The position numbers and the translations under genes are program-made. A stretch of DNA of 64,000 bases from Chlorobiota bacterium (GTDB lineage Bacteria; Bacteroidota; Chlorobiia; Chlorobiales; Chlorobiaceae): the NCBI GenBank assembly GCA_016866305.1, contig VGMX01000008.1:1-64000 (forward strand), written 5' to 3'. The notes under the pieces are model-generated. The model ran no database searches and was not told the DNA's origin. It saw nothing but the letters and a program-made list of their open reading frames with translations. Shown here piece by piece: positions 1-64,000 of the stretch; positions within the stretch are counted from its first letter, which is position 1, and every line of letters starts with the position of its first letter.

Positions 1-305
1 CCTTCGGTGGTGAGTTCCTCGCGTTTTTCCGGTACCAGCGTCACCAGTTCCGGACGGATATCGAGCGCGATGCGCTGCATCTCGGCACTCATGGCCATCT
101 CCAGATCGAGTCTGGTCGTCACGGCCCTGCGCAGTCTTTCCAGATCGTTGTCCCTGATGTGGCGACGGTCTTCACGCAGATGGCAGACGATGCCTGCGGC
201 CCCGCTTCTTTCCGCCAGAAGCGCGGCTTCGACCGGGTCGGGGTCATACTCGTTCCGGGCGTTGCGCAGCGTTGCGATGTGATCGATATTGACAGCGAGT
301 CTCAT
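1..305 (-). CDS. pdxJ: Pyridoxine 5'-phosphate synthase, N-terminal part (cut by window edge)
   Basis: PdxJ condenses 3-amino-2-oxopropyl phosphate with 1-deoxy-D-xylulose 5-phosphate to make pyridoxine 5'-phosphate in the DXP-dependent vitamin B6 pathway in the cytoplasm. Only the first 101 codons are present; the gene runs off the left edge. The reading from the ATG at 305 begins [17 protein letters not shown] and continues with [13 protein letters not shown], the characteristic PdxJ first-strand and phosphate-binding segments. It is transcribed divergently from mutS2, and a clean sigma-70-type promoter lies at 365-393. Its substrate DXP is also the product of dxs at 4044-5975. Identification is firm; completeness cannot be judged. 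Confidence 0.95.
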
Positions 306-364
306 GATGCGGTATTGGGTGTTCTTCGCTTAAAGCTGTTATCTTGCATGAAAATGATTCAGCC

Positions 365-393
365 AAAGTAACGAGTTCACCGGCAAATGTCAA
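365..393 (-). promoter_or_regulatory. Sigma-70-type promoter for pdxJ
   Basis: Read on the minus strand there is TTGACA (388-393), a 17-nt spacer and TACTTT (365-370). This is a consensus -35 and a good -10 at ideal spacing, about 60 nt upstream of the pdxJ ATG at 305. No competing gene lies in this 159-nt divergent gap. Confidence 0.7.
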
Positions 394-464
394 AATCGAA
401 GGGCTATCTTCCCCTTCCGGTGATACCCGGCGCCTTGCCGGCCGGCTTTCCGGGCAACTGAAAC

Positions 465-2873
465 ATGAAACGGGACGAAAAGATGGACGCATCACTGCTG
501 CAGAAACTCGAGTATACAAGAATAGCCGGTTATGCCGCAAGGTACTGCCTCTCTCCGATGGGGAGCGACAGGCTGCTTGCAGCCCTGCCTTTTGCAGGAA
601 AGGATGCCCTTTCAGTCGAACTTGAACGGGTGCTTGAAATCAGGAATTTTCTGCTTGAAGGGAACTCCCTGCCGTTTTCCGTTCTGCCCGATACCCGGCC
701 GCTGCTCCGTCATCTCGACGTGATCGACAGCTACCTCGATGCTGCGGGGTTGCAGGATATTTTCCATCTGCTGCACGCGTCGGCCCAGCTTCGGAAGTTC
801 ATGTTCGGCAGCCGGGAGGTCTATCCGGAGCTGAATGAATTCTGCATAAGCCTGTGGCTTGAAAAGACGCTTCAGTTCACGATCCGCAGCGTCGTCGACG
901 AACAGGGCGAAATCAGGGACAGCGCCAGTGACGGACTGCTGTCGATCCGCAGCGACCTTCGCGAGAACCGGCTTGCCCTGCAAAGAAAAATGGAGCGCAT
1001 CTGCCGGCGATGCCTTGAAAACGGCTGGCTCATGGATGATACCGTGGCCATGAAGAACGGGCGCCTCACGCTTGGTTTCAGGGTCGAGTACAAGTACAAG
1101 GTGCCCGGCTATATCCAGGATTACTCGGGTACCGGCCAGACGGTGTTCATCGAGCCGGCCGAAACGCTTCTTCTTTCCAACCGGATCCAGGAGCTTGAAA
1201 TCAGTGAGCGAAGGGAGATCGAGCGGGTTCTCCGGGAAGTCTCTTCCCGGATCCGCTCCGAACTTGAAAATCTTTGCCACAACCAGGATATTCTCGCCGG
1301 TTTCGATGCCCTGTATGCCAAAGGCAGGTTTGCCGTTGAAACCGCTTCCGTTCTCCCCGCCCTCTCATCCGGGAGAACGTTGCGCATCGTCAAGGGGTAC
1401 CATCCGTGGCTGCTCATCACCCACCGGACGAAGATGGCCGAGGTATATCCGCTCGATCTCGAGCTGCAGGAGGATGAGCGGGCGCTGGTGATTTCAGGAC
1501 CGAACGCGGGAGGCAAATCGGTGGCCATGAAAACCGTCGGGCTGCTCTGCAGCATGCTTTCTCACGGCTATCTCCTGCCGTGCAGCGAAAGTTCGGTTTT
1601 TCCGCTTTTCGACCACCTGTTCCTTGAAATCGGCGATGACCAGTCCATCGAAAACGATCTTTCAACCTTCAGTTCCCATCTTGCCGCCATACGGGAGATT
1701 CTTGAATCCGCAGATGGACGCTCGCTTGTGCTGATCGACGAACTCTGCTCGGGCACCGATGTCGAAGAGGGGGGGGCCATTGCCAAGGCGGTGATCGGGG
1801 AGTTGCTGCACAAGGGGGCCATGACCATCGTGACCACGCACCTTGGAGAACTGAAAGCCTTTGCGCATGAACACGAGGGCGTGGTGAACGGAGCGATGGA
1901 GTTCGACCGTGAAGGGCTTCAGCCGACCTTCCGTTTCATCAAGGGAGTGCCTGGGAGCAGTTTTGCGTTTGCCATGATGCATCGCATGGGTTTTTCCGGC
2001 GCACTGATCGGGAAAGCGGAACGGTTCATGAAGAGCGGGCATCTGGGGGTGGAAAAGCTGCTTGACGACCTGAAGTGCCTCATGCAGGAAAACCGGTCGC
2101 TGGCGAGCGCTCTTGAACAGGATCGGCAGCAGCTTGCTTCGGAAAAGGAACTGCTTGCGGCCATTCGGGCCGACCTGTCCGAACAGCAGCGGGAACTGAA
2201 AGGAAAGGCGATTCGGGATATGCAGAAGGAGATCGAGCACGCCCGCAAGGAGATACGCGGAATCGTCCGGGAAGTGAAAAGTGCTCCGGCGGGCGAACTC
2301 GATGTTGCGGCTGCGCGCCGGAAGCTTGAAATCCGCAAAAAAGAGCTGGACGGCGCGGAAAAAAAACTTGATGAGGAGCGGGAAGCTGCAAGGGAAAAGG
2401 AGCCTGTGATCCGTGCAGGTGATCTTGTCAGGCTGCTGGAGAGCAACACTGCCGGTGAGGTCGAGTCGGTCCAGGGTGGAACCGCAGTGGTGCGTTGCGG
2501 CAATTTCAGGTTGACGGCACGTCTGGGGAAGCTCGAAAAAATCACGAAAACCGGGGCCAGAAAGATCGGAAGGGATTCCGGGGGTGCGGCAGGAGCCGCC
2601 TCATGGAAGCCGGTTTCCGCCGATGCTGTTTCCACAACGCTCGATCTCCGGGGAATGACCGGTGACGAGGCGATAAGTGCCGTGGAGCGTTTTCTCGACA
2701 GGATGAGCATGAACCGCATCCGCCAGGTGACCATCATTCATGGCAAGGGAACCGGTTCGCTGCGCAGGAGAACTGCCGATTGCCTGCAGCGCCACAAGGC
2801 GGTCGACCGTTTCCGGCTCGGAGAGTGGGGCGAAGGGGGAGCCGGCGTGACCGTGGTGGAACTCAAGGGTTGA
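465..2873 (+). CDS. mutS2: Endonuclease MutS2 (Smr-domain MutS paralogue)
   Basis: MutS2 is a MutS paralogue without the mismatch-recognition domain. It is linked to suppression of recombination or to rescue of collided ribosomes. The 802-residue protein has the expected order: MutS core/clamp region (about 1-300), an ABC-type ATPase with Walker A GPNAGGKS at about 345-352 and Walker B LVLIDELCSGTD at about 425, a long charged coiled coil (about 530-650), and a C-terminal Smr nuclease domain with LDLRGMTGDEA and IIHGKGTGSLR (about 725-802). An alternative ATG at 483 follows a GGGAC stretch and may be the true start. The gene is divergent from pdxJ. A separate true mutS lies at 24797-27427. 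Confidence 0.95.
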   Translation: MKRDEKMDASLLQKLEYTRIAGYAARYCLSPMGSDRLLAALPFAGKDALSVELERVLEIRNFLLEGNSLPFSVLPDTRPLLRHLDVIDSYLDAAGLQDIFHLLHASAQLRKFMFGSREVYPELNEFCISLWLEKTLQFTIRSVVDEQGEIRDSASDGLLSIRSDLRENRLALQRKMERICRRCLENGWLMDDTVAMKNGRLTLGFRVEYKYKVPGYIQDYSGTGQTVFIEPAETLLLSNRIQELEISERREIERVLREVSSRIRSELENLCHNQDILAGFDALYAKGRFAVETASVLPALSSGRTLRIVKGYHPWLLITHRTKMAEVYPLDLELQEDERALVISGPNAGGKSVAMKTVGLLCSMLSHGYLLPCSESSVFPLFDHLFLEIGDDQSIENDLSTFSSHLAAIREILESADGRSLVLIDELCSGTDVEEGGAIAKAVIGELLHKGAMTIVTTHLGELKAFAHEHEGVVNGAMEFDREGLQPTFRFIKGVPGSSFAFAMMHRMGFSGALIGKAERFMKSGHLGVEKLLDDLKCLMQENRSLASALEQDRQQLASEKELLAAIRADLSEQQRELKGKAIRDMQKEIEHARKEIRGIVREVKSAPAGELDVAAARRKLEIRKKELDGAEKKLDEEREAAREKEPVIRAGDLVRLLESNTAGEVESVQGGTAVVRCGNFRLTARLGKLEKITKTGARKIGRDSGGAAGAASWKPVSADAVSTTLDLRGMTGDEAISAVERFLDRMSMNRIRQVTIIHGKGTGSLRRRTADCLQRHKAVDRFRLGEWGEGGAGVTVVELKG

Positions 2874-2963
2874 AAAACAGCCGGTGAAGCTTTATTTTAA
2901 GGTTCAGGAGCCTCCATATCCGCCGCTTGCCGGGACCGGCTCCATACAATCAAAACAGAGAGG

Positions 2964-3584
2964 GTGAAAGAGCAGTTTACTTTACAGATGACGGTGCCGA
3001 ACCAGCTGACCATGCTGCGAATCGTGCTGGTGCCGGTTTTTGTCGCTTTCCTGCTGCAGGACGATCCCTGGCTGAAACTGATGGGGGTGATTGTGTTTGC
3101 CGTCGCTTCCATCACCGACGCCTATGACGGATACCATGCGCGCAAATACGGTGAAACCACCCGTCTCGGTGCTTTTCTCGATCCGCTGGCCGACAAGTTT
3201 CTCATTACCGCGGCTTTTCTGCTCTACGTGCATATGGGGTATCTCATGCTGTGGATGGTCATTCTTGTCGCCATAAGGGATATCCTCATTACCGTGCTCA
3301 GGGTGTATGCCGAATTCATGGATCGGCCGGTGGTGACCAGCCGGGAGGCCAAGTACAAGACGCTTCTTCAGAATGTATTCGCCTATGTGATCATGCTCAT
3401 GCTGCTGATGAAGGAGCAGGTTTTTTTCGGCAGCAGGATCGCCGCGGCAATAGAGGGAATGCTCCGCTCCGCTTATCTTGATTACGTGATGCTTGCCGTG
3501 ACGCTCTTCACGGTCTATACCGGGGTTTCGTATCTCGTGGCCAACTGGAACGTATCCATCCGCGGCTCGGCAGGGCCCCGTTGA
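2964..3584 (+). CDS. pgsA: CDP-diacylglycerol--glycerol-3-phosphate 3-phosphatidyltransferase
   Basis: PgsA makes phosphatidylglycerophosphate from CDP-diacylglycerol and glycerol 3-phosphate at the inner membrane, the committed step to phosphatidylglycerol. The 206-residue protein carries the CDP-alcohol phosphatidyltransferase signature D-x2-DG-x2-AR-x8-G-x3-D-x3-D, seen as DAYDGYHAR followed by GAFLDPLADK (about residues 51-77), plus several hydrophobic helices. I chose the GTG at 2964, which follows a purine-rich AGAGAGG. An ATG at 2988 (MTVPNQLTMLRI) would give the more usual PgsA N-terminus. The next gene, 4 nt downstream, is pgpA, which performs the following step, so the two form an operon. 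Confidence 0.93.
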   Translation: MKEQFTLQMTVPNQLTMLRIVLVPVFVAFLLQDDPWLKLMGVIVFAVASITDAYDGYHARKYGETTRLGAFLDPLADKFLITAAFLLYVHMGYLMLWMVILVAIRDILITVLRVYAEFMDRPVVTSREAKYKTLLQNVFAYVIMLMLLMKEQVFFGSRIAAAIEGMLRSAYLDYVMLAVTLFTVYTGVSYLVANWNVSIRGSAGPR

Positions 3585-3588
3585 ATCC

Positions 3589-4065
3589 ATGGAACTGCAC
3601 CTCGCCAGACTGCTTTCCACCTGTTTCGGACTCGGTTATGTGCCGTTCGCTCCGGGAACCGTGGTGAGTCTTGTCGCTCTGCTCGCTTACCTGTATCTGC
3701 CCCCGCTCCGGGATATCGGCATCATGACTGTTGCGGTGCTTCTTGCCGTCGTGGCAGGAGTCTGGTCCGGGTCGGTCATGGAGGAAACGTACGGACAGGA
3801 TCCTTCGATTGTCACCCTTGACGAGCTTGCAGGGCAGTGGGTGGCGCTTGCCGCCCTTCCCGCGTCGCCTCTCGCGGGATTTCTTGCGTTCATCCTGTTC
3901 CGGTTTTTCGATATCGCCAAACCAGGCCCCGTTGACAGGGCCCAGCGTTTTCCGGGAGGGTGGGGCATCATGGCCGACGATCTGCTTGCCGGTCTGCTGG
4001 CCAATTTTTCAACGCGAGCCGTTCTGGCCATCGCGGCTTACTTTCAGATCGATCTTCCGCTGTAG
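3589..4065 (+). CDS. pgpA: Phosphatidylglycerophosphatase A
   Basis: PgpA dephosphorylates phosphatidylglycerophosphate to phosphatidylglycerol in the inner membrane. The 158-residue protein shows the family pattern GLGYVPFAPGTVVSL near the N-terminus, a VTLDELAGQW segment (residues about 65-74) and FRFFDIAKPGPVDRAQ, followed by an ADD-containing stretch that belongs to the catalytic acidic set. Three to four membrane helices are evident. It sits 4 nt after pgsA, so the two consecutive steps of phosphatidylglycerol synthesis are co-transcribed. Its 3' end overlaps the 3' end of the convergent dxs gene by 22 nt (4044-4065). Confidence 0.93.
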   Translation: MELHLARLLSTCFGLGYVPFAPGTVVSLVALLAYLYLPPLRDIGIMTVAVLLAVVAGVWSGSVMEETYGQDPSIVTLDELAGQWVALAALPASPLAGFLAFILFRFFDIAKPGPVDRAQRFPGGWGIMADDLLAGLLANFSTRAVLAIAAYFQIDLPL

Positions 4066-5975
4066 AATTCCCTGATCCGGCTGGTCATGGCTTCCGGTGT
4101 CATGCCGGTTTCACGGTACAGATCCTGCATGCTGCCGTGGGTGACGAAACGGTCGGGAATGCCGATTTTCAGTACCGGAAGGCTGATCCTTTTTTCGTTG
4201 AGATAATCGATGACGGCGCTTGCCGTGCCGCCGATAACGCTGTTCTCCTCGATGACGGCGAAGTGGGTTGCCTGTGCTGCGAGTTTCTCCACGAGAGCGG
4301 TGTCGAGCGGTTTGAGAAAGCGCATGTTGGCTACCGATACATGCAGGCCCTCCTTTTCAAGCGCGTCGGCAACATCGAGGGCTGCGCCGGAAAGCGGTCC
4401 GGCGGCAAGCAGGGCGATCGATGAGCCTTCGCGCAGAAGCACGCCTTTTCCGGATTCTACCGGCATGAAGGTTTTCCGGAGTTCGATTCCCCTGCCGTTG
4501 CCTCTCGGATACCGGATGGCGACCGGCCCGTCAATGCTGTAAAGTGCCGTATAGAGCATGTCGCGCAACTCCTGTTCGTCGGCAGGCATCATGACGGTGA
4601 GATTCGGTATGGCGTGCAGATAGGAGAGGTCGAACGCACCGTGATGGGTCGGTCCGTCCTCGCCGACCAGGCCGGCCCGGTCGATTGCGAAAACCACATG
4701 CAGGTTCTGCTGGGCAACATCGTGGATCAACTGGTCGTAGGCTCGCTGCAGAAAGGTTGAGTAGATGGCGCAGACCGGCAAGAAGCCCTTGACCGCCTGG
4801 CCCGCGGCGAAGGTCACCGCGTGCCCTTCGGCAATGCCGACATCGTAGAAGCGGTTCGGCAGTGCGTTCTGGAACAGGTCGAGAGAAGTGCCGCTTGGCA
4901 TGGCGGCCGTGATGGCCGTGATGCGGGAATCTTTCAGGGCCAGCTCGACGAGGGCCTCGCCGAAAACCTCCTGGTATTTCGGAGGTTGCGGTTTTCCTGC
5001 AGGGCCGAGCGATTTGCCGGTTACGGTATCGAATCCTCCGCTGTGCGCATGCCATTTGCTCTGGTTGTCCTCGGCAGGCTTGAATCCCTTGCCTTTGGTG
5101 GTGACCACATGGAGCAGTTTCGGATGCGGCAGTTCCTGCATCTCGCGCAACGCCTTGACGAGCTGTTCCATGTTGTGCCCGTCGATAGGGCCGAAATAGC
5201 GAAGCCCGAGCGCTTCGAAAAAAGCGCCCGGAGTGAATGCCGCCTTGAAGCCGTCTTCAAGTTTCCTGACCGCGTTTTTTGCCGCATCCCCGAACTCGTT
5301 GTTCAGCAATGAAATCGAGTTCCAGATGAATTTGCGAGCCCTGTTGTAGGTCTTGTTGAGCGTGATGTTGATCAGGTGGGTTTTCAGCCCGCCGGTGCTT
5401 GGCGAGATGGCCATCTGGTTGTCGTTGAGGATGACCAGCACGTCACTCTTCAGGTCGCCGAGATGGTTCATGGCTTCGAACGCCATGCCGCCGGTCATGC
5501 TGCCGTCGCCGATTACCGCGATCACCTTTTCCCCGCTCCCGGCAAGATCACGTGCCGCAGCCATTCCGGCGGCCGCAGAAATGGATGTCGAAGCGTGTCC
5601 GGTGCCGAAGGCGTCGTACGGGCTTTCGGACCGTTTCGGAAAACCCGCCAGTCCGCCATACTGCCGGTTCGTGTGCATACGCTCCCTTCTTCCGGTCAGC
5701 AGCTTGTGCACATAGGCCTGATGGCCGACATCCCAGACGATCTTGTCATCGGGCGAATGATACACGTGATGCAGGGCAACGGTAAGTTCGACGACGCCGA
5801 GGCTCGATGCGAAATGGCCGCCGTTCTGTGCGACAAGATCGATCACCTCGCTGCGGCATTCGGCGGCGAGGTGCTGCAGTTCGGCAATGGAAAGCCTTTT
5901 CAGGTCATCGGGTGACTGTATCGTCGGCAGCAGTTTCATGGACTGATGAAAGGCAGGCGTGATGGAATCCGGCAT
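4044..5975 (-). CDS. dxs: 1-deoxy-D-xylulose-5-phosphate synthase
   Basis: Dxs is a thiamine-diphosphate enzyme joining pyruvate and glyceraldehyde 3-phosphate to give DXP. This is the entry step of the MEP isoprenoid pathway and also feeds vitamin B6 and thiamine synthesis. The 643-residue protein contains the N-terminal substrate-site HGGHFASSLG-like region (QNGGHFASSLG), the ThDP-binding motif GDGSMTGG...NDNQMAIS (about 155-190), the transketolase pyrimidine-binding region (EGHAVTFAAG, DRAGLVGEDGPTHHG) and the C-terminal domain. An internal ATG (MKLLPTIQ, 5939) is an alternative start. In this phototroph the pathway supplies phytyl or farnesyl tails for bacteriochlorophylls, carotenoids and menaquinone. 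ispE of the same pathway is at 36174. Confidence 0.97.
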   Translation of the reverse strand: MPDSITPAFHQSMKLLPTIQSPDDLKRLSIAELQHLAAECRSEVIDLVAQNGGHFASSLGVVELTVALHHVYHSPDDKIVWDVGHQAYVHKLLTGRRERMHTNRQYGGLAGFPKRSESPYDAFGTGHASTSISAAAGMAAARDLAGSGEKVIAVIGDGSMTGGMAFEAMNHLGDLKSDVLVILNDNQMAISPSTGGLKTHLINITLNKTYNRARKFIWNSISLLNNEFGDAAKNAVRKLEDGFKAAFTPGAFFEALGLRYFGPIDGHNMEQLVKALREMQELPHPKLLHVVTTKGKGFKPAEDNQSKWHAHSGGFDTVTGKSLGPAGKPQPPKYQEVFGEALVELALKDSRITAITAAMPSGTSLDLFQNALPNRFYDVGIAEGHAVTFAAGQAVKGFLPVCAIYSTFLQRAYDQLIHDVAQQNLHVVFAIDRAGLVGEDGPTHHGAFDLSYLHAIPNLTVMMPADEQELRDMLYTALYSIDGPVAIRYPRGNGRGIELRKTFMPVESGKGVLLREGSSIALLAAGPLSGAALDVADALEKEGLHVSVANMRFLKPLDTALVEKLAAQATHFAVIEENSVIGGTASAVIDYLNEKRISLPVLKIGIPDRFVTHGSMQDLYRETGMTPEAMTSRIREFYSGRSI

Positions 5976-6060
5976 ACGGCAAGATTTCTGTTGATGATGG
6001 CAGAGATGTTATAGTAACCGGACAAATCATTTCCCGGTTCCGTCGATTCACCCTGGCGGT

Positions 6061-6486
6061 TCAGATGCCGGAGCACTGCAGCAGGATCTCCCTGCTGGGC
6101 CTCGGGCCGTCAAGTTCAACGAAAAATACCGACTGCCACCGCCCGAGCAGCAGTTCTCCTCCGGAGAAAGGAATGGATTCGGAGGTGTTCATGAAAAGCC
6201 CGAGAAGATGCGCATGGGCATTGTCCCTGCCGTCGACGGGACTGACGTTGTGCCGATAGTTGCCGTCGCGAGGGACAAGCCTTTTCAGGAACGTGACCAT
6301 GTCTTCCTGCAGGCAGGTCTCTTTTTCGTTGATGTTGACGAATGCCGTCGAATGCCGGCTGATGACGGTGATGGTTCCTTCCCGGAGTCCCGAAGCCGAG
6401 AGTGTTGCCCGTATCTCTTCGGTTATATCGATGATTTCCACGGGATTCAGGGTTTCTACGGTGACCGTCGTGGTTGTGATGTTCAT
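6061..6486 (-). CDS. YjbQ / UPF0047 family protein
   Basis: This 141-residue protein belongs to the YjbQ (UPF0047) family. Members form trimers and some have weak secondary thiamine-phosphate synthase activity; the physiological role is unsettled. Visible family features are ITVISRHSTAFVNINE (residues about 38-55), the conserved His-rich centre RHNVSPVDGRDNAHAHLLG, and the C-terminal LLGRWQSVFFVELDGPR with the GxWQ signature. It starts 6 nt after the stop of the upstream alpha-amylase-like gene on the same strand and is probably co-transcribed with it. An 85-nt gap separates it from dxs. Confidence 0.88.
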   Translation of the reverse strand: MNITTTTVTVETLNPVEIIDITEEIRATLSASGLREGTITVISRHSTAFVNINEKETCLQEDMVTFLKRLVPRDGNYRHNVSPVDGRDNAHAHLLGLFMNTSESIPFSGGELLLGRWQSVFFVELDGPRPSREILLQCSGI

Positions 6487-6492
6487 CTTTCG

Positions 6493-7959
6493 TTACTGTT
6501 GACTGGTTTCCGCTGCTCCGCAGGTTATGACCACCCCTTCGTGCGGGGCAAGCCGTATCTGCATGGTGTCGGCGGCAAGATGAAAACCGGTGCGCCTGTC
6601 GCTCTCCGCGGTGCCGAGCATGCCGATGTTCTCATAGTTCACGTTCAGCAGCGATGGATGGCTGAATGCTATTTCAATGCCGGTGACGCTGAAATTCGCC
6701 ACCACAAAAGCGTGTCCTGTTTCGGTGAACCGGTGGTAACCAAAACAGTAGGAGCTGCTTGAAGCGTTCAGATGCAGCCATTCGATGCGCCCTTCCTGGA
6801 ATACCGGCAGTTTCTGCAGCGCGAACAGCCTGCGGTACAGCTCTGCCAGCTCCGGATTTTCCTTTTCCTCAGCCTGACGGAGGAGCTGCACCGGGATTTT
6901 CTTTTTGTAACCGTCTATCTGGTCCTGGTGCACCAGATGCATGCCCGGCGAGGTCAGCAGCACCAGTGCGGCCACGCTGGTGTTCAGGCCTGTTTTCGAG
7001 GCCACGCGGGGTTCATCGTGATTTTCCAGGAAACGGCAGAGATGTTTCTGGTAATGCCATTGTGCCTGCATGTGGCCCATGAGCTTTTCGATATTGGCAG
7101 GCACATGCGTTATGTAGTCGTAGAACGGTTTGTCGTAGGTGAAGTCGAAACCGAGCTGTTGCAGTTCCCATTCACGGTTCCAGTAGGATTCCGCAAGGAA
7201 CAGGAATTCGGGGTAGCGTTCCCTGACGGTGCCGATGGCTTTTGTCCAGAACTCCTCGGTCATGGTTCCGCTCAGGTTGCTCCATGTGGTATTGAACACA
7301 TTTTTCAGCACCAGCATGGCCACGTCGCAGCGCACGGCATCGCACTGCGCGCTGATGGCAAGCAGGTTTCCGGTCATCATTTCGTGCGTTCCGGGGTTTG
7401 CGTAGTTCAGTTGCAGCGTATCGGTCCATGCGGGAAAGTAGGGGTCCTTGCCGTATGCGAGATATTTGCCTTCAGCATATTCGAAGCATGATTCGGGATT
7501 GTGGCACTGCTCGTCGCAGGAGACCGGGATGAAGTATTCGGGGTGTGCCGGGAGCCATTCGTTGTCGAGGGCAAGATGGTTCGGTACGAAGTCGAGCATG
7601 AGCCTGATGCCGGAATCCCTGAGCTGTTCACGGAATATCTTCAGTTCCTTTTCTCCTCCAAGCTCGCTGTTGACCCTGTAGCAGGGTATGGAATAGGGAG
7701 ATGATGCGATATCACCCGGAGCCACGGAGCCGAGGTGCTGGAGAAACTGCGTGCGAAGACAGGGGTGTGCAGTCGCGATGGCCTTGCTGTAGAGGCTCGG
7801 CTGCCAGACGCCCATCAGCCAGACATAGTCGAATCCGCATTCGGTGAAAAAACGGAACTCTTCTTCGGGAACCGTGCCGAGTGTGACCGTTTTGCCGTAT
7901 TTTTCGGTAAGGTTTCTGAGCCAGACTCTCGTGTTGATTTCGTAGATCAGTGGAAACAT
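6493..7959 (-). CDS. Alpha-amylase family (GH13) glycoside hydrolase
   Basis: This protein resembles GH13 alpha-amylases acting on alpha-glucans; the exact substrate cannot be assigned. It has 488 residues from the ATG at 7959, chosen because MFPLIYEINTRVWL is the typical beginning of the barrel. The GH13 conserved regions are visible: region I LMLDFVPNHL, region II DAVRCDVAML with the presumed nucleophilic Asp, region III LFLAESYWNRE with the general acid Glu, and region IV FLENHDEPR. No signal peptide is evident, so a cytoplasmic role in glycogen or maltodextrin turnover is an inference. It lies upstream of the yjbQ-like gene (6-nt gap) and is divergent from ackA. Confidence 0.88.
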   Translation of the reverse strand: MFPLIYEINTRVWLRNLTEKYGKTVTLGTVPEEEFRFFTECGFDYVWLMGVWQPSLYSKAIATAHPCLRTQFLQHLGSVAPGDIASSPYSIPCYRVNSELGGEKELKIFREQLRDSGIRLMLDFVPNHLALDNEWLPAHPEYFIPVSCDEQCHNPESCFEYAEGKYLAYGKDPYFPAWTDTLQLNYANPGTHEMMTGNLLAISAQCDAVRCDVAMLVLKNVFNTTWSNLSGTMTEEFWTKAIGTVRERYPEFLFLAESYWNREWELQQLGFDFTYDKPFYDYITHVPANIEKLMGHMQAQWHYQKHLCRFLENHDEPRVASKTGLNTSVAALVLLTSPGMHLVHQDQIDGYKKKIPVQLLRQAEEKENPELAELYRRLFALQKLPVFQEGRIEWLHLNASSSSYCFGYHRFTETGHAFVVANFSVTGIEIAFSHPSLLNVNYENIGMLGTAESDRRTGFHLAADTMQIRLAPHEGVVITCGAAETSQQ

Positions 7960-8205
7960 GGCAGATGCAGTGATTTGTATTGGCCGGCAAGATACGTACA
8001 AATATAGCAACTGGTTGCTGCAAAACGAATTCCGGCCTGATTCGGCAACGCCGGGTGGTTCAGGAAAAAGCGGTTTGAGAATTTCCTTTTTCAATGATGT
8101 AACGTTTTGTTTTACGGATTGTTATCATATTAACAGACAGGTTTCGTGCAGCAGAAGGTGCGGCCGCCCGGTGTTGCGGCCACTGCATTTCAACAGCGAG
8201 GGTAC

Positions 8206-9399
8206 ATGAAGGATTCCGGCCGTATACTTGCCGTCAATTCAGGCTCTTCAAGCATCAAGTTCGCGCTTTGCGGACCTGATGGTGGCGACGTGCCCCTTCT
8301 GGAAGGAACGCTTGAGCGCATCGGTTCCGGTCAGGCGCGGTTTGCCGTAACCGGAGGCAACGGCGAACTGCTGGCCGAAGAACCTGTTGTCGCCGCTGCA
8401 GGTCACGAAACCGCATGTGCACATGTTTTTTCCTGGCTTCGCTCGCATGCGCCCGAGGAGCCTGATGCGATAGGGCATCGCATCGTGCACGGCGGGCCGT
8501 ACCATACCGCCTCCGAAGCGCTGACACCGGAACTGTTCGACTCCATCCAGGCCTTGAGTCCCTTTGCTCCGGAACATCTTCCCGGCGCCTTGCATGCGGT
8601 GCGTCGCGCATCCGTGGTTTTTCCCGATTGTCCCCAGGTGCTCTGTTTCGACACCGCTTTCCATCACACCCTGCCCGCTGCGGCGACAACCTATCCGCTG
8701 CCGGAGTTCGTCCGCAGCCAGGGTGTGCGGCGTTACGGGTTTCATGGACTTTCCTACGCATGGCTGCTCGGCGAGCTCGAACGCCGGGAAGGGAACGATG
8801 CTGTACAGGGCAGGATCATTCTTGCGCATCTCGGCCACGGTGCGAGCATGGCCGCGGTACGGAACGGAAGGAGCATCGAGACGTCGATGGGTTTTTCTCC
8901 GGCGGGGGGGCTGGTGATGAGCACCCGTTCCGGCGATCTTGACCCCGGCGTGCTGTTTTTTCTTCTCGAACAGCGGGGAATGAGCCCTTCGGGACTCAAG
9001 GAGATGGTGAACCGCCGATCGGGACTGGCGGGTCTTTCCGGAAAAAGCGGCGATATGCGCGATCTGCTTGCCGCTTCTCCTCATGACCCGTGTTCAGCCC
9101 TGGCGGTGGAGCTGTTCTGTTATCAGGCGAAAAAGTACATCGGTGCGCTCTCGGCCGTTCTGGGCGGATTGGACATGCTGGTGTTTACGGGTGGTATAGG
9201 GCAGCATGCCCCTGAAGTACGTCGCCGGATATGCGAAGAAATGGAATTTCTGGGCATCTCGCTCGACCCGGCGGCCAACGATATGAACCTTGAGGAAATA
9301 TCACACAGGGATGGTGCCGTGAGTGTGAGGGTCATGAAGACCAATGAAGAGCTGATGATCGTCAGGGAGACACGCCGGGTGCTTGCCGCTGATGGCTGA
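8206..9399 (+). CDS. ackA: Acetate kinase
   Basis: AckA interconverts acetyl phosphate plus ADP and acetate plus ATP. The ATG at 8206 follows GCGAGGG and gives a 397-residue protein starting with ILAVNSGSSSIKF, the phosphate-binding N-terminal signature of the acetokinase family. Other family marks are VGHRIVHGG-like IGHRIVHGG, FDTAFHHTLP, RRYGFHGLSY, ILAHLGHGASM and FTGGIGQHAP. The phosphoketolase gene begins 51 nt downstream. That enzyme makes acetyl phosphate, so the two genes form a short route from sugar phosphates to acetate and ATP, provided the frameshifted phosphoketolase is functional. Confidence 0.95.
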   Translation: MKDSGRILAVNSGSSSIKFALCGPDGGDVPLLEGTLERIGSGQARFAVTGGNGELLAEEPVVAAAGHETACAHVFSWLRSHAPEEPDAIGHRIVHGGPYHTASEALTPELFDSIQALSPFAPEHLPGALHAVRRASVVFPDCPQVLCFDTAFHHTLPAAATTYPLPEFVRSQGVRRYGFHGLSYAWLLGELERREGNDAVQGRIILAHLGHGASMAAVRNGRSIETSMGFSPAGGLVMSTRSGDLDPGVLFFLLEQRGMSPSGLKEMVNRRSGLAGLSGKSGDMRDLLAASPHDPCSALAVELFCYQAKKYIGALSAVLGGLDMLVFTGGIGQHAPEVRRRICEEMEFLGISLDPAANDMNLEEISHRDGAVSVRVMKTNEELMIVRETRRVLAADG

Positions 9400-9450
9400 T
9401 GGCATGGGTGTATTGCATCTCAACGATCCAACCAATTTCAGGAGAACCCT

Positions 9451-11866
9451 ATGATGATGACTCCGCAGGATCCCGGATTCGAGAGCGGCGGACCGCTTGC
9501 AATGGAAGAGCTTGAAGCGCTCGATGCCTACTGGAGGGCGGCAAACTACCTGTCTGTCGGGCAGATTTTTCTGCTCGACAACCCGCTGCTTCGACAGCCG
9601 CTTCTTCCGGAACATGTCAAGCCCCGGCTGCTCGGCCACTGGGGAACCACTCCCGGCCTGAATTTCATTTACGTTCATCTCAACCGGGTGATCAGGGAAC
9701 GTGATCTCGACATGATTTTTATTGCAGGCCCGGGTCACGGCGGGCCTGCGCTTGTCGCCAATGTGTGGCTCGAGGGCACCTACAGCGAGTATTACCCCGG
9801 CATATCTGAAGATGAGGCCGGCATGAAGCGGCTGTTCCGGCAATTTTCCTTTCCCGGAGGTGTTCCCAGCCACGTAGCACCTGAAACACCCGGGTCGATC
9901 CATGAAGGCGGTGAACTCGGTTATGCTCTTTCGCATGCGTTCGGGGCGGCATTCGACAATCCCGATCTTGTTGTTGCCTGCGTTGTCGGTGATGGCGAAG
10001 CCGAGACGGGTCCGCTTGCGGCTTCATGGCATTCCAGCAAGTTCCTCAATCCTTCGCGCGACGGCGCGGTACTTCCGGTACTGCACCTGAACGGGTACAA
10101 GATTGCCAATCCGGCGCTGCTTGCACGCATGCCGCATGATGAACTGGAGAGTCTCCTGAACGGCTATGGCTACAAACCCTGGTTTGTCGAGGGATCCGAT
10201 CCCGCCCGGATGCACCAGGCAATGGCAGCAGCGCTTGATGCCTGTCTTGACGAAATCCGTGAGATACAGCGGGAGGCTCGATCTCACACCCTTCCGGAAC
10301 GTCCGTTGTGGCCGATGATCGTACTGCGCTCTCCGAAAGGATGGACCGGTCCGTCCGAGGTTGACGGTCTGAAAACCGAGGATTTCTGGCGTTCCCATCA
10401 GGTGCCGTTCAGTGACGTGCGCACCAGTCCCGCACATCTGGCCCAGCTTGAAGCGTGGATGAGGAGCTATCGGCCGGAGGAGCTGTTCACCCCGGACGGC
10501 GGACTGAAGCCTGAACTGAAACAGCTTGCCCCGACCGGACAGCGGAGGATGGGCGACAATCCGCACGCCAACGGCGGACTCCTGCTCCGGTCTCTGAAAA
10601 TGCCGGATTTCAGGGAGTATGCGGTTACGGTTCCTTTTCCCGGATCGGTGGAAGCCGAAGCAACAAAGGCGCTGGGCGCGTTTCTTCGCGATGTCATGCG
10701 CCTGAATGAAGGGACGTCGAATTTTCGGGTGTTCGGGCCTGACGAAACCGCATCCAACCGGCTCGGTTCCCTTTTCGAAGTTACCGGCAGATGCTGGATG
10801 GACAGTATCCGGCCTTATGACGATCACCTTTCCCGGAACGGTCGGGTCATGGAGATTCTTTCCGAACACACCTGTCAGGGCTGGCTCGAAGGGTATCTCC
10901 TGACCGGTCGCCACGGCTTTTTCTCGTGCTACGAAGCATTCATCCATATCATCGATTCGATGTTCAACCAGCATGCCAAATGGCTGAAGGTGATGAAAGG
11001 CAGCATTCCGTGGCGCAGACCGGTGGCCTCGCTCAACTATCTGCTTACCTCGCATGTGTGGAGGCAGGATCACAACGGGTTTTCGCACCAGGATCCGGGG
11101 TTCATCGACCACGTGGTGAACAAGAAAGCGGACGTTATTCGCGTTTATCTGCCTCCGGATGCCAACACACTGCTTTCGGTAGCCGATCACTGCCTGCGTT
11201 CCCGCAACTATATCAACGTCATTGTCGCCGGAAAGCAGCCCGCGTGGCAGTGGCTCGACATGGATGCTGCCGTCCGCCACTGTACGAGCGGTATCGGCAT
11301 CTGGGAGTGGGCATCGAATGATCTGGAGGACGGTGATCCCGATGTGGTCATGGCCTCTGCCGGCGACGTGCCGACGCTTGAAACGCTTGCCGCGGTAGAG
11401 ATGCTGAGGGAGATGCTGCCGGATCTCAGGGTGCGCGTGATCAACGTGGTGGACCTCATGACGCTCCAGCCGCGCGAGGAGCATCCCCACGGCCTGAAGG
11501 ACAGGGATTTCGACGATATGTTCACCACCGACAAACCGGTCATTTTCGCCTACCACGGTTATCCCTGGCTGATTTCACCGGCTGACCTATCGTCGCACCA
11601 ACCACGCCAACCTGCATGTTCGCGGCTACAAGGAGGAGGGCACGACTACCACGCCGTTCGATATGGTCGTGATGAACGATCTCGACCGGTTCCATCTTGT
11701 CGCCGATGTGGTCGACCGGGTGCCGAAGCTGCGGCAGCGTGCGGCTTATGTGAAGCAGTATGTCAGAGACTGTCTGATCAGCCATCGCGAGTATATTCGC
11801 AAATACGGCGAGGATATGCCGGAAATCCGCAACTGGCGCTGGAAAGGAGAGGGAGGCCAGTCATGA
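9451..11866 (+). pseudogene. xfp: Xylulose-5-phosphate/fructose-6-phosphate phosphoketolase, interrupted by a +1 frameshift near 11573-11575
   Basis: Phosphoketolase is a ThDP enzyme that cleaves xylulose 5-phosphate or fructose 6-phosphate with phosphate to acetyl phosphate plus a triose or tetrose phosphate. The start at 9451 has a good AGGAGA ribosome-binding site. The family motifs are present: [44 protein letters not shown], and [16 protein letters not shown] with ThDP contacts. Frame 1 is normal up to YHGYPWLI (11574). One extra T in the run 11573-11575 then shifts the frame. The expected continuation [18 protein letters not shown], ending in WRWKGEGG, is found at 11576-11866 in frame 2. 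Restoring the frame gives about 804 residues, the usual family length. The shifted frame stays open into corA. Either a true mutation or a sequencing or assembly error could explain this. Confidence 0.9.
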
Positions 11867-12993
11867 AGAGAAAGGAAAGCGCCCGCCAGCGGCATGAAAG
11901 TCAGGCAAAAGCCGCGACCCGGCCGATGCGGAAGGTTATGCACAGCCATTCACGAAAAATCGGGCAGCCGCCCGGCACGCTCTTTCATACGGGCGAGCAG
12001 AAAATCGTGCGTCCTGTCATCACGGTTTTCGGTTACGACGAGGAGCGTCATGTCCGGTTGCAGGTGGATTCGATCGCCGAGTGCCGTGCGCTGCGGGAGC
12101 GGTTCAGGGTGCTCTGGGTCAATATCGATGGCCTGCATGAGGTGCGGGTCGTTGAAGATGCCGGACGGGAGTTCGGCATTCATCTGCTTACGCAGGAGGA
12201 TATCCTGCATACCCAGCAGCGTCCGAAAATCGAGGAGTTCGACGACTACCTGTTTCTCGTGCTGGAAATGCTCGGTACCGCAGGGGATTCGGATGAGGTT
12301 GTCGAGGAGCAGTTGAGCATGGTACTGGGCAAGGGGTATGTCATCACCTTTCAGGAAAAACCGGGAGACATGTTCGATGGGATCCGCGAACGGATTTCCA
12401 CTTCCGGAACCGCGCTGCGCAAACGCGGTGCGGATTATCTTGCCTACGCCCTCATCGATGCGGTTGCCGATAACTACTTCAAGGTTCTCGAACAGTTCGA
12501 AAGCCGTATCGAGCTGCTGGACACGCAGTTGCTCGATCAATCCGCAAATACCGCATTCCAGTCCATCTACACGCTGAAAAAGGAGCTGATTCTTCTGCGC
12601 AAATCAGTCTGGCCCATGCGGGAAATCATCAACAGCATCAGCCGTGACGGATTCAGCGTTATCGACGAGGCATCGACAGGCCCGTTTTTCAGGGATATCT
12701 ACGACAACATCATTCTGGTCATCGAAACCGTGGAGACTTACCGCGATATTGTGATCGGCATGTACGACACCCGGCTTGCCATCGTGAACAACCGCATGAA
12801 CGAGATCATGAAGGTGCTCACCATTATCGCCACGGTGTTCATGCCGCTCTCCTTCATTGCCGGGGTGTACGGTATGAATTTCCGTTATATGCCGGAACTT
12901 GCATGGAGATGGGGTTATTTCGCCGTACTGGGATTCATGGCAGCTGTTTTTGCCGGCATGATGCGCTATTTTCGTACGAAACGGTGGTTTTAG
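11863..12993 (+). CDS. corA: CorA family magnesium/cobalt transporter
   Basis: CorA forms a pentameric inner-membrane channel for Mg2+ uptake. The ATG at 11863 overlaps the TGA of the frame-restored phosphoketolase (ATGA), giving a 376-residue protein. The N-terminal cytoplasmic alpha/beta domain and long stalk helix end in two C-terminal membrane helices. The first of these carries the signature YGMNF after [10 protein letters not shown], and the protein ends in the basic tail RTKRWF. The reading frame is continuous with the shifted upstream phosphoketolase frame, so an automatic caller would produce an 1180-residue fusion. I regard 11863 as the real start because family homology begins only after it. 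Confidence 0.9.
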
Positions 12994-13012
12994 CGCTCCG
13001 AGTGAATAGGAA

Positions 13013-13513
13013 TCAATGATTTTCTTCGTACTTTTTCTTTTGTTTCTGCCCGGTAAAGTAGGTCAGCCCGGCCACGACAACTCCGATGGCTCCGCCCAGA
13101 TAGAGTATTTCCGTTTCACCGTGCCATTTGACGACATGGCCGAGGAAGACTACGGCCATGACCACTACAATGACCCCGATCAGCTTGCTTTTCAGATCGT
13201 CAAGATTGTGGATCACCAGCCAGTCGGGCAGAGAAACGCTGTTGTCGATAAACAGCTCATATAATCCGAGCGACATGATATAGAGCGCCGTTGCGACAAG
13301 GAACAGATCGGCGTTTTCAATGAAGCCGAGAGCGAGTGTCTTGGCTCCCTTGGAAGAGACCGTTCCGTACTCGATGGTTGCAAGGATCTGCTGTACAACC
13401 GATATGCTGCCGTAAACGAGCAGGGCCAGTGCCGAGATGAAGGTGCCGGCGACGGCGATGATGATAAGGTGCCGGGTCGAGGAGAGCAGATTGCGGATGA
13501 TGGTCATGATCAT
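13013..13513 (-). CDS. UPF0114 (YqhA) family membrane protein
   Basis: This is a 166-residue integral membrane protein of the UPF0114/YqhA family, whose function is not established. Three or four hydrophobic helices are visible: LIIIAVAGTFISALALLVYG, LFLVATALYIMSLGLYELFI, and a C-terminal pair VIVVVMAVVFLG and LGGAIGVVVAGLTYF. The family-typical ENADLFLVATALYI and LYELFID segments are present. The start at 13513 is one of two nearby ATGs (the other is 13507); reading further upstream adds a non-conserved extension. It is convergent with corA (19 nt between stops) and divergent from the CIA30-domain gene. Confidence 0.85.
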   Translation of the reverse strand: MIMTIIRNLLSSTRHLIIIAVAGTFISALALLVYGSISVVQQILATIEYGTVSSKGAKTLALGFIENADLFLVATALYIMSLGLYELFIDNSVSLPDWLVIHNLDDLKSKLIGVIVVVMAVVFLGHVVKWHGETEILYLGGAIGVVVAGLTYFTGQKQKKKYEENH

Positions 13514-13683
13514 GGTTGTCGGTGATGATTTTTTTACTGAAAAGAATGTACTAATTATCAGGAATACTTGATTACCGGTAGTGACGGGTTTTTGCTGACG
13601 ATCTGCCGAACAGATGCCGCACGATGTGCTTGCCGGCTGAAGGTGGCAAACTCGTTTTTCCGAACCGGAATCATCCAAGTCTC

Positions 13684-14205
13684 ATGTTTTCTATGAATGC
13701 AGAAAAGCTGATCTGCGATTTTTCCTCGTCCTGCTGTCTCGACTGGCACAGTGTTGACGACGTGGTGATGGGCGGGGTGTCGGGCAGTCGTTTTCGCCGC
13801 AACCCTGACAATACCGGAACGTTTGAAGGGTTTCTGTCGACGGATAACAGCGGAGGATTCGCTTCGGCACGAACATTTCTTCCGTACCGGGATTTCAGTG
13901 CGTATAGCGGTATCCGGCTTTGTGTGCGAGGTGACGGAAAACGGTACAGTTTCCGCATACGCAACGACGACCGTTTCGATGGCATCGTCTTCAAAAGTGA
14001 TTTCGATACCGTTCGCGGTGCATGGATTGAGGTGTCTCTTCCGTTTTCCGGTTTCAGGGCAGCTTTCAGGGGCCGAACCGTCGAGGGAACGCATCCCCTC
14101 GATCCTGCCAATATCGTGCAGATAGGAATTCTCGTTTCAAAAAAGCAGGTGGGATCGTTCTCGCTCGATATTGACTGGATCCTAGCCTATCGTGACGGTC
14201 GGTAG
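13684..14205 (+). CDS. CIA30 (NDUFAF1-like) domain protein
   Basis: The 173-residue protein resembles the complex I intermediate-associated protein 30 domain, a galactose-binding-like beta-sandwich named for a mitochondrial complex I assembly factor. In bacteria its role is unknown. The family pattern is visible as WHSVDDVVMGGVSGSRF near the N-terminus, then GTFEGFLSTDNSGGFASAR, RGDGKRYSFRIR and a C-terminal IGILVSKKQVGSFSLDIDWI. No signal peptide is seen. ATG codons at 13684 and 13693 are both possible; longer readings add unconserved residues. A metallopeptidase gene follows 101 nt downstream. Confidence 0.85.
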   Translation: MFSMNAEKLICDFSSSCCLDWHSVDDVVMGGVSGSRFRRNPDNTGTFEGFLSTDNSGGFASARTFLPYRDFSAYSGIRLCVRGDGKRYSFRIRNDDRFDGIVFKSDFDTVRGAWIEVSLPFSGFRAAFRGRTVEGTHPLDPANIVQIGILVSKKQVGSFSLDIDWILAYRDGR

Positions 14206-14306
14206 CGACGGTTTCTTTTGTCTTGCCCCAGGGTGCATTGTGGTGACTTTTCCTGCGGAAGGGAGCGGTTCCATCACAGCTTTGTCAACATCAACTATCT
14301 CGGGTC

Positions 14307-15155
14307 ATGTTGTGGAAAGGCCGCAGACAGAGTGCGAATGTCGAGGACCGGCGCGGAAGCGCCATGCCGGCAAGGTTTGCCGGAGGCGGGATCGGAACGC
14401 TGGTCATCCTGTTGCTTGTATGGCTTCTGGGCGGTAATCCGCTCGATGTGCTGCAGTCGCTCGACGCTCCTCCGGGCAGCTCTCCTGTTGAAACCTCAGC
14501 GCCGCAGGCAGCCGGCGATTCGCGCCGGGAGTTCGTTGCCGTGGTGCTTGCCGATACCGAAGATGTGTGGGGCGCTCTTTTCCGGGATCAGGGCATGAGT
14601 TACCGCCCGCCGAAGCTGGTGCTGTTCAGCACCATGGTGCAGTCCGCATGCGGGCTTTCACAGGCCGCAACAGGTCCGTTTTACTGTCCCGGTGATGAGA
14701 AGGTCTATATCGATCTTGACTTCCTTGAGGATCTGCAGCAGCGGTTGCATGCGAAGGGTGATTTTGCTGTGGCCTATATCATCGCCCACGAGGTCGGTCA
14801 TCACGTCCAGAAGCAGCTCGGCATCACCCGCAGGGTCATGGCCTTGCAGGACCGTGTTTCCGAGGCCGAGTTCAATCGCTCCATGGTTCGTCTTGAACTG
14901 CAGGCGGACTTTTTCGCGGGAGTCTGGGCGCACCATGCAAAACGTCTTGACCTGCTTGAAGCCGGAGACCTTGAAGAGGCGGTGAATGCTGCCGCAGCGG
15001 TCGGGGACGACCGCATCCAGAAACAGACACAGGGGTATGTTGTGCCCGACTCGTTCACTCACGGAACGTCGGAACAGCGCAAGCGATGGTTCTACAAGGG
15101 GTATGAGACCGGAGATATCACCCGGGGAGACACCTTTTCCGCTGCCGGGCTCTGA
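14307..15155 (+). CDS. YpfJ-type neutral zinc metallopeptidase, membrane-anchored
   Basis: This 282-residue protein belongs to the putative neutral zinc metallopeptidase (YpfJ) family. The cytoplasmic N-terminus KGRRQSANVEDRRG is typical of the family and is followed by one membrane anchor (about residues 27-44, GTLVILLLVWLLGG). The periplasmic domain contains the zinc motif HEVGHH in YIIAHEVGHHVQ (about 158-166) and a downstream ELQADFFAG segment that supplies the third ligand. Conserved cysteines occur in QSACGLSQAATGPFYCP. Physiological substrates are unknown. It is convergent with hisF, with only 7 nt between the stops. Confidence 0.9.
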   Translation: MLWKGRRQSANVEDRRGSAMPARFAGGGIGTLVILLLVWLLGGNPLDVLQSLDAPPGSSPVETSAPQAAGDSRREFVAVVLADTEDVWGALFRDQGMSYRPPKLVLFSTMVQSACGLSQAATGPFYCPGDEKVYIDLDFLEDLQQRLHAKGDFAVAYIIAHEVGHHVQKQLGITRRVMALQDRVSEAEFNRSMVRLELQADFFAGVWAHHAKRLDLLEAGDLEEAVNAAAAVGDDRIQKQTQGYVVPDSFTHGTSEQRKRWFYKGYETGDITRGDTFSAAGL

Positions 15156-15162
15156 GGGGTGC

Positions 15163-15918
15163 CTACAGCCTGACCGGAATGCCTCTCTGGCGCAGATATT
15201 CCTTGGCCTGACGGATGGTGTACTGCCGGAAATGGAAGATCGATGCCGCAAGGGCCGCATCGGCTTTTCCTTTTGTGAAGCCCTCGTAGAGGTGTTCGAG
15301 ATTGCCCGCTCCTCCCGAGGCGATGACGGGAATGTGCACCGAGGTGGATACTCTCGAAAGAATGTCATTGTCATACCCTTCCTGTGTGCCGTCCCGGTCC
15401 ATGCTCGTCAGCAGGATCTCTCCGGCGCCGAGATCCTGTACCTGCTGTGCCCATTCGACGGCTTCATGTCCGGTCGGTCTTTTGCCCGAGTGGGTGTGTA
15501 CCATATGCCTGCCGTCGATTTTTTTTACGTCGATGGCCACCACGACGGCCTGGGCGCCATATTTCTCGGCAATCCGGGAGATCAGTTCGGGTTTTTCCAC
15601 CGCCGCGGTGTTGACCGATACCTTGTCCGCTCCATGCATGAACACCTCCCTGGCTCGTTCAACGGAGTTGATGCCGCCGCCGACGGTCAGGGGAATGAAG
15701 ACCTCCCCGGAAACTTTCAGCACCTCCTCAAGTGTCGTTCTGCGCGACTCTATGGATGCGGAGATATCGAGAAAGACCAGTTCGTCGGCAAGCTCGCCGT
15801 TGTAGAAACGCGCCTGCTCAAGAATTGAACCGGCGTCCCTGAGCCCTTCGAAATTGATTCCCTTGACGACCCTGCCGCCGGTCACATCGAGGCAGGGAAT
15901 GATTCTTTTTGCTAACAT
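15163..15918 (-). CDS. hisF: Imidazole glycerol phosphate synthase, cyclase subunit
   Basis: HisF, the cyclase half of the HisF-HisH complex, uses ammonia from HisH to convert PRFAR into imidazole glycerol phosphate and AICAR in histidine synthesis. The ATG at 15918 gives 251 residues, the standard family length, beginning [20 protein letters not shown] with catalytic Asp11. The second catalytic Asp is in [14 protein letters not shown] (about 130), and the phosphate-binding loops TVGGGI and ASGGAGN are intact. No other his gene is in the window. The 232-nt upstream gap holds an AT-rich block (15980-16005) likely to contain its promoter. Confidence 0.95.
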
Positions 15919-16050
15919 GAGGCGGTCTTGATGTTCAGGTTCCAGCAGGTAAGAAATCAATAAACATAAAATCTCCAACAAAATTGTAAAGGTATTATAT
16001 TATCGGGCGCCTTGACAACCGGCTTCGCCGGGGGCTCATGCGGCATCAAG

Positions 16051-16118
16051 ACCCTGCGGTTCCGGAAGCTGTCGGCTTTTTCAACCTCCGGACATTCCGG
16101 GTGTGCCGCGAGCAGGGT
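16051..16118 (+). other. Possible structured 5' leader of the small Cys-rich gene
   Basis: ACCCTGC (16051-16057) can pair with GCAGGGT (16112-16118). Nested inside, CCGGAA (16062-16067) can pair with TTCCGG (16095-16100). The resulting two-tier helix would lie in the leader, 33 nt before the ATG at 16151. I do not recognise a known riboswitch class, and chance pairing in GC-rich DNA is possible. Confidence 0.3.
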
Positions 16119-16150
16119 TTCAATTCAGCTGAAAAAAAGAGGGAGGAACC

Positions 16151-16483
16151 ATGAAGTTTCCTGTTTGTGATTATGCCGAATCCGTTGAAGGATTTTATTC
16201 CCAGTGCGCAGGATGCCCGATTGAAAGCAGGACTCCCGGCTGCGCTCTCGACGAGATGGATGACGGAACCTATGAGTTTGTCGGAGACACCCCGCATGGA
16301 GGGGTCAGGGCGGTTTTCTGTTTCAAGGATAATGCCGGCAACCAGGTTTCCAAATACGACGCTGTTCATGTCGAGATCCATGAACTCGATGCATCGGGAA
16401 CGCTGGTCACGATACTGTACGGTATGGTCGATCCCGAAGGGATGATCTACCTGAAAAAGTCCTCCCGCAGTGATACGGAGTGA
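16151..16483 (+). CDS. Conserved small Cys-rich protein of unknown function
   Basis: I do not recognise this 110-residue protein. It has an excellent ribosome-binding site (GGGAGGA, 6 nt before the ATG). Four cysteines are clustered near the N-terminus (C6, C19, C22, C31, spacing C-x12-C-x2-C-x8-C), with a fifth at C57, compatible with a small metal or Fe-S site or disulfides. The remainder looks like alternating beta strands (HVEIHELDASGTLVTILYGM). No signal peptide or membrane segment is evident, so it is probably cytoplasmic. It precedes the ferredoxin-NADP reductase gene by 53 nt on the same strand, so a redox-related role is only a contextual guess. Confidence 0.75.
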   Translation: MKFPVCDYAESVEGFYSQCAGCPIESRTPGCALDEMDDGTYEFVGDTPHGGVRAVFCFKDNAGNQVSKYDAVHVEIHELDASGTLVTILYGMVDPEGMIYLKKSSRSDTE

Positions 16484-16530
16484 TAACGGACACTGCTTCA
16501 CGTTCTAAACCGGCATTGAACCGCCATTGA

Positions 16531-18484
<1,954 letters not shown>

Positions 18485-18499
18485 CCCTCTTCTTCAACG

Positions 18500-19375
18500 A
18501 TGAGTACGGAAACTGTTTCCATAGCGCTCGTGCAGACCTCCTGCGGTGAACATCCCCTGGAAAATCTCGATAAAGCGTGTCTGAAAATCCGCGAGGCCGC
18601 TGCAGCCGGGGCTCGGATCGTCTGCCTTCAGGAGCTGTTCACCACACGTTATTTCTGCCAGACCGAGACCTACGAGCCGTTCGAATTCGCCGAAGCGGTT
18701 CCCGGGCCGTCCACCGACCGTTTACAGGTGCTTGCCCGGGAACTCGATGTGGTGGTAGTTGCCTCGCTCTTCGAAAAAAGGGCGAGAGGGCTCTATCACA
18801 ATACCGCAGCGGTTATCGATGCCGACGGCAGCTATCTCGGCAAGTACCGCAAGATGCATATTCCGGACGATCCCGGGTTTTACGAAAAATTCTATTTCAC
18901 CCCCGGCGATCTGGGCTACCAGGTGTTTGATACCCGATATGCCCGCATTGGCGTGCTGATCTGCTGGGACCAGTGGTATCCTGAAGCGGCAAGGCTTACC
19001 GCGTTGCGCGGCGCCGAAATCCTGTTTTACCCTACAGCTATCGGATGGGCATCTTCGGAGCATTCCGCGGAGGTTCGCAAAGCCCAGCAGCAGGCATGGA
19101 AAACCATGCACCTTTGCCATGCTGTGGCAAACGGCGTGTTTGTTGCCGCGGCTAACCGGGTCGGTGCGGAAGGCGAACTTGAGTTCTGGGGGAACAGCTT
19201 TGTCTGCGATCCGTTCGGGCAGGTCATTGCCGAGGCTGCGCATCAGGATGAAACCGTTCTCACGGCCGCCTGCGACCGGAGCCGCATCGGATATTACCGG
19301 GCACACTGGCCGTTTTTGCGAGACCGGCGCATTGAAACCTATGGTGAACTGCAGAAACGCTTTATCGAAGAGTGA
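18500..19375 (+). CDS. aguB: N-carbamoylputrescine amidase
   Basis: AguB hydrolyses N-carbamoylputrescine to putrescine, CO2 and ammonia, the last step of the arginine decarboxylase/agmatine route to polyamines. The 291-residue protein is a nitrilase-superfamily enzyme with the Glu-Lys-Cys triad: Glu in CLQELF, Lys in YRKMHIPDDPGFYEKFYF, and Cys in VLICWDQWYPEAARL. The dozens of residues around the Cys match the AguB subgroup rather than other nitrilases. It starts 15 nt after menA. Agmatine deiminase (aguA, 20712) supplies its substrate but is separated by a protease gene. Confidence 0.94.
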   Translation: MSTETVSIALVQTSCGEHPLENLDKACLKIREAAAAGARIVCLQELFTTRYFCQTETYEPFEFAEAVPGPSTDRLQVLARELDVVVVASLFEKRARGLYHNTAAVIDADGSYLGKYRKMHIPDDPGFYEKFYFTPGDLGYQVFDTRYARIGVLICWDQWYPEAARLTALRGAEILFYPTAIGWASSEHSAEVRKAQQQAWKTMHLCHAVANGVFVAAANRVGAEGELEFWGNSFVCDPFGQVIAEAAHQDETVLTAACDRSRIGYYRAHWPFLRDRRIETYGELQKRFIEE

Positions 19376-19439
19376 GCGAGCGTTGCTGTGCAATACCCCG
19401 AACCTGGCATGAGGAGGGCTGCCCTGGCAGTATCAGGTT

Positions 19440-20690
19440 ATGAATGCATATGGCGTCCTGATTGCCTCGGTGCTGCTGTTGAACCTTTTTTTGAAGGGTA
19501 TCGCAGAGGGTCTCAACCTGAAGGCCTCACGCGGGGGTCTGCCGGAAGAGTTTCTTGGAACTTTCGATCCCGGGGTCTACCGGAAGTCGCAGGCATATCT
19601 GCGGGCCACGACAGGATTTTCCCTGTTCGCTGCATTTTTTGACCTTCTTCTGCTTTTTGTTTTCTGGTTCTCCGGCAGTTTCGACACGCTTGACCGGTTT
19701 TGCAGGGGGCTCGGACTCGGGCCGGTTCCGACCGGCTTGCTCTTTATCGGAGCGCTCATGCTGCTTCAGTTTCTTGTCGGTCTTCCGTTCAGTCTCTACC
19801 GCACGTTCGTGATCGAGCAGCGGTTCGGCTTCAACAAGACAACGCCTGCCGTTTTTCTGGGCGATACCCTGAAATCGCTCCTGCTTGTCCTGCTTATCGG
19901 TACGCCCGCTCTTGCCGCACTGCTCTCTTTTTTCGGTTATGCCGGCCAGAACGCCTGGCTCTGGGCGTGGGGTGCCTTTGCAGGGTTCACTCTCGTGCTG
20001 CAGTATGTGGCTCCGACCTGGATCATGCCGATTTTCAACCGGTTCGAACCGCTTGCCGATGGTGAGCTGAAAACCGCTATTCTGAGCTATGCGGCTCAGA
20101 CGGGCTTTCCGCTGTCGGGGGTTTTCGTGATCGATGGTTCGAAACGCTCATCGAAAGCAAACGCTTTTTTTACCGGATTCGGGCGTCGCAAGAGAATCGC
20201 CCTGTTCGATACCCTCATTGCCAACCACTCCATCGATGAGCTCGTTGCCGTCATTGCGCACGAAACCGGTCATTTCAAACGCAAACACGTGCTCGTCACC
20301 ATGGCGCTCGGCATGCTCAATCTCGGTATGATGTTTTTTCTGCTGTCGCTCTTCATGAACAACCGGCAGCTTTTCGATGCGTTTTTCATGACCGATGTGT
20401 CGGTGTACGGCAGTCTTGTTTTTTTTATGCTGCTGTATACCCCGGTCGAATTCCTGCTTTCCGTTTTTCTTCAGGGTCTGTCGCGAAAACACGAATATGA
20501 AGCCGATGCCTATGCGGTTGCAACTTCGGGGAAAGGGGCCGCGCTGGTGGAGGCATTGAAAAAACTTTCTCGCAACAACCTGTCGAACCTGACCCCGCAC
20601 CCGTTTTATGTTTTCCTGAACTATTCCCATCCTCCACTGTCCGACCGGATCATGAGAATACGGCAACGGGCCGGTTGCGTGAGATCCTGA
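19440..20690 (+). CDS. M48 family metallopeptidase (Ste24/CAAX protease-like), integral membrane
   Basis: This 416-residue protein belongs to peptidase family M48A, which includes the Ste24 CAAX prenyl proteases and bacterial relatives that degrade membrane proteins. The zinc motif is VIAHETGHFKRKH (about residues 276-288), and the third ligand lies in KHEYEADAYAVA (about 350). At least six hydrophobic helices flank the catalytic domain, including one near the N-terminus and a pair after the HExxH. The conserved VIDGSKRSSKANAFFTGFG segment is intact. It sits between aguB and aguA, which it does not obviously serve. Bacteria lack prenylated CAAX proteins, so the natural substrate is unknown. 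Confidence 0.92.
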   Translation: MNAYGVLIASVLLLNLFLKGIAEGLNLKASRGGLPEEFLGTFDPGVYRKSQAYLRATTGFSLFAAFFDLLLLFVFWFSGSFDTLDRFCRGLGLGPVPTGLLFIGALMLLQFLVGLPFSLYRTFVIEQRFGFNKTTPAVFLGDTLKSLLLVLLIGTPALAALLSFFGYAGQNAWLWAWGAFAGFTLVLQYVAPTWIMPIFNRFEPLADGELKTAILSYAAQTGFPLSGVFVIDGSKRSSKANAFFTGFGRRKRIALFDTLIANHSIDELVAVIAHETGHFKRKHVLVTMALGMLNLGMMFFLLSLFMNNRQLFDAFFMTDVSVYGSLVFFMLLYTPVEFLLSVFLQGLSRKHEYEADAYAVATSGKGAALVEALKKLSRNNLSNLTPHPFYVFLNYSHPPLSDRIMRIRQRAGCVRS

Positions 20691-20711
20691 ACCGCCATCC
20701 AGAGAACAATC

Positions 20712-21764
20712 ATGATTACCTGTAGATATACCATGCCCCCGGAGTGGGCTCCTCACAAGGCGACCTGGCTTTCCTGGCCGCACAAGCTCGAATCGTGGCC
20801 CGGAAAATTCGGGCCGGTGCCCGCCGTGTTCGCTGAAATCGCCGCATGGCTGAGCACCTCCGAGGAGGTGCACATCAATGTCCTCGACGATGCGATGGAG
20901 CATGAAGCACGCGAACTTGTGCGCGCGGACGCTCATGTCGGGGCCGTTATGGAGCGGGTGTTCTTTCACCGGATTCCCACCAATGATGCATGGTGCCGCG
21001 ATCACGGACCGAATTATGTTTTCCGGAAGGGAAACGACAACCGCTTCGAGAAAGTGATCCTCGACTGGGAGTACAACGCCTGGGGCGGGAAGTATGAGCC
21101 CTATGACGATGATAATGCAGTGCCGCGACGAGTCGGGGATCTGCAGCGGATTCCGGTTGTTTCCCCAGGTATGGTGCTTGAGGGGGGAGCAATCGATGTT
21201 AACGGTAACGGGCTGCTCCTGACCACCGAATCGTGCCTGCTGAATCCAAACCGCAATCCGGCAATGAGTCGCAAGGAGATAGAGGACAACCTTCTGAACT
21301 ACCTTGGTGCAAGGAAAGTCATCTGGCTTGGCGAGGGTATCGCCGGCGACGATACCGATGGTCACGTTGACGATATGTCGCGTTTTGTAAGCGAAACGGT
21401 CGTCGTGACGGCTGTCGAGGACGATCCGGAAGATGAGAACTACAGCTCCCTCATGGACAATTACCAGCGGCTGAAGCGTTGCGCCGGTCTTGACGGCAGT
21501 CCGCTACGCATCATGAAGCTTCCGATGCCCGAACCGGTTTATTATGACGGAGAGCGGCTGCCGGCAAGCTATGCCAATTTTTACATCGCATCTTCGGTGG
21601 TGCTGGTGCCGACCTATCGTTCCTCAAGGGATCGAAAGGCGCTCGACGTGCTTCAGGAGTGCTTTCCCGACAGACAAGTGGTCGGCGTGGACTGCACCGA
21701 CCTGATCTGGGGGCTCGGTGCCATCCATTGCATTACCCATGAGGAGCCTCTGACGAGATGCTGA
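20712..21764 (+). CDS. aguA: Agmatine deiminase
   Basis: AguA hydrolyses agmatine to N-carbamoylputrescine and ammonia, the step before AguB. The 350-residue protein begins with the family signature MPPEWAPHKATWLSWPHK. It carries NDAWCRDHGPNYV, VLEGGAIDVNG, DGHVDDMSRFV and the catalytic Cys in GLGAIHCITHEEP close to the C-terminus, all hallmarks of the guanidine-modifying (penta-repeat) fold. With aguB at 18500 it forms the agmatine-to-putrescine branch. An arginine decarboxylase is not in the window. An intrinsic-terminator-like hairpin follows at 21803-21850. Confidence 0.95.
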   Translation: MITCRYTMPPEWAPHKATWLSWPHKLESWPGKFGPVPAVFAEIAAWLSTSEEVHINVLDDAMEHEARELVRADAHVGAVMERVFFHRIPTNDAWCRDHGPNYVFRKGNDNRFEKVILDWEYNAWGGKYEPYDDDNAVPRRVGDLQRIPVVSPGMVLEGGAIDVNGNGLLLTTESCLLNPNRNPAMSRKEIEDNLLNYLGARKVIWLGEGIAGDDTDGHVDDMSRFVSETVVVTAVEDDPEDENYSSLMDNYQRLKRCAGLDGSPLRIMKLPMPEPVYYDGERLPASYANFYIASSVVLVPTYRSSRDRKALDVLQECFPDRQVVGVDCTDLIWGLGAIHCITHEEPLTRC

Positions 21765-21802
21765 GTGTTCCGGGGACCTTTTTTGTATCACTTTTTTGTT
21801 GT

Positions 21803-21850
21803 CCGTCTCGATCTGGGATGATTTTCCGTTACGAATTGAGACGGTTTTTT
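21803..21850 (+). terminator. Intrinsic terminator after aguA
   Basis: CCGTCTC (21803-21809) pairs with GAGACGG (21838-21844), extended by three weaker pairs, and is followed directly by six T residues. It ends the six-gene plus-strand run and separates it from the small RNA region. Confidence 0.6.
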
Positions 21851-21938
21851 GCTGCTTTTTCAGCCGTTTTCTTGGGGGATCCCCTATCTTGTTATCCCTG
21901 AACCGTTTGTCTTTAGGCGTTCCACGGTCGGAAATATT

Positions 21939-21953
21939 TGGCATGAAGGTTGC
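21939..21953 (+). promoter_or_regulatory. Sigma-54 (-24/-12) promoter of small RNA copy 1
   Basis: TGGCATGAAGGTTGC matches the RpoN consensus TGGCAC-N5-TTGC. The invariant GG (21940-21941) and GC (21952-21953) are exactly 10 nt apart. The predicted start, about 12 nt downstream at 21965, is just before the first stem of the RNA at 21970. The same arrangement recurs before copy 2, which strengthens the call. Confidence 0.75.
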
Positions 21954-21964
21954 GTATTTACTGA

Positions 21965-22050
21965 TGAACTCCTCATTCCCGTGAGGATGAACAGATGTAA
22001 TGGGGGACATCTGTTCAAAAAAGGAGGCCTTTACGGCCTCTTTTTTTTAT
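21965..22050 (+). ncRNA. Small structured RNA, Chlorobi-1-like, copy 1
   Basis: This resembles the Chlorobi-1 motif as I remember it: two stem-loops followed by a rho-independent terminator, found only in Chlorobi and presumed to be an independently transcribed RNA. Stem 1 is CCTCAT/GTGAGG (21971-21976 with 21981-21986) with loop TCCC. Stem 2 is GAACAGATGT/ACATCTGTTC (21989-21998 with 22007-22016) with loop AATGGGGG. A terminator follows at 22024-22048. Compared with copy 2, stem 1 changes T-G to C-G and stem 2 changes A-T to G-T, so pairing is preserved. The function is unknown. The CCC of loop 1 could pair with the G-run of loop 2. Confidence 0.8.
22024..22048 (+). terminator. Intrinsic terminator of small RNA copy 1
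   Basis: GAGGCC (22024-22029) pairs with GGCCTC (22035-22040) around a five-base loop, followed by eight T residues. The stem sequence differs completely from the terminator of copy 2, while its position relative to stem 2 is the same. Confidence 0.8.
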
Positions 22051-22280
22051 CCGGAAATCGCCGTATCCGTTCCGCTCAGGCCTGTCCGGGTGCGTGTCCC
22101 GTTCGGCAGGAAATGTGTCTGTGTGTTTCAGGAGGAGACAGCGGCTGCGGACGGTGAGACGTGTTTGACGCAGAAGGTGCGATGGTGCCTGCCGGTTCTT
22201 TCTGCAGATTCCGGATTTTCCCCGGGTTTTCAGCAGGAAACAGCTTCAGGAAAAAGAAATCTGTCGGCATGAGTGGTTTT

Positions 22281-22295
22281 TGGCACGGAGTGTGC
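22281..22295 (+). promoter_or_regulatory. Sigma-54 (-24/-12) promoter of small RNA copy 2
   Basis: TGGCACGGAGTGTGC reproduces the RpoN -24 element TGGCACG exactly and has GTGC at -12, with GG (22282-22283) and GC (22294-22295) 10 nt apart. The predicted start is about 22307, six or seven nt before the first RNA stem. The distance from GC to stem 1 is 19 nt, against 18 nt in copy 1. Confidence 0.75.
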
Positions 22296-22306
22296 ACAAT
22301 AAATTA

Positions 22307-22395
22307 CGGTACTCCTCACGCCCGTGAGGAAGAGCAGATGTAATGGGGGACATCTGTTCATGAAAAAAGCGGCTTTCATGCCGCTTTTTTCATGA
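22307..22395 (+). ncRNA. Small structured RNA, Chlorobi-1-like, copy 2
   Basis: This second copy lies about 340 nt after the first, on the same strand. Stem 1 is CCTCAC/GTGAGG (22314-22319 with 22324-22329), loop GCCC. Stem 2 is GAGCAGATGT/ACATCTGTTC (22332-22341 with 22350-22359), with the identical loop AATGGGGG. The terminator at 22360-22393 follows. The 250 nt between the copies show no recognisable gene and no strong similarity to the region before copy 1 except the promoter. The preserved pairing with base changes, plus separate promoters and terminators, argues for two independent genes rather than a recent duplication. Confidence 0.8.
22360..22393. terminator. Bidirectional terminator between small RNA copy 2 and mdh
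   Basis: ATGAAAAAAGCGGC (22360-22373) pairs perfectly with GCCGCTTTTTTCAT (22380-22393), giving a 14-bp stem. An A-run and a T-run flank the GC core, so it can terminate both the RNA on the plus strand and mdh (stop at 22414) on the minus strand. Confidence 0.8.
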
Positions 22396-22413
22396 TTGCA
22401 AGGAGTGACGGGC

Positions 22414-23352
<939 letters not shown>

Positions 23353-23431
23353 CTATGTTTAAAGATGTGAAGTAACTTTCTGTACTGTGGCAGGCATTCA
23401 AGGTCTCGTGCCCGCAGCTGTCCTGATGCAG

Positions 23432-23468
23432 TAAAAAAAAAGCCGCCCAGAGGTGATAGACGGCTTTG
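23432..23468 (-). terminator. Intrinsic terminator after rplU-rpmA
   Basis: On the minus strand AAAGCCG pairs with CGGCTTT across a 15-nt loop and runs into a stretch of nine T residues (plus-strand A-run 23433-23441). It sits 34 nt beyond the rpmA stop. Confidence 0.75.
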
Positions 23469-23501
23469 GGAAATATAAGCTAATTTTGGCTTAAGCCAAA
23501 T

Positions 23502-23756
23502 TCAGGCAGGGAGGATATCCACGTGTTTTTTGTTGTTTCGGCCGTTGCGGAAGGTTACAACACCGTCAACAAGTGAAAAAATGGTGTGGTCGCGACCGAT
23601 TCCGGCGTTGTTTCCGGGTTTGATCACGGTGCCTCTCTGTCTGACAATAATGGTGCCCGCTGCAACGGTCGATCCGCCTGCCGCCTTGACACCGAGATAT
23701 TTCGGGTTGCTGTCCCGTCCGTTTTTGGTCGATCCGCCGCCTTTTTTATGAGCCAT
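23502..23756 (-). CDS. rpmA: 50S ribosomal protein L27
   Basis: L27 is a component of the large ribosomal subunit near the peptidyl-transferase centre. The 84-residue protein starts [16 protein letters not shown] and continues [23 protein letters not shown], the standard L27 sequence. It has no cleavable N-terminal extension of the Firmicutes type. It follows rplU after 39 nt, the usual L21-L27 operon order, and ends at the terminator at 23432-23468. Confidence 0.98.
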
Positions 23757-23795
23757 AATGATAAATAATTAACGTTAGCAATCCTGACAGGTTTT

Positions 23796-24086
23796 TCAGA
23801 GTGATACCACTTCGATGCGGGTCATCTGCTGACGGTGCCCGTTTCTTGACTGGTAGCGTTTCCTGCGTTTTTTCTTGAACACGACAACCTTCTCGTCCTT
23901 GACATGATCAAGAATCTTGACCTGCACGGTTTTTGAGGACTCCAAAGCGGTATTGTCCCCGTCGATTGCCGCAATGGATGTTACTTCGAGGGTTGCGCCG
24001 ATTTCGGCTTTCTGCTTCGGGACGAAAAGCTTGTCACCCTGTTTAACCAGATACTGTTTATCGGAAATCTTGATCAGCGCCTGCAT
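23796..24086 (-). CDS. rplU: 50S ribosomal protein L21
   Basis: L21 binds 23S rRNA in the large subunit. The 96-residue protein is slightly shorter than the usual 100-105 residues but otherwise canonical: MQALIKISDKQYLVKQGD at the start, the internal basic stretch VFKKKRRKRYQSRNGHRQQ, and the end TRIEVVSL. It is first in the L21-L27 operon, with a clear promoter at 24119-24147. Confidence 0.97.
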   Translation of the reverse strand: MQALIKISDKQYLVKQGDKLFVPKQKAEIGATLEVTSIAAIDGDNTALESSKTVQVKILDHVKDEKVVVFKKKRRKRYQSRNGHRQQMTRIEVVSL

Positions 24087-24118
24087 CTTGCTCGTATGGT
24101 TTAGTGATAAAGGTCTTG

Positions 24119-24147
24119 AATATAGTCAAACATTCTCTCAGGATCAA
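24119..24147 (-). promoter_or_regulatory. Sigma-70-type promoter for rplU-rpmA
   Basis: On the minus strand TTGATC (24142-24147), a 17-nt spacer and TATATT (24119-24124) lie about 30 nt before the rplU ATG. Confidence 0.7.
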
Positions 24148-24171
24148 ATAGTTTGGGCCATTACTTCAGGA

Positions 24172-24609
24172 TCAAAGCAGAAAAAACGTTACGAAAAGCA
24201 CCAGGGCGAACATGGTGAGGGAGATGGCGAACAGTCTGTACCAGTTCCGGAACGCTTCCGGTGAACAGGGATAGCCGAGTGGCTGGATTGAGCGTACAAT
24301 GTACCCCATGGTGAGCGCCACCTGCAGCATGATGAGAAGGGATTTCAGGCCGATCCACCAGGTCCAGCCGTGGTAAAACGACGCAAGCAGAATGCCTGAG
24401 GCCACCACACCGATAAAGGCCACATCGGCGACCTTCGTTTCGCGTTTGATGAATTCCCGCAGCAGCAGCGCATCTTCTGCAGCCCTCGGCGCAGTGCCGG
24501 TCAGTCTCGATTCCAGTGTTTTCAGCAGAAAAAACGAAGCGAGAATAGTGCCGAACCAGGCGGCGAAACAGGTGGTGTGCAGGAAAAGCAGAACGGCATG
24601 GTAATTCAT
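24172..24609 (-). CDS. Small integral membrane protein, function unknown
   Basis: This 145-residue protein has four evident hydrophobic helices: VLLFLHTTCFAAWFGTIL, VAFIGVVASGILLASFYHG, LLIMLQVALTMGYIV and a C-terminal FAISLTMFALVLFVTFFLL. The His in the first helix and the overall size recall CopD/DUF2269-like four-helix membrane proteins, but I cannot assign a family with confidence. It has its own promoter at 24649-24677, and its product is not obviously tied to rplU downstream or mutS upstream. A second minus-strand reading (24161-24640) in another frame overlaps it and lacks any protein-like pattern. Confidence 0.8.
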   Translation of the reverse strand: MNYHAVLLFLHTTCFAAWFGTILASFFLLKTLESRLTGTAPRAAEDALLLREFIKRETKVADVAFIGVVASGILLASFYHGWTWWIGLKSLLIMLQVALTMGYIVRSIQPLGYPCSPEAFRNWYRLFAISLTMFALVLFVTFFLL

Positions 24610-24648
24610 ATCGGCAAATACGGCTGATGTTGACGCACACGATGCTTC

Positions 24649-24677
24649 AAGATAGGGCGAAGGATGCTCGTTGTCAA
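24649..24677 (-). promoter_or_regulatory. Sigma-70-type promoter for the 24172 membrane protein
   Basis: On the minus strand there is TTGACA (24672-24677), a 17-nt spacer and TATCTT (24649-24654), about 40 nt before the ATG at 24609. Confidence 0.7.
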
Positions 24678-24796
24678 GGCCGGTGTGTTGCCGGCTTGTT
24701 TATTCCCGGCTTCTGCAGTAGCTTCAGGAACACCGGCTTCCGGTTTTCCGGGGCACGCCGGTTTCAACGGTCAATTTGTCATGACAACGAGAAGGT

Positions 24797-27427
24797 ATGA
24801 GTGCGAAAAGCGTTACTCCGAAAGAGCATTCTCCCATGATGCGCCAGTACCTGGAAGTCAAGGAACGTTATCCCGATTATCTGCTCCTGTTCAGGGTGGG
24901 TGATTTTTACGAGACCTTTTTCGACGATGCCCGCGAAGTATCCGCTGTGTTGAATATTGTTCTGACCAGGCGCTCGAACGGCTCCTCGGCAGAGATTCCC
25001 ATGGCGGGTTTTCCGCATCATGCGAGCGAGGGGTATATCGCAAGGCTGGTGAAGCGGGGATACAAGGTCGCGGTGTGCGACCAGGTAGAGGACCCCGCCA
25101 CAGCGAAGGGAATCGTCCGCAGGGAGATAACCGATATCATTACCCCCGGCGTTACCTACAGCGATACCATTCTCGATGACCGTCAGAACAATTTTCTCTG
25201 TGCGCTTGTCTTTCTCCGCTCGGGCCGCCGGTTGCTCTGCGGTGCGGCATTTATCGATGTTACGACTGCGGAGTTCAGAATCGTCGAACTGCCGCCGGAC
25301 GGGGCAACGGATTTCCTGCGCTCCCTGCATCCTGCCGAACTGCTGGTCTCTGCTGCCGATCGCGAGCGTCTGGAAATGCTCCGCAGCGCTTTGCCTTCCG
25401 GAACGGCACTGACAGTGCTCGATGAGTGGCTGTTTCGTGAAGATCATGCCGGAGAAATGCTGGCCCGCCAGTTCAAGACCCACTCCCTCAAGGGATTCGG
25501 CATTCACAACCAGGTTGCCGGCAGGGTTGCGGCGGGCGTTATCCTGCACTATCTCGAGGAGACGCGGCAGAGCAGCCTCCAGTATATCACCCGCATCAGC
25601 GCCCTGCAGAGCGAGGAGTACATGATGCTTGACCTGCAGACGAAAAGAAATCTTGAGATTGTCTCCTCGATGCAGGATGGTTCACCCAGCGGCAGTCTCC
25701 TGCAGGTGATTGACCGTACCCGAAACCCTATGGGAGCGAGGCTGATCCGGCAGTGGCTTCAGCGTCCGCTGCTGAAGGCTTCCGCTATCATCTTGCGGCA
25801 GGATGCCGTCGAGGAACTCGGCAGCGTGAAGTCGCTCAGAGAGGGTGCCGGTGAGCTGATCGCTGAAATCAGCGATCTCGAACGGGTGCTTGCAAGGATA
25901 GCAACCCTGCGCACCATTCCTCGCGAGGTCCGTCAGCTCGGTGCAGCACTTGCCGTGATTCCCCGTCTGAAAGCCTTGCTGGAGGGTGCGGTTTCCCGGC
26001 GCCTGGTGACGCTCGAAAGCGCGCTGAGACCGCTTCCCGAGCTTGCCGCACTTGTCGACAGGGCAATCGATCCCGATGCGGGTGTATCGATGCGGGACGG
26101 AGGGTACATCCGCGAGGGTTACCATAATGAACTCGACTCCCTGCGGGGAACGGCATCGACAGCCAGGGAGCGGCTCCTGGAGATTCAGCAGGAGGAACGC
26201 GTACGCACCTCGATCTCCTCGCTCAAGGTGCAGTTCAACCGGGTGTTCGGCTACTATATCGAAATCAGCAAAGCCAATCTCGACAGGGTGCCGCCCTATT
26301 ACGAAAAGAAGCAGACCCTGGTGAATGCCGAGCGCTATACCATTCCTTTACTGAAGGAGTATGAAGAGCGGATTCTCAATGCCGAGGAGCGGAGCCTTCT
26401 GCTTGAACAGCAGCTTTTTCAGGAACTTTGCCGCAAGATCGCCGACCATGCCGCCTCCATTCAGGAGAATGCCGCCCTGGTTGCAGAGATCGATTGTCTG
26501 CTTTCATTTGCCATCTGTGCCGGTGAATATGGTTACTGCAAACCGGCAATAGACGCCCATGCCGGTCTTCTGATCGTTAACGGACGGCATCCGGTGCTTG
26601 AACGCATCATGCCGGCCGATGAGCCCTATGTTGCCAACGATTGCCGGTTTGACGAAAAGCAGCGCATGCTCATGATCACCGGTCCGAACATGGCCGGAAA
26701 AAGCTCTTTTCTGCGGCAGACCGGTCTGATCGTGCTGCTGGCACAGGCCGGAAGTTTCGTGCCGGCCGACAAGGCCGAGATCGGCATCGTCGACCGGATT
26801 TTCACCAGGGTCGGAGCTTCCGACAACCTTGCGTCCGGAGAAAGTACCTTTCTTGTCGAAATGAACGAAGCTGCCGCCATCCTGAACAACGCCACATCGA
26901 AAAGTCTGCTTCTGCTCGACGAGATCGGCAGGGGGACGAGTACCTATGACGGGTTGTCGATCGCCTGGTCGATAGGTGAGTATATTCACCGGCAGATCGG
27001 CGCCCGAACGCTCTTTGCCACCCACTACCATGAGCTTGCTGAACTGGAAACCCGTTTCCCTGGTATCGTGAACTATAACGCCACGGTGATCGAAACTGCC
27101 GACCGGGTGGTTTTTCTCCGCAAGATCGTCAGAGGGGCCTCGGACAACAGTTATGGCATCGAGGTTGCCCGCATGGCGGGAATGCCTGCGGCGGTGATCA
27201 CCCGGGCAAGGGAGATCCTTTCCGGCATGGAGCGTCGGGATATCGATGTCCCCGACGTTCAGGAACCGGTTCGGAAAAGCATGCAGATAAGTCTTTTCGA
27301 GGAGGTCGACAACCGGCTGCGCAAGGCCATGGAGCAGATCGATACCGATCGCATGACGCCGATCGAGGCGCTGCTCGAGCTGAAAAAACTGCAGGATCTG
27401 GTGAGGCCCCCGGAGGATGCACGATGA
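24797..27427 (+). CDS. mutS: DNA mismatch repair protein MutS
   Basis: MutS recognises mismatches and small loops and recruits MutL using its ATPase. The 876-residue protein is full length. The N-terminal mismatch-binding domain has the Phe-x-Glu motif in [16 protein letters not shown] (about residues 33-48). The connector, core and clamp domains follow. The ATPase has Walker [16 protein letters not shown] (about 628-642), Walker [17 protein letters not shown] and the signature [12 protein letters not shown] purine-rich GAGAAGG precedes the ATG. Its stop overlaps the start of the following radical SAM gene (ATGA), which suggests translational coupling of two functionally unrelated proteins. 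Confidence 0.98.
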
Positions 27428-28854
27428 GCGGCAAGTCTGTGTTGCTGATTTTCATCCAGGCGCAGGGCGGTGTCGACGGCACCGCTTCTCTCGACAACGC
27501 TTCGGCAGGACCCGGGTTGCTCGGCTCCCTGAAAGAAAGCGTCCTGAGCAACGTCATCAAGCGTGCCCAGTTTGCCATTCCACCGCTTTCCCTCATGATT
27601 CTCAGCTCGGTGCAGGTTTCCGGAGTCACCCAGAGTATCTGCGATCTGCGTTTTGAGCGCCTTCCCCTCGACAGGCACTGGGACATGGCCGGCATCAGCG
27701 TTCAGACAGGAGCGGTGAAACCCGCTTTCGAGCTTGCGCGCATGCTCCGCGAGAAAGGCATAACGGTGGTGCTTGGGGGGCCCTACGTGACCATTTTTCC
27801 CGAGCGATGTCGCGATCATGGCGATGCGCTGGTAATCGGAGAGGCTGACGACATCTGGCGTGAGGTGCTTGAAGATCTTCGATGCGGTGATCTCAGGGAC
27901 GAGTACCGGGTTACCTCATTTCCCGATCTGACGGTTGAACGGCCTGTCGGCAAGAGCGCGCTCGATATCGGGAGCTATTTCACCACCAATGTGGTGCAGA
28001 CCACCAGAGGGTGCCCCTACAGCTGCGATTTCTGCAATGTGCATGTCATGAACGGCCACAGGCTTCGCCATCGGGCAATTCCTGCTGTGCTTCGAGAGGT
28101 TGAAGCCTTTCTCAGGGAGGACAAAAGGATTTTTTTCTTTCTGGATGATACCATCAATGCCGACGAGCACTATGCCGAAAAACTTTTCCGTGAGCTTATC
28201 CCTTTCGGCATCAGCTGGGTAGGTCAGGCGACCACGGCCCTCGGTGAAAAGCCCCGCCTGCTCGATGCGTTCGCCCGTTCCGGCTGCGGTGCGCTGCTTG
28301 TGGGCATCGAGAGCCTTGCCGACGGCAGCAATCATGCCCATCAGAAGTTTCACAACCCGGCCATCCGTCAGGCGGCCTGCATCAGAACCATTCGCGAGGC
28401 GGGCATCTGTGTCTATGGCAGTTTCATTTACGGGCTTGACGGCGATACGCTCGACATGCCCGGGAGGCTCGAGGAGTTCATTGAGGAGACCGGTATCGAC
28501 GTTCCGGGGATCAATCTTCTGCGGCCGATTCCCGGAACAGGGGTGTTCGACCGGCTTGCGCTTGAAGGCCGTCTGCTTCACTCGCCGGATGATCACGATG
28601 CTTTCCGGTTTTCATGGGGTCAGGAGATGCTCTACAGGCCAAGGCAGATCACCCTCGAAGCGTTCATTCCAAGCTATACTGCACTGACCGGACGGGTCTT
28701 TACCTTCCGCAATGCCCTGAAGCGCGCCATGCGGGCTCCCCGGCTTCGTTCCGCCGTACTGATGTTCAATCTGCTTTACGTGCACATGTACGGTACAGCC
28801 CGAAAGGATCTCCTTCGCCAGCTCGGTAAGCTGCGGCAGGCTCCGTTCAACTGA
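27424..28854 (+). CDS. B12-binding-domain radical SAM protein (BchE-like superfamily), substrate unknown
   Basis: The 476-residue protein has an N-terminal cobalamin-binding-like domain (about residues 60-150, with [17 protein letters not shown] and [13 protein letters not shown]). A radical SAM core follows, with the [4Fe-4S] motif C-x3-C-x2-C in [17 protein letters not shown] (about 193-209). The same architecture is found in BchE, BchQ, BchR and P-methylases, several of which modify bacteriochlorophyll in this phylum, but I cannot assign a substrate here. The classical DxHxxG cobalamin-ligand motif is not obvious, so B12 use is uncertain. It overlaps mutS by 4 nt and converges on the ABC exporter gene with an 8-nt overlap. 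Confidence 0.85.
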
Positions 28855-30613
28855 TGGCGAGAATTTCGTCTTCGAGCAGTTGCTGGTTGTAGAGTCCGGT
28901 GTACAAGCCGTTGCGCTGCAGCAGTTCCTCGTGCGTTCCCTCTTCGCTGATCGCACCGTCGCTGAGCACGAAGATCCGGTCGCAGTTCTTTACGGTAGAG
29001 ATCCGGTGACTGATGAGAATCATGGTTGTTTCCGGCAGCTCCTGCAGGAGGGCATCGATAATCGAGGCTTCCGTTGCCGTATCGACCGCTGAAAGAGCGT
29101 CATCGAGTACCAGCACTTTCGGGTTTCGTGCAACTGCGCGCGCAATACAGGCGCGCTGCTTCTGCCCACCCGAAAGATTGATCCCTTTTTCTCCGAGCAT
29201 GGTCTCATACTGATCGGGAAAACCGGCGACATCGTCATGGAGCATGGCTATGTGCGATGCGCGAATCACCTGTTCCGGATCTGCCGGCCCCTCCATACCA
29301 TAGCCGATATTGTGTTCGATGGTATCGGAAAAAAGGAAGTTGTTCTGCGGGACAAATCCGATCTCTTTGCGAAGGCTTTGAAGCGGTATGTTTCTGATGT
29401 CTGTGCCGTCAAGCAGCACAGCTCCCGAAGAGACATCGTAAAGGCGGGGGATGAGACTGACCAGCGTGGTCTTTCCCGAACCGGTCGCCCCGACAAACGC
29501 GATTTTCGATCCCGCTTCAGCCGTAAAGCAGAGGTTTTCCAGCACCGGTTTTTCAGGCAGTGAAGGGTAACTGAACGAGACATTCCTGAAGGCAATTTCT
29601 CCCCGGACGGATGAAGGGCCTGTTTTCCCGGAGCCGGGAGAAGCCTCTTCGGGCGGTATGTCGGGAACCGTGCTGAAAATCTCGTTCAGTCTGGCCTGTG
29701 CTGAAGATGCTTTCTGGATGATGCTGGTTACCCACCCGATGGAGATGATCGGCCAGCTCAGCATGGTGACATAGACGATAAACTGTGCGATGCCTCCGAT
29801 CGTCATCTCGCCCCGAATGACACCGGCGCCGCCGATCCAGATCACCGGTATGAGAGAAAATGCCGTCATCGCCGTCAGCATTGCGAAAAAAAGTGCCTGC
29901 AGTTTGCCGAGAGCGAGGTTTTTCCGATAGTAGTCGAGGTTGAGCTGTTCGAAGCGTTCGATTTCGAACGGCTCCCTTGTATAGCTTTTCACGACCCGAA
30001 TGCCTGTAAGGTTTTCCTGCACCAGATTGGTGATTTCCGCATAGCTTTCCTGGATGCTTTTCGAGCGTTTCTGCATCGAACGTCCTACCCGGTAGACCGA
30101 GTAACTGAGCAGCGGGGCTGGAAGCAGGGCAAAAACCGTCAGTAACGGCGAGAGTGTCAGCATGGCGATGATGGCAAAAAACAGCCTGAAAAAGGTATTG
30201 ATGGAGTACATGATGCCGGGGCCGAGAAAATCGCGGACGGCATTGAGGTCATTGGTACCCCTTGAGATCAGCTCTCCGGTGCTTGTCCTGTCGTAAAAAC
30301 TGCGGGGAAGCCGTTGCAGGTGCCGGTAATAGTCATTTTTCAGATCATATTCGATATGACGCGATGTGACAATGATTTTCTGGCGTACAAGAAACAGAAA
30401 AAAACCGCTCAGGAGCGCAAAAAGAACATACAGGGATGCTTCGGCCGCAATCTCCTCCATCCTGAACGGGCCCTGCATGGCGTCAACGGCCTTGCCGATG
30501 TAACGGGGACCTGTTACGGCAAAGATGTTGGTGAGGATGATATAGACGAATCCTTCACTGAGATGGCGCTTGTACCTGAGAAGATAGGGTTTCAGCGCGA
30601 GCAGATTTTTCAT
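28847..30613 (-). CDS. ABC exporter, fused membrane and ATPase domains (MsbA/multidrug-like)
   Basis: This is a 588-residue half-transporter of the ABC exporter type, acting as a homo- or heterodimer in the inner membrane. The N-terminal domain has about six helices (IILTNIFAVTGP, LYVLFALLSGFFLFLV and others). The nucleotide-binding domain has Walker A GATGSGKTTLVSL (about 380), signature LSGGQKQRACIARAV, Walker B VLVLDDALSAVD and the switch His in LISHRIS. I chose the ATG at 30613 (MKNLLALKPYLLRYKRH), which matches the usual exporter N-terminus. The substrate is unknown. It is transcribed divergently from the MerR-like gene with 80 nt between starts. Confidence 0.9.
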   Translation of the reverse strand: MKNLLALKPYLLRYKRHLSEGFVYIILTNIFAVTGPRYIGKAVDAMQGPFRMEEIAAEASLYVLFALLSGFFLFLVRQKIIVTSRHIEYDLKNDYYRHLQRLPRSFYDRTSTGELISRGTNDLNAVRDFLGPGIMYSINTFFRLFFAIIAMLTLSPLLTVFALLPAPLLSYSVYRVGRSMQKRSKSIQESYAEITNLVQENLTGIRVVKSYTREPFEIERFEQLNLDYYRKNLALGKLQALFFAMLTAMTAFSLIPVIWIGGAGVIRGEMTIGGIAQFIVYVTMLSWPIISIGWVTSIIQKASSAQARLNEIFSTVPDIPPEEASPGSGKTGPSSVRGEIAFRNVSFSYPSLPEKPVLENLCFTAEAGSKIAFVGATGSGKTTLVSLIPRLYDVSSGAVLLDGTDIRNIPLQSLRKEIGFVPQNNFLFSDTIEHNIGYGMEGPADPEQVIRASHIAMLHDDVAGFPDQYETMLGEKGINLSGGQKQRACIARAVARNPKVLVLDDALSAVDTATEASIIDALLQELPETTMILISHRISTVKNCDRIFVLSDGAISEEGTHEELLQRNGLYTGLYNQQLLEDEILAIS

Positions 30614-30693
30614 CCGGTGTTTTTTTGTTCTTGCGGTTGTAATGTATAAAATAAAGAAGAGGTGCAACACAATTTCACGAAAGGTTGAAGATT

Positions 30694-31095
30694 ATGCCGT
30701 TCGAAACACAGAAGAGCTACTATTCGATAGGGGAGGTGAGCCGAATAGCCGGTGTGCCGGCATATCTCCTGCGCTACTGGGAAAGTTTTTTTACAGAGCT
30801 GAATCCGGCCCGTGATACACGGAGCAACCGAAGGTATACCAACCGTGATATCGCCATGGTGCTCAATATCAAGGAGCTGGTGTACGACAAGGGGTACAAG
30901 CTGGGCAAGGCCAGTGAATTGGTCAGTGGCGCTCTGCAGGAGAGTGCTGCCGACCGGAAGACCTCTGAAATTCTCAGGCTGCAGAAACAGATCGAGCGGG
31001 AACAGAAAAGGAATTCGGTCGTGGATGATCGTCGGCGTCTTCTGCTGCTGGAAATCCGTGACGAGGTGGAGGAGCTTCTGCAGATGCTGGGGTGA
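30694..31095 (+). CDS. MerR family transcriptional regulator
   Basis: The 133-residue protein has the MerR winged-helix DNA-binding domain at its N-terminus: KSYYSIGEVSRIAGVPAYLLRYWESFF, then NRRYTNRDIAMVLNIKELVYDKGYKL. A C-terminal coiled coil follows (about 85-130), suited to dimerisation. No cysteine or other obvious metal- or ligand-binding domain is present, so the inducer is unknown. GAAAGG lies 9 nt before the ATG; a TTG at 30685 would add three residues. It is divergent from the ABC exporter, an arrangement often seen for regulator and target, but this is inference. Confidence 0.88.
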   Translation: MPFETQKSYYSIGEVSRIAGVPAYLLRYWESFFTELNPARDTRSNRRYTNRDIAMVLNIKELVYDKGYKLGKASELVSGALQESAADRKTSEILRLQKQIEREQKRNSVVDDRRRLLLLEIRDEVEELLQMLG

Positions 31096-31163
31096 AGATT
31101 GTGAGCGGTGAGCGGATTCTCCGGACAACCTTGACCGGTCTGGGTGTTCCGATAACCCGTACC

Positions 31164-31213
31164 AATAAAAAGAGGCTGTCTCAGTGTTGCTTCTGAGACA
31201 GCCTCTTTTTATT
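31164..31213. terminator. Strong bidirectional terminator between merR-like gene and fmoA
   Basis: A 20-bp perfect inverted repeat (31164-31183 with 31194-31213) has a 10-nt loop, a GC core AGAGGCTGTCTCA and flanking A and T runs on both sides. It ends 15 nt from the fmoA stop codon and 69 nt after the merR-like stop, so it can terminate both transcripts. Confidence 0.9.
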
Positions 31214-31228
31214 ATGACTGTGCACCGC

Positions 31229-32329
31229 CTACTGTGCGTACAGCACTTCAAACTGGCCGCAACCGCCTTTGCAGACGTGCTCGACCCAGCGGGCGTAAGC
31301 ACCGCCGCTCCAGCGATACTCCTCGAGATTCTGCGAACGGAACTGAGGGGCTGCATAGCGGATCTTGTACCCTTTCGGAAGGACGATCTTGAGCTGGGTG
31401 TCAACGGTGAAGTCGTTGAACTTGCCGACCATGCCGTGGTGAACCAGCGGAATGAGCGGGTGGTTGAGAATTCTGCGGAGACCGCCGCCGGCATCAACCG
31501 ATACGCCGGGGAATTCGCCGTCAACCTTCACCTCGATACCCTGTGAATCCGAACGGAAACCGGCTTCAACCGATGCCGGCCGGTTCAGTTTGTCCGACGG
31601 GAAGAGTTCCATCCAGCGGGAGATGGAATCCACAACACCGGAACCGCCGTGGGAGAAGCGCCACCTTGTCACCCCGACAGGCCCTTTGTCGCTGCCCTGG
31701 GTTCCAATGCTGTTGACTTCGATTTTCGAGATTCTCTGTCCGCCTTCGTTCAGTGCGGTAAATGCAGGTCCGATGAACCAGAAATCACGAATCCAGTCGT
31801 TGAAAGTTCCGGTGCTCGATATCGCTTTGACGGTGCCTTCCCAGGTGTCGATCACATCGTTGTTGTCGAGCGGCACTTTCATGATGATGTCATGGAACTG
31901 GCGACCCTGCATGTAGATCGGGTTGGGGACGTTTCTGCGGACAGCGTCGGAACGGTAGTAGTACATGTTGACGACCGAGCCTTCGAAGGAGAAGGCGTGA
32001 GAGAAGTCTCCGACAGAGACGGAGCCTTCGCCTACGCAGATTCTTCTTTCCTTGGTTTCATTGGCGATATCGGCCTCGACAACCAACTTGTTCTTGGTAC
32101 TGTCGACAATCGACTCGATCACTGCGGAAAAGCGTACGAACTCCTTGGCAGGGTCGAGAGGCTTGACATTGATCTTGACGTTACAGTCAGCAGGGAGCAG
32201 CGGACTTGCCGGAGGTACGTTTACCTTTGCACGGCCTTTTACCTTTCCCCATGAGCTCGAACCACCCTCGAGAATAATCTCGTAATCCGAATGGGCGGTT
32301 GTGGTGTCTTTTGTGCCGAAAAGAGCCAT
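31229..32329 (-). CDS. fmoA: Bacteriochlorophyll a protein (Fenna-Matthews-Olson protein)
   Basis: FMO is the trimeric, water-soluble antenna that carries excitation from the chlorosome baseplate to the type I reaction centre. It occurs in Chlorobiaceae and a few phototrophic acidobacteria. The 366-residue protein is full length. Expected bacteriochlorophyll-ligand histidines are present at residues 111, 146, 290, 297 and 298 (SHAFSF, FHDIIM, NHPLIPLVHH). The two cysteines tied to redox-controlled quenching (C49, C353) are both present. A very strong ribosome-binding site, AAAGGAGAAA, fits high expression. The gene is monocistronic with a 20-bp terminator downstream and an AT-rich leader upstream, divergent from lnt. 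Confidence 0.99.
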   Translation of the reverse strand: MALFGTKDTTTAHSDYEIILEGGSSSWGKVKGRAKVNVPPASPLLPADCNVKINVKPLDPAKEFVRFSAVIESIVDSTKNKLVVEADIANETKERRICVGEGSVSVGDFSHAFSFEGSVVNMYYYRSDAVRRNVPNPIYMQGRQFHDIIMKVPLDNNDVIDTWEGTVKAISSTGTFNDWIRDFWFIGPAFTALNEGGQRISKIEVNSIGTQGSDKGPVGVTRWRFSHGGSGVVDSISRWMELFPSDKLNRPASVEAGFRSDSQGIEVKVDGEFPGVSVDAGGGLRRILNHPLIPLVHHGMVGKFNDFTVDTQLKIVLPKGYKIRYAAPQFRSQNLEEYRWSGGAYARWVEHVCKGGCGQFEVLYAQ

Positions 32330-32536
32330 AATGATTTCTCCTTTTTCTGGTGGCGTTGAAATTGGATATTTTCAGGAAACACCCGGAGTTGATTCCTGTT
32401 AAATAACAGCTTGAAATAAATTTAAAGAATAAAAATCAATAATTAAAGGAAAATATATCTCCGGTTCTGCAGCATTGCATGAAATAACGTATACTGACAG
32501 CTGCAGTTCGTATTTCCTGAAAAACGCTGAAATTCC

Positions 32537-34165
32537 ATGACTGACAAACTTCCGGAGAACCGTCGCTCCCGTCCGGGGTTTTCTCTTCTGCCGCTTCTTG
32601 GCGGCGTGCTTCTCGGAATATCCTTTCCGTCCTACCCGTTCATTCGTCTTGAACTTCTTGCATGGATCGCACTGGCGCCGCTGCTTCTTTCGCTGCAGGA
32701 GGAGGAGTCTTTCGCAAAGGCATACCGGAAGGTATGGTTCTGCATGCTGATTTTCTCGTCGATCACTCTCTGGTGGGTGTGTCTGGCAACCCTGCCGGGG
32801 GGACTGCTTACCATTCTTGCACAGTCGTTTTTCCTGACGGCTCCTTTTATTGCCTTTTTGCTGGTGAAGCGCCGGAAAGGATTCCGTCCCGCGCTTTTTT
32901 CGCTGCCGTTTTTCTGGACGGCCTGGGAATGGGCCTATATGCAGCAGGATCTTTCCCTTGGCTGGCTCACTCTGGGAAACTCCCAGGCCCATCTGACCGG
33001 CATGATTCAGTATGCCGACATTACCGGTGTCTGGGGGATCAGTTTCTGGCTTCTATCTTTCAATGTTCTTGCCGTGCTTGTCTGGTCGGAAAAGCGCCGG
33101 GGCGCCGTACCCCGTCGTCTGCTCGTCGCCATGACGGTGCTCGTCGTTGCACCGCTGCTCTATGCGTGGGCTGTTTTCCGCGATCCTCGTGCGGGAGCCG
33201 ATACCAGCGGTTCGGTGAGGGTTGCCCTTGTGCAGCCGGATATCGATCCTTTCCGGAAATGGCAGCGCTACAACATTGCCGATATTATGGAGATCCATTA
33301 CCTGCTGACCAGCAGGACCGTGCTGCAGGATGCTCCCGAACTGGTGATCTGGCCTGAAACCGCCATACCCTTCCAGATTCTCGACAGCACCTATTCCGGT
33401 TATCTGCAGTCCCTGCGCCTTTCGCTCAGGGAGTGGAGGGTTTCGCTGCTGAGCGGTTTTTCGGATATCGAGTATTACCACCCGGATTCGGCAGAAGTGA
33501 AAAGCGGAAGAGCGAAATACGACAGTACCAGCAGTCGCTTTTTCCAGACCTACAACGCATCGATGCTGCTGACGCCGGATTTCCGCAAACCGCAGATCTA
33601 CCACAAGATCCGTCTGGTGCCTTTCGCGGAACGGGTACCCTATGTGGAGTATTTTCCCTGGCTCGACCGGTTCACTTTTTCTCTGGCCGGCATCACCAGC
33701 TGGGGCAAGGGTACCCGCTCCACAATCATGGAATTCGATTCCCGCAGCAACGGCAGGGTTAAAACCGCCAACCTCATCTGCTACGAGTCGATCTTTCCCG
33801 GTCTTGTTTCGGAATTTGTCCGTAACGGGGCCGAGTTCCTCACGCTGGTCACCAATGACGGCTGGTACGCCACCTCGTACGGACCCTACCAGCATGCGGC
33901 AATCGCGAAACTGCGTTGTATCGAGAACCGGCGCGCCCTGGCCCGGTGCGCCAATACCGGCATTACCGCCTTCATCGACCGGTTCGGGAGGGTGTACAGG
34001 GAAATTCCCTGGTGGGAGGAGCGGACGCTTGCCGCCGATGTGCCGCTCGAAAACCGGCTGACCTTCTACACGCGATATCCCGACCTCTTTCCGAAAGTGC
34101 TTTCCGTACTGTCGGCGGCGCTCATTGTATCTGCATTTTTCGGCGGGAATTCCCGGAGGAACTGA
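32537..34165 (+). CDS. lnt: Apolipoprotein N-acyltransferase
   Basis: Lnt adds the third acyl chain to the N-terminal cysteine of lipoproteins at the periplasmic face of the inner membrane. The 542-residue protein has an N-terminal membrane domain of about six helices (to residue about 215). A nitrilase-fold catalytic domain follows with the triad Glu in VIWPETAIPF (about 277), Lys in IYHKIRLVPFAE (about 357) and Cys in LICYESIFPG (about 417). A final helix near the C-terminus, LSVLSAALIVSAFF, completes the usual topology. It is divergent from fmoA (207-nt AT-rich gap) and convergent with the sigma-54 activator gene. Confidence 0.95.
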   Translation: MTDKLPENRRSRPGFSLLPLLGGVLLGISFPSYPFIRLELLAWIALAPLLLSLQEEESFAKAYRKVWFCMLIFSSITLWWVCLATLPGGLLTILAQSFFLTAPFIAFLLVKRRKGFRPALFSLPFFWTAWEWAYMQQDLSLGWLTLGNSQAHLTGMIQYADITGVWGISFWLLSFNVLAVLVWSEKRRGAVPRRLLVAMTVLVVAPLLYAWAVFRDPRAGADTSGSVRVALVQPDIDPFRKWQRYNIADIMEIHYLLTSRTVLQDAPELVIWPETAIPFQILDSTYSGYLQSLRLSLREWRVSLLSGFSDIEYYHPDSAEVKSGRAKYDSTSSRFFQTYNASMLLTPDFRKPQIYHKIRLVPFAERVPYVEYFPWLDRFTFSLAGITSWGKGTRSTIMEFDSRSNGRVKTANLICYESIFPGLVSEFVRNGAEFLTLVTNDGWYATSYGPYQHAAIAKLRCIENRRALARCANTGITAFIDRFGRVYREIPWWEERTLAADVPLENRLTFYTRYPDLFPKVLSVLSAALIVSAFFGGNSRRN

Positions 34166-34190
34166 TGTGTTCCGGGGAGCGGCTGCCTGC

Positions 34191-35357
34191 TCAGCGGATT
34201 TCGTAGGTCTTGATCTTGCGGTACAGTGTCCGTTCGGTGATGCCGAGGACCTTTGCGGTCTGCCGCTTGTTGCCGTTGTTGGCCTGAAGGGTTTCAAGAA
34301 TGGTTTTTCTCTCCATCTCCTCCAGCGAGGGCGCCGGCTGTTGATCGCCGGTTTCCTTTATCGGAGCGTCTGCGGTTTTGGACGGCTCCGGCACGGCAGG
34401 CATTCCTGATGCGGGGCCTGGAAGCAGAAGGGGAGGGTGTTGGGTGCGACTGTGAAGCAGCATCTGCAGCAACTGCCGGATTTCAGCCATCTCCTGGCGG
34501 AGCTGGATGATGCTGCTGTAGATAAGCTGCAGTTCCTGTTGTTCCGACTTCGACGGATCATGCACCAGGCTTTTGTGCCGGCTTCGCTGGACGAGATGCT
34601 TTTCAAGGATTTCCACCGTTATTTTCCGGCCCTTTTCCAGCACCAGCAGGGAATCCACGAGGTTTCTCAGTTCCCGCACGTTGCCTGGCCAGGGATACCG
34701 CAACAGGATTTCGACCGCTTCAGTCGTAAATCCCTCGAACGTTATACCGTGCCTCTTTTCCGAATCGCGAACGAAATGTTCCGTGAGGAGCAGGATGTCC
34801 CGTCCCCGCTCGCGGAGCGGGGGAAGCTGCAACTCAACGCTTCTGAGCCGGTAGTAGAGATCTTCACGGAAATGGTTTTCAGCTACCCGCTGGTAGAGGT
34901 TCCTGTTGGTTGCCGCGATGACGCGGGCGTCCGAATAAACGGTTTCCGAAGAGCCAACCCGCTGAAATTCACCGGTTTCAAGCACCCGGAGGAATTTTAC
35001 CTGTGTTTCCGGCGGCATTTCCCCGATTTCGTCAAGAAAGATCGTACCCCTGTCAGCGCTTTCGAAATACCCCTTGCGTGCCTGCACCGCTCCGGTAAAG
35101 GAGCCTTTTTCATGTCCGAATAGTTCCGCTTCCAGAAGACCCGAGGGAATGGCTCCGCAATTGACGGGAATGAAATTTCTGCCCGATCTCCGGCTGTGAT
35201 CGTGAATGAAACGCGCCAGCACCTCCTTTCCCGAGCCGGTTTCTCCGGTGATAAGAATCGTAATGTCGGTTTCCGCCACCTGAAGGGCGAGTTCCCTCAG
35301 TTCCGATATGACGCCCGACTGGCCGAGAAGGTCATTCTTTTCTCTTGCGGTTTTCAT
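34191..35357 (-). CDS. Sigma-54-dependent activator, AAA+ plus HTH, no receiver domain
   Basis: This protein is a bacterial enhancer-binding protein that remodels RpoN-RNA polymerase at -24/-12 promoters. The 388 residues start almost directly with the AAA+ domain: LLGQSGVISELRELA, Walker A GETGSGKEVLARFIH (about 38-52), the sigma-54 contact loop as GSFTGA (about 85-90; a Ser replaces the usual Ala), and Walker B GTIFLDEIGEMP. After a variable linker comes a Fis-type HTH (NKRQTAKVLGITERTLYRKI). There is no phosphoreceiver, GAF or PAS domain, so activity must be controlled by a partner or by expression level. It follows the SPOR-domain gene by 27 nt. Candidate target promoters are those before the small RNAs at 21939 and 22281. 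Confidence 0.93.
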   Translation of the reverse strand: MKTAREKNDLLGQSGVISELRELALQVAETDITILITGETGSGKEVLARFIHDHSRRSGRNFIPVNCGAIPSGLLEAELFGHEKGSFTGAVQARKGYFESADRGTIFLDEIGEMPPETQVKFLRVLETGEFQRVGSSETVYSDARVIAATNRNLYQRVAENHFREDLYYRLRSVELQLPPLRERGRDILLLTEHFVRDSEKRHGITFEGFTTEAVEILLRYPWPGNVRELRNLVDSLLVLEKGRKITVEILEKHLVQRSRHKSLVHDPSKSEQQELQLIYSSIIQLRQEMAEIRQLLQMLLHSRTQHPPLLLPGPASGMPAVPEPSKTADAPIKETGDQQPAPSLEEMERKTILETLQANNGNKRQTAKVLGITERTLYRKIKTYEIR

Positions 35358-35384
35358 GAAAACGGTGTGCTTTTTCGTTGTCGT

Positions 35385-36068
35385 TTACCGCAGAGGTACG
35401 GGAATCGAGCTGAAGGGGATCGAACTTCCGGCATTTTTGGCATCCTCTTCGGTGCGCCATGTTTTCTGAAGCCGGACCTTGTGCATGCCTCCCTGCTGGA
35501 TGATCGTTACCGGACCGTATCCCGAAAGCCGGGAAACAAGTTTTTCTGCGTTGTCCCGGCTGCCGAAGCTGCCGAACTGCAGGGTATAGCTGCCTGCTTC
35601 CGGAACCGGTACCGGCCGCTCAGCCGGAGGAGGGGGGGGCGTCTGCTTTGCTGTTTCCGGTTTTTCCGGAACTGAACCTGAAGGTCTGCCGGGAGCAGGG
35701 GGGGCGGTCATTTGCGGAACAACCTCCGGAAATGCGAGGGGCTGGTTAAGCGCGAACTGGTAGGACGAAAGTCTTGAGCGGCTGATTTCGTCGAGTGTCG
35801 GATCAGGATAATCGGCAAGCTGTTTTCTGTAGAGATAAGCGGCTTGTGGCCCGTCTTCCGAAAGCAGGGCATCGACCACGAGTTTTTCGGAAGGAATGGT
35901 CAGGTTCTTTCGAAGACTTTCTAACAAATAAACCTTATCTTCATGCACATGCTGCAGGATCTGCGGCGTATAGGATACCCGAGCGGCGCCGGAAACCATC
36001 TGCGGAATCAAGAGCACTGCAGGAAGCATCATGATGCATATTCGGGCGGATGTGTGCAAACGGGGCAT
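35385..36068 (-). CDS. SPOR-domain protein with signal peptide
   Basis: The 227-residue protein begins with a cleavable-type signal sequence (basic start, hydrophobic ICIMMLPAVLLI, then VSGAA). After a charged region and a Pro-rich linker (about 115-150), it ends in a SPOR domain, SYTLQFGSFGSRDNAEKLVSRL followed by KVRLQKTWRTEEDAK (about 150-225). SPOR domains bind denuded glycan strands of septal peptidoglycan, so a periplasmic cell-wall or division role is likely. The ATG at 36068 was preferred over one 48 nt upstream because it places the signal peptide at the N-terminus. It is the first gene of a probable two-gene unit with the sigma-54 activator. Confidence 0.87.
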   Translation of the reverse strand: MPRLHTSARICIMMLPAVLLIPQMVSGAARVSYTPQILQHVHEDKVYLLESLRKNLTIPSEKLVVDALLSEDGPQAAYLYRKQLADYPDPTLDEISRSRLSSYQFALNQPLAFPEVVPQMTAPPAPGRPSGSVPEKPETAKQTPPPPPAERPVPVPEAGSYTLQFGSFGSRDNAEKLVSRLSGYGPVTIIQQGGMHKVRLQKTWRTEEDAKNAGSSIPFSSIPVPLR

Positions 36069-36173
36069 CGTGTTCACGCTGGAATGGTTGGAGTGTGATA
36101 CCGCTTCAGGTAACACCGCTTATAGAGCCAATATGACAAATATTTTATTTTTTCCTTCAAATCATACCTCTCC

Positions 36174-37040
36174 ATGAGCGCTTTTTCAGTGAAATCATTT
36201 GCGAAAATCAACCTTGGCCTTCTGATCACCGCTAAAAGGACAGACGGATACCACACCCTTGAAACGATTTTCGCTCCGGTAGACTGGTCGGATACCATCG
36301 GGTTTGAGGAGTCGGACGCGCTTGCCATGCGTTGTACGGATCCAGCCCTGCCTGTCGATGAGGACAATCTCTGCCTGAAGGCCGCCAAAATTCTCCGGGA
36401 TTCTGCCGGTATCACTGCGGGCGTCACCATGACCCTCGACAAACGGATTCCTTTCGGCGCGGGTCTCGGAGGCGGCAGCAGCGATGCGGCAACCGTGCTC
36501 AGGACGCTCAATACTTTCTGGAACGTCAGGGCTTCCGTTTCAGACCTGCATGCACTGGCCGTGAAGCTCGGGGCGGATGTGCCGTACTTTCTCGAAATGA
36601 AAGGCCTGGCGTTTGCCCGAGGCATCGGGGACGAGCTCGAGGATCTCGGTCGCACCCTGCCTTTTTACGTCGTCACGGTATTTCCCGAAGAGCACATCTC
36701 AACGGTCTGGGCCTACAAACATTTCTATGCCCGTTTCGGGCGCGAGGTGCCCGATCTGAAGCGTTCCGTCGAACGCCTCTGTCTGGAGGGGGACCGCTCC
36801 GTACTCGGCGTTTTTGAAAACGATTTCGAACCGGCAGTGTTCGATCACTATCCGGCGGTAAAAACGGTCAAGCGGGATCTGCTCGATGCAGGGGGGTTCC
36901 ATGCCTCGCTTTCAGGGAGCGGGTCGGCGGTATTCGGCTTTTTTGACAGTCCGGATGGAGCACGTGCCGCCGTGGAAGCCATGCAGGGCAAAGGATACCG
37001 GGCAACCCTCACCCCTCCGGGTTTTGCCATGGAGCCATAG
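36174..37040 (+). CDS. ispE: 4-diphosphocytidyl-2-C-methyl-D-erythritol kinase
   Basis: IspE phosphorylates CDP-methylerythritol with ATP in the MEP isoprenoid pathway. The 288-residue protein is a GHMP kinase. It has the N-terminal SFAKINLGLLI segment typical of IspE, the ATP-binding glycine-rich loop IPFGAGLGGGSSDAATVL (about residues 98-115), and the C-terminal SLSGSGSAVFGFF. It shares the pathway with dxs at 4044. The upstream 105-nt gap to the divergent SPOR gene is AT-rich (36120-36165) and probably carries the promoter. Confidence 0.96.
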   Translation: MSAFSVKSFAKINLGLLITAKRTDGYHTLETIFAPVDWSDTIGFEESDALAMRCTDPALPVDEDNLCLKAAKILRDSAGITAGVTMTLDKRIPFGAGLGGGSSDAATVLRTLNTFWNVRASVSDLHALAVKLGADVPYFLEMKGLAFARGIGDELEDLGRTLPFYVVTVFPEEHISTVWAYKHFYARFGREVPDLKRSVERLCLEGDRSVLGVFENDFEPAVFDHYPAVKTVKRDLLDAGGFHASLSGSGSAVFGFFDSPDGARAAVEAMQGKGYRATLTPPGFAMEP

Positions 37041-37044
37041 CGGT

Positions 37045-37905
37045 TCAATCCGTTCTGCACCTGCCGACGATATGCTGAAGCTCGGATGAAAACAGCCGGA
37101 GGTCTTCGTCCAGAAAGTGCGATGAATTCAGCCGTGTCCGCTTCACCTCGGTGAAGTCCACCGCCACATCGAGCAGCTCTTCCCGGAAGAGCTGCGCTGC
37201 CGCAATACCCCTGCCGTCCGGTCCGGTTAGCGAGGAGTTTCCCCAGTAGGTAAAACTGTCTTCGTTGCCGGTGCGGTTGACGCACGCTACAAAGGTACTG
37301 AAGAGGAAGGCATAGGTTTCGGCAATGGTCTGCCATTGCGAAACGATTGCCGGAGTTCCGCTGCCGGGCGACATGCGTAGCGGGCTCGACATCAGTGCGA
37401 ACAGCATTTTCGCCCCCTGATGGGCCAGCAGGTATGGGACCGAGACATGCCAGAAATCCTCGCAGATGGCCACCCCGATCCTTCCCAGGCGTTTCGAGTT
37501 CACGGTTCGGATATGCTGGCCTGCGGAAAAATAGCGGAGTTCCTCGAACATGCCGTAGGTCGGCAGGTAGATCTTGCGGTGGATGCTCTGCCCGCTGCCG
37601 TCTTCGAACATGAATGCCGAATTGTACACGCCGTAGTCGTCGCTCAGTTCTATGCCGCCACAGATGATGCAGATGTTCCGGCTCAGCTTTCTCAAGGGGT
37701 CGAGCTTCGGGTCATCTATGTGCATGGCTATGTCCTGCGCTGCATCCTGCACATTGTAGCCGGTCAGCGAAAGCTCCGGAAACGCAACGGCATCGGCCCC
37801 GTCCCTTATGGCCTCTTCGATGATCGCGCAGTGCCGTTCGAGGTTCTCGCTGAAGTTGGCAAGCACGCTGCCGGTTTGCGCTATTCTTATGGTTGCTTGC
37901 AGCAT
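37045..37905 (-). CDS. Carbon-nitrogen hydrolase (nitrilase superfamily), NAD-synthetase-glutaminase-like
   Basis: The 286-residue protein has the nitrilase Glu-Lys-Cys triad: Glu in AVAFPELSLTGYN (about 43), Lys in SIHRKIYLPTYGMFEE (about 111) and Cys in VAICEDFWH (about 148). The Lys region LPTYGMFEELRYFSAG resembles the glutaminase domain of glutamine-dependent NAD synthetases, but no synthetase domain follows, so the protein stands alone. It could supply ammonia to a separate NadE or hydrolyse another amide. It follows the NCS2 purine-permease gene after 13 nt, so a link to nucleobase or amide nitrogen use is also possible. Confidence 0.85.
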   Translation of the reverse strand: MLQATIRIAQTGSVLANFSENLERHCAIIEEAIRDGADAVAFPELSLTGYNVQDAAQDIAMHIDDPKLDPLRKLSRNICIICGGIELSDDYGVYNSAFMFEDGSGQSIHRKIYLPTYGMFEELRYFSAGQHIRTVNSKRLGRIGVAICEDFWHVSVPYLLAHQGAKMLFALMSSPLRMSPGSGTPAIVSQWQTIAETYAFLFSTFVACVNRTGNEDSFTYWGNSSLTGPDGRGIAAAQLFREELLDVAVDFTEVKRTRLNSSHFLDEDLRLFSSELQHIVGRCRTD

Positions 37906-37918
37906 GGCTGTTCCGGTT

Positions 37919-39220
37919 TCAGTGGTATGGATAGAAGATATAGAAGGTCAGCGAGAGCAACACCAGAATCCACATTCCCGGATGTATCTCCCGGATTCTT
38001 CCGCAGAGCATTCTTATTGCGGTATAGCCGATGAACCCCGCTGTGATACCGACGCCGATATTGTAGGTAAAGATAATCAGCACAATGGTAAGAAATGCAG
38101 GAAACAGTTCGCTGTAGTCATTGAAATCAAGACGGGTGACCGACTGCAGCATGAACATGCCGACCGTCACCAGCGCAGGTCCATAGGCATAGGCAGGTAC
38201 GATGGTCAGGACAGGCGCAAAAAAAAGTGCGAGCAGGAACAGCGTGGCGACGACCAGTGCCGTAAAGCCGGTTTTCCCCCCCTGTTCGATACCGGCTGCC
38301 GATTCGATATAGACTCCGGCCGTTGTCGTGCCGAGAAGCGATGCGGCAATGGTTGCAAGCGCATCGACGAGCATGGGTTTCTCGATTTCCGGGAGATTGT
38401 CGTCTGTATCGAGCAGTCCTGCCCTCGACGACAGACCGAAGAGCGTTCCCATGGTATCGACGAAATCCATGACCAGCGTGGTGGCAATGACGCCGGCGAA
38501 CCCCCAGGTCAGTGCACCCGGAATGTCGATGTTCATGAATATCGGCTCCATCGAGGGAGGAGGGCTCATGATCGCAGAAGGCAACGGGACGAAGCCGAAT
38601 GCGATCAACGCCGCCGTCGTGGCGGCAATGCCGATAAGAACGGCTCCGGTAACGCGCTGGACCAGCAGTATCGTTATTATGAGCAATCCCCCCATGCTGA
38701 TGAGCACTTCCGGATGGGCAAGGTTGCCGAGTTTTACCGGTGCGCCAGGGACTCCGAGTGCGACAACCCCCATGTCGTTGAGTCCGAGAAATGCGAGAAA
38801 CAGTCCTATGCCCACCGAAAAGCTGTGTTTGAGCGAACCGGGAATCGCCCCGGCAAGCCACTGGCGCAGTCCCCCGAGCGTCAGGAGGGTGAACAGCACG
38901 CCGCTGATGAAAATGGCCGCCATGGCGGTCTGCCAGGAATACCCCATGGTTTTGACAACGGTATAGGCAATAAAAGCGTTTTCACCCATATAGGGAGCAA
39001 CGGCAAAGGGTCTTTTTGCATAGACCGCCATCAGAAAGGTTCCGAACACCGCGGTAAGGATGGTTGCGGTCATCGAGGCGCCTTTCGGAACACCCGCGGC
39101 GGCAAGGATCGCCGGGTTGACGATGATGATGTAGGAGAGTGTGAAGAACGTGGTAATGCCGGCAAGAATCTCCTGACGGTATCCGGTGCGGTATGCCTGA
39201 AAATTGAAAAAAGATTGCAT
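37919..39220 (-). CDS. NCS2 family permease (AzgA-type purine transporter)
   Basis: This 433-residue membrane protein has 12-14 hydrophobic segments and belongs to the nucleobase:cation symporter-2 family, closest in pattern to the AzgA (adenine/guanine/hypoxanthine) branch. It starts YRTGYRQEILAGITTFFTLSYIIIVNP. It has GENAFIAYTV and LSSRAGLLDTDDNLPEIEKPMLVDALATI, followed by GTTTAGVYIESAAGIEQGGKTG, the conserved TM10 substrate region. The ATG at 39220 was chosen to match this N-terminus. It is divergent from the peroxiredoxin gene and followed by the nitrilase-type hydrolase. The exact substrate cannot be read from sequence. Confidence 0.92.
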   Translation of the reverse strand: MQSFFNFQAYRTGYRQEILAGITTFFTLSYIIIVNPAILAAAGVPKGASMTATILTAVFGTFLMAVYAKRPFAVAPYMGENAFIAYTVVKTMGYSWQTAMAAIFISGVLFTLLTLGGLRQWLAGAIPGSLKHSFSVGIGLFLAFLGLNDMGVVALGVPGAPVKLGNLAHPEVLISMGGLLIITILLVQRVTGAVLIGIAATTAALIAFGFVPLPSAIMSPPPSMEPIFMNIDIPGALTWGFAGVIATTLVMDFVDTMGTLFGLSSRAGLLDTDDNLPEIEKPMLVDALATIAASLLGTTTAGVYIESAAGIEQGGKTGFTALVVATLFLLALFFAPVLTIVPAYAYGPALVTVGMFMLQSVTRLDFNDYSELFPAFLTIVLIIFTYNIGVGITAGFIGYTAIRMLCGRIREIHPGMWILVLLSLTFYIFYPYH

Positions 39221-39328
39221 GTTTTCGTGGGGTTCGTGTAACAATCTGTCAGACAACAAGATACGAATGAATAACACAAAAAAACAGCGAGTTTGCCCCG
39301 GGTGTTTTTTTGTTCCGGCAAAACTTTT

Positions 39329-39353
39329 ATATTGGACTAAAATAGTCCTGTAT
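39329..39353. promoter_or_regulatory. IscR/Rrf2-type operator before the peroxiredoxin gene
   Basis: The 25-bp segment ATATTGGACTAAAATAGTCCTGTAT has a perfect inverted core GGACT-AAAAT-AGTCC. It matches the type 1 IscR consensus (ATAxxxGACTxxxxxAGTCxxxTAT) at both outer ATA/TAT ends and both GACT/AGTC half-sites. It lies 65 nt before the peroxiredoxin ATG, where a promoter would be. The regulator itself is not in the window. Confidence 0.6.
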
Positions 39354-39417
39354 TATCGCGGGGCCATCATGAACAGGTTGTAATGTCTGAACAATCAAAA
39401 TAACAAAGGAGATTGCC

Positions 39418-40008
39418 ATGAGCGTACTTGTTGGCCGGAAGGCCCCTGAATTCAATGTGGAGGCGGTAACCGGCGGTTCCCAGTTCGTCGACTCGTGCAA
39501 GCTTTCGGATTACCGGGGCAAATATGTGGTGCTGTTTTTCTACCCGCTCGATTTTACCTTCGTCTGTCCGACGGAGCTGCATGCGTTCCAGGAGAAGCTC
39601 GACGAATTCAAAAAGCGCAATGTCGAAGTGATCGGCTGTTCGGTGGACTCGAAGTTCTCGCATCATGCCTGGCTGAGAACACCGAAAAAACTCGGCGGCA
39701 TCGAAGGAGTGACCTATACCCTGCTTTCCGATATCAATAAAACCGTTTCCACGGATTACGACGTGCTTGCCGAGGGGGCCGGAGTATCGCTCAGAGGTCT
39801 TTTCCTGATCGACCGGGAGGGCGTTGTCCGTCACCAGGTGGTCAACGACCTCGGGCTTGGCAGGAATGTGGACGAGGTGCTGAGGATGATTGATGCGCTG
39901 CAGTTTACCGAGGAGTTCGGCGAGGTGTGCCCCGCAAACTGGAACAAGGGCGACAAGACCATGAAGCCCGACGATTCGGGCCTGAAGGAATTTTTCAGTG
40001 AGGCATGA
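39418..40008 (+). CDS. Peroxiredoxin (2-Cys, AhpC/TSA family)
   Basis: This enzyme reduces hydrogen peroxide and organic hydroperoxides with thiols. The 196-residue protein has the peroxidatic Cys50 in YPLDFTFVCPTE and a resolving Cys171 in GEVCPANW, the typical 2-Cys pattern. The conserved GGLG-like region is replaced here by the PKKLGGIEGV stretch. The ribosome-binding site AAAGGAGA is strong. It appears monocistronic: an IscR-like palindrome lies upstream (39329-39353) and a weak terminator-like hairpin downstream. In a strict anaerobe this enzyme is expected to handle accidental oxygen exposure. Confidence 0.95.
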   Translation: MSVLVGRKAPEFNVEAVTGGSQFVDSCKLSDYRGKYVVLFFYPLDFTFVCPTELHAFQEKLDEFKKRNVEVIGCSVDSKFSHHAWLRTPKKLGGIEGVTYTLLSDINKTVSTDYDVLAEGAGVSLRGLFLIDREGVVRHQVVNDLGLGRNVDEVLRMIDALQFTEEFGEVCPANWNKGDKTMKPDDSGLKEFFSEA

Positions 40009-40024
40009 TCTCTCTTCGATGCAT

Positions 40025-40078
40025 ACCCCTGCTGTTTGTCCGGCATGAGCTGCCTTTGGAGCAGGGGTGTGTGTTTTC
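40025..40078 (+). terminator. Terminator-like hairpin after the peroxiredoxin gene
   Basis: ACCCCTGCT (40025-40033) pairs with AGCAGGGGT (40060-40068) across a 26-nt loop, followed by GTGTGTTTT. The long loop and interrupted T-run make it a moderate candidate. It lies between the convergent prx and proS genes. Confidence 0.45.
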
Positions 40079-40085
40079 CTTTTGC

Positions 40086-41531
40086 TCAGTAGGCTTTCGC
40101 GAACACTACCTTGCGGATTGAGGGTTTTCCGGAGAAGATACAGCTTCCCGGTTCGTCCATCCGGTACCTCGCAATGTACTCTTCCTCTTCGGGAATCACC
40201 CTGATGGTGGCTCTGGTTTCCTCCTTGATTTTCGCTTCGGTTTCTGCCGTGCCGTCCCAGTGCGCGATGACGAATCCGTTCTCAAGGGCTGTCCTGAATT
40301 CCTCGTAGCTGGTTACCTCTCTGGTATTTTCATTCCGGAAAGAGAGCGCCCGGTCGAACAGGTTCTGCTGGATGGTGTTGAGAATTTCACTGATCTCGAA
40401 AGGCAGGGTGTCGTCAAGCGCAAGCTCGGTTTTTTCGAGTGTGTCGCGTCTGGCGACAATGCACTTCTTTTCTGCAATGTCTCTCGGGCCGAGTTCGATT
40501 CTCAGCGGAATTCCCTGCAGTTCATATTCGGCGAACTTCCAGCCCGGAGAGTTCTGCTCACTGCTGTCGACGAATGCGGGTATGCCGTGCTTTTTCAGGA
40601 AACAGGCAATCTCCTCGGCCTTTTCGAGCACTGCAGCCTTGTCGCCGCGGAGAATCGGAATGATCACCACCTGGCGTGCTGCGAGTTTCGGTGGAAGCAC
40701 CAGACCACGATCATCGGAATGCGCCATGATCAATGCTCCGATCAATCTGGTCGATACACCCCAGCTGGTGGCCCAGACGTAGTCGAGCTTTCCTTCCTTG
40801 GTCTGGAACTGGCAGTCGAACGCCCGGGCAAAATTCTGACCGAGATGGTGCGATGTGCCGGCCTGCAGGGCCTTGCCATCCTGCATCATGGCTTCGATGC
40901 AGTAGGTCTCGTCCGCGCCGGCGAACTTCTCGCTGTCGGTCTTCCTGCCCATGATGACCGGCATGGCCATGTACTCCTCGGCGAACTTCTTGTAGATCGA
41001 GATCATGCGCAGGACCTCCTCGGAAGCCTCTTCCCTGGAAGCGTGCGCGGTATGGCCTTCCTGCCAGAGAAATTCTGCAGTGCGCAGGAAAAGGCGGGTT
41101 CTCATCTCCCAGCGAACCACGTTCGCCCACTGGTTGATCAGGATTGGCAGATCGCGGTAGGACTGGATCCATTTCTTGTAGGATGCCCAGATGATGGTTT
41201 CGGAGGTTGGGCGCACGTAGAGTTTTTCGGCAAGTTCCTCACCGCCGCCGTGGGTCACCACTGCACATTCCGGAGCGAAGCCCTCGATATGCTCGGCTTC
41301 CTTGGCGATATAGCTTTCGGGAATGAAGAGCGGAAAGTACGCGTTCACATGGCCGGTTTCCTTGAACATCCGGTCAAGGGCCGCCTGCATTTTTTCCCAG
41401 ATCGCATAGCCGTTCGGCCTGATGACCATGCAGCCGCGTACATCTGAATAATCGGCAAGCTTTGCTGAACGGACAAGATCGATATACCACTGGGAGTAAT
41501 CCTTGCTTCGGGAAGTGATGGTGTCTGCCAC
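40086..41531 (-). CDS. proS: Prolyl-tRNA synthetase, archaeal/eukaryotic type
   Basis: ProRS charges tRNA-Pro with proline. The 481-residue protein is the shorter archaeal/eukaryotic-type form, without the inserted editing domain of the usual bacterial enzyme (about 570 residues). Class II motifs are visible: motif 2 in [38 protein letters not shown] before it, and motif 3 near [21 protein letters not shown]. The anticodon-binding domain follows, and a C-terminal extension ends in [13 protein letters not shown]. Translation appears to start at GTG (41531), with no good ribosome-binding site. It follows the 41582 secreted-protein gene after 50 nt on the same strand. Confidence 0.95.
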
Positions 41532-41581
41532 GGTGCTTTGTTCTGGTTGAGTGAATCGGATAAAGGCGGGAAATATACAAC

Positions 41582-42325
41582 CTACTCATCAAACTTTCTC
41601 ACTTGTTCCATGAGGTTTCGCAGATGTTCCTTCTCTTTGCTGCTGACGGGCTTGCGGTTCATGTCTTTTTTCGTGTACCCTTTGGGCACGCCGAATACCG
41701 AAGAGGCGGGTTTCCCTCGTTGCACGGTCTGCAGTTCCATGGTGTAGAGCCCGTTGGCGTTGCGCTGAACGATCTTTACCGGCAATCCCTCGATACCGCC
41801 CTCCCTGAGCGTGCGGGCCAGGGAGGTGTTCGAGAGTCTCGGGTTCTGAGACTGCAGGATGCTGAAGGTCGAGAAATCACCAATGTCACCGGTGACCCAC
41901 AGTTCGAGCGTTTCGGTTGTGCTCGTGAGGCTGATATGTTCGCACTGGTACCCTTTGACGACGGTCCCGCCAAGCCGCTTCAGGGTGTAGTTGCCGTCGA
42001 AATCAAGCAGCGTCGCGTTCTCGGCGGCGGTTCTCAGATTGATGAAACTGTAGTTTTTCGTCTCATGGTTGATCAGGATGGCTTCGTCGGGTCGCCCCGC
42101 TCTGGTTATGAGGCTGGTTTTAAGCGGTTCAGGTATTTTCTTCATGGTCATGACCATGTCCATACGCTGTGCACCGTTTCCGAAATAGTAGGTGACATCG
42201 GCATTTCCGCCAGGTGTTTTCAGTATCATGTCCAAAAGACCGGTGAACTTTCCGGAAGCCATGGCTTCGGCGGAAAACAGCAGGCAGCAGAGGAGCAGCG
42301 GTATGCGCATCAGGGCTTTTTTCAT
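41582..42325 (-). CDS. Secreted DUF4412-like protein
   Basis: The 247-residue protein has a clear signal peptide ([23 protein letters not shown], cleavage near residue 23). The mature part resembles DUF4412/LolA-like beta-sheet proteins, with repeated strands such as [41 protein letters not shown] and [13 protein letters not shown] periplasmic or outer-membrane location is expected, but no lipobox is evident. Function is unknown. It is upstream of proS in the same orientation and divergent from prmC. Confidence 0.8.
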
Positions 42326-42504
42326 CGTAACGTCAGCTAATGATTCATTAATTGGTATCTTCCCGTTGAACAGGCATCACAACCCTGAAGCTAACGAATA
42401 AATTTCAAAGCTGCCTGCCGGAACTTGCCGGCATCGATTTTTTTGCGGGAGGGATCCCGACACGGGCTGGATTTTTTTATCAGGTTTTACCATTTGATTG
42501 CTCC

Positions 42505-43404
42505 ATGGTGACAGAAAGGGAAAGGGAGTGGCGAATTGTCGATCTCCTGAAGACGACCTCCGATTATTTTGCCGGCAAACGGGTCGATGAGCCCCGCCTG
42601 AGTGCGGAAATGCTCCTGGCGCATCTGTACGGTGAACAACGGCTCTGGCTGTACCTGAATCATGACCGGCCGGTTTCCGGCCATGAGCTTGCACGCTTTC
42701 GGGAACTCTGCCGGCAGCGACTTGAAGGCCGTCCGGTGCAGTATATCACCGGCGAACAGTTTTTTTACGGCAAACCCTATGCTGTCGATGAGCGGGTCCT
42801 GATTCCGAGGCCGGAAACCGAGCTGCTGGTGGAGCATGTCGCCGGGCTTCTCCGCGCCCTCAAAGAGCAGGTTCCCGGCTGTGATTTCAGGGCGCTCGAC
42901 ATCGGAACGGGAAGCGGCTGTATCTCGGTTACCCTCGCCCTGCTGCTGCCGTTTCTTCGCCTTTCGGCTCTTGACTGCTCTGCTCCGGCCCTTGATGTCG
43001 CTCGATCCAACGCCCTTGTGCACGGTGTGCTTGAACGCATCGATTTTTTCCTGGCCGATCTGTTCGATCCGGAGCTGCCCTCGCGCTTTCAGGGCGCGTT
43101 CGATGTGATTGTCTCCAATCCGCCCTATATTGCGGAGGAGGAGTGGAAAGGGCTGCAGCAGGAGGTTCGGCGTTTCGAACCGAAAGAGGCGCTCATCACC
43201 CCCGGAGGCACAGCTTCGTACCTCGCGATCGCCAGGGCATCCTCGTTGATGCTGAAACCCGACGGCGTGCTCGCTCTTGAAATTCACGCCGACGGAGCAC
43301 GAAAGGTGTGCGGCATACTTGAATCGGAAGGGTTCGGCGATATGTCGGTCATGAAAGATTATGCCGGCCATGACCGGATCGTCTGCGGCAGACGGGCTGC
43401 CTGA
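42505..43404 (+). CDS. prmC: Peptide chain release factor N5-glutamine methyltransferase
   Basis: PrmC methylates the glutamine of the GGQ motif in release factors RF1 and RF2 using SAM. The 299-residue protein has the N-terminal helical domain with RLSAEMLLAHLYG, the FFYGKPYAVDERVLIPRPETELLVE segment, the SAM motif ALDIGTGSGCISVTLA (about 131-146) and the catalytic NPPY in IVSNPPYIAEEEW (about 204). All are standard for this family. The usual neighbour prfA is absent. The hrcA operon follows after 228 nt with its own promoter. Confidence 0.95.
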   Translation: MVTEREREWRIVDLLKTTSDYFAGKRVDEPRLSAEMLLAHLYGEQRLWLYLNHDRPVSGHELARFRELCRQRLEGRPVQYITGEQFFYGKPYAVDERVLIPRPETELLVEHVAGLLRALKEQVPGCDFRALDIGTGSGCISVTLALLLPFLRLSALDCSAPALDVARSNALVHGVLERIDFFLADLFDPELPSRFQGAFDVIVSNPPYIAEEEWKGLQQEVRRFEPKEALITPGGTASYLAIARASSLMLKPDGVLALEIHADGARKVCGILESEGFGDMSVMKDYAGHDRIVCGRRAA

Positions 43405-43513
43405 AATTTATTGCCTGCGCCTTGCGTTACCATTCACGATATTTTCCGTCCGACTGCCGCCCTTCTCACGAAGGGCCTTCTGCACGAAGGCGTTTTTTCG
43501 GTCATTGCGGCTC

Positions 43514-43542
43514 TTGATGGTTTTGTGCGGTGTTCGTATACT
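43514..43542 (+). promoter_or_regulatory. Sigma-70-type promoter of the hrcA-grpE-dnaJ operon
   Basis: TTGATG (43514-43519), a 17-nt spacer and TATACT (43537-43542) lie about 85 nt before the hrcA ATG. I see no CIRCE inverted repeat (TTAGCACTC/GAGTGCTAA) between this promoter and the start codon. Confidence 0.65.
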
Positions 43543-43632
43543 ACAAGTTGCCTGTCCTTAAGGGGGCGGACTGAAATTTTACAACGGTTCCGGGCTCCGG
43601 CAGCAGGAACAACAACGAATGTTTGCAGTCTC

Positions 43633-44709
43633 ATGGACTCTCGTGAACTTACCCTTCGGGAAAGGCAGGTGCTGGGTATCATCATCCAGTCCTATATTAT
43701 TTCTGCCGCTCCGGTTGGGTCGAGATATATTGCGAGGAACTACAACCTCGGTCTGTCGGATGCCTCCATCCGCAATGTGATGGCCGATCTCGAGGATGAG
43801 GGGTATATCAGCCAGCCGCATACCTCGGCCGGCAGGGTTCCGACCGACAAGGGTTATCGCTGCTATGTCGATCTGATCATGAAGGTGCAGCGCATCCATG
43901 AGGAGGAAAAACGCAGGATCGACGCTGATTTCGGACAGATCAATTCCGAACGCAAGGGAACCTCATCGGATGTGCTGCTTTCGGCTGCAAGGGTGCTTGG
44001 CAGCATATCGCGCCAGCTCAGTGTGGTCGTCTCTCCGGCTTTCTCAAACGCTGTGTTCGAAAAACTCGACATGGTGCTGCTCAGTTCGTCGAGGATGATG
44101 GTGATTCTTTCGATCCGCTCCCTGTTTCTGAGGACCATCGTTATGGAGCTCGATATCGAGGTTTCGCGCCAGACTGTCGATCAGGTTACCGACGTTCTCA
44201 ACGAGCGGCTTTCCGGCCTGACGCTTGCCGAGATCAGAAGAAGCATCGCCGCGAGGCTCGGCGGCGGCTCCTTCGATACGCCGCTTATCGAAAGGGTTAT
44301 CCGTTCTTCCGGGGAGATTTTTGATGAGACACCGCTTATCGAGAGGCTGTATATTTCCGGAGCCGAGTATATTGTAGACCAGCCGGAGTTCAAGCAGCCT
44401 GAAAAGGTGCGTGACCTCATCTCGATGATCGAGGATAAAATCAGCGTTGCAAAACTCGTCGAACGGGCTTCTGTGGAGACTGAAGCCGTCGAACCCCGGC
44501 GAAGGATGGATGTTTCGATCAGCATCGGCAGGGAGAACTGCGAACGAAACGCCGGAGAACTGACCATCGTCTCAACTCCGTATTATGTCGGGGAAATGGT
44601 CGGCAAGCTTGGTATTCTTGGCCCGACAAGGATGGATTATGAGCACGCCGTGCGCGTACTGAACTATATGGCCGACTGCCTGTCGGCAACATTGTCCGAT
44701 GTCACGTAA
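43633..44709 (+). CDS. hrcA: Heat-inducible transcription repressor HrcA
   Basis: HrcA represses chaperone operons by binding CIRCE elements, with its activity tuned by GroEL. The ATG at 43633 gives 358 residues, the family length, starting [18 protein letters not shown]. The winged helix is evident in [50 protein letters not shown] (shown by its ends PVGSRY and PTDKGYR, residues about 24-76). The GAF-like and C-terminal dimerisation regions follow, with the ending [17 protein letters not shown]. It heads the hrcA-grpE-dnaJ operon. A longer reading from 43411 is rejected because it adds no conserved sequence. Confidence 0.96.
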
Positions 44710-44733
44710 CCTGTTATTATTAAAAAGTATTTC

Positions 44734-45363
44734 ATGTTTATGAGAAAAAAAGTATCTGCCGACCAGGATTTGCATGCACAGGAAAACGTTCAACAGGCCG
44801 CTTCCGAACCGGGGAGTGCCTGCACCGAGGGAGCCGATCGGGGACCCTCCGCTGCTCTTCAGGATGAATCAGCGCAGCAGAATGCAAGAATCGCTGAACT
44901 CGAAGCGGAACTCTCCGCCCAGAGAGAGCAGCTCGACAAATTCCGTGACGAATTGCTGCGCCGTGCAGCCGAGTTCGAGAATTTCAGGAAGATCAAGGAG
45001 CGTGAGTCCCAGCAGGCCGGCACGAAGGCCCTTGAAAATACGATCAGGGAGCTGCTTCCCCTGGTCGACGATCTCAAGCGCGTGCTTCTGAATGCCCCGC
45101 ATATTCTTGAAATTACCGCCGAGGCGAAACCCTATATTGACGGAGTGGAACTGCTGAAGCGGAATTTCGATAAGTGGCTTGCAGGCAAAGGCGTTTCGGA
45201 AATCGAGTCGGTCGGCCGCAAGCTCGATGTGCATTTCCATGAGGCGATTTCAATGATCGAGGTTCCGGGCACCGAGCCTGAAATCATTGTCGAGGAGTAC
45301 CAGACCGGCTATCTTCTCGGCGAACGGGTGATCCGGCATGCAAGGGTTATCGTGGCAAAATAG
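44734..45363 (+). CDS. grpE: GrpE nucleotide exchange factor
   Basis: GrpE accelerates ADP release from DnaK. The 209-residue protein has an acidic, Ala/Glu-rich N-terminal tail and a long coiled coil (about 45-110, with [17 protein letters not shown]). The C-terminal beta domain is marked by [24 protein letters not shown] and ends [12 protein letters not shown]. The second ATG at 44740 is an equally possible start. It lies 24 nt after hrcA and 58 nt before dnaJ. dnaK is not in the window. Confidence 0.95.
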
Positions 45364-45421
45364 GGCAAGGTGTACGAAGCGTGAAGTTTTTTCAAATTTT
45401 GACGGCATGTGAAGCTGAACC

Positions 45422-46621
45422 ATGAAGAAAGATTTTTATGAGGTGCTGGGCGTGAGCCGTTCGGCATCGAAGGATGAAATAAAGAAAGCGTACCGGAAGC
45501 TGGCGCTCCAGTATCATCCGGATAAAAACCCCGACAACAAGGACGCCGAGGAGCACTTCAAAGAGGTGAACGAAGCGTACGAAGTGCTCAGCAACGACGA
45601 CAAGCGCCGTCGTTACGACCAGTTCGGCCATGCCGGCGTTGGCTCTTCGGCGGCTTCCGGAGCGGGAGGCGCCTACGGCGCCGGCGTGAATGACTTCAGC
45701 GATATTTTCAGCGCTTTCAACGACATGTTCGGCGGCGGACGGTCGCGTGGAGGCGGAGCGCCTTTCGGATTCGAGGAGGTGTTCGGTGGAGCCGGCGGCG
45801 GAAGGCGCAGCAGGGCATCGGCAGGCATTCCCGGCACGGATCTGAAAATCAGGCTCAAGCTGACGCTTGAGGAGATCGCCAGGGGGGTCGAGAAAACCCT
45901 GAAAATCAAGAAGCAGATGCCCTGCAAGGAGTGCAACGGCAGTGGATCGAAAACCGGGGCGACCGAAACCTGCCAGACCTGTCACGGTTCCGGTGAGGTT
46001 CGCCAGGCATCGAAAACCATGTTCGGACAGTTTGTCAATATCACCGCGTGTCCGACCTGCGGAGGGGAAGGCCGGGTCGTGAAGGATCGCTGTACCTCCT
46101 GTTACGGTGAAGGCATCAAGCAGGGTGAGGTTACCGTGAAGGTTACCGTACCGGCCGGTGTGCAGGACGGCAATTACCTGACGCTCAGGGGGCAGGGTAA
46201 CGCCGGACCGAGAGGCGGGGCTCCCGGTGACCTTATCGTGGTGATCGAGGAGAAGCCGCACGAGCTGTTCAGACGTAACGGCAACGACGTGATCTTCGAT
46301 CTTTCAGTCAGTTATCCGGACCTTGTCATGGGTACCAAAATCGATGTGCCCACACTGGACGGAGCAGTGAAGCTGACCATTCCCGCGGCTACCCAGCCTG
46401 ACACCATGCTGCGCATTGCCGGACACGGCATCGGCCATCTGAGAGGATCCGGAAGGGGCGACCAGCTTGTCAGGGTCAATGTGTACGTTCCGAAGGATCT
46501 GTCGCACCAGGACAAGGAACTGCTCAGGGAACTGAAGAAATCGGGGGCTTTTTCGCCATCCGGAAACAGCGACCGGGAGGAAAGGAGTTTTTTTGAAAAA
46601 GCCCGCGACATCTTCAGTTGA
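45422..46621 (+). CDS. dnaJ: Chaperone protein DnaJ
   Basis: DnaJ delivers unfolded proteins to DnaK and stimulates its ATPase. The 399-residue protein has all type I domains: the J domain with the HPD motif ([17 protein letters not shown], about residue 33), a Gly/Phe-rich linker (about 75-125), and four zinc-binding repeats ([32 protein letters not shown], about 162-225). The substrate-binding C-terminal domains follow, with [22 protein letters not shown]. It is the last gene of the hrcA operon, closed by the hairpin at 46652-46685. Confidence 0.97.
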
Positions 46622-46651
46622 CGGGCACAGAGCAGGTTTCAGGAGGGAAGG

Positions 46652-46685
46652 CAGGACGCCGGCTTCATGCCGGCTTCCTGTTTTC
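46652..46685 (+). terminator. Intrinsic terminator after dnaJ
   Basis: CAGGACGCCGGC (46652-46663) pairs with GCCGGCTTCCTG (46669-46680), with one mismatch region, around a five-base loop, followed by TTTTC. It lies 31 nt after the dnaJ stop. Confidence 0.65.
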
Positions 46686-46701
46686 ATTGTTTCCTGATGG
46701 T

Positions 46702-47352
46702 TCACAGACCGCCGGTTTCGGCTTTTGCCTCCTCGGCCACATCGAGAGTGATCTCCCGGTAGCCCATCTCTTCTGCGTACTCTTCGGTTGCGATCTTGAT
46801 CCTGTTGCGGAAAAATGAGGGTACGGAGTCGAGCAGTTCGATCGCCTCATCGGTCCACTGCATCGCCGCGTTTCGCCGCCTGGTATCCTTTTTGTAAGCT
46901 TCGGTGAGCTCTTCGACGAACGATTCGATCACCTCCGGGTCCGAAGCCTGCTGCGGAGCGAAAATCCTTTCGGCAAGAATCCTGTTCCGGAAAAGATGCA
47001 TTTTCAGCTGTGGAAGATAGAGCAGGGTAGCCATGGGTTCGGGGCTGCCGCAGGTGAGAAAGAGCGCGATTTTCTTGCGTTTGAGGTGTTTTTTCAGGTT
47101 GCTCTGGATCAGTGCTCCGAGAAGCTGCGAAGAGACCAGAAGATAGTAGATCGGAGCACCCATGATGACGACATCGAAATCCTGCAGGAAACTGTAATCG
47201 CCGGTTGCCTTGCAGCGGGCTTTTTCGACGTAAGCGCCGGTTTCAGCAAGTTCCATTCCTATGGCATCGATAAGCCGGTCGGTGGAACCGCCGGAGGAAC
47301 GGCTGTCGTAGAGGATAATAGCCCTCATCTGCTGCTGCGTTGAATTCGTCAT
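46702..47352 (-). CDS. Flavodoxin-like protein fused to a PCP_red-type domain
   Basis: The 216-residue protein begins with a flavodoxin-like fold: AIILYDSRSSGGSTDRLIDAI as the FMN phosphate loop region, then FDVVIMGAPIYYLLVSSQL and IALFLTCGSPEPMA. The C-terminal 50 residues (about 164-212: QWTDEAIELLDSVPSFFRN, then IATEEYAEEMGYREITLD) match my memory of the PCP_red domain found at the C-terminus of the BchB/ChlB subunit of dark protochlorophyllide reductase. Such a fusion suggests a flavin electron carrier for a tetrapyrrole or other reductase, but this is inference. The gene is minus strand, just downstream of gap. Confidence 0.75.
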   Translation of the reverse strand: MTNSTQQQMRAIILYDSRSSGGSTDRLIDAIGMELAETGAYVEKARCKATGDYSFLQDFDVVIMGAPIYYLLVSSQLLGALIQSNLKKHLKRKKIALFLTCGSPEPMATLLYLPQLKMHLFRNRILAERIFAPQQASDPEVIESFVEELTEAYKKDTRRRNAAMQWTDEAIELLDSVPSFFRNRIKIATEEYAEEMGYREITLDVAEEAKAETGGL

Positions 47353-47457
47353 GTGGAAAGAGTGGTGTGCGTTGATTTGAACATTCAGCAATAATAACAC
47401 ATTCGCTGAAAAAACGCTAATCGGGGTGGAAGGAGAATGCGAAGGAGTTTCCTGCAG

Positions 47458-47488
47458 GAAAAAAAAGGAGGGCGCTTTTCCGCCCTCC
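47458..47488 (-). terminator. Intrinsic terminator after gap
   Basis: GGAGGGCG (47467-47474) pairs with CGCCCTCC (47481-47488) around a six-base loop, and the minus-strand reading ends in a run of nine T residues (plus-strand A-run 47458-47466). It sits 31 nt beyond the gap stop codon. Confidence 0.85.
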
Positions 47489-47518
47489 ACAGGTTTTACC
47501 GAAAGCTGACGTAGCCGG

Positions 47519-48613
<1,095 letters not shown>

Positions 48614-48621
<8 letters not shown>

Positions 48622-50035
48622 AATTGTCGAGAAAAAGTGATTTCAGATTGCTGAAACTGCCGTTGCTCATCATGACCACCACATCGTCATTCCTGAGGGC
48701 TCCTGAAAAAAAGTCCAGGATATCCTGCGGATAGGGTTCCGTACCGGTTCCGGCCAGAAAAACGGTTTTGTTCCGGATCTGCAGCTCCCGTGCGAGCAGG
48801 GCCGTGTCGAGCTGTTCTTCCGGGAGGTACCGTTCAGGGCGGTGCACCTTGCCCATCACCACCACCGATGCCGGCTCGAAACACCGGGCGAGTTCGTTCT
48901 GGAAGATGTTTCTTGTCGTGGTGTTCGATCGCGGTTCGAAACACGCCACGATCCGTCGTCCGGGGTAGAGTGCGGCTACCGCATCGAGGGTTGCCCGTAT
49001 TGCTGTTGGGTGGTGGGCGAAATCCTCGACAAGGGTTATCCCGGAGCGCAACCCTCCGGTGATCTCCATGCGACGCTTCGGCCGTCTGAAAAGCGGCAGT
49101 GCCCTTGAAATGCTTTCCATGGTGACTCCCGCATGCCGTGCGGCTGCCACCGCGGCAAGGGTGTTCATGACGTTGTGGCTGCCGAAGAGCGGTACGCTGA
49201 GCGTTTCCCCGGGATCTCCACGATACAGGATGGTGAAGGTCGTCAGATCACCGCCGCAGGAGATGTCGCGGGCAGACCAGTCGCATTGCTCCCCGAACCC
49301 GAACCGTTCGACCGGGCAGAGCGCCCCGGATGCAACCCCACAGGCGGCAGGGTCATCTCCGTTGACCAGAAGGGCTCCATTGCGGGGAATGAGGTTGACG
49401 AAACGCCGGAAACTTTTTTTGATCTCGTCAAGCGAGTCGAAGATGTCGGCATGATCGAACTCGATATTGTTGACGATGGCAATGTCGGGACGGTAGAGCA
49501 TGAATTTGCTGCGCTTGTCGAAAAACGCCGTGTCGTATTCGTCTCCTTCGGTCACGAAAAATCCCTGTTCGCGCATTCCTGAAGCACGGCAGCCGAGCGA
49601 GAAGTTTTCGGGAATCCCTCCGATGAGAAATCCCGGTTTCAGCCCCCCGTAATCGAGAAGCCAGGACAGAAGGGAGGTGGTCGTGGTTTTTCCATGGGTT
49701 CCCGTCACCACCATCGAGGTATTGCCTGAAATAAGCTCCCTTCGCACGAGTTCGGGCATCGAGATGAGTTCGAGACGGTGCTCGAGCGCGTATTCGAGTT
49801 CGCAGTTTCCCCTGCTCACGGCATTGCCGACAACCACGAGGTCGGGAATCGCCCGCTCGATGTTCTTTTCGGAAAATCCCGAGAAATACCGGATGTTGTG
49901 CGTGTCAAGGTAGCTGCTCATGGGGGGGTAGAGTCCGGTGTCGGACCCGCTGACGGCATGGCCCGAATGGGACAGGGCGACGGCTACCGAAGCCATTGCG
50001 GTGCCGCCGATTCCGAGAAAGTAGATGGAGCTCAT
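48614..50035 (-). CDS. mpl: UDP-N-acetylmuramate:L-alanyl-gamma-D-glutamyl-meso-diaminopimelate ligase
   Basis: Mpl reattaches recycled cell-wall tripeptide to UDP-MurNAc, saving murein synthesis steps. The 473-residue protein begins IYFLGIGGTAMASVAVAL (Rossmann-like domain). It has the Mur-ligase ATP site VVTGTHGKTTTTSLLSWLL (about 110-128), FVTEGDEYDTAFFDKRSKF, NNIEFDHADIF and LVEDFAHHPTAIRATLDAV. The order GGIPENFSLGCR after the P-loop is typical of Mpl rather than MurC. The ATG at 50035 was chosen because upstream in-frame sequence is unconserved and overlaps the divergent aminotransferase gene. No other mur gene is nearby, as is usual for a recycling enzyme. Confidence 0.88.
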
Positions 50036-50269
50036 GGAGTGAAACGGTTTTTTCCTGTGATATGCACTGGTTTTATATACAGAAAATGCTTTTCGGTCAC
50101 AAGCGGACACAGGCATAAGCCGGAGGGAGAGGCCGGGAAAGCCGTTCTGCAGGGGGAAAATCGTATCAGATGCTGAAAAGAGCGGAGCAATCTTTATTAT
50201 ACCCACTCTTCCGGGTGCGCCCGGTCCCGGTCGACCGGGGTACTCTCCAACACGCAAATTCCCGACCCA

Positions 50270-51388
50270 ATGCAATTCATTGATCTGATATCCCAGAAAA
50301 ACCGTATCCGCACCTCCTTGCTGCAACGCTTCGAGGCGATTCTGGACCATGGCCAGTACATCATGGGCCCCGAGGTCGGTGAACTGGAGTCGCAACTTGC
50401 CCGCTATGCCGGCACCCGTTTCTGCGTCTCCTGCTCATCCGGCACCGATGCGCTGCTCATGCCGCTCATGGCCAAAGGTATAGGCCCAGGCGATGCAGTC
50501 ATCACAACGCCTTTCACCTTTATCGCCACTGCGGAGGTCATCAGTCTTGCGGGAGCGACACCGGTTTTTGTCGATATTGTCCCGGAGACTTTCAATATTG
50601 ATCCTGCCGGCATCGCCGCTGCAGTGCGGCAGGCAAGGGAGAGGGGGCTCAGACCGAAGGCCATGATCCCGGTCGATCTGTTCGGACTTCCCGCAGACTA
50701 TGACGCGCTCGACGAGATTGCCGCTGCCGAAGGTATCTGGGTGCTTGAAGATGCCGCACAGAGTTTCGGTTCTGCTTATCGGGGCAGGCGCGCGGGCAGC
50801 TTCGGCCTTGCCGCCGCCACCTCTTTTTTCCCGGCAAAGCCGCTTGGGTGTTACGGGGACGGAGGTGCGGTCTTTACCGACGACGAGGATCTCGACCGGC
50901 TGCTGCGTTCGGTCAGGGTGCACGGCAGCGGAGCCGACAAGTACCGTAACGACCGTATCGGCATCAACGGGAGACTTGACTCGATACAGGCCGCAGTGCT
51001 GCTTGAAAAGCTCATGATTTTTGACGAGGAACTCGATGCACGCCAGCGGGTTGCCGCCGCCTACAGCTCACGGCTCGGGGAAAAACTTGTCACGCCGGCC
51101 GTTTCCGAAGGATGTGTTTCCGCATGGGCGCAATACTCCGTGCTCGCCACGGGCGAAGAGCAGCGGGCAAAGATCATGGAGCGGCTTGCAGGGGAGGGTA
51201 TTCCATCGGTGATCTACTACAGGATTTCGCTGCACCTGCAGAAAGCGTTCGCTTTTCTCGGGTATCGTGAAGGGGATTTTCCGGTCTCCGAGGAGATGAG
51301 CCGGAGGGTGTTCTCCCTGCCCATGCATCCCTATTTGAAGGAGGCGGAGATCGAACGCATCTGTTCGGTCATAGCCGCCTCTGTCTGA
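50270..51388 (+). CDS. DegT/DnrJ/EryC1/StrS family aminotransferase
   Basis: This PLP enzyme transfers an amino group to a nucleotide-linked keto sugar, usually for cell-surface polysaccharide. The 372-residue protein has YIMGPEVGELESQLARYAG, FCVSCSSGTDALLMPLMA, VITTPFTFIATAEVISLAGA, WVLEDAAQSFGSAYRG (PLP-binding Asp) and the Schiff-base lysine in SFFPAKPLGCYGDGGAV (about residue 190). The pattern is close to WbpE-type enzymes that act on UDP-2-acetamido-3-keto-glucuronate, but the substrate is not certain. No other sugar-nucleotide gene is adjacent. It is divergent from mpl and convergent with the MFS gene. Confidence 0.9.
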   Translation: MQFIDLISQKNRIRTSLLQRFEAILDHGQYIMGPEVGELESQLARYAGTRFCVSCSSGTDALLMPLMAKGIGPGDAVITTPFTFIATAEVISLAGATPVFVDIVPETFNIDPAGIAAAVRQARERGLRPKAMIPVDLFGLPADYDALDEIAAAEGIWVLEDAAQSFGSAYRGRRAGSFGLAAATSFFPAKPLGCYGDGGAVFTDDEDLDRLLRSVRVHGSGADKYRNDRIGINGRLDSIQAAVLLEKLMIFDEELDARQRVAAAYSSRLGEKLVTPAVSEGCVSAWAQYSVLATGEEQRAKIMERLAGEGIPSVIYYRISLHLQKAFAFLGYREGDFPVSEEMSRRVFSLPMHPYLKEAEIERICSVIAASV

Positions 51389-51461
51389 AGTGCTGATGAT
51401 GCTCCGGGAGAGCCGTCAGGCAGTACGCGGGCATCTCTGGGGGGAGTGCATAGAAAGGGCT

Positions 51462-52778
51462 TCAGTGCGTCATCTCCCCTCCCGCCGCTTTTCCCGGCGC
51501 ATGGATTCTTACAAAAATTCCCGCCAGCATGACCAGCAGGTTGATGGTGCCGACGACGATAAATGGCGCTTTCGGGCTCATGCCGTCGAACAGCCTTCCC
51601 CCTGCTGTGGTGATGATGAGAATGCCGATTGCTCCGCTGATGTTGAACATGCCGATAACCGATCCTCTTTCGGCTTTCGGGGCTTCCTGACCGATAAGCG
51701 ACTGCGCTCCGAGAAAGGAGCTGATCTGGCCGATGCCGAGAAGCACGAAAAACAGAAGCGAGGCCGGTTCGTGCGGATTGCCGATGAGTCCCAGAGAGAG
51801 GTAGCCCGCACTGGCAAGCGCCATGCAGAGCACCAGGGCGCTGACGCGGTTCATCCTGTCGATGACCGGTCCGATCACCGGAGCCCAGAGCAGTGCGGCC
51901 GCCTGTGAGATGATAAAGATAAGGGTGCCCTTTTTGACGGCTTCAGCTGGATCCATGCCCATGGCTATGCCTGCGGTGGTGCCCCAGAGGGGCAGGAAGG
52001 TTCCGATGATGGACTGATCGCCTCTGGCTACGAATGCAGCTGCATACGAGAGCACGATTCTCGGGTTTTTCATGGAGCTGATGCCGCTGACAAGCAGTTT
52101 CTGCAAGGGAGGGCGTTCCTCTCTTCTGACCGGTGTTCCGCTTTTGAGTCCCACACCGACCACTATTGCACAGACCAGTGAAATGCCGGCAATGCCGAGA
52201 TGGGTATAGAGACCGGCATCGGTTCCGCTCATGCCCCCCTCGGTAAGCCGGTGCGGCAGGGCTCCGAAAAACTGGTTGAGCGTCACGATTCCCAGACCGT
52301 TGAGAAATCCGGTGAAGGCAATGAGCTTGCCGCGCGAGCGCTCGACGGGATAATCGACCATGACGGTTGAGAGCGCTCCGGTAACGGCGACGATTCCCAG
52401 GGCATAGATCATTCTGTAAACCGTGAGCTCACCGACCGAAGATGCTGTCGGATAGAGAGCATAGGCAAGTGCTACAAGGACGAATCCTCCGGAGAAAATC
52501 TGCTTGCGCCCGAACCGGTCCATGAGCACCCCGGCAGGAATGAAAAAGAGCAATGTCACGATTTCCGTCCAGAAAACCAGATCGCCGCTGACGGTGCCCT
52601 GTTCCGATAGCGGTATTTTCAGGTTTTCGTTAAGGATGTAAGCCTGTCCGATCGAGACGAAGGTGACCAGGCCGATTGAGAAGAACGCCGAGAAGAGAAA
52701 AGTCCAGCCGTGCCGGGGGAGAATCGACGGGGCCAGTTGAACCGGGCCGATCCTGTGGAGTGGTTCCTGTTTCTGCAT
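51462..52778 (-). CDS. MFS transporter
   Basis: This 438-residue protein has about twelve membrane helices and the major-facilitator signature between helices 2 and 3, IPAGVLMDRFGRKQIFSGG (about residues 78-96). A related loop, WAPVIGPVIDRMNR, marks the second half. The substrate cannot be assigned. It precedes the LolD-like gene on the same strand by 15 nt, reading towards smaller coordinates from 52778, with lolD upstream. The arrangement proB-proA-lolD-MFS on one strand may be one transcript. Confidence 0.88.
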   Translation of the reverse strand: MQKQEPLHRIGPVQLAPSILPRHGWTFLFSAFFSIGLVTFVSIGQAYILNENLKIPLSEQGTVSGDLVFWTEIVTLLFFIPAGVLMDRFGRKQIFSGGFVLVALAYALYPTASSVGELTVYRMIYALGIVAVTGALSTVMVDYPVERSRGKLIAFTGFLNGLGIVTLNQFFGALPHRLTEGGMSGTDAGLYTHLGIAGISLVCAIVVGVGLKSGTPVRREERPPLQKLLVSGISSMKNPRIVLSYAAAFVARGDQSIIGTFLPLWGTTAGIAMGMDPAEAVKKGTLIFIISQAAALLWAPVIGPVIDRMNRVSALVLCMALASAGYLSLGLIGNPHEPASLLFFVLLGIGQISSFLGAQSLIGQEAPKAERGSVIGMFNISGAIGILIITTAGGRLFDGMSPKAPFIVVGTINLLVMLAGIFVRIHAPGKAAGGEMTH

Positions 52779-52793
52779 AAGGTAAGGGTTGAC

Positions 52794-53492
52794 TTATGGG
52801 GCCGGACATTCATGCAGCAGGCCGTCCTGCATGTGCAGGCATCGGTCTGCCATCGATGCATACTCCTCGTTATGCGTGACGATCACGAAGGATGTCCGCC
52901 GCTCGCTCGACAGGGCGGCCATCAGTTCGTAGAGCATGCGGCTGTTCCGGCTGTCGAGGTTGCCGCTCGGCTCGTCGGCGAGGATGAGCTTCGGATCGTT
53001 CATGAGAGCCCGGGCAATCGCCACCCGCTGCTGTTCGCCACCTGAAAGCTCCGAGGGCAGGTGCTCCAGGCGTTCTTTCAGGCCGAGTTCCGCAAGCAGG
53101 GTTGCTGCGCGTTTTTTTGCCGGCGGTAGTTTTCCCGTGGCGATGAACTCCGGCAGGGCAACATTCTCAAGGGCGGTGAAATCGGATAGCAGGTGATGGA
53201 ACTGGAATACGAAACCGATTTTCCGGTTACGGAATGCAGCGAGCTTTTTCTGCGAAAAGAGGTATTTCCCGTTCCGGAAGAGCGGCATTTCCTCGAACAC
53301 GATCTCGCCGCCGTCCGGAGTGTCGAGGGTGCCGAGCAGGTTGAGCAGCGTGGTCTTGCCGCTTCCGGAAGCGCCTATGACCGTGAGCAGTTCTCCTGCT
53401 CTGATTGTGAGGTCGATCCCCCTGAGAATGGGGATCGGGGCTTGTCCCGGCAGGGTGTAGGACTTTCTGATATCTCTTGTTTCGAGCAGCAT
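52794..53492 (-). CDS. lolD: LolD-type ABC transporter ATP-binding protein
   Basis: LolD powers release of outer-membrane lipoproteins from the inner membrane via LolCE. The 232-residue protein has Walker [19 protein letters not shown] (about 36-53), the Q-loop VFQFHHLL, the signature [15 protein letters not shown] and Walker [17 protein letters not shown]. These match the LolD/MacB-like subgroup, so a MacB- or FtsE-like ATPase is the alternative. No membrane partner (lolC/lolE) is encoded nearby, so the symbol is tentative. It lies 3 nt after proA and 15 nt before the MFS gene. Confidence 0.82.
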
Positions 53493-53495
53493 GAC

Positions 53496-54752
53496 TTACA
53501 CCGGTCTGGTTTGACCGTTTCCTTCGATAATCCACTTGTAGCTGGTCAGTTCCCTGAGCCCCATCGGGCCGCGCGCATGCAGTTTCTGCGTGCTGATACC
53601 GATTTCGGCGCCAAGACCGAACTGCGCTCCGTCGGTGAAGGCCGTCGAGGTGTTGGCATAGACCGCCGCGGCATCGACCTGTTTGAGGAACGAGGCTTTT
53701 ACCGCGGGATCTTCGGTGACGATGGCTTCACTGTGTCGTGAACTGTACCGGGCGATATGGTCCAGCGCTTCCTCGAGTGACAGGACGGTTTTCACCGAAA
53801 GCCTCAGCGAAAGAAACTCCGTACCGAAATGTTCAGGGGCAGCCCTTTCGATCAGGGTTTCCGGATAGGAGCCCAGCAGTTTCGCGTATGCGTCCTCATC
53901 GGCGTAGATGATCACCATTCTTTCAGCCAGAGGCCCGATTATGGCAGGAAGGTCATCGAGCCGTCCGGCGTGAACGAGCAGCGTATCGAGTGCGTTGCAG
54001 ACGCTCGGACGACGGGTCTTGGCGTTGAAGACGATATCGGCAGCCATCTGCACATCGGCTGTCCTGTCGATGTAGGTATGCACGATGCCCGCACCGGTTT
54101 CTATGACCGGAACCTTCGCATTCAGGCGCACGAAATCGATGAGTTTCTGGCTGCCTCTTGGAATGATCATGTCGATGTACTCCACGGCATTGAGCAGAGC
54201 GCCCGCGGCTTCACGCTCCGATGGCAGAAGGGTGAGCGTATCGGGGTTCAGCCGGTGCTGCTCGATCACGCTTCTGATGCATCGTGCGATAGCCGTGTTC
54301 GACTCGTGAGCATCGCTGCCTCCTTTGAGGATCGTTGCGTTGCCGGATTTCAGGCAGAGCGCGAACACATCGAAGGTGACATTTGGTCGCGCCTCGTAAA
54401 TGATGCCGATCACGCCGATCGGTACGGTGGCTTTTTTCAGCTCCAGCCCGTTAGGCAGTCTGCGCTGTTCCAGCACGAGATCGAGCGGAGAGGAGAGGGA
54501 TGCGACATTGCGGATGTCCCCGGCTATGGTTTCCAGCCGTTTTGCGTCGAGGAGCAGCCGGTCGTACATGGGATCGTCAGGATTCATCCGGTCGAGATCC
54601 CTCCTGTTCGCCTCGAGTATCGATGGAGTTGCCGAGGGAATGGAGTCGGCAAGATCGAGCAGTACGGCATTGATGGTGGTTTCATCGAGCGTGACGAGAT
54701 CGCGGCTTGCCTGGCGGGCAGCCCTGAAAAGGCCTGTAAGGGTTTCCTGCAT
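53496..54752 (-). CDS. proA: Gamma-glutamyl phosphate reductase
   Basis: ProA reduces gamma-glutamyl phosphate to glutamate semialdehyde with NADPH in proline synthesis. The ATG at 54752 gives 418 residues, starting [19 protein letters not shown], the standard length and N-terminus; a TTG at 54782 would add ten residues. Family motifs include [35 protein letters not shown], the catalytic Cys region [16 protein letters not shown] (about 260) and the end [15 protein letters not shown]-like [15 protein letters not shown]. It follows proB, with a 75-nt gap that contains a terminator-like hairpin. Confidence 0.95.
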
Positions 54753-54780
54753 CGGTGCAGTCCAATCTGAAAAGGTTAAC

Positions 54781-54800
54781 AAAAGCCGCCGAAGGCGGGC
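54781..54800 (-). terminator. Attenuator-like hairpin between proB and proA
   Basis: CCGCC/GGCGG (54786-54790 with 54794-54798, GAA/TTC loop) is followed on the minus strand by TTTTGTT. The stem is only 5 bp, so it is a weak terminator at best. It sits between the proB stop and the chosen proA ATG. Confidence 0.35.
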
Positions 54801-54827
54801 CGCCCTCCCGGAGCGGCGGGAAGAATT

Positions 54828-55910
54828 TTACTGGATAATATACAGATAGTCGTAATGGATCAATGGTTTCTGTCCTTTCAGTCCAGCCAGCGTGCGGGTT
54901 TTTTCAGCGCTGTACTGCGCCATTCCGTACCCCAGTATTGTACCGTCCGGACCGCAAACCTTGATGATATCGCCCTTGAAAAAGGTTCCCTGTACCGATT
55001 CGATACCGACAGGCAGAAGGCTGTTTGCCCGTTTTCCCGCCACGAGCGCGATACGGGCGCCATCATTGACGGTAACCGCACCTTTCTCCATGCCTTCGCT
55101 GTGTGCAATCCACCGCTTCGGCCCGTAGGTGGGCTTTTCGGGAAGGAATGTCGTTCCCGGACCCTCGCCGTTCAGGATGGCATGCAGTATTCCCGGAGTC
55201 TTGCCGTTGGCGATATGCACGGTGATGCCGAGTTTCGAGAGTTTCTGGGCGATATGACATTTCGTCAGCATGCCTCCCCGCCCGAATTCCGATTTCCCCG
55301 GAGTGATGTACTGGTGGAAATGCTTCTCCGAAGGGGCGATCTGCCTGACGAGCCCCCTTCCGGTTTTCAGGTCGAAGAGGCCGTCCACATGGGAGAGAAT
55401 GATATAACCTTCGACGTGCATCATCGAAGCGATAAGCCCGGAAAGTTCATCATTGTCGGTGAACATCAGCTCGGTTACCGATACCGCATCGTTCTCGTTA
55501 ACCACCGGGATGATGTTCTGCTGCAGCAGTGAGCTGAAGCAGGTTCTCATGTTCAGGTAGTGCAACCGGTCGCTGAAATCCCCCTTGGTGACGAGAATCT
55601 GTGCGGTCAGCAGCCCGTAGGCCGCGAAAAACGTCGAATAGGTGTTGATCAGCCTGATCTGTCCCGTCGCCGCCAGCACCTGTCTGGTGGCGACGGGAGA
55701 GAGCGTACCGGTAATGTTCACGATCGACCGTCCGGCTCCGACGGCCCCCGACGAGACCAGGATCACCTGCACCCCTTTCCGGTGCAGTTCGGCGATCTCG
55801 GAGGTGAGTTTTCCGAGAATGTCGAGGTCAAGACGACCCTCACGGTCGGTGATGACATTCGTGCCGACCTTGACGACTATTTTACTGTAGATGGGGTTGC
55901 TCTGCTTCAT
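54828..55910 (-). CDS. proB: Glutamate 5-kinase
   Basis: ProB phosphorylates glutamate at the gamma-carboxyl, the first and feedback-controlled step of proline synthesis. The ATG at 55910 is preceded by AGGAGAG, a strong site, giving 360 residues. The amino-acid kinase domain has IVVKVGTNVITDREGRLD, VILVSSGAVGAGRSIV and PVVNENDAVSVTELMFTDNDELSGLIASMM (shown by its start PVVNENDAV). The C-terminal PUA domain (about 280-355, with VNDGARIALVAGKRANSLLPVGI) is present. It is first in the proB-proA pair and divergent from the antiporter gene. Confidence 0.95.
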   Translation of the reverse strand: MKQSNPIYSKIVVKVGTNVITDREGRLDLDILGKLTSEIAELHRKGVQVILVSSGAVGAGRSIVNITGTLSPVATRQVLAATGQIRLINTYSTFFAAYGLLTAQILVTKGDFSDRLHYLNMRTCFSSLLQQNIIPVVNENDAVSVTELMFTDNDELSGLIASMMHVEGYIILSHVDGLFDLKTGRGLVRQIAPSEKHFHQYITPGKSEFGRGGMLTKCHIAQKLSKLGITVHIANGKTPGILHAILNGEGPGTTFLPEKPTYGPKRWIAHSEGMEKGAVTVNDGARIALVAGKRANSLLPVGIESVQGTFFKGDIIKVCGPDGTILGYGMAQYSAEKTRTLAGLKGQKPLIHYDYLYIIQ

Positions 55911-55973
55911 GGCTCTCCTGCCTGTTCCTCTCTTGGACAAATCCGGTGCTCCTGAGCCGATAATAACGAAAAT

Positions 55974-55988
55974 CGGGAAATATTCCCG
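55974..55988. repeat. Short inverted repeat in the proB/antiporter divergent gap
   Basis: CGGGAA-ATA-TTCCCG is a perfect 6-bp inverted repeat with a 3-nt centre, 64 nt from the proB ATG and about 150 nt from the antiporter ATG. It could be an operator, but no known regulator site is recognised. Confidence 0.4.
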
Positions 55989-56140
55989 TAAAGACAGGGC
56001 TGATCATCAGTCATCATTGCGGGAACCGGTTTCTCTTCGTCCTGTCGTGAAGCGGTTTTTTTTATTCACCCGAAGTTATAGCTATTTTCCGGTACAGCAA
56101 TGCAGGCCAGCCGTCCGGTTTTCCTGCCAGCACACGTACC

Positions 56141-58366
56141 ATGAACCTGCAGACAGTCGAATCCATGTTGTTAACCGGCCTTACGGAGATAACGCTGCCA
56201 CTGAAGAATCCTGTTCTGCAGTTTTCGCTTATCCTGTTCATCATTCTTTTCGTTCCCTTTTTTCTCAAGCGGCTTAAAATTCCGAGCCTCATCAGCCTCA
56301 TCATCGCGGGAGCGGTTGTCGGACCGCACGGCCTGAATCTCATGCTGCGCGACAGCAGCATCGTGCTCTTCGGAACGGTAGGCCTGCTCTATATCATGTT
56401 TCTGGCGGGCCTGGAGATCGATGTGGCCGATTTCAAGAAAAACAGCGGTCGCAGCATTCTATTCGGTTTCTACACCTTTCTCATTTCGGAATTGCTCGGT
56501 ATTTTTGTCGCGCTCTACGTGCTCCATTTTTCCTTGCTCTCCTCGGTGCTTATCGGCAGTATCTTCGCGTCTCATACACTTATCGTCTATCCCATCGTCA
56601 GCCGTCTCGGCATTTCCAAGGATCGGGCGGTCAACATTGCCGTAGGCGGCACCATGATCACCGACACGCTTGCCCTGCTCGTGCTTGCGGTCGTGGCCGG
56701 AAGTTCAACCGGAGAAATCACTCCGGTTTTCTGGATACGCCTGCTTGTCGGCATAACCATATTCAGTTGTATCGTGCTGCTGTTTTTCCCGGTCATCACG
56801 AGGTGGTTTTTCAAGCGATTCGACGACAGCGTCCTGCAGTACCTTTTTGTGCTTGCCATGGTTTTTCTTGCGGCATTCCTTGCCGAAGCTGCCGGCGTTG
56901 AAGCCATCATCGGAGCATTTCTCGGCGGACTCGCCCTGAACCGGCTCATACCGAACACATCAGCGCTCATGAACCGGGTGCGGTTTGTCGGGGATGCGAT
57001 CTTCATCCCTTTTTTTCTGATCGGGGTGGGCATGCTGATCGATTTCAGGGCTTTTTTCAAGGATATTGCCACCATCAGGGTGGCACTGGTCATCATCGTT
57101 GCTGCTACCGTGGCCAAATACGCTTCAGCATGGATCACCCAGAAGATTTACGGCTTTTCAATCGATCAGAGGCGGCTTGTTTTCGGTTTGATCAGCGCTC
57201 ATGCAGCTGTCGCCATCGCTACCGTCCTGATAGGCTACAATATCATAACAGGCTATACTCTCGACGGAGCACCGGTGCGATTGCTTGACGAAAGCGTGCT
57301 GAACGGTACGATTCTTTTCATTCTCGTGACCTGTACGCTTGCATCCCTTATCGGGGAGAAAGGTGCCCAGAATATCGCTGCGGCAGGAAACCCGGGGATT
57401 CCTGCCGATGCTGAACCGACCCATCCGTCCGAAAGAATTCTCATTCCTCTCAATGAACCTGAAAACGTTGAAGAACTGGTGAATCTCGGGGTGACGGTGA
57501 AATCCCGACAGAACCTCAACGGCTTGTTTGCGCTTCATGTCGCCCACAGCGCATCCACAGCCGGAGACGAAGCTGAAAAGCATGCCGGGAAACTGATCGA
57601 GAAAGCCGTCATGACGGCGGCTTCCACCGATAACCTGCTGACCGGTATCGTCCGTTACGACAGCAGCGTTTCCAACGGAATTGCCGGTGTTGTCAAGGAA
57701 AAGCGTATCACCGATATCATTTTCGGATTTCCTTCCGGGCAAACCCTTGATTTCTTTTTCGGAAACCTGTCGGAAATGCTTTCCGCCAATCCGGATGTCA
57801 CGATTTTCATCTACAAGCCGGTCCAGCCGCTTGCCACCATCAAGCGTACCCTTGCGGTCATTCCGCAAGGGGCGGAACATGAGGAGGGTTTTCTGTTATG
57901 GAAAGATCGGTTGTCCGCCATGGTGAGCAACACTGGTTCTAAGCTGGTTTTCTACGGTGCGACCCAGACCATGGGATATCTCAAGGAACATCATGGCGCG
58001 AGTTTTCCCAATGCGGATTACAAGATATTCAGAAACCTCGACGATTTTTCAGGTCTTGCAAAAGAGATCCGCAACGACGACAACCTTGTGGTGGTCATGA
58101 GCCGCAGGCACCACCGTTCATGGCATTCGCGAATGTTGAAAATCCCTTCCTATCTCGGGAGGTATTTTGAGAAAAACAGTTTCATCATGATTTATCCTGT
58201 CCAGACCGGAGGCGGTGATGAGCCGGTCGAGTTTCACGAGCTCAGACTTCCGGGCAGGATCAGGTTCGATGTGGTTCCTGTTCGAGAGCAGATGGAAAAA
58301 GCGCTGAAAAAGATTCCCCTGAAAAACCTGCCGCGTCCCTTTTCCGGGGGAAAGAGAGATGGATAG
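56141..58366 (+). CDS. CPA2-type cation:proton antiporter with C-terminal soluble region
   Basis: The 741-residue protein has an N-terminal membrane domain of about 12 helices typical of monovalent cation:proton antiporter-2 (Kef/NapA-like) proteins. It shows IPSLISLIIAGAVVGPHGLNLM, FLAGLEIDVADFK, GTMITDTLALLVLAV with the conserved TD pair (about residues 170-180) and EAIIGAFLGGLALNRLIP. The C-terminal 300 residues are soluble and look like two universal-stress-like alpha/beta domains (SERILIPLNEPENVEELV and TLAVIPQGAEHEEGF); I see no TrkA-N domain. The ion is not determinable from sequence. It has no co-directional neighbour and converges on the Fur-family gene. Confidence 0.88.
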   Translation: MNLQTVESMLLTGLTEITLPLKNPVLQFSLILFIILFVPFFLKRLKIPSLISLIIAGAVVGPHGLNLMLRDSSIVLFGTVGLLYIMFLAGLEIDVADFKKNSGRSILFGFYTFLISELLGIFVALYVLHFSLLSSVLIGSIFASHTLIVYPIVSRLGISKDRAVNIAVGGTMITDTLALLVLAVVAGSSTGEITPVFWIRLLVGITIFSCIVLLFFPVITRWFFKRFDDSVLQYLFVLAMVFLAAFLAEAAGVEAIIGAFLGGLALNRLIPNTSALMNRVRFVGDAIFIPFFLIGVGMLIDFRAFFKDIATIRVALVIIVAATVAKYASAWITQKIYGFSIDQRRLVFGLISAHAAVAIATVLIGYNIITGYTLDGAPVRLLDESVLNGTILFILVTCTLASLIGEKGAQNIAAAGNPGIPADAEPTHPSERILIPLNEPENVEELVNLGVTVKSRQNLNGLFALHVAHSASTAGDEAEKHAGKLIEKAVMTAASTDNLLTGIVRYDSSVSNGIAGVVKEKRITDIIFGFPSGQTLDFFFGNLSEMLSANPDVTIFIYKPVQPLATIKRTLAVIPQGAEHEEGFLLWKDRLSAMVSNTGSKLVFYGATQTMGYLKEHHGASFPNADYKIFRNLDDFSGLAKEIRNDDNLVVVMSRRHHRSWHSRMLKIPSYLGRYFEKNSFIMIYPVQTGGGDEPVEFHELRLPGRIRFDVVPVREQMEKALKKIPLKNLPRPFSGGKRDG

Positions 58367-58375
58367 AGTGCCCTG

Positions 58376-58867
58376 TTATTTTGCAAGGCGGCATTCGCAG
58401 GTTTCAACCGCGCATTTTCCGAAAACCTGGAGGCTGAAACTTTCCAGTTCGAACCCGTTGTGCAGGCAGAGCTTTACGAGCAGTTCCGCAAGCTCGTCGC
58501 TGGTGACTTCAACCACTTTGCCGCACTGTTCGCAGATGATGTGCAGGTGGTTGGCCACACCGTGCGATTTTTCGTAGTGCGTATGTTTGTGGCCGAGATC
58601 GATTTTGGTGACCAGATGGCATTTCAAAAGCAGGTCGAGCGTGTGATAAACCGTTGCCCTTGATATGCTCACCCCCTTTTTTTTCAGCCTGACAAAGATT
58701 TCATCGGCATCGAGATGACTGCCCGACCGGTAAAGCTCCCTCAGCACAACAAGCCGTTCGGTTGTGCACCGCATCCCGTGTTCCTTCATGTAAGCCTTGA
58801 AAAGCGTCTCGGCCTGGACGAGTCGTTCGCTGTTTTCCTTCCGGTTTTGTGAGAGCTGTTGCGTCAT
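58376..58867 (-). CDS. Fur family transcriptional regulator
   Basis: The 163-residue protein is a Fur-superfamily repressor. The winged-helix region is in RCTTERLVVLRELYRSGSHLDADEIFVRLKKKG (shown by RCTTERLVVLREL and HLDADEIF, about 32-65), with ATVYHTLDLLLK as recognition helix. The metal-binding region has HKHTHYEKSHGVANHLHIICEQCGK (HKHTHYE and CEQC, about 98-122), and CAVETCEC near the C-terminus makes two CxxC-type zinc sites. Fur, PerR and Zur cannot be separated without alignment. The ATG at 58867 was chosen over an unconserved upstream extension. A 326-nt gap separates it from def. Confidence 0.92.
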   Translation of the reverse strand: MTQQLSQNRKENSERLVQAETLFKAYMKEHGMRCTTERLVVLRELYRSGSHLDADEIFVRLKKKGVSISRATVYHTLDLLLKCHLVTKIDLGHKHTHYEKSHGVANHLHIICEQCGKVVEVTSDELAELLVKLCLHNGFELESFSLQVFGKCAVETCECRLAK

Positions 58868-59063
58868 TGCGTTGCACGAGGGTACGGGTTGTATGAATAC
58901 CGGAAAATCCGGTTGCGATTCTCCGACAGGGCCGGTCACGGGCATCCCGCGCGAAATCATCTTTATAATACAGTAACAGCAAATTTAAGAAATTAGCACC
59001 GATAGTAAAGCAAATCAGCAGGCTGGCCGCTCCGGGGGCTCAGCCGGTCATCTTTTTTTTGCA

Positions 59064-59142
59064 GTTTTCCGCCGGAAAACCGTTATTTCCTTTCCGCCGG
59101 GAACCTTCGCAACTTTTTGTTTTTTTCCGCGGTTCGGGAAAA
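59064..59142. repeat. Three related inverted repeats in the fur-def intergenic region
   Basis: The 326-nt gap 58868-59193 holds no gene that I can support. Within it, GTTTTCC-GCC-GGAAAAC (59064-59080), TTTCCGCCGGGAA (59091-59103) and TTTTTTCCGC...CGGGAAAA (about 59121-59142) share the core TTTCCG...CGGAAA. The first two are 25 bp apart. A 14-nt tandem duplication (ACAGACCGGAATCC twice, about 59159-59186) lies just before the def ATG. Confidence 0.4.
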
Positions 59143-59193
59143 GAGTTTTGTTCTCAACACAGACCGGAATCCACAGACCGGAATCCATATACC

Positions 59194-59757
59194 ATGATCG
59201 TGCCGATTACTCTTTACAGTGACGAGGTTCTTCACAGGAAAGCGCTCCCGATCGAAGGGGTTGATGCCGATATCGAGGAACTGGTCGGCAGCATGTTTGA
59301 AACCATGTACAATGCTCCGGGAATCGGCCTTGCCGCTCCGCAGGTCGGGCGTTCGCTGCAGTTGCTTGTGGTCGATATTTCCTGCATGAAGGAGTATGCG
59401 GGGGCAAAGCCCATGGTGGTGATCAATCCCCGCATCATCGCTTCCGGAGGAGGGTATCTTGCAATGGAGGAGGGGTGTCTGAGTCTTCCCGGTGTACAGG
59501 GCGACGTGGTTCGTCCGGCTACGATCAATCTTCAATACAGGGATGAGCATTTCGAGGAACGCACCGGAGAATTCTCCGGCATGTTTGCCAGGGTGCTGCA
59601 GCACGAGATCGATCATCTTGAGGGGAGGCTCTTTGTCGACCGGCTGAAGAAAAGGGAGATGAGGAGAGCGAAAAAAGATCTCGACGCCCTGGTTTCCGGC
59701 CGGTTCAGCGCTTCATATCCGGTTGCTTCGGCTCCGGTAGCGGTAGCGCAGGCATAA
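59194..59757 (+). CDS. def: Peptide deformylase
   Basis: Def removes the formyl group from the N-terminal methionine of new proteins using Fe2+ or Zn2+. The ATG at 59194 gives 187 residues. All three motifs are present: GIGLAAPQVG (about 46-55), EEGCLSLPGV with the metal-binding Cys (about 92-101) and LQHEIDHLEGRLF with the HExxH (about 134-146). It is followed 43 nt downstream by fmt, which adds the formyl group to initiator tRNA, the standard def-fmt pairing. A longer reading from 59059 is unconserved. Confidence 0.97.
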   Translation: MIVPITLYSDEVLHRKALPIEGVDADIEELVGSMFETMYNAPGIGLAAPQVGRSLQLLVVDISCMKEYAGAKPMVVINPRIIASGGGYLAMEEGCLSLPGVQGDVVRPATINLQYRDEHFEERTGEFSGMFARVLQHEIDHLEGRLFVDRLKKREMRRAKKDLDALVSGRFSASYPVASAPVAVAQA

Positions 59758-59800
59758 TGACTGTGCAGCATTTCCAACTGTTTCCTGTCTCAGACCGTTC

Positions 59801-60751
59801 ATGAGAATCGTGTTTATGGGAACCCCTGATTTTGCGGTTCCCGCCCTGCAGCGAATTGCAAACGATGATCAGGGATTCGATATCGTACTTGTCGTTACCG
59901 GAAAAGACAAGCCGCGCCGGAAAAAGAGCACTCCCCCGGAACCCACGCCGCTCAAGCGGGCCGCACTTGAACTCGGCCTTCCCGTCTATGAAACCGATGA
60001 TCCTTCCGATCCGGAGTTTGCCGCCACGGTCGCTTCGGTAATGCCTGACGTGATCGTTGTCGCAGCCTTCCGCATTCTTCCGGCAGCGGTCTATACCCTG
60101 GCGCGTCTCGGCGCTTTCAACCTGCACGCTTCGCTGCTGCCGGCCTACAGGGGCGCGGCCCCCGTCAACTGGGCCATCATCCGGGGTGAATCGGTGACCG
60201 GCGTGACCACCTTTTTTCTGCAGGAGAAGGTCGATACCGGCAACATCATTCTCATGCAGGAGCTTGCGATTGCTCCGGACGACAACGCCACCATGCTTGC
60301 AGGAAAGCTCGCCCTTGCCGGGGCGGAGCTGGTTGTCGAGACCCTTCGGAAGATCGTCGCCGGGAATGTCGTTCTCCGTACCCAGGATGACCGTTTTGCC
60401 TCCAGAGCTCCGAAGCTCACCAGGGAGAACACCCGCATCCGGTGGAACACGCCTGCGGCAGCGGTCAGCTGCTTTGTCAGGGGACTGGCCATGAAGCCTT
60501 CGGCCTGGACAACGATTGGAGAAAGGGTCCTGAAGATTTTCAGGGCCGTGCCCTGCGGCGCCGCCTCCGGCGCCGGGTCCTGCGAGCCCGGCAGGGTGCT
60601 GATCCATGAGGGCAGGTTCCTTGTCGGTACCCTTGATGGCTGGATCGAGGTGCTGCAGTTGCAGCTCGAGGGCAAGAAGATAATGGATGCGTCAGAATTT
60701 CTCAGGGGTTTCCGCCAGGAGGAGTACCCCTCTCCTCTTGTCCTCTCGTAA
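59801..60751 (+). CDS. fmt: Methionyl-tRNA formyltransferase
   Basis: Fmt formylates Met-tRNA(fMet) with 10-formyltetrahydrofolate to allow bacterial initiation. The 316-residue protein begins MRIVFMGTPDFAVPALQRI. It contains the catalytic region FNLHASLLPAYRGAAPVNWAI (Asn/His of the active site, about 107-127, shown here by HASLLPAYRGAAP) and GVTTFFLQEKVDTG, and the C-terminal tRNA-binding domain (RVLIHEGRFLVGT, LQLEGKKIMDASEFLRG). It follows def in the same direction. Confidence 0.97.
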   Translation: MRIVFMGTPDFAVPALQRIANDDQGFDIVLVVTGKDKPRRKKSTPPEPTPLKRAALELGLPVYETDDPSDPEFAATVASVMPDVIVVAAFRILPAAVYTLARLGAFNLHASLLPAYRGAAPVNWAIIRGESVTGVTTFFLQEKVDTGNIILMQELAIAPDDNATMLAGKLALAGAELVVETLRKIVAGNVVLRTQDDRFASRAPKLTRENTRIRWNTPAAAVSCFVRGLAMKPSAWTTIGERVLKIFRAVPCGAASGAGSCEPGRVLIHEGRFLVGTLDGWIEVLQLQLEGKKIMDASEFLRGFRQEEYPSPLVLS

Positions 60752-60876
60752 TTGTCATGCCATCGCTTTATTTCGTATATTCCCACCTTGAAATACTGAT
60801 GCCTCTTCCCGTTGATGAGCCCACGGGACAACGGAAAGGGTCATCATGCAAACCGATGAAATAAAAAGTTTTTTTT

Positions 60877-62694
60877 ATGTCCCAGCCCTCTTCGGAAGTG
60901 AGCCACACGCGCAACTTCTGCATCATTGCACATATCGATCATGGTAAATCCACCCTTGCCGACAGGCTGCTCGAAGTGACCCATACGCTTGATCGCACCC
61001 AGATGAGTTCTGCGCAGGTGCTCGATGACATGGAGCTGGAAAAGGAACGGGGCATTACCATCAAGAGCCATGCCGTACAGATGAAATACCAGAAGGCCGG
61101 GGGCGAGGAGTACATCCTGAACCTTATCGATACGCCGGGGCACGTCGATTTCAGCTACGAGGTGTCCCGCTCGCTGGCGGCCTGCGAAGGTGCGCTGCTT
61201 GTTGTGGACGCCACCCAGGGCGTTGAGGCGCAAACCATCGCAAACCTGTATCTCGCCATCGAGGCCGGGCTCGAGATCATTCCGGTCATCAACAAGATCG
61301 ACCTGCCCTCTTCGGATGTCGAGGGAGTGGCCTCGCAGATTATCGACCTGATCGGTATCGACCGTGAGGATATTCTTCAGGTTTCAGCAAAGGCAGGCAC
61401 CGGTGTCGACGAGCTCATGGCAGCCATCATCATGCGTATTCCTGCTCCGGAAGATAACAAGCATCTTCCTTTGCGGGCGCTTATCTTCGATTCGGTCTTT
61501 GATCCGTATCGTGGAGCTGTTGTGTACCTCAGGATCGTGGACGGCGTGTTGCGCAAGGGTGACCGGGTGAAATTCTTTGCCAACGACAAACTCTATACAG
61601 CCGACGAGATCGGCACCATGAGTCTGAAGCGGCAGCCGAAAGAGGAGCTTGCTTCGGGCAACGTGGGTTACCTGATCTGCTCCATCAAGGATGTCAAGGA
61701 CGCCAAGGTGGGCGATACCGTCACTCTTGCCGATACTCCCGCCGCAGCGCCACTTTCCGGCTACAAGGATGTAAAGCCGATGGTGTACAGCGGGCTCTAC
61801 CCCGTAAACTCGAACGAGTTCGAGGATCTGCGCGAATCGCTTGAAAAACTTTCCCTGAACGACGCCTCGCTGGTCTACACTCCTGAAACCTCGGTTGCAC
61901 TCGGCTTCGGTTTCCGTTGCGGTTTTCTCGGACTCCTGCACATGGAGATCATCCAGGAAAGGCTGGAGCGCGAGTACAATGTCAACATCATCACCACGGT
62001 TCCGAATGTGGAGTACCGTGTCATCATGACGAATTCCGATATGGCGGTTGTGGACAACCCATCGAAGATGCCGGAAACATCGAGGATCGGCCACGTCGAG
62101 GAACCCTATGTGAGCATGCAGATCATCACGCTCTCGGAGTACATCGGCAATATCATGAAACTCGGCATGGAGCGCAGGGGCGAGTACCGGAACACCGACT
62201 ATCTCGACAGCACCAGGGTGAATATGCATTTCGAGTTTCCGCTTGCCGAAATCGTTTTCGACTTTCACGACAAGCTCAAGTCCATTTCCAAGGGGTACGC
62301 CTCGATGGACTACGAATATACCGGCTATCGTGAGTCCGACCTGGTCAAGCTCGACGTGCTGCTCAACGGAGAGCCGGTCGATGCGCTCTCGATTATCGTG
62401 CACCGTTCGAAAGCGTACGAGTGGGGTCGCAAGCTCTGTCAGAAGCTCAAAGGCATCATTCCCAAGCAGATGTACGAAGTGGCCATCCAGGCGGCCATCG
62501 GCAGCCGGGTCATTTCGAGGGAGACCATTTCGGCCATGCGCAAGAACGTGCTTGCCAAATGCTATGGAGGCGATATCAGCCGCAAGCGCAAGCTGCTTGA
62601 AAAGCAGAAGGAGGGCAAGAAGCGCATGAAGCAGGTCGGCAGGGTCGAGGTGCCGCAGGAGGCGTTCCTTGCCATTCTCAATATTGATGAGTAA
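60877..62694 (+). CDS. lepA: Elongation factor 4 (LepA GTPase)
   Basis: LepA is a translational GTPase related to EF-G, implicated in ribosome function or assembly under stress. The 605-residue protein has G1 [17 protein letters not shown] (about 17-33), the switch [13 protein letters not shown]3 [18 protein letters not shown]4 NKIDLPSSD and the LepA-specific C-terminal domain ([21 protein letters not shown], shown by [13 protein letters not shown]). It is full length. The leader 60752-60876 carries CCCGT/ACGGG (about 60799-60815), a weak hairpin. It is followed by lepB after a 240-nt gap with its own -10 element. Confidence 0.97.
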
Positions 62695-62895
62695 GGAGCA
62701 GGGGAACAGCAAGCGGTTTGCCGTGAGCCGGAAGAGGTGAGTGCCGGAAGGTCGATGCCGGGAGTCAGGAGCAAGGGGCTTTTTCCGGTTCCCGATGAAA
62801 ATTCGCCGGAACAGGAAAAAAAGAGCGTCAAAGCAATGGACTGAACCATGTACTGCGGATGGGAAAGAACGTCAAAGTGTGTATCCGTAAAACCT

Positions 62896-62901
62896 TATAA
62901 T
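62896..62901 (+). promoter_or_regulatory. Possible -10 element of a lepB promoter
   Basis: TATAAT lies 36 nt upstream of the chosen lepB GTG. No good -35 is present at 16-18 nt spacing, so this is a weak call. The rest of the 62695-62936 gap shows no gene or clear structure. Confidence 0.35.
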
Positions 62902-62936
62902 CAGTTTTCATTTTGAACAACCAGCAGGAAAAACCG

Positions 62937-63743
62937 GTGAAGAAACAGTCGAAGGAGTGGTTCGACGCGCTCGTGATAGCGGCCATTTTTGCCACCATTC
63001 TGAGGATATTTGTCGTTGAATCATACAGGATCCCCACCGGTTCGATGGAAAACACGCTGCTTGCCGGCGATTTTCTTTTCGTGAACAAATACGTGTACGG
63101 TGCGAAAGTGCCCTTTACCGATTATCGTCTTCCCAGGGTCGATTCCGTCAAACGGGGCGACGTCATCGTCTTCAAGTTTCCCAAGGACCGTTCACTGAAC
63201 TATATCAAGCGGTGTGTGGCGATCAGCGGAGATACCCTTGAAATCAGGGACCAGATGCTCTATGTGAACGGCAAGCCAACGCCGTTGCCCGAACATGCGC
63301 AGTTTATCGGCCAGAAAATGCCGGCAGGTGCAGCGGATTTTCAGATTTTTCCGGGGTTTTCAAATTTCAACAAGGATCATTACGGGCCGCTGCGCATACC
63401 ACGCAGGGGCGACGTGATCGGGCTTACCGCAAAGACCTATCAGCTTTACAGTTCACTTGTGGCAGACGAGGGGCATGATATATCGCTCAGGGGCGATCAG
63501 GTCTATGTGGACGGCGTTCCGGCAAAACAGTACACGGTGCAGGACAATTACTATTTTGCCATGGGTGACAACCGCGACAACAGCCTCGACAGTCGTTACT
63601 GGGGGTTTCTTCCTGCAAAGGATATCGTCGGCAGGGCCATTATGGTCTACTGGTCGTGGGATACAGGACACTCCCTGCTGCTTGATCCGATAGGAAAACT
63701 TGCATCGGTCAGGTGGCAGCGCACCGGCATGATGGTTCACTGA
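62937..63743 (+). CDS. lepB: Signal peptidase I
   Basis: LepB cleaves signal peptides of exported proteins at the outer face of the inner membrane. From the GTG at 62937, which follows AGGA at suitable distance, the protein has 268 residues; a TTG at 62913 would add eight residues. One membrane anchor (ALVIAAIFATILRIFVV) precedes the catalytic serine in RIPTGSMENTLLAGDFLFV and the general-base lysine in NYIKRCVAISGDTLEI. The family box MGDNRDNSLDSRYWGF is near the end. lepA lies upstream, as in E. coli. It converges on a partial gene, overlapping its 3' end by 7 nt. Confidence 0.95.
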   Translation: MKKQSKEWFDALVIAAIFATILRIFVVESYRIPTGSMENTLLAGDFLFVNKYVYGAKVPFTDYRLPRVDSVKRGDVIVFKFPKDRSLNYIKRCVAISGDTLEIRDQMLYVNGKPTPLPEHAQFIGQKMPAGAADFQIFPGFSNFNKDHYGPLRIPRRGDVIGLTAKTYQLYSSLVADEGHDISLRGDQVYVDGVPAKQYTVQDNYYFAMGDNRDNSLDSRYWGFLPAKDIVGRAIMVYWSWDTGHSLLLDPIGKLASVRWQRTGMMVH

Positions 63744-64000
63744 ACCTTCCGCTCCTCCTCCCGGATCCTGCTGCAGACAAGCGATGCGGATTCCCGGAGC
63801 CTCCGGCTGCTGAACAGCGTTTTTTCAAGCTCCGGAACAGCCATGTCGATCTTTTTGAGCCTCACGTGACGCCGCTCTGTGGCCGGACAGTTTTTGGTCG
63901 GGGTCAGCACGATCCGGCTGAGCGTGATGGCTTTCATGCTGAAATCCGGACGGATCGACCCGATTGTGATGGTATGGGTGTTTTCTCCTGAAAGGGGGTA
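63737..64000 (-). CDS. C-terminal part of an unidentified protein (cut by window edge)
   Basis: An open minus-strand frame runs from the right edge to a TGA at 63737-63739 without stops (87 codons). The C-terminal sequence includes SGENTHTITIGSIRPDFSM, then ITLSRIVLTPTKNCP and a basic, charged tail ending REEERKVQ. I do not recognise the family. An internal ATG at 63937 would give a 66-residue protein, but the open frame upstream of it suggests the gene continues beyond the window. It is convergent with lepB, overlapping by 7 nt. Confidence 0.6.
   Translation of the reverse strand, partial: YPLSGENTHTITIGSIRPDFSMKAITLSRIVLTPTKNCPATERRHVRLKKIDMAVPELEKTLFSSRRLRESASLVCSRIREEERKVQ

Follow-up and report, generated by a model that had tools for sequence, protein, structure and literature searches.

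Predicted sigma-54 promoters, upstream sites and a candidate NtrC-type activator of the tandem Chlorobi-1 RNAs in Chlorobiaceae

The aguA/mdh interval and its RNAs

The window, a stretch of 64,000 nucleotides from a Chlorobiota bacterium (contig VGMX01000008.1), contains two Chlorobi-1 RNAs (RF01696) on the + strand, both above the cut-off of 50 bits in a cmscan search with Rfam. Copy 1 (21965-22048) matches the model at 21965-22029 with 62.8 bits and copy 2 (22307-22394) at 22308-22374 with 79.7 bits. Each consists of two hairpins and a terminator hairpin, the latter at about 22018-22046 in copy 1 and about 22360-22393 in copy 2, and the folding energies are -40.1 kcal/mol (z -6.7) and -46.6 kcal/mol (z -8.5), respectively. 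These are the only Chlorobi-1 copies in the 2.24-Mb genome. Each is best read as an independently transcribed sRNA of about 85 nt with a predicted promoter and a terminator of its own. The window also contains an Lnt RNA (RF01711, 78.4 bits) at 32373-32432, just 5' of an apolipoprotein N-acyltransferase-like gene and about 2 kb from the gene of an orphan sigma-54 activator (34191-35357, - strand).

The RNAs are flanked by aguA, a gene of the agmatine-deiminase type (PAD_porph; 20712-21764, + strand; PF04371, E 3e-123), and by the convergent malate dehydrogenase gene mdh (22414-23346, - strand; TIGR01763, 505 bits), which synteny identifies as the fixed left and right neighbours of the locus. 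Nearly all carrier genomes house the RNAs in this interval, in one to four copies. The Chlorobi-1 core was absent 3' of aguA in the 16 RNA-less genomes examined, and in most of these the gap from aguA to the next gene is about 60-190 bp, versus about 650 bp in the window. Because these gaps are empty and mostly short, presence or absence of the RNA is clear-cut.

Chlorobi-1 was rated a certain RNA, probably not cis-regulatory, by Weinberg et al. (2010, PMC2864571), and the main text of that article, where the family stands without a function, names no promoter, regulator, sigma-54 or RpoN for it. The window RNAs are members of this family by covariance model; what is added here, all by computation, is a sigma-54 promoter, an upstream activator site (UAS) and an activator.

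Sigma-54 promoters and upstream sites

A predicted sigma-54 promoter of the -24/-12 type precedes each RNA on the + strand, TGGCATGAAGGTTGC at 21939-21953 for copy 1 and TGGCACGGAGTGTGC at 22281-22295 for copy 2, and both are conserved in relatives. The initial annotation had read the two as GG and GC exactly 10 nt apart, and this spacing was confirmed in both sequences; the -12 element of copy 2 is the weaker one (GTGC versus TTGC). It had also placed them 18-19 nt before the first RNA stem, a distance that we correct to 17 and 18 nt, counted from the C of GC to the first paired base of the fold. With -12 on this C, transcription is predicted to start at 21965 and 22307, at most 1 nt from where the RNA model begins (21965 and 22308). 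No sigma-70-like promoter was found in a search upstream of both RNAs.

Sites with at least 10 of the 12 consensus bases occur 3 times in the window versus about 3.9 times in shuffles, and the motif statistics of the window, not being significant, were rejected as sole proof. In its strict form the motif occurs just 5 times across the 2.24 Mb of the genome. A score of at least 10 within 45 nt upstream is reached by about 0.15% of shuffled upstream stretches; both window RNAs reach it, so that the chance for the pair is roughly 1e-6. It is the position of the sites, rather than the motif alone, that carries the weight, and one such site would be worth little.

We searched 98 genomes of the order for Chlorobi-1, found matches in 45 of them, and compared the upstream DNA of 101 matches, an alignment that the initial annotation had proposed, with absence of the pattern from other loci as counter-evidence. 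Other loci do carry it: 62 of the 101 matches share 9 or more of the 12 consensus bases in the 45 nt upstream (about 0.85% in shuffles), and nearly all stand-alone copies of Chlorobiaceae carry the element with invariant spacing. In 50 pairs GGCA and TTGC/T are separated by 6 nt, and no other gap is seen more than 6 times. When genomes are weighted, the information content of the alignment columns stands out only at -26 to -20 and -15 to -12 and drops further upstream to a background of 0.09 bits. Between -12 and the RNA model lie 12 to 24 nt, depending on the copy. Fixed spacing and conserved bases amid drifting flanks, at a varying distance from the RNA, indicate that the element itself is under selection, as had been suggested from the two window copies.

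Copies lacking the element are of three classes: some lie behind protein genes, some are additional tandem copies in genus g2, and some belong to other families. Some copies outside Chlorobiaceae have a TTGACA-like sequence upstream in place of the sigma-54 element, and the promoter type of Chlorobi-1 would thus seem to differ between lineages. In genus g2 the RNA with a sigma-54 site is extended at its 5' end by GGTCTGCACAGG, capable of pairing with CCTGCAGGCC past the terminator (L097, L090, L094, L100, L102, L087), and it is often trailed by a second copy without a sigma-54 site of its own. The Chlorobi-1-like elements that lie directly behind protein genes without a sigma-54 site resemble 3'-UTR elements; six g2 genomes have one behind a PAS-domain gene (L098:3963, L088, L091, L095, L101, L103), and three other genomes behind a gene adjoining a type III sulfide:quinone reductase (L054, L056, L093).

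Further upstream, at -116 to -183 of Chlorobi-1 promoters, is a palindrome of the UAS (enhancer) kind, TGAGACA-N3-TGTCTCA. A k-mer search for exact palindromes was abandoned because terminators of adjacent RNA copies dominated its output; footprint alignment worked, and ten aligned single-copy loci gave two conserved blocks, GAGACAGTGTYCC and TGAGACAATNTGTCTC. A UAS matrix scores above 8 in 34 of the 62 promoters versus 6.5% of shuffles, a count that is partly circular because the footprint sequences themselves had seeded the matrix. As an independent check, the exact palindrome has 13 matches in 27 whole genomes, and 7 of these are at Chlorobi-1 promoters. Two others (G060, G075) precede another sigma-54 site that would drive a Sel1-repeat gene, whose product is an exported protein adjoining a MacB-like transporter (L132:649-1797, L126). 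UAS and sigma-54 site were found in combination at 33 places in 1.25 Mb of partly redundant DNA, mostly Chlorobi-1 promoters. The half-sites are in reverse order in genus g2, and the UAS has diverged in the group of G025, G026, G029, G030 and G039.

The UAS of the window itself (21800-21854 and 22114-22169) is recognisable but degenerate, and parts of it are conserved in the relative G049. Copy 1 has a UAS-like site, TGAGACGGTTTTTTGCTG, at 21837-21854 (+ strand, about -128) with a matrix score of 16.0, in a block conserved in G049, and an opposed half-site, TGTCCGTCTC, at 21800-21809; the former may double as a terminator of the upstream gene. The UAS-like region of copy 2 (22114-22169, + strand) comprises TGTGTCTGTGTGTTTCAG at 22114-22131, GAGACA at 22135-22140 and TGAGACGTGTTTGAC at 22155-22169 (-152 to -138). 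Its TGAGAC block matches G049, and the region, being degenerate, is weak by itself.

The genome encodes rpoN (PF04552, 181.6 bits) and five strong sigma-54 activators (PF00158 matches). A conserved GG-N10-GC element, rpoN with an AAA+ activator, and a UAS within the expected range of about -80 to -200 are all found, the last across the family, with the window's own copy degenerate. Together with the co-occurring activator described below, they argue for the control of these RNAs by RpoN that was put forward initially.

A candidate activator beside csmH

Four of the five activators were profiled across the 98 genomes, with NifA, the fifth, outside the profiling. One of them, G000:C2:125352-126800, is an orphan NtrC-type response regulator of receiver-AAA-Fis architecture (PF00072, PF00158, PF02954) that adjoins the chlorosome gene csmH (TIGR03058, 80.3 bits versus a cut-off of 60). 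It is present in 33 of the 34 genomes with sigma-54 RNAs versus 4 of the 52 Chlorobiaceae without (Fisher p=3e-18, a value weakened by the relatedness of the genomes), and within genus g2 in 6/6 genomes with the RNA versus 0/15 without. Tree-independent pairs drawn from the AguA tree stand at only 4-0 (p=0.125), with four independent contrasts concordant or neutral and none opposed. The regulator occurs without a detected RNA in three related genomes (G024, G028, G042) and in G072, and G043, which is 86% complete, has RNAs without a detected activator. The three other profiled activators do not track the RNA (C8, p 0.15; C14, p 0.66; C20, p 0.08).

The aligned proteins of the csmH-side regulator keep the phospho-acceptor Asp (LLLD motif) and the GSFTGA/GAFTGA loop, as an NtrC-type activator should. 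A ten-residue tandem duplication, TMPKKDGFDV, follows directly after the phospho-acceptor Asp in the receiver of the G049 activator (L138). Orthologues of C14, which is AtoC-like, have one in-frame stop in G049, G027, G040 and G046 (L144, L147, L148, L149) and are possibly decaying genes.

The same activator subfamily has a second type, encoded at a different locus, and in 8/8 genomes examined its gene is paired with a divergent sigma-54 promoter. In most of these genomes the interval between the two contains TGAGACA, TGGGACA or TGATACA palindromes. This check is independent of the co-occurrence profile. What the divergent promoter precedes in all eight genomes is the gene of a conserved small protein (about 70 residues), e.g. 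MTNELFNRLAFAVSDIDFSVIQLKR... (L198, L199, L200, L201, L202, L207, L208, L209).

It had been suggested by analogy that the RNAs respond to nitrogen status or to a stress signal. We found no support for either: the candidate activator scores below the NCBIfam cut-offs for NtrC (TIGR01818, 383.6 versus 558.6 bits), LuxO (NF041946, 338.5 versus 800 bits) and ZraR, and no kinase gene is adjacent to it in the loci examined. Its neighbours include crtP, an Lrp-type regulator and a type III glutamine synthetase. Nitrogen control is possible, and nothing here favours it except the nearby glutamine synthetase gene.

A probable sRNA circuit and its relation to known systems

All three stems of the Chlorobi-1 RNA show compensatory changes, and the loop of the second hairpin, TGGGGG, is invariant in 59/59 aligned rows and recurs in the majority of copies from outside Chlorobiaceae. 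Such constancy of a loop whose stems vary suggests that it meets a partner, either a C-rich mRNA site or a protein, and we moderately favour base-pairing with mRNA. The complement TCCCCC(A) has 22 matches at 669 gene starts, among which we found no convincing conserved target family; its occurrence in 4/25 activator-family leaders is a weak lead. Kissing of the two RNA loops was considered and dropped because loop 1 varies (GCCC, GCCA, GCAA, GAAA) and loop 2 is constant.

The explanation that we regard as highly probable is that of tandem sRNAs controlled by sigma-54 and an activator, with the csmH-side regulator as the switch and base-pairing through the UGGGGGA loop. The orphan regulator would become phosphorylated, bind the TGAGACA-type palindromes 115-185 bp upstream and remodel the sigma-54 polymerase, thereby switching RNA transcription on. 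Each RNA would start at its own sigma-54 promoter and end at its own terminator, the UGGGGGA loop of the second hairpin would probably pair with C-rich mRNA sites, and the tandem copies would raise the dose. The RNA structure, the type and spacing of the promoters, the UAS and the co-occurrence of the activator appear well supported by the comparison of genomes, while we infer activation by the csmH-side regulator, its phosphorylation, its binding to the palindrome, and the base-pairing.

Could the promoter matches arise by chance, or as a by-product of RNA conservation, with the RNAs transcribed from a housekeeping promoter or cut out of the aguA mRNA? Chance alone would yield about four motifs of this score in a window of this size, copies outside Chlorobiaceae go without the element (some with the TTGACA-like sequence instead), and some Chlorobi-1 copies sit behind protein genes. 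Such an origin is nevertheless very improbable, given that spacing and bases are kept in dozens of copies amid drifting flanks and that both window RNAs have a promoter and a terminator of their own with no sigma-70-like site upstream. It is less improbable, and still unlikely, that the -24/-12 sites are real and answer to another activator (the orphan encoded at 34191-35357, the AtoC-type C14, the FhlA-like C20, or NifA), so that the co-occurrence of the csmH-side regulator would reflect shared ancestry. All five activators are present in the genome, NifA was outside the profiling, and independent changes on the tree are few; against this, C8, C14 and C20 fail to follow the RNA, some C14 orthologues carry in-frame stops, and the palindrome recurs at the divergent promoter of the second-type regulator itself.

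A further alternative bears on the base-pairing step alone and leaves sigma-54 control in place: the RNA may be a sponge like CsrB/RsmZ or CrcZ, binding its protein at the G-rich loop. An invariant loop in variable stems and several tandem copies would fit a sponge, as would sigma-54 control, which CrcZ shares (PMC8871633). Each RNA has a single G-rich loop, however, and CsrA, the one RNA-binding protein searched for, is matched in 1 of the 98 genomes of the order and is absent from this one, which makes a CsrA sponge unlikely. The sole match (G066:C233, L218; 91.5 bits) may be foreign, since G066 is 4% contaminated. Taken over proteins in general, a sponge is a minority prospect beside base-pairing.

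Several described systems resemble the circuit proposed here. The Vibrio Qrr RNAs with LuxO or SypG (PMC10162802) are small, sometimes multicopy, terminator-ended and sigma-54-dependent, with NtrC-type activators on upstream sites, and V. fischeri has one RNA promoter that responds to two activators (PMC10162802). The window RNAs are likewise small, tandem and terminator-ended, with a sigma-54-type promoter and a candidate NtrC-type activator, but Rfam gives no Qrr match in the window, the activator is far from the LuxO cut-off, and there is no link to quorum sensing. Pseudomonas NrsZ with NtrBC (PMC8395346) is also an sRNA with a sigma-54 promoter and a response-regulator activator; it adjoins ntrC, is about 226 nt long and is processed (PMC8395346), whereas the RNAs here lie between aguA and mdh and their candidate activator is not NtrC by cut-off. 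The comparison with Qrr and NrsZ made in the initial annotation thus holds as analogy and does not extend to homology. CrcZ and CrcY (PMC8871633) are redundant, depend on sigma-54 and share one NtrC-type activator, CbrB, an arrangement like that proposed for the Chlorobi-1 pair; they sequester Hfq/Crc, a mode of action that is at most a possibility for the window RNAs. CJnc230 is processed from an RpoN-dependent mRNA (PMC11187230). By sequence or activator cut-off, the predicted Chlorobi-1 circuit is none of these. Sigma-54-dependent sRNAs are already a known kind, and we found no earlier report of one in Chlorobi in the open-access literature; the new part is a predicted sigma-54 sRNA circuit in Chlorobi.

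More speculatively, this may be a lineage-specific circuit of green sulfur bacteria, in which the csmH-side regulator drives the tandem Chlorobi-1 RNAs and UGGGGGA tunes light-harvesting or energy genes. An older RNA family without sigma-54 control would have been re-promotered in Chlorobiaceae and then gained and lost with its regulator as a unit. We hold this extended version tentatively, as rather unlikely in its entirety.

In summary, Chlorobi-1 has been a family without a function since 2010, and a promoter type, a probable enhancer and a probable activator can now be named for it, which makes its function testable as a circuit. Comparison across the family also offers an example of a single RNA family that appears to use different promoter types in different lineages.
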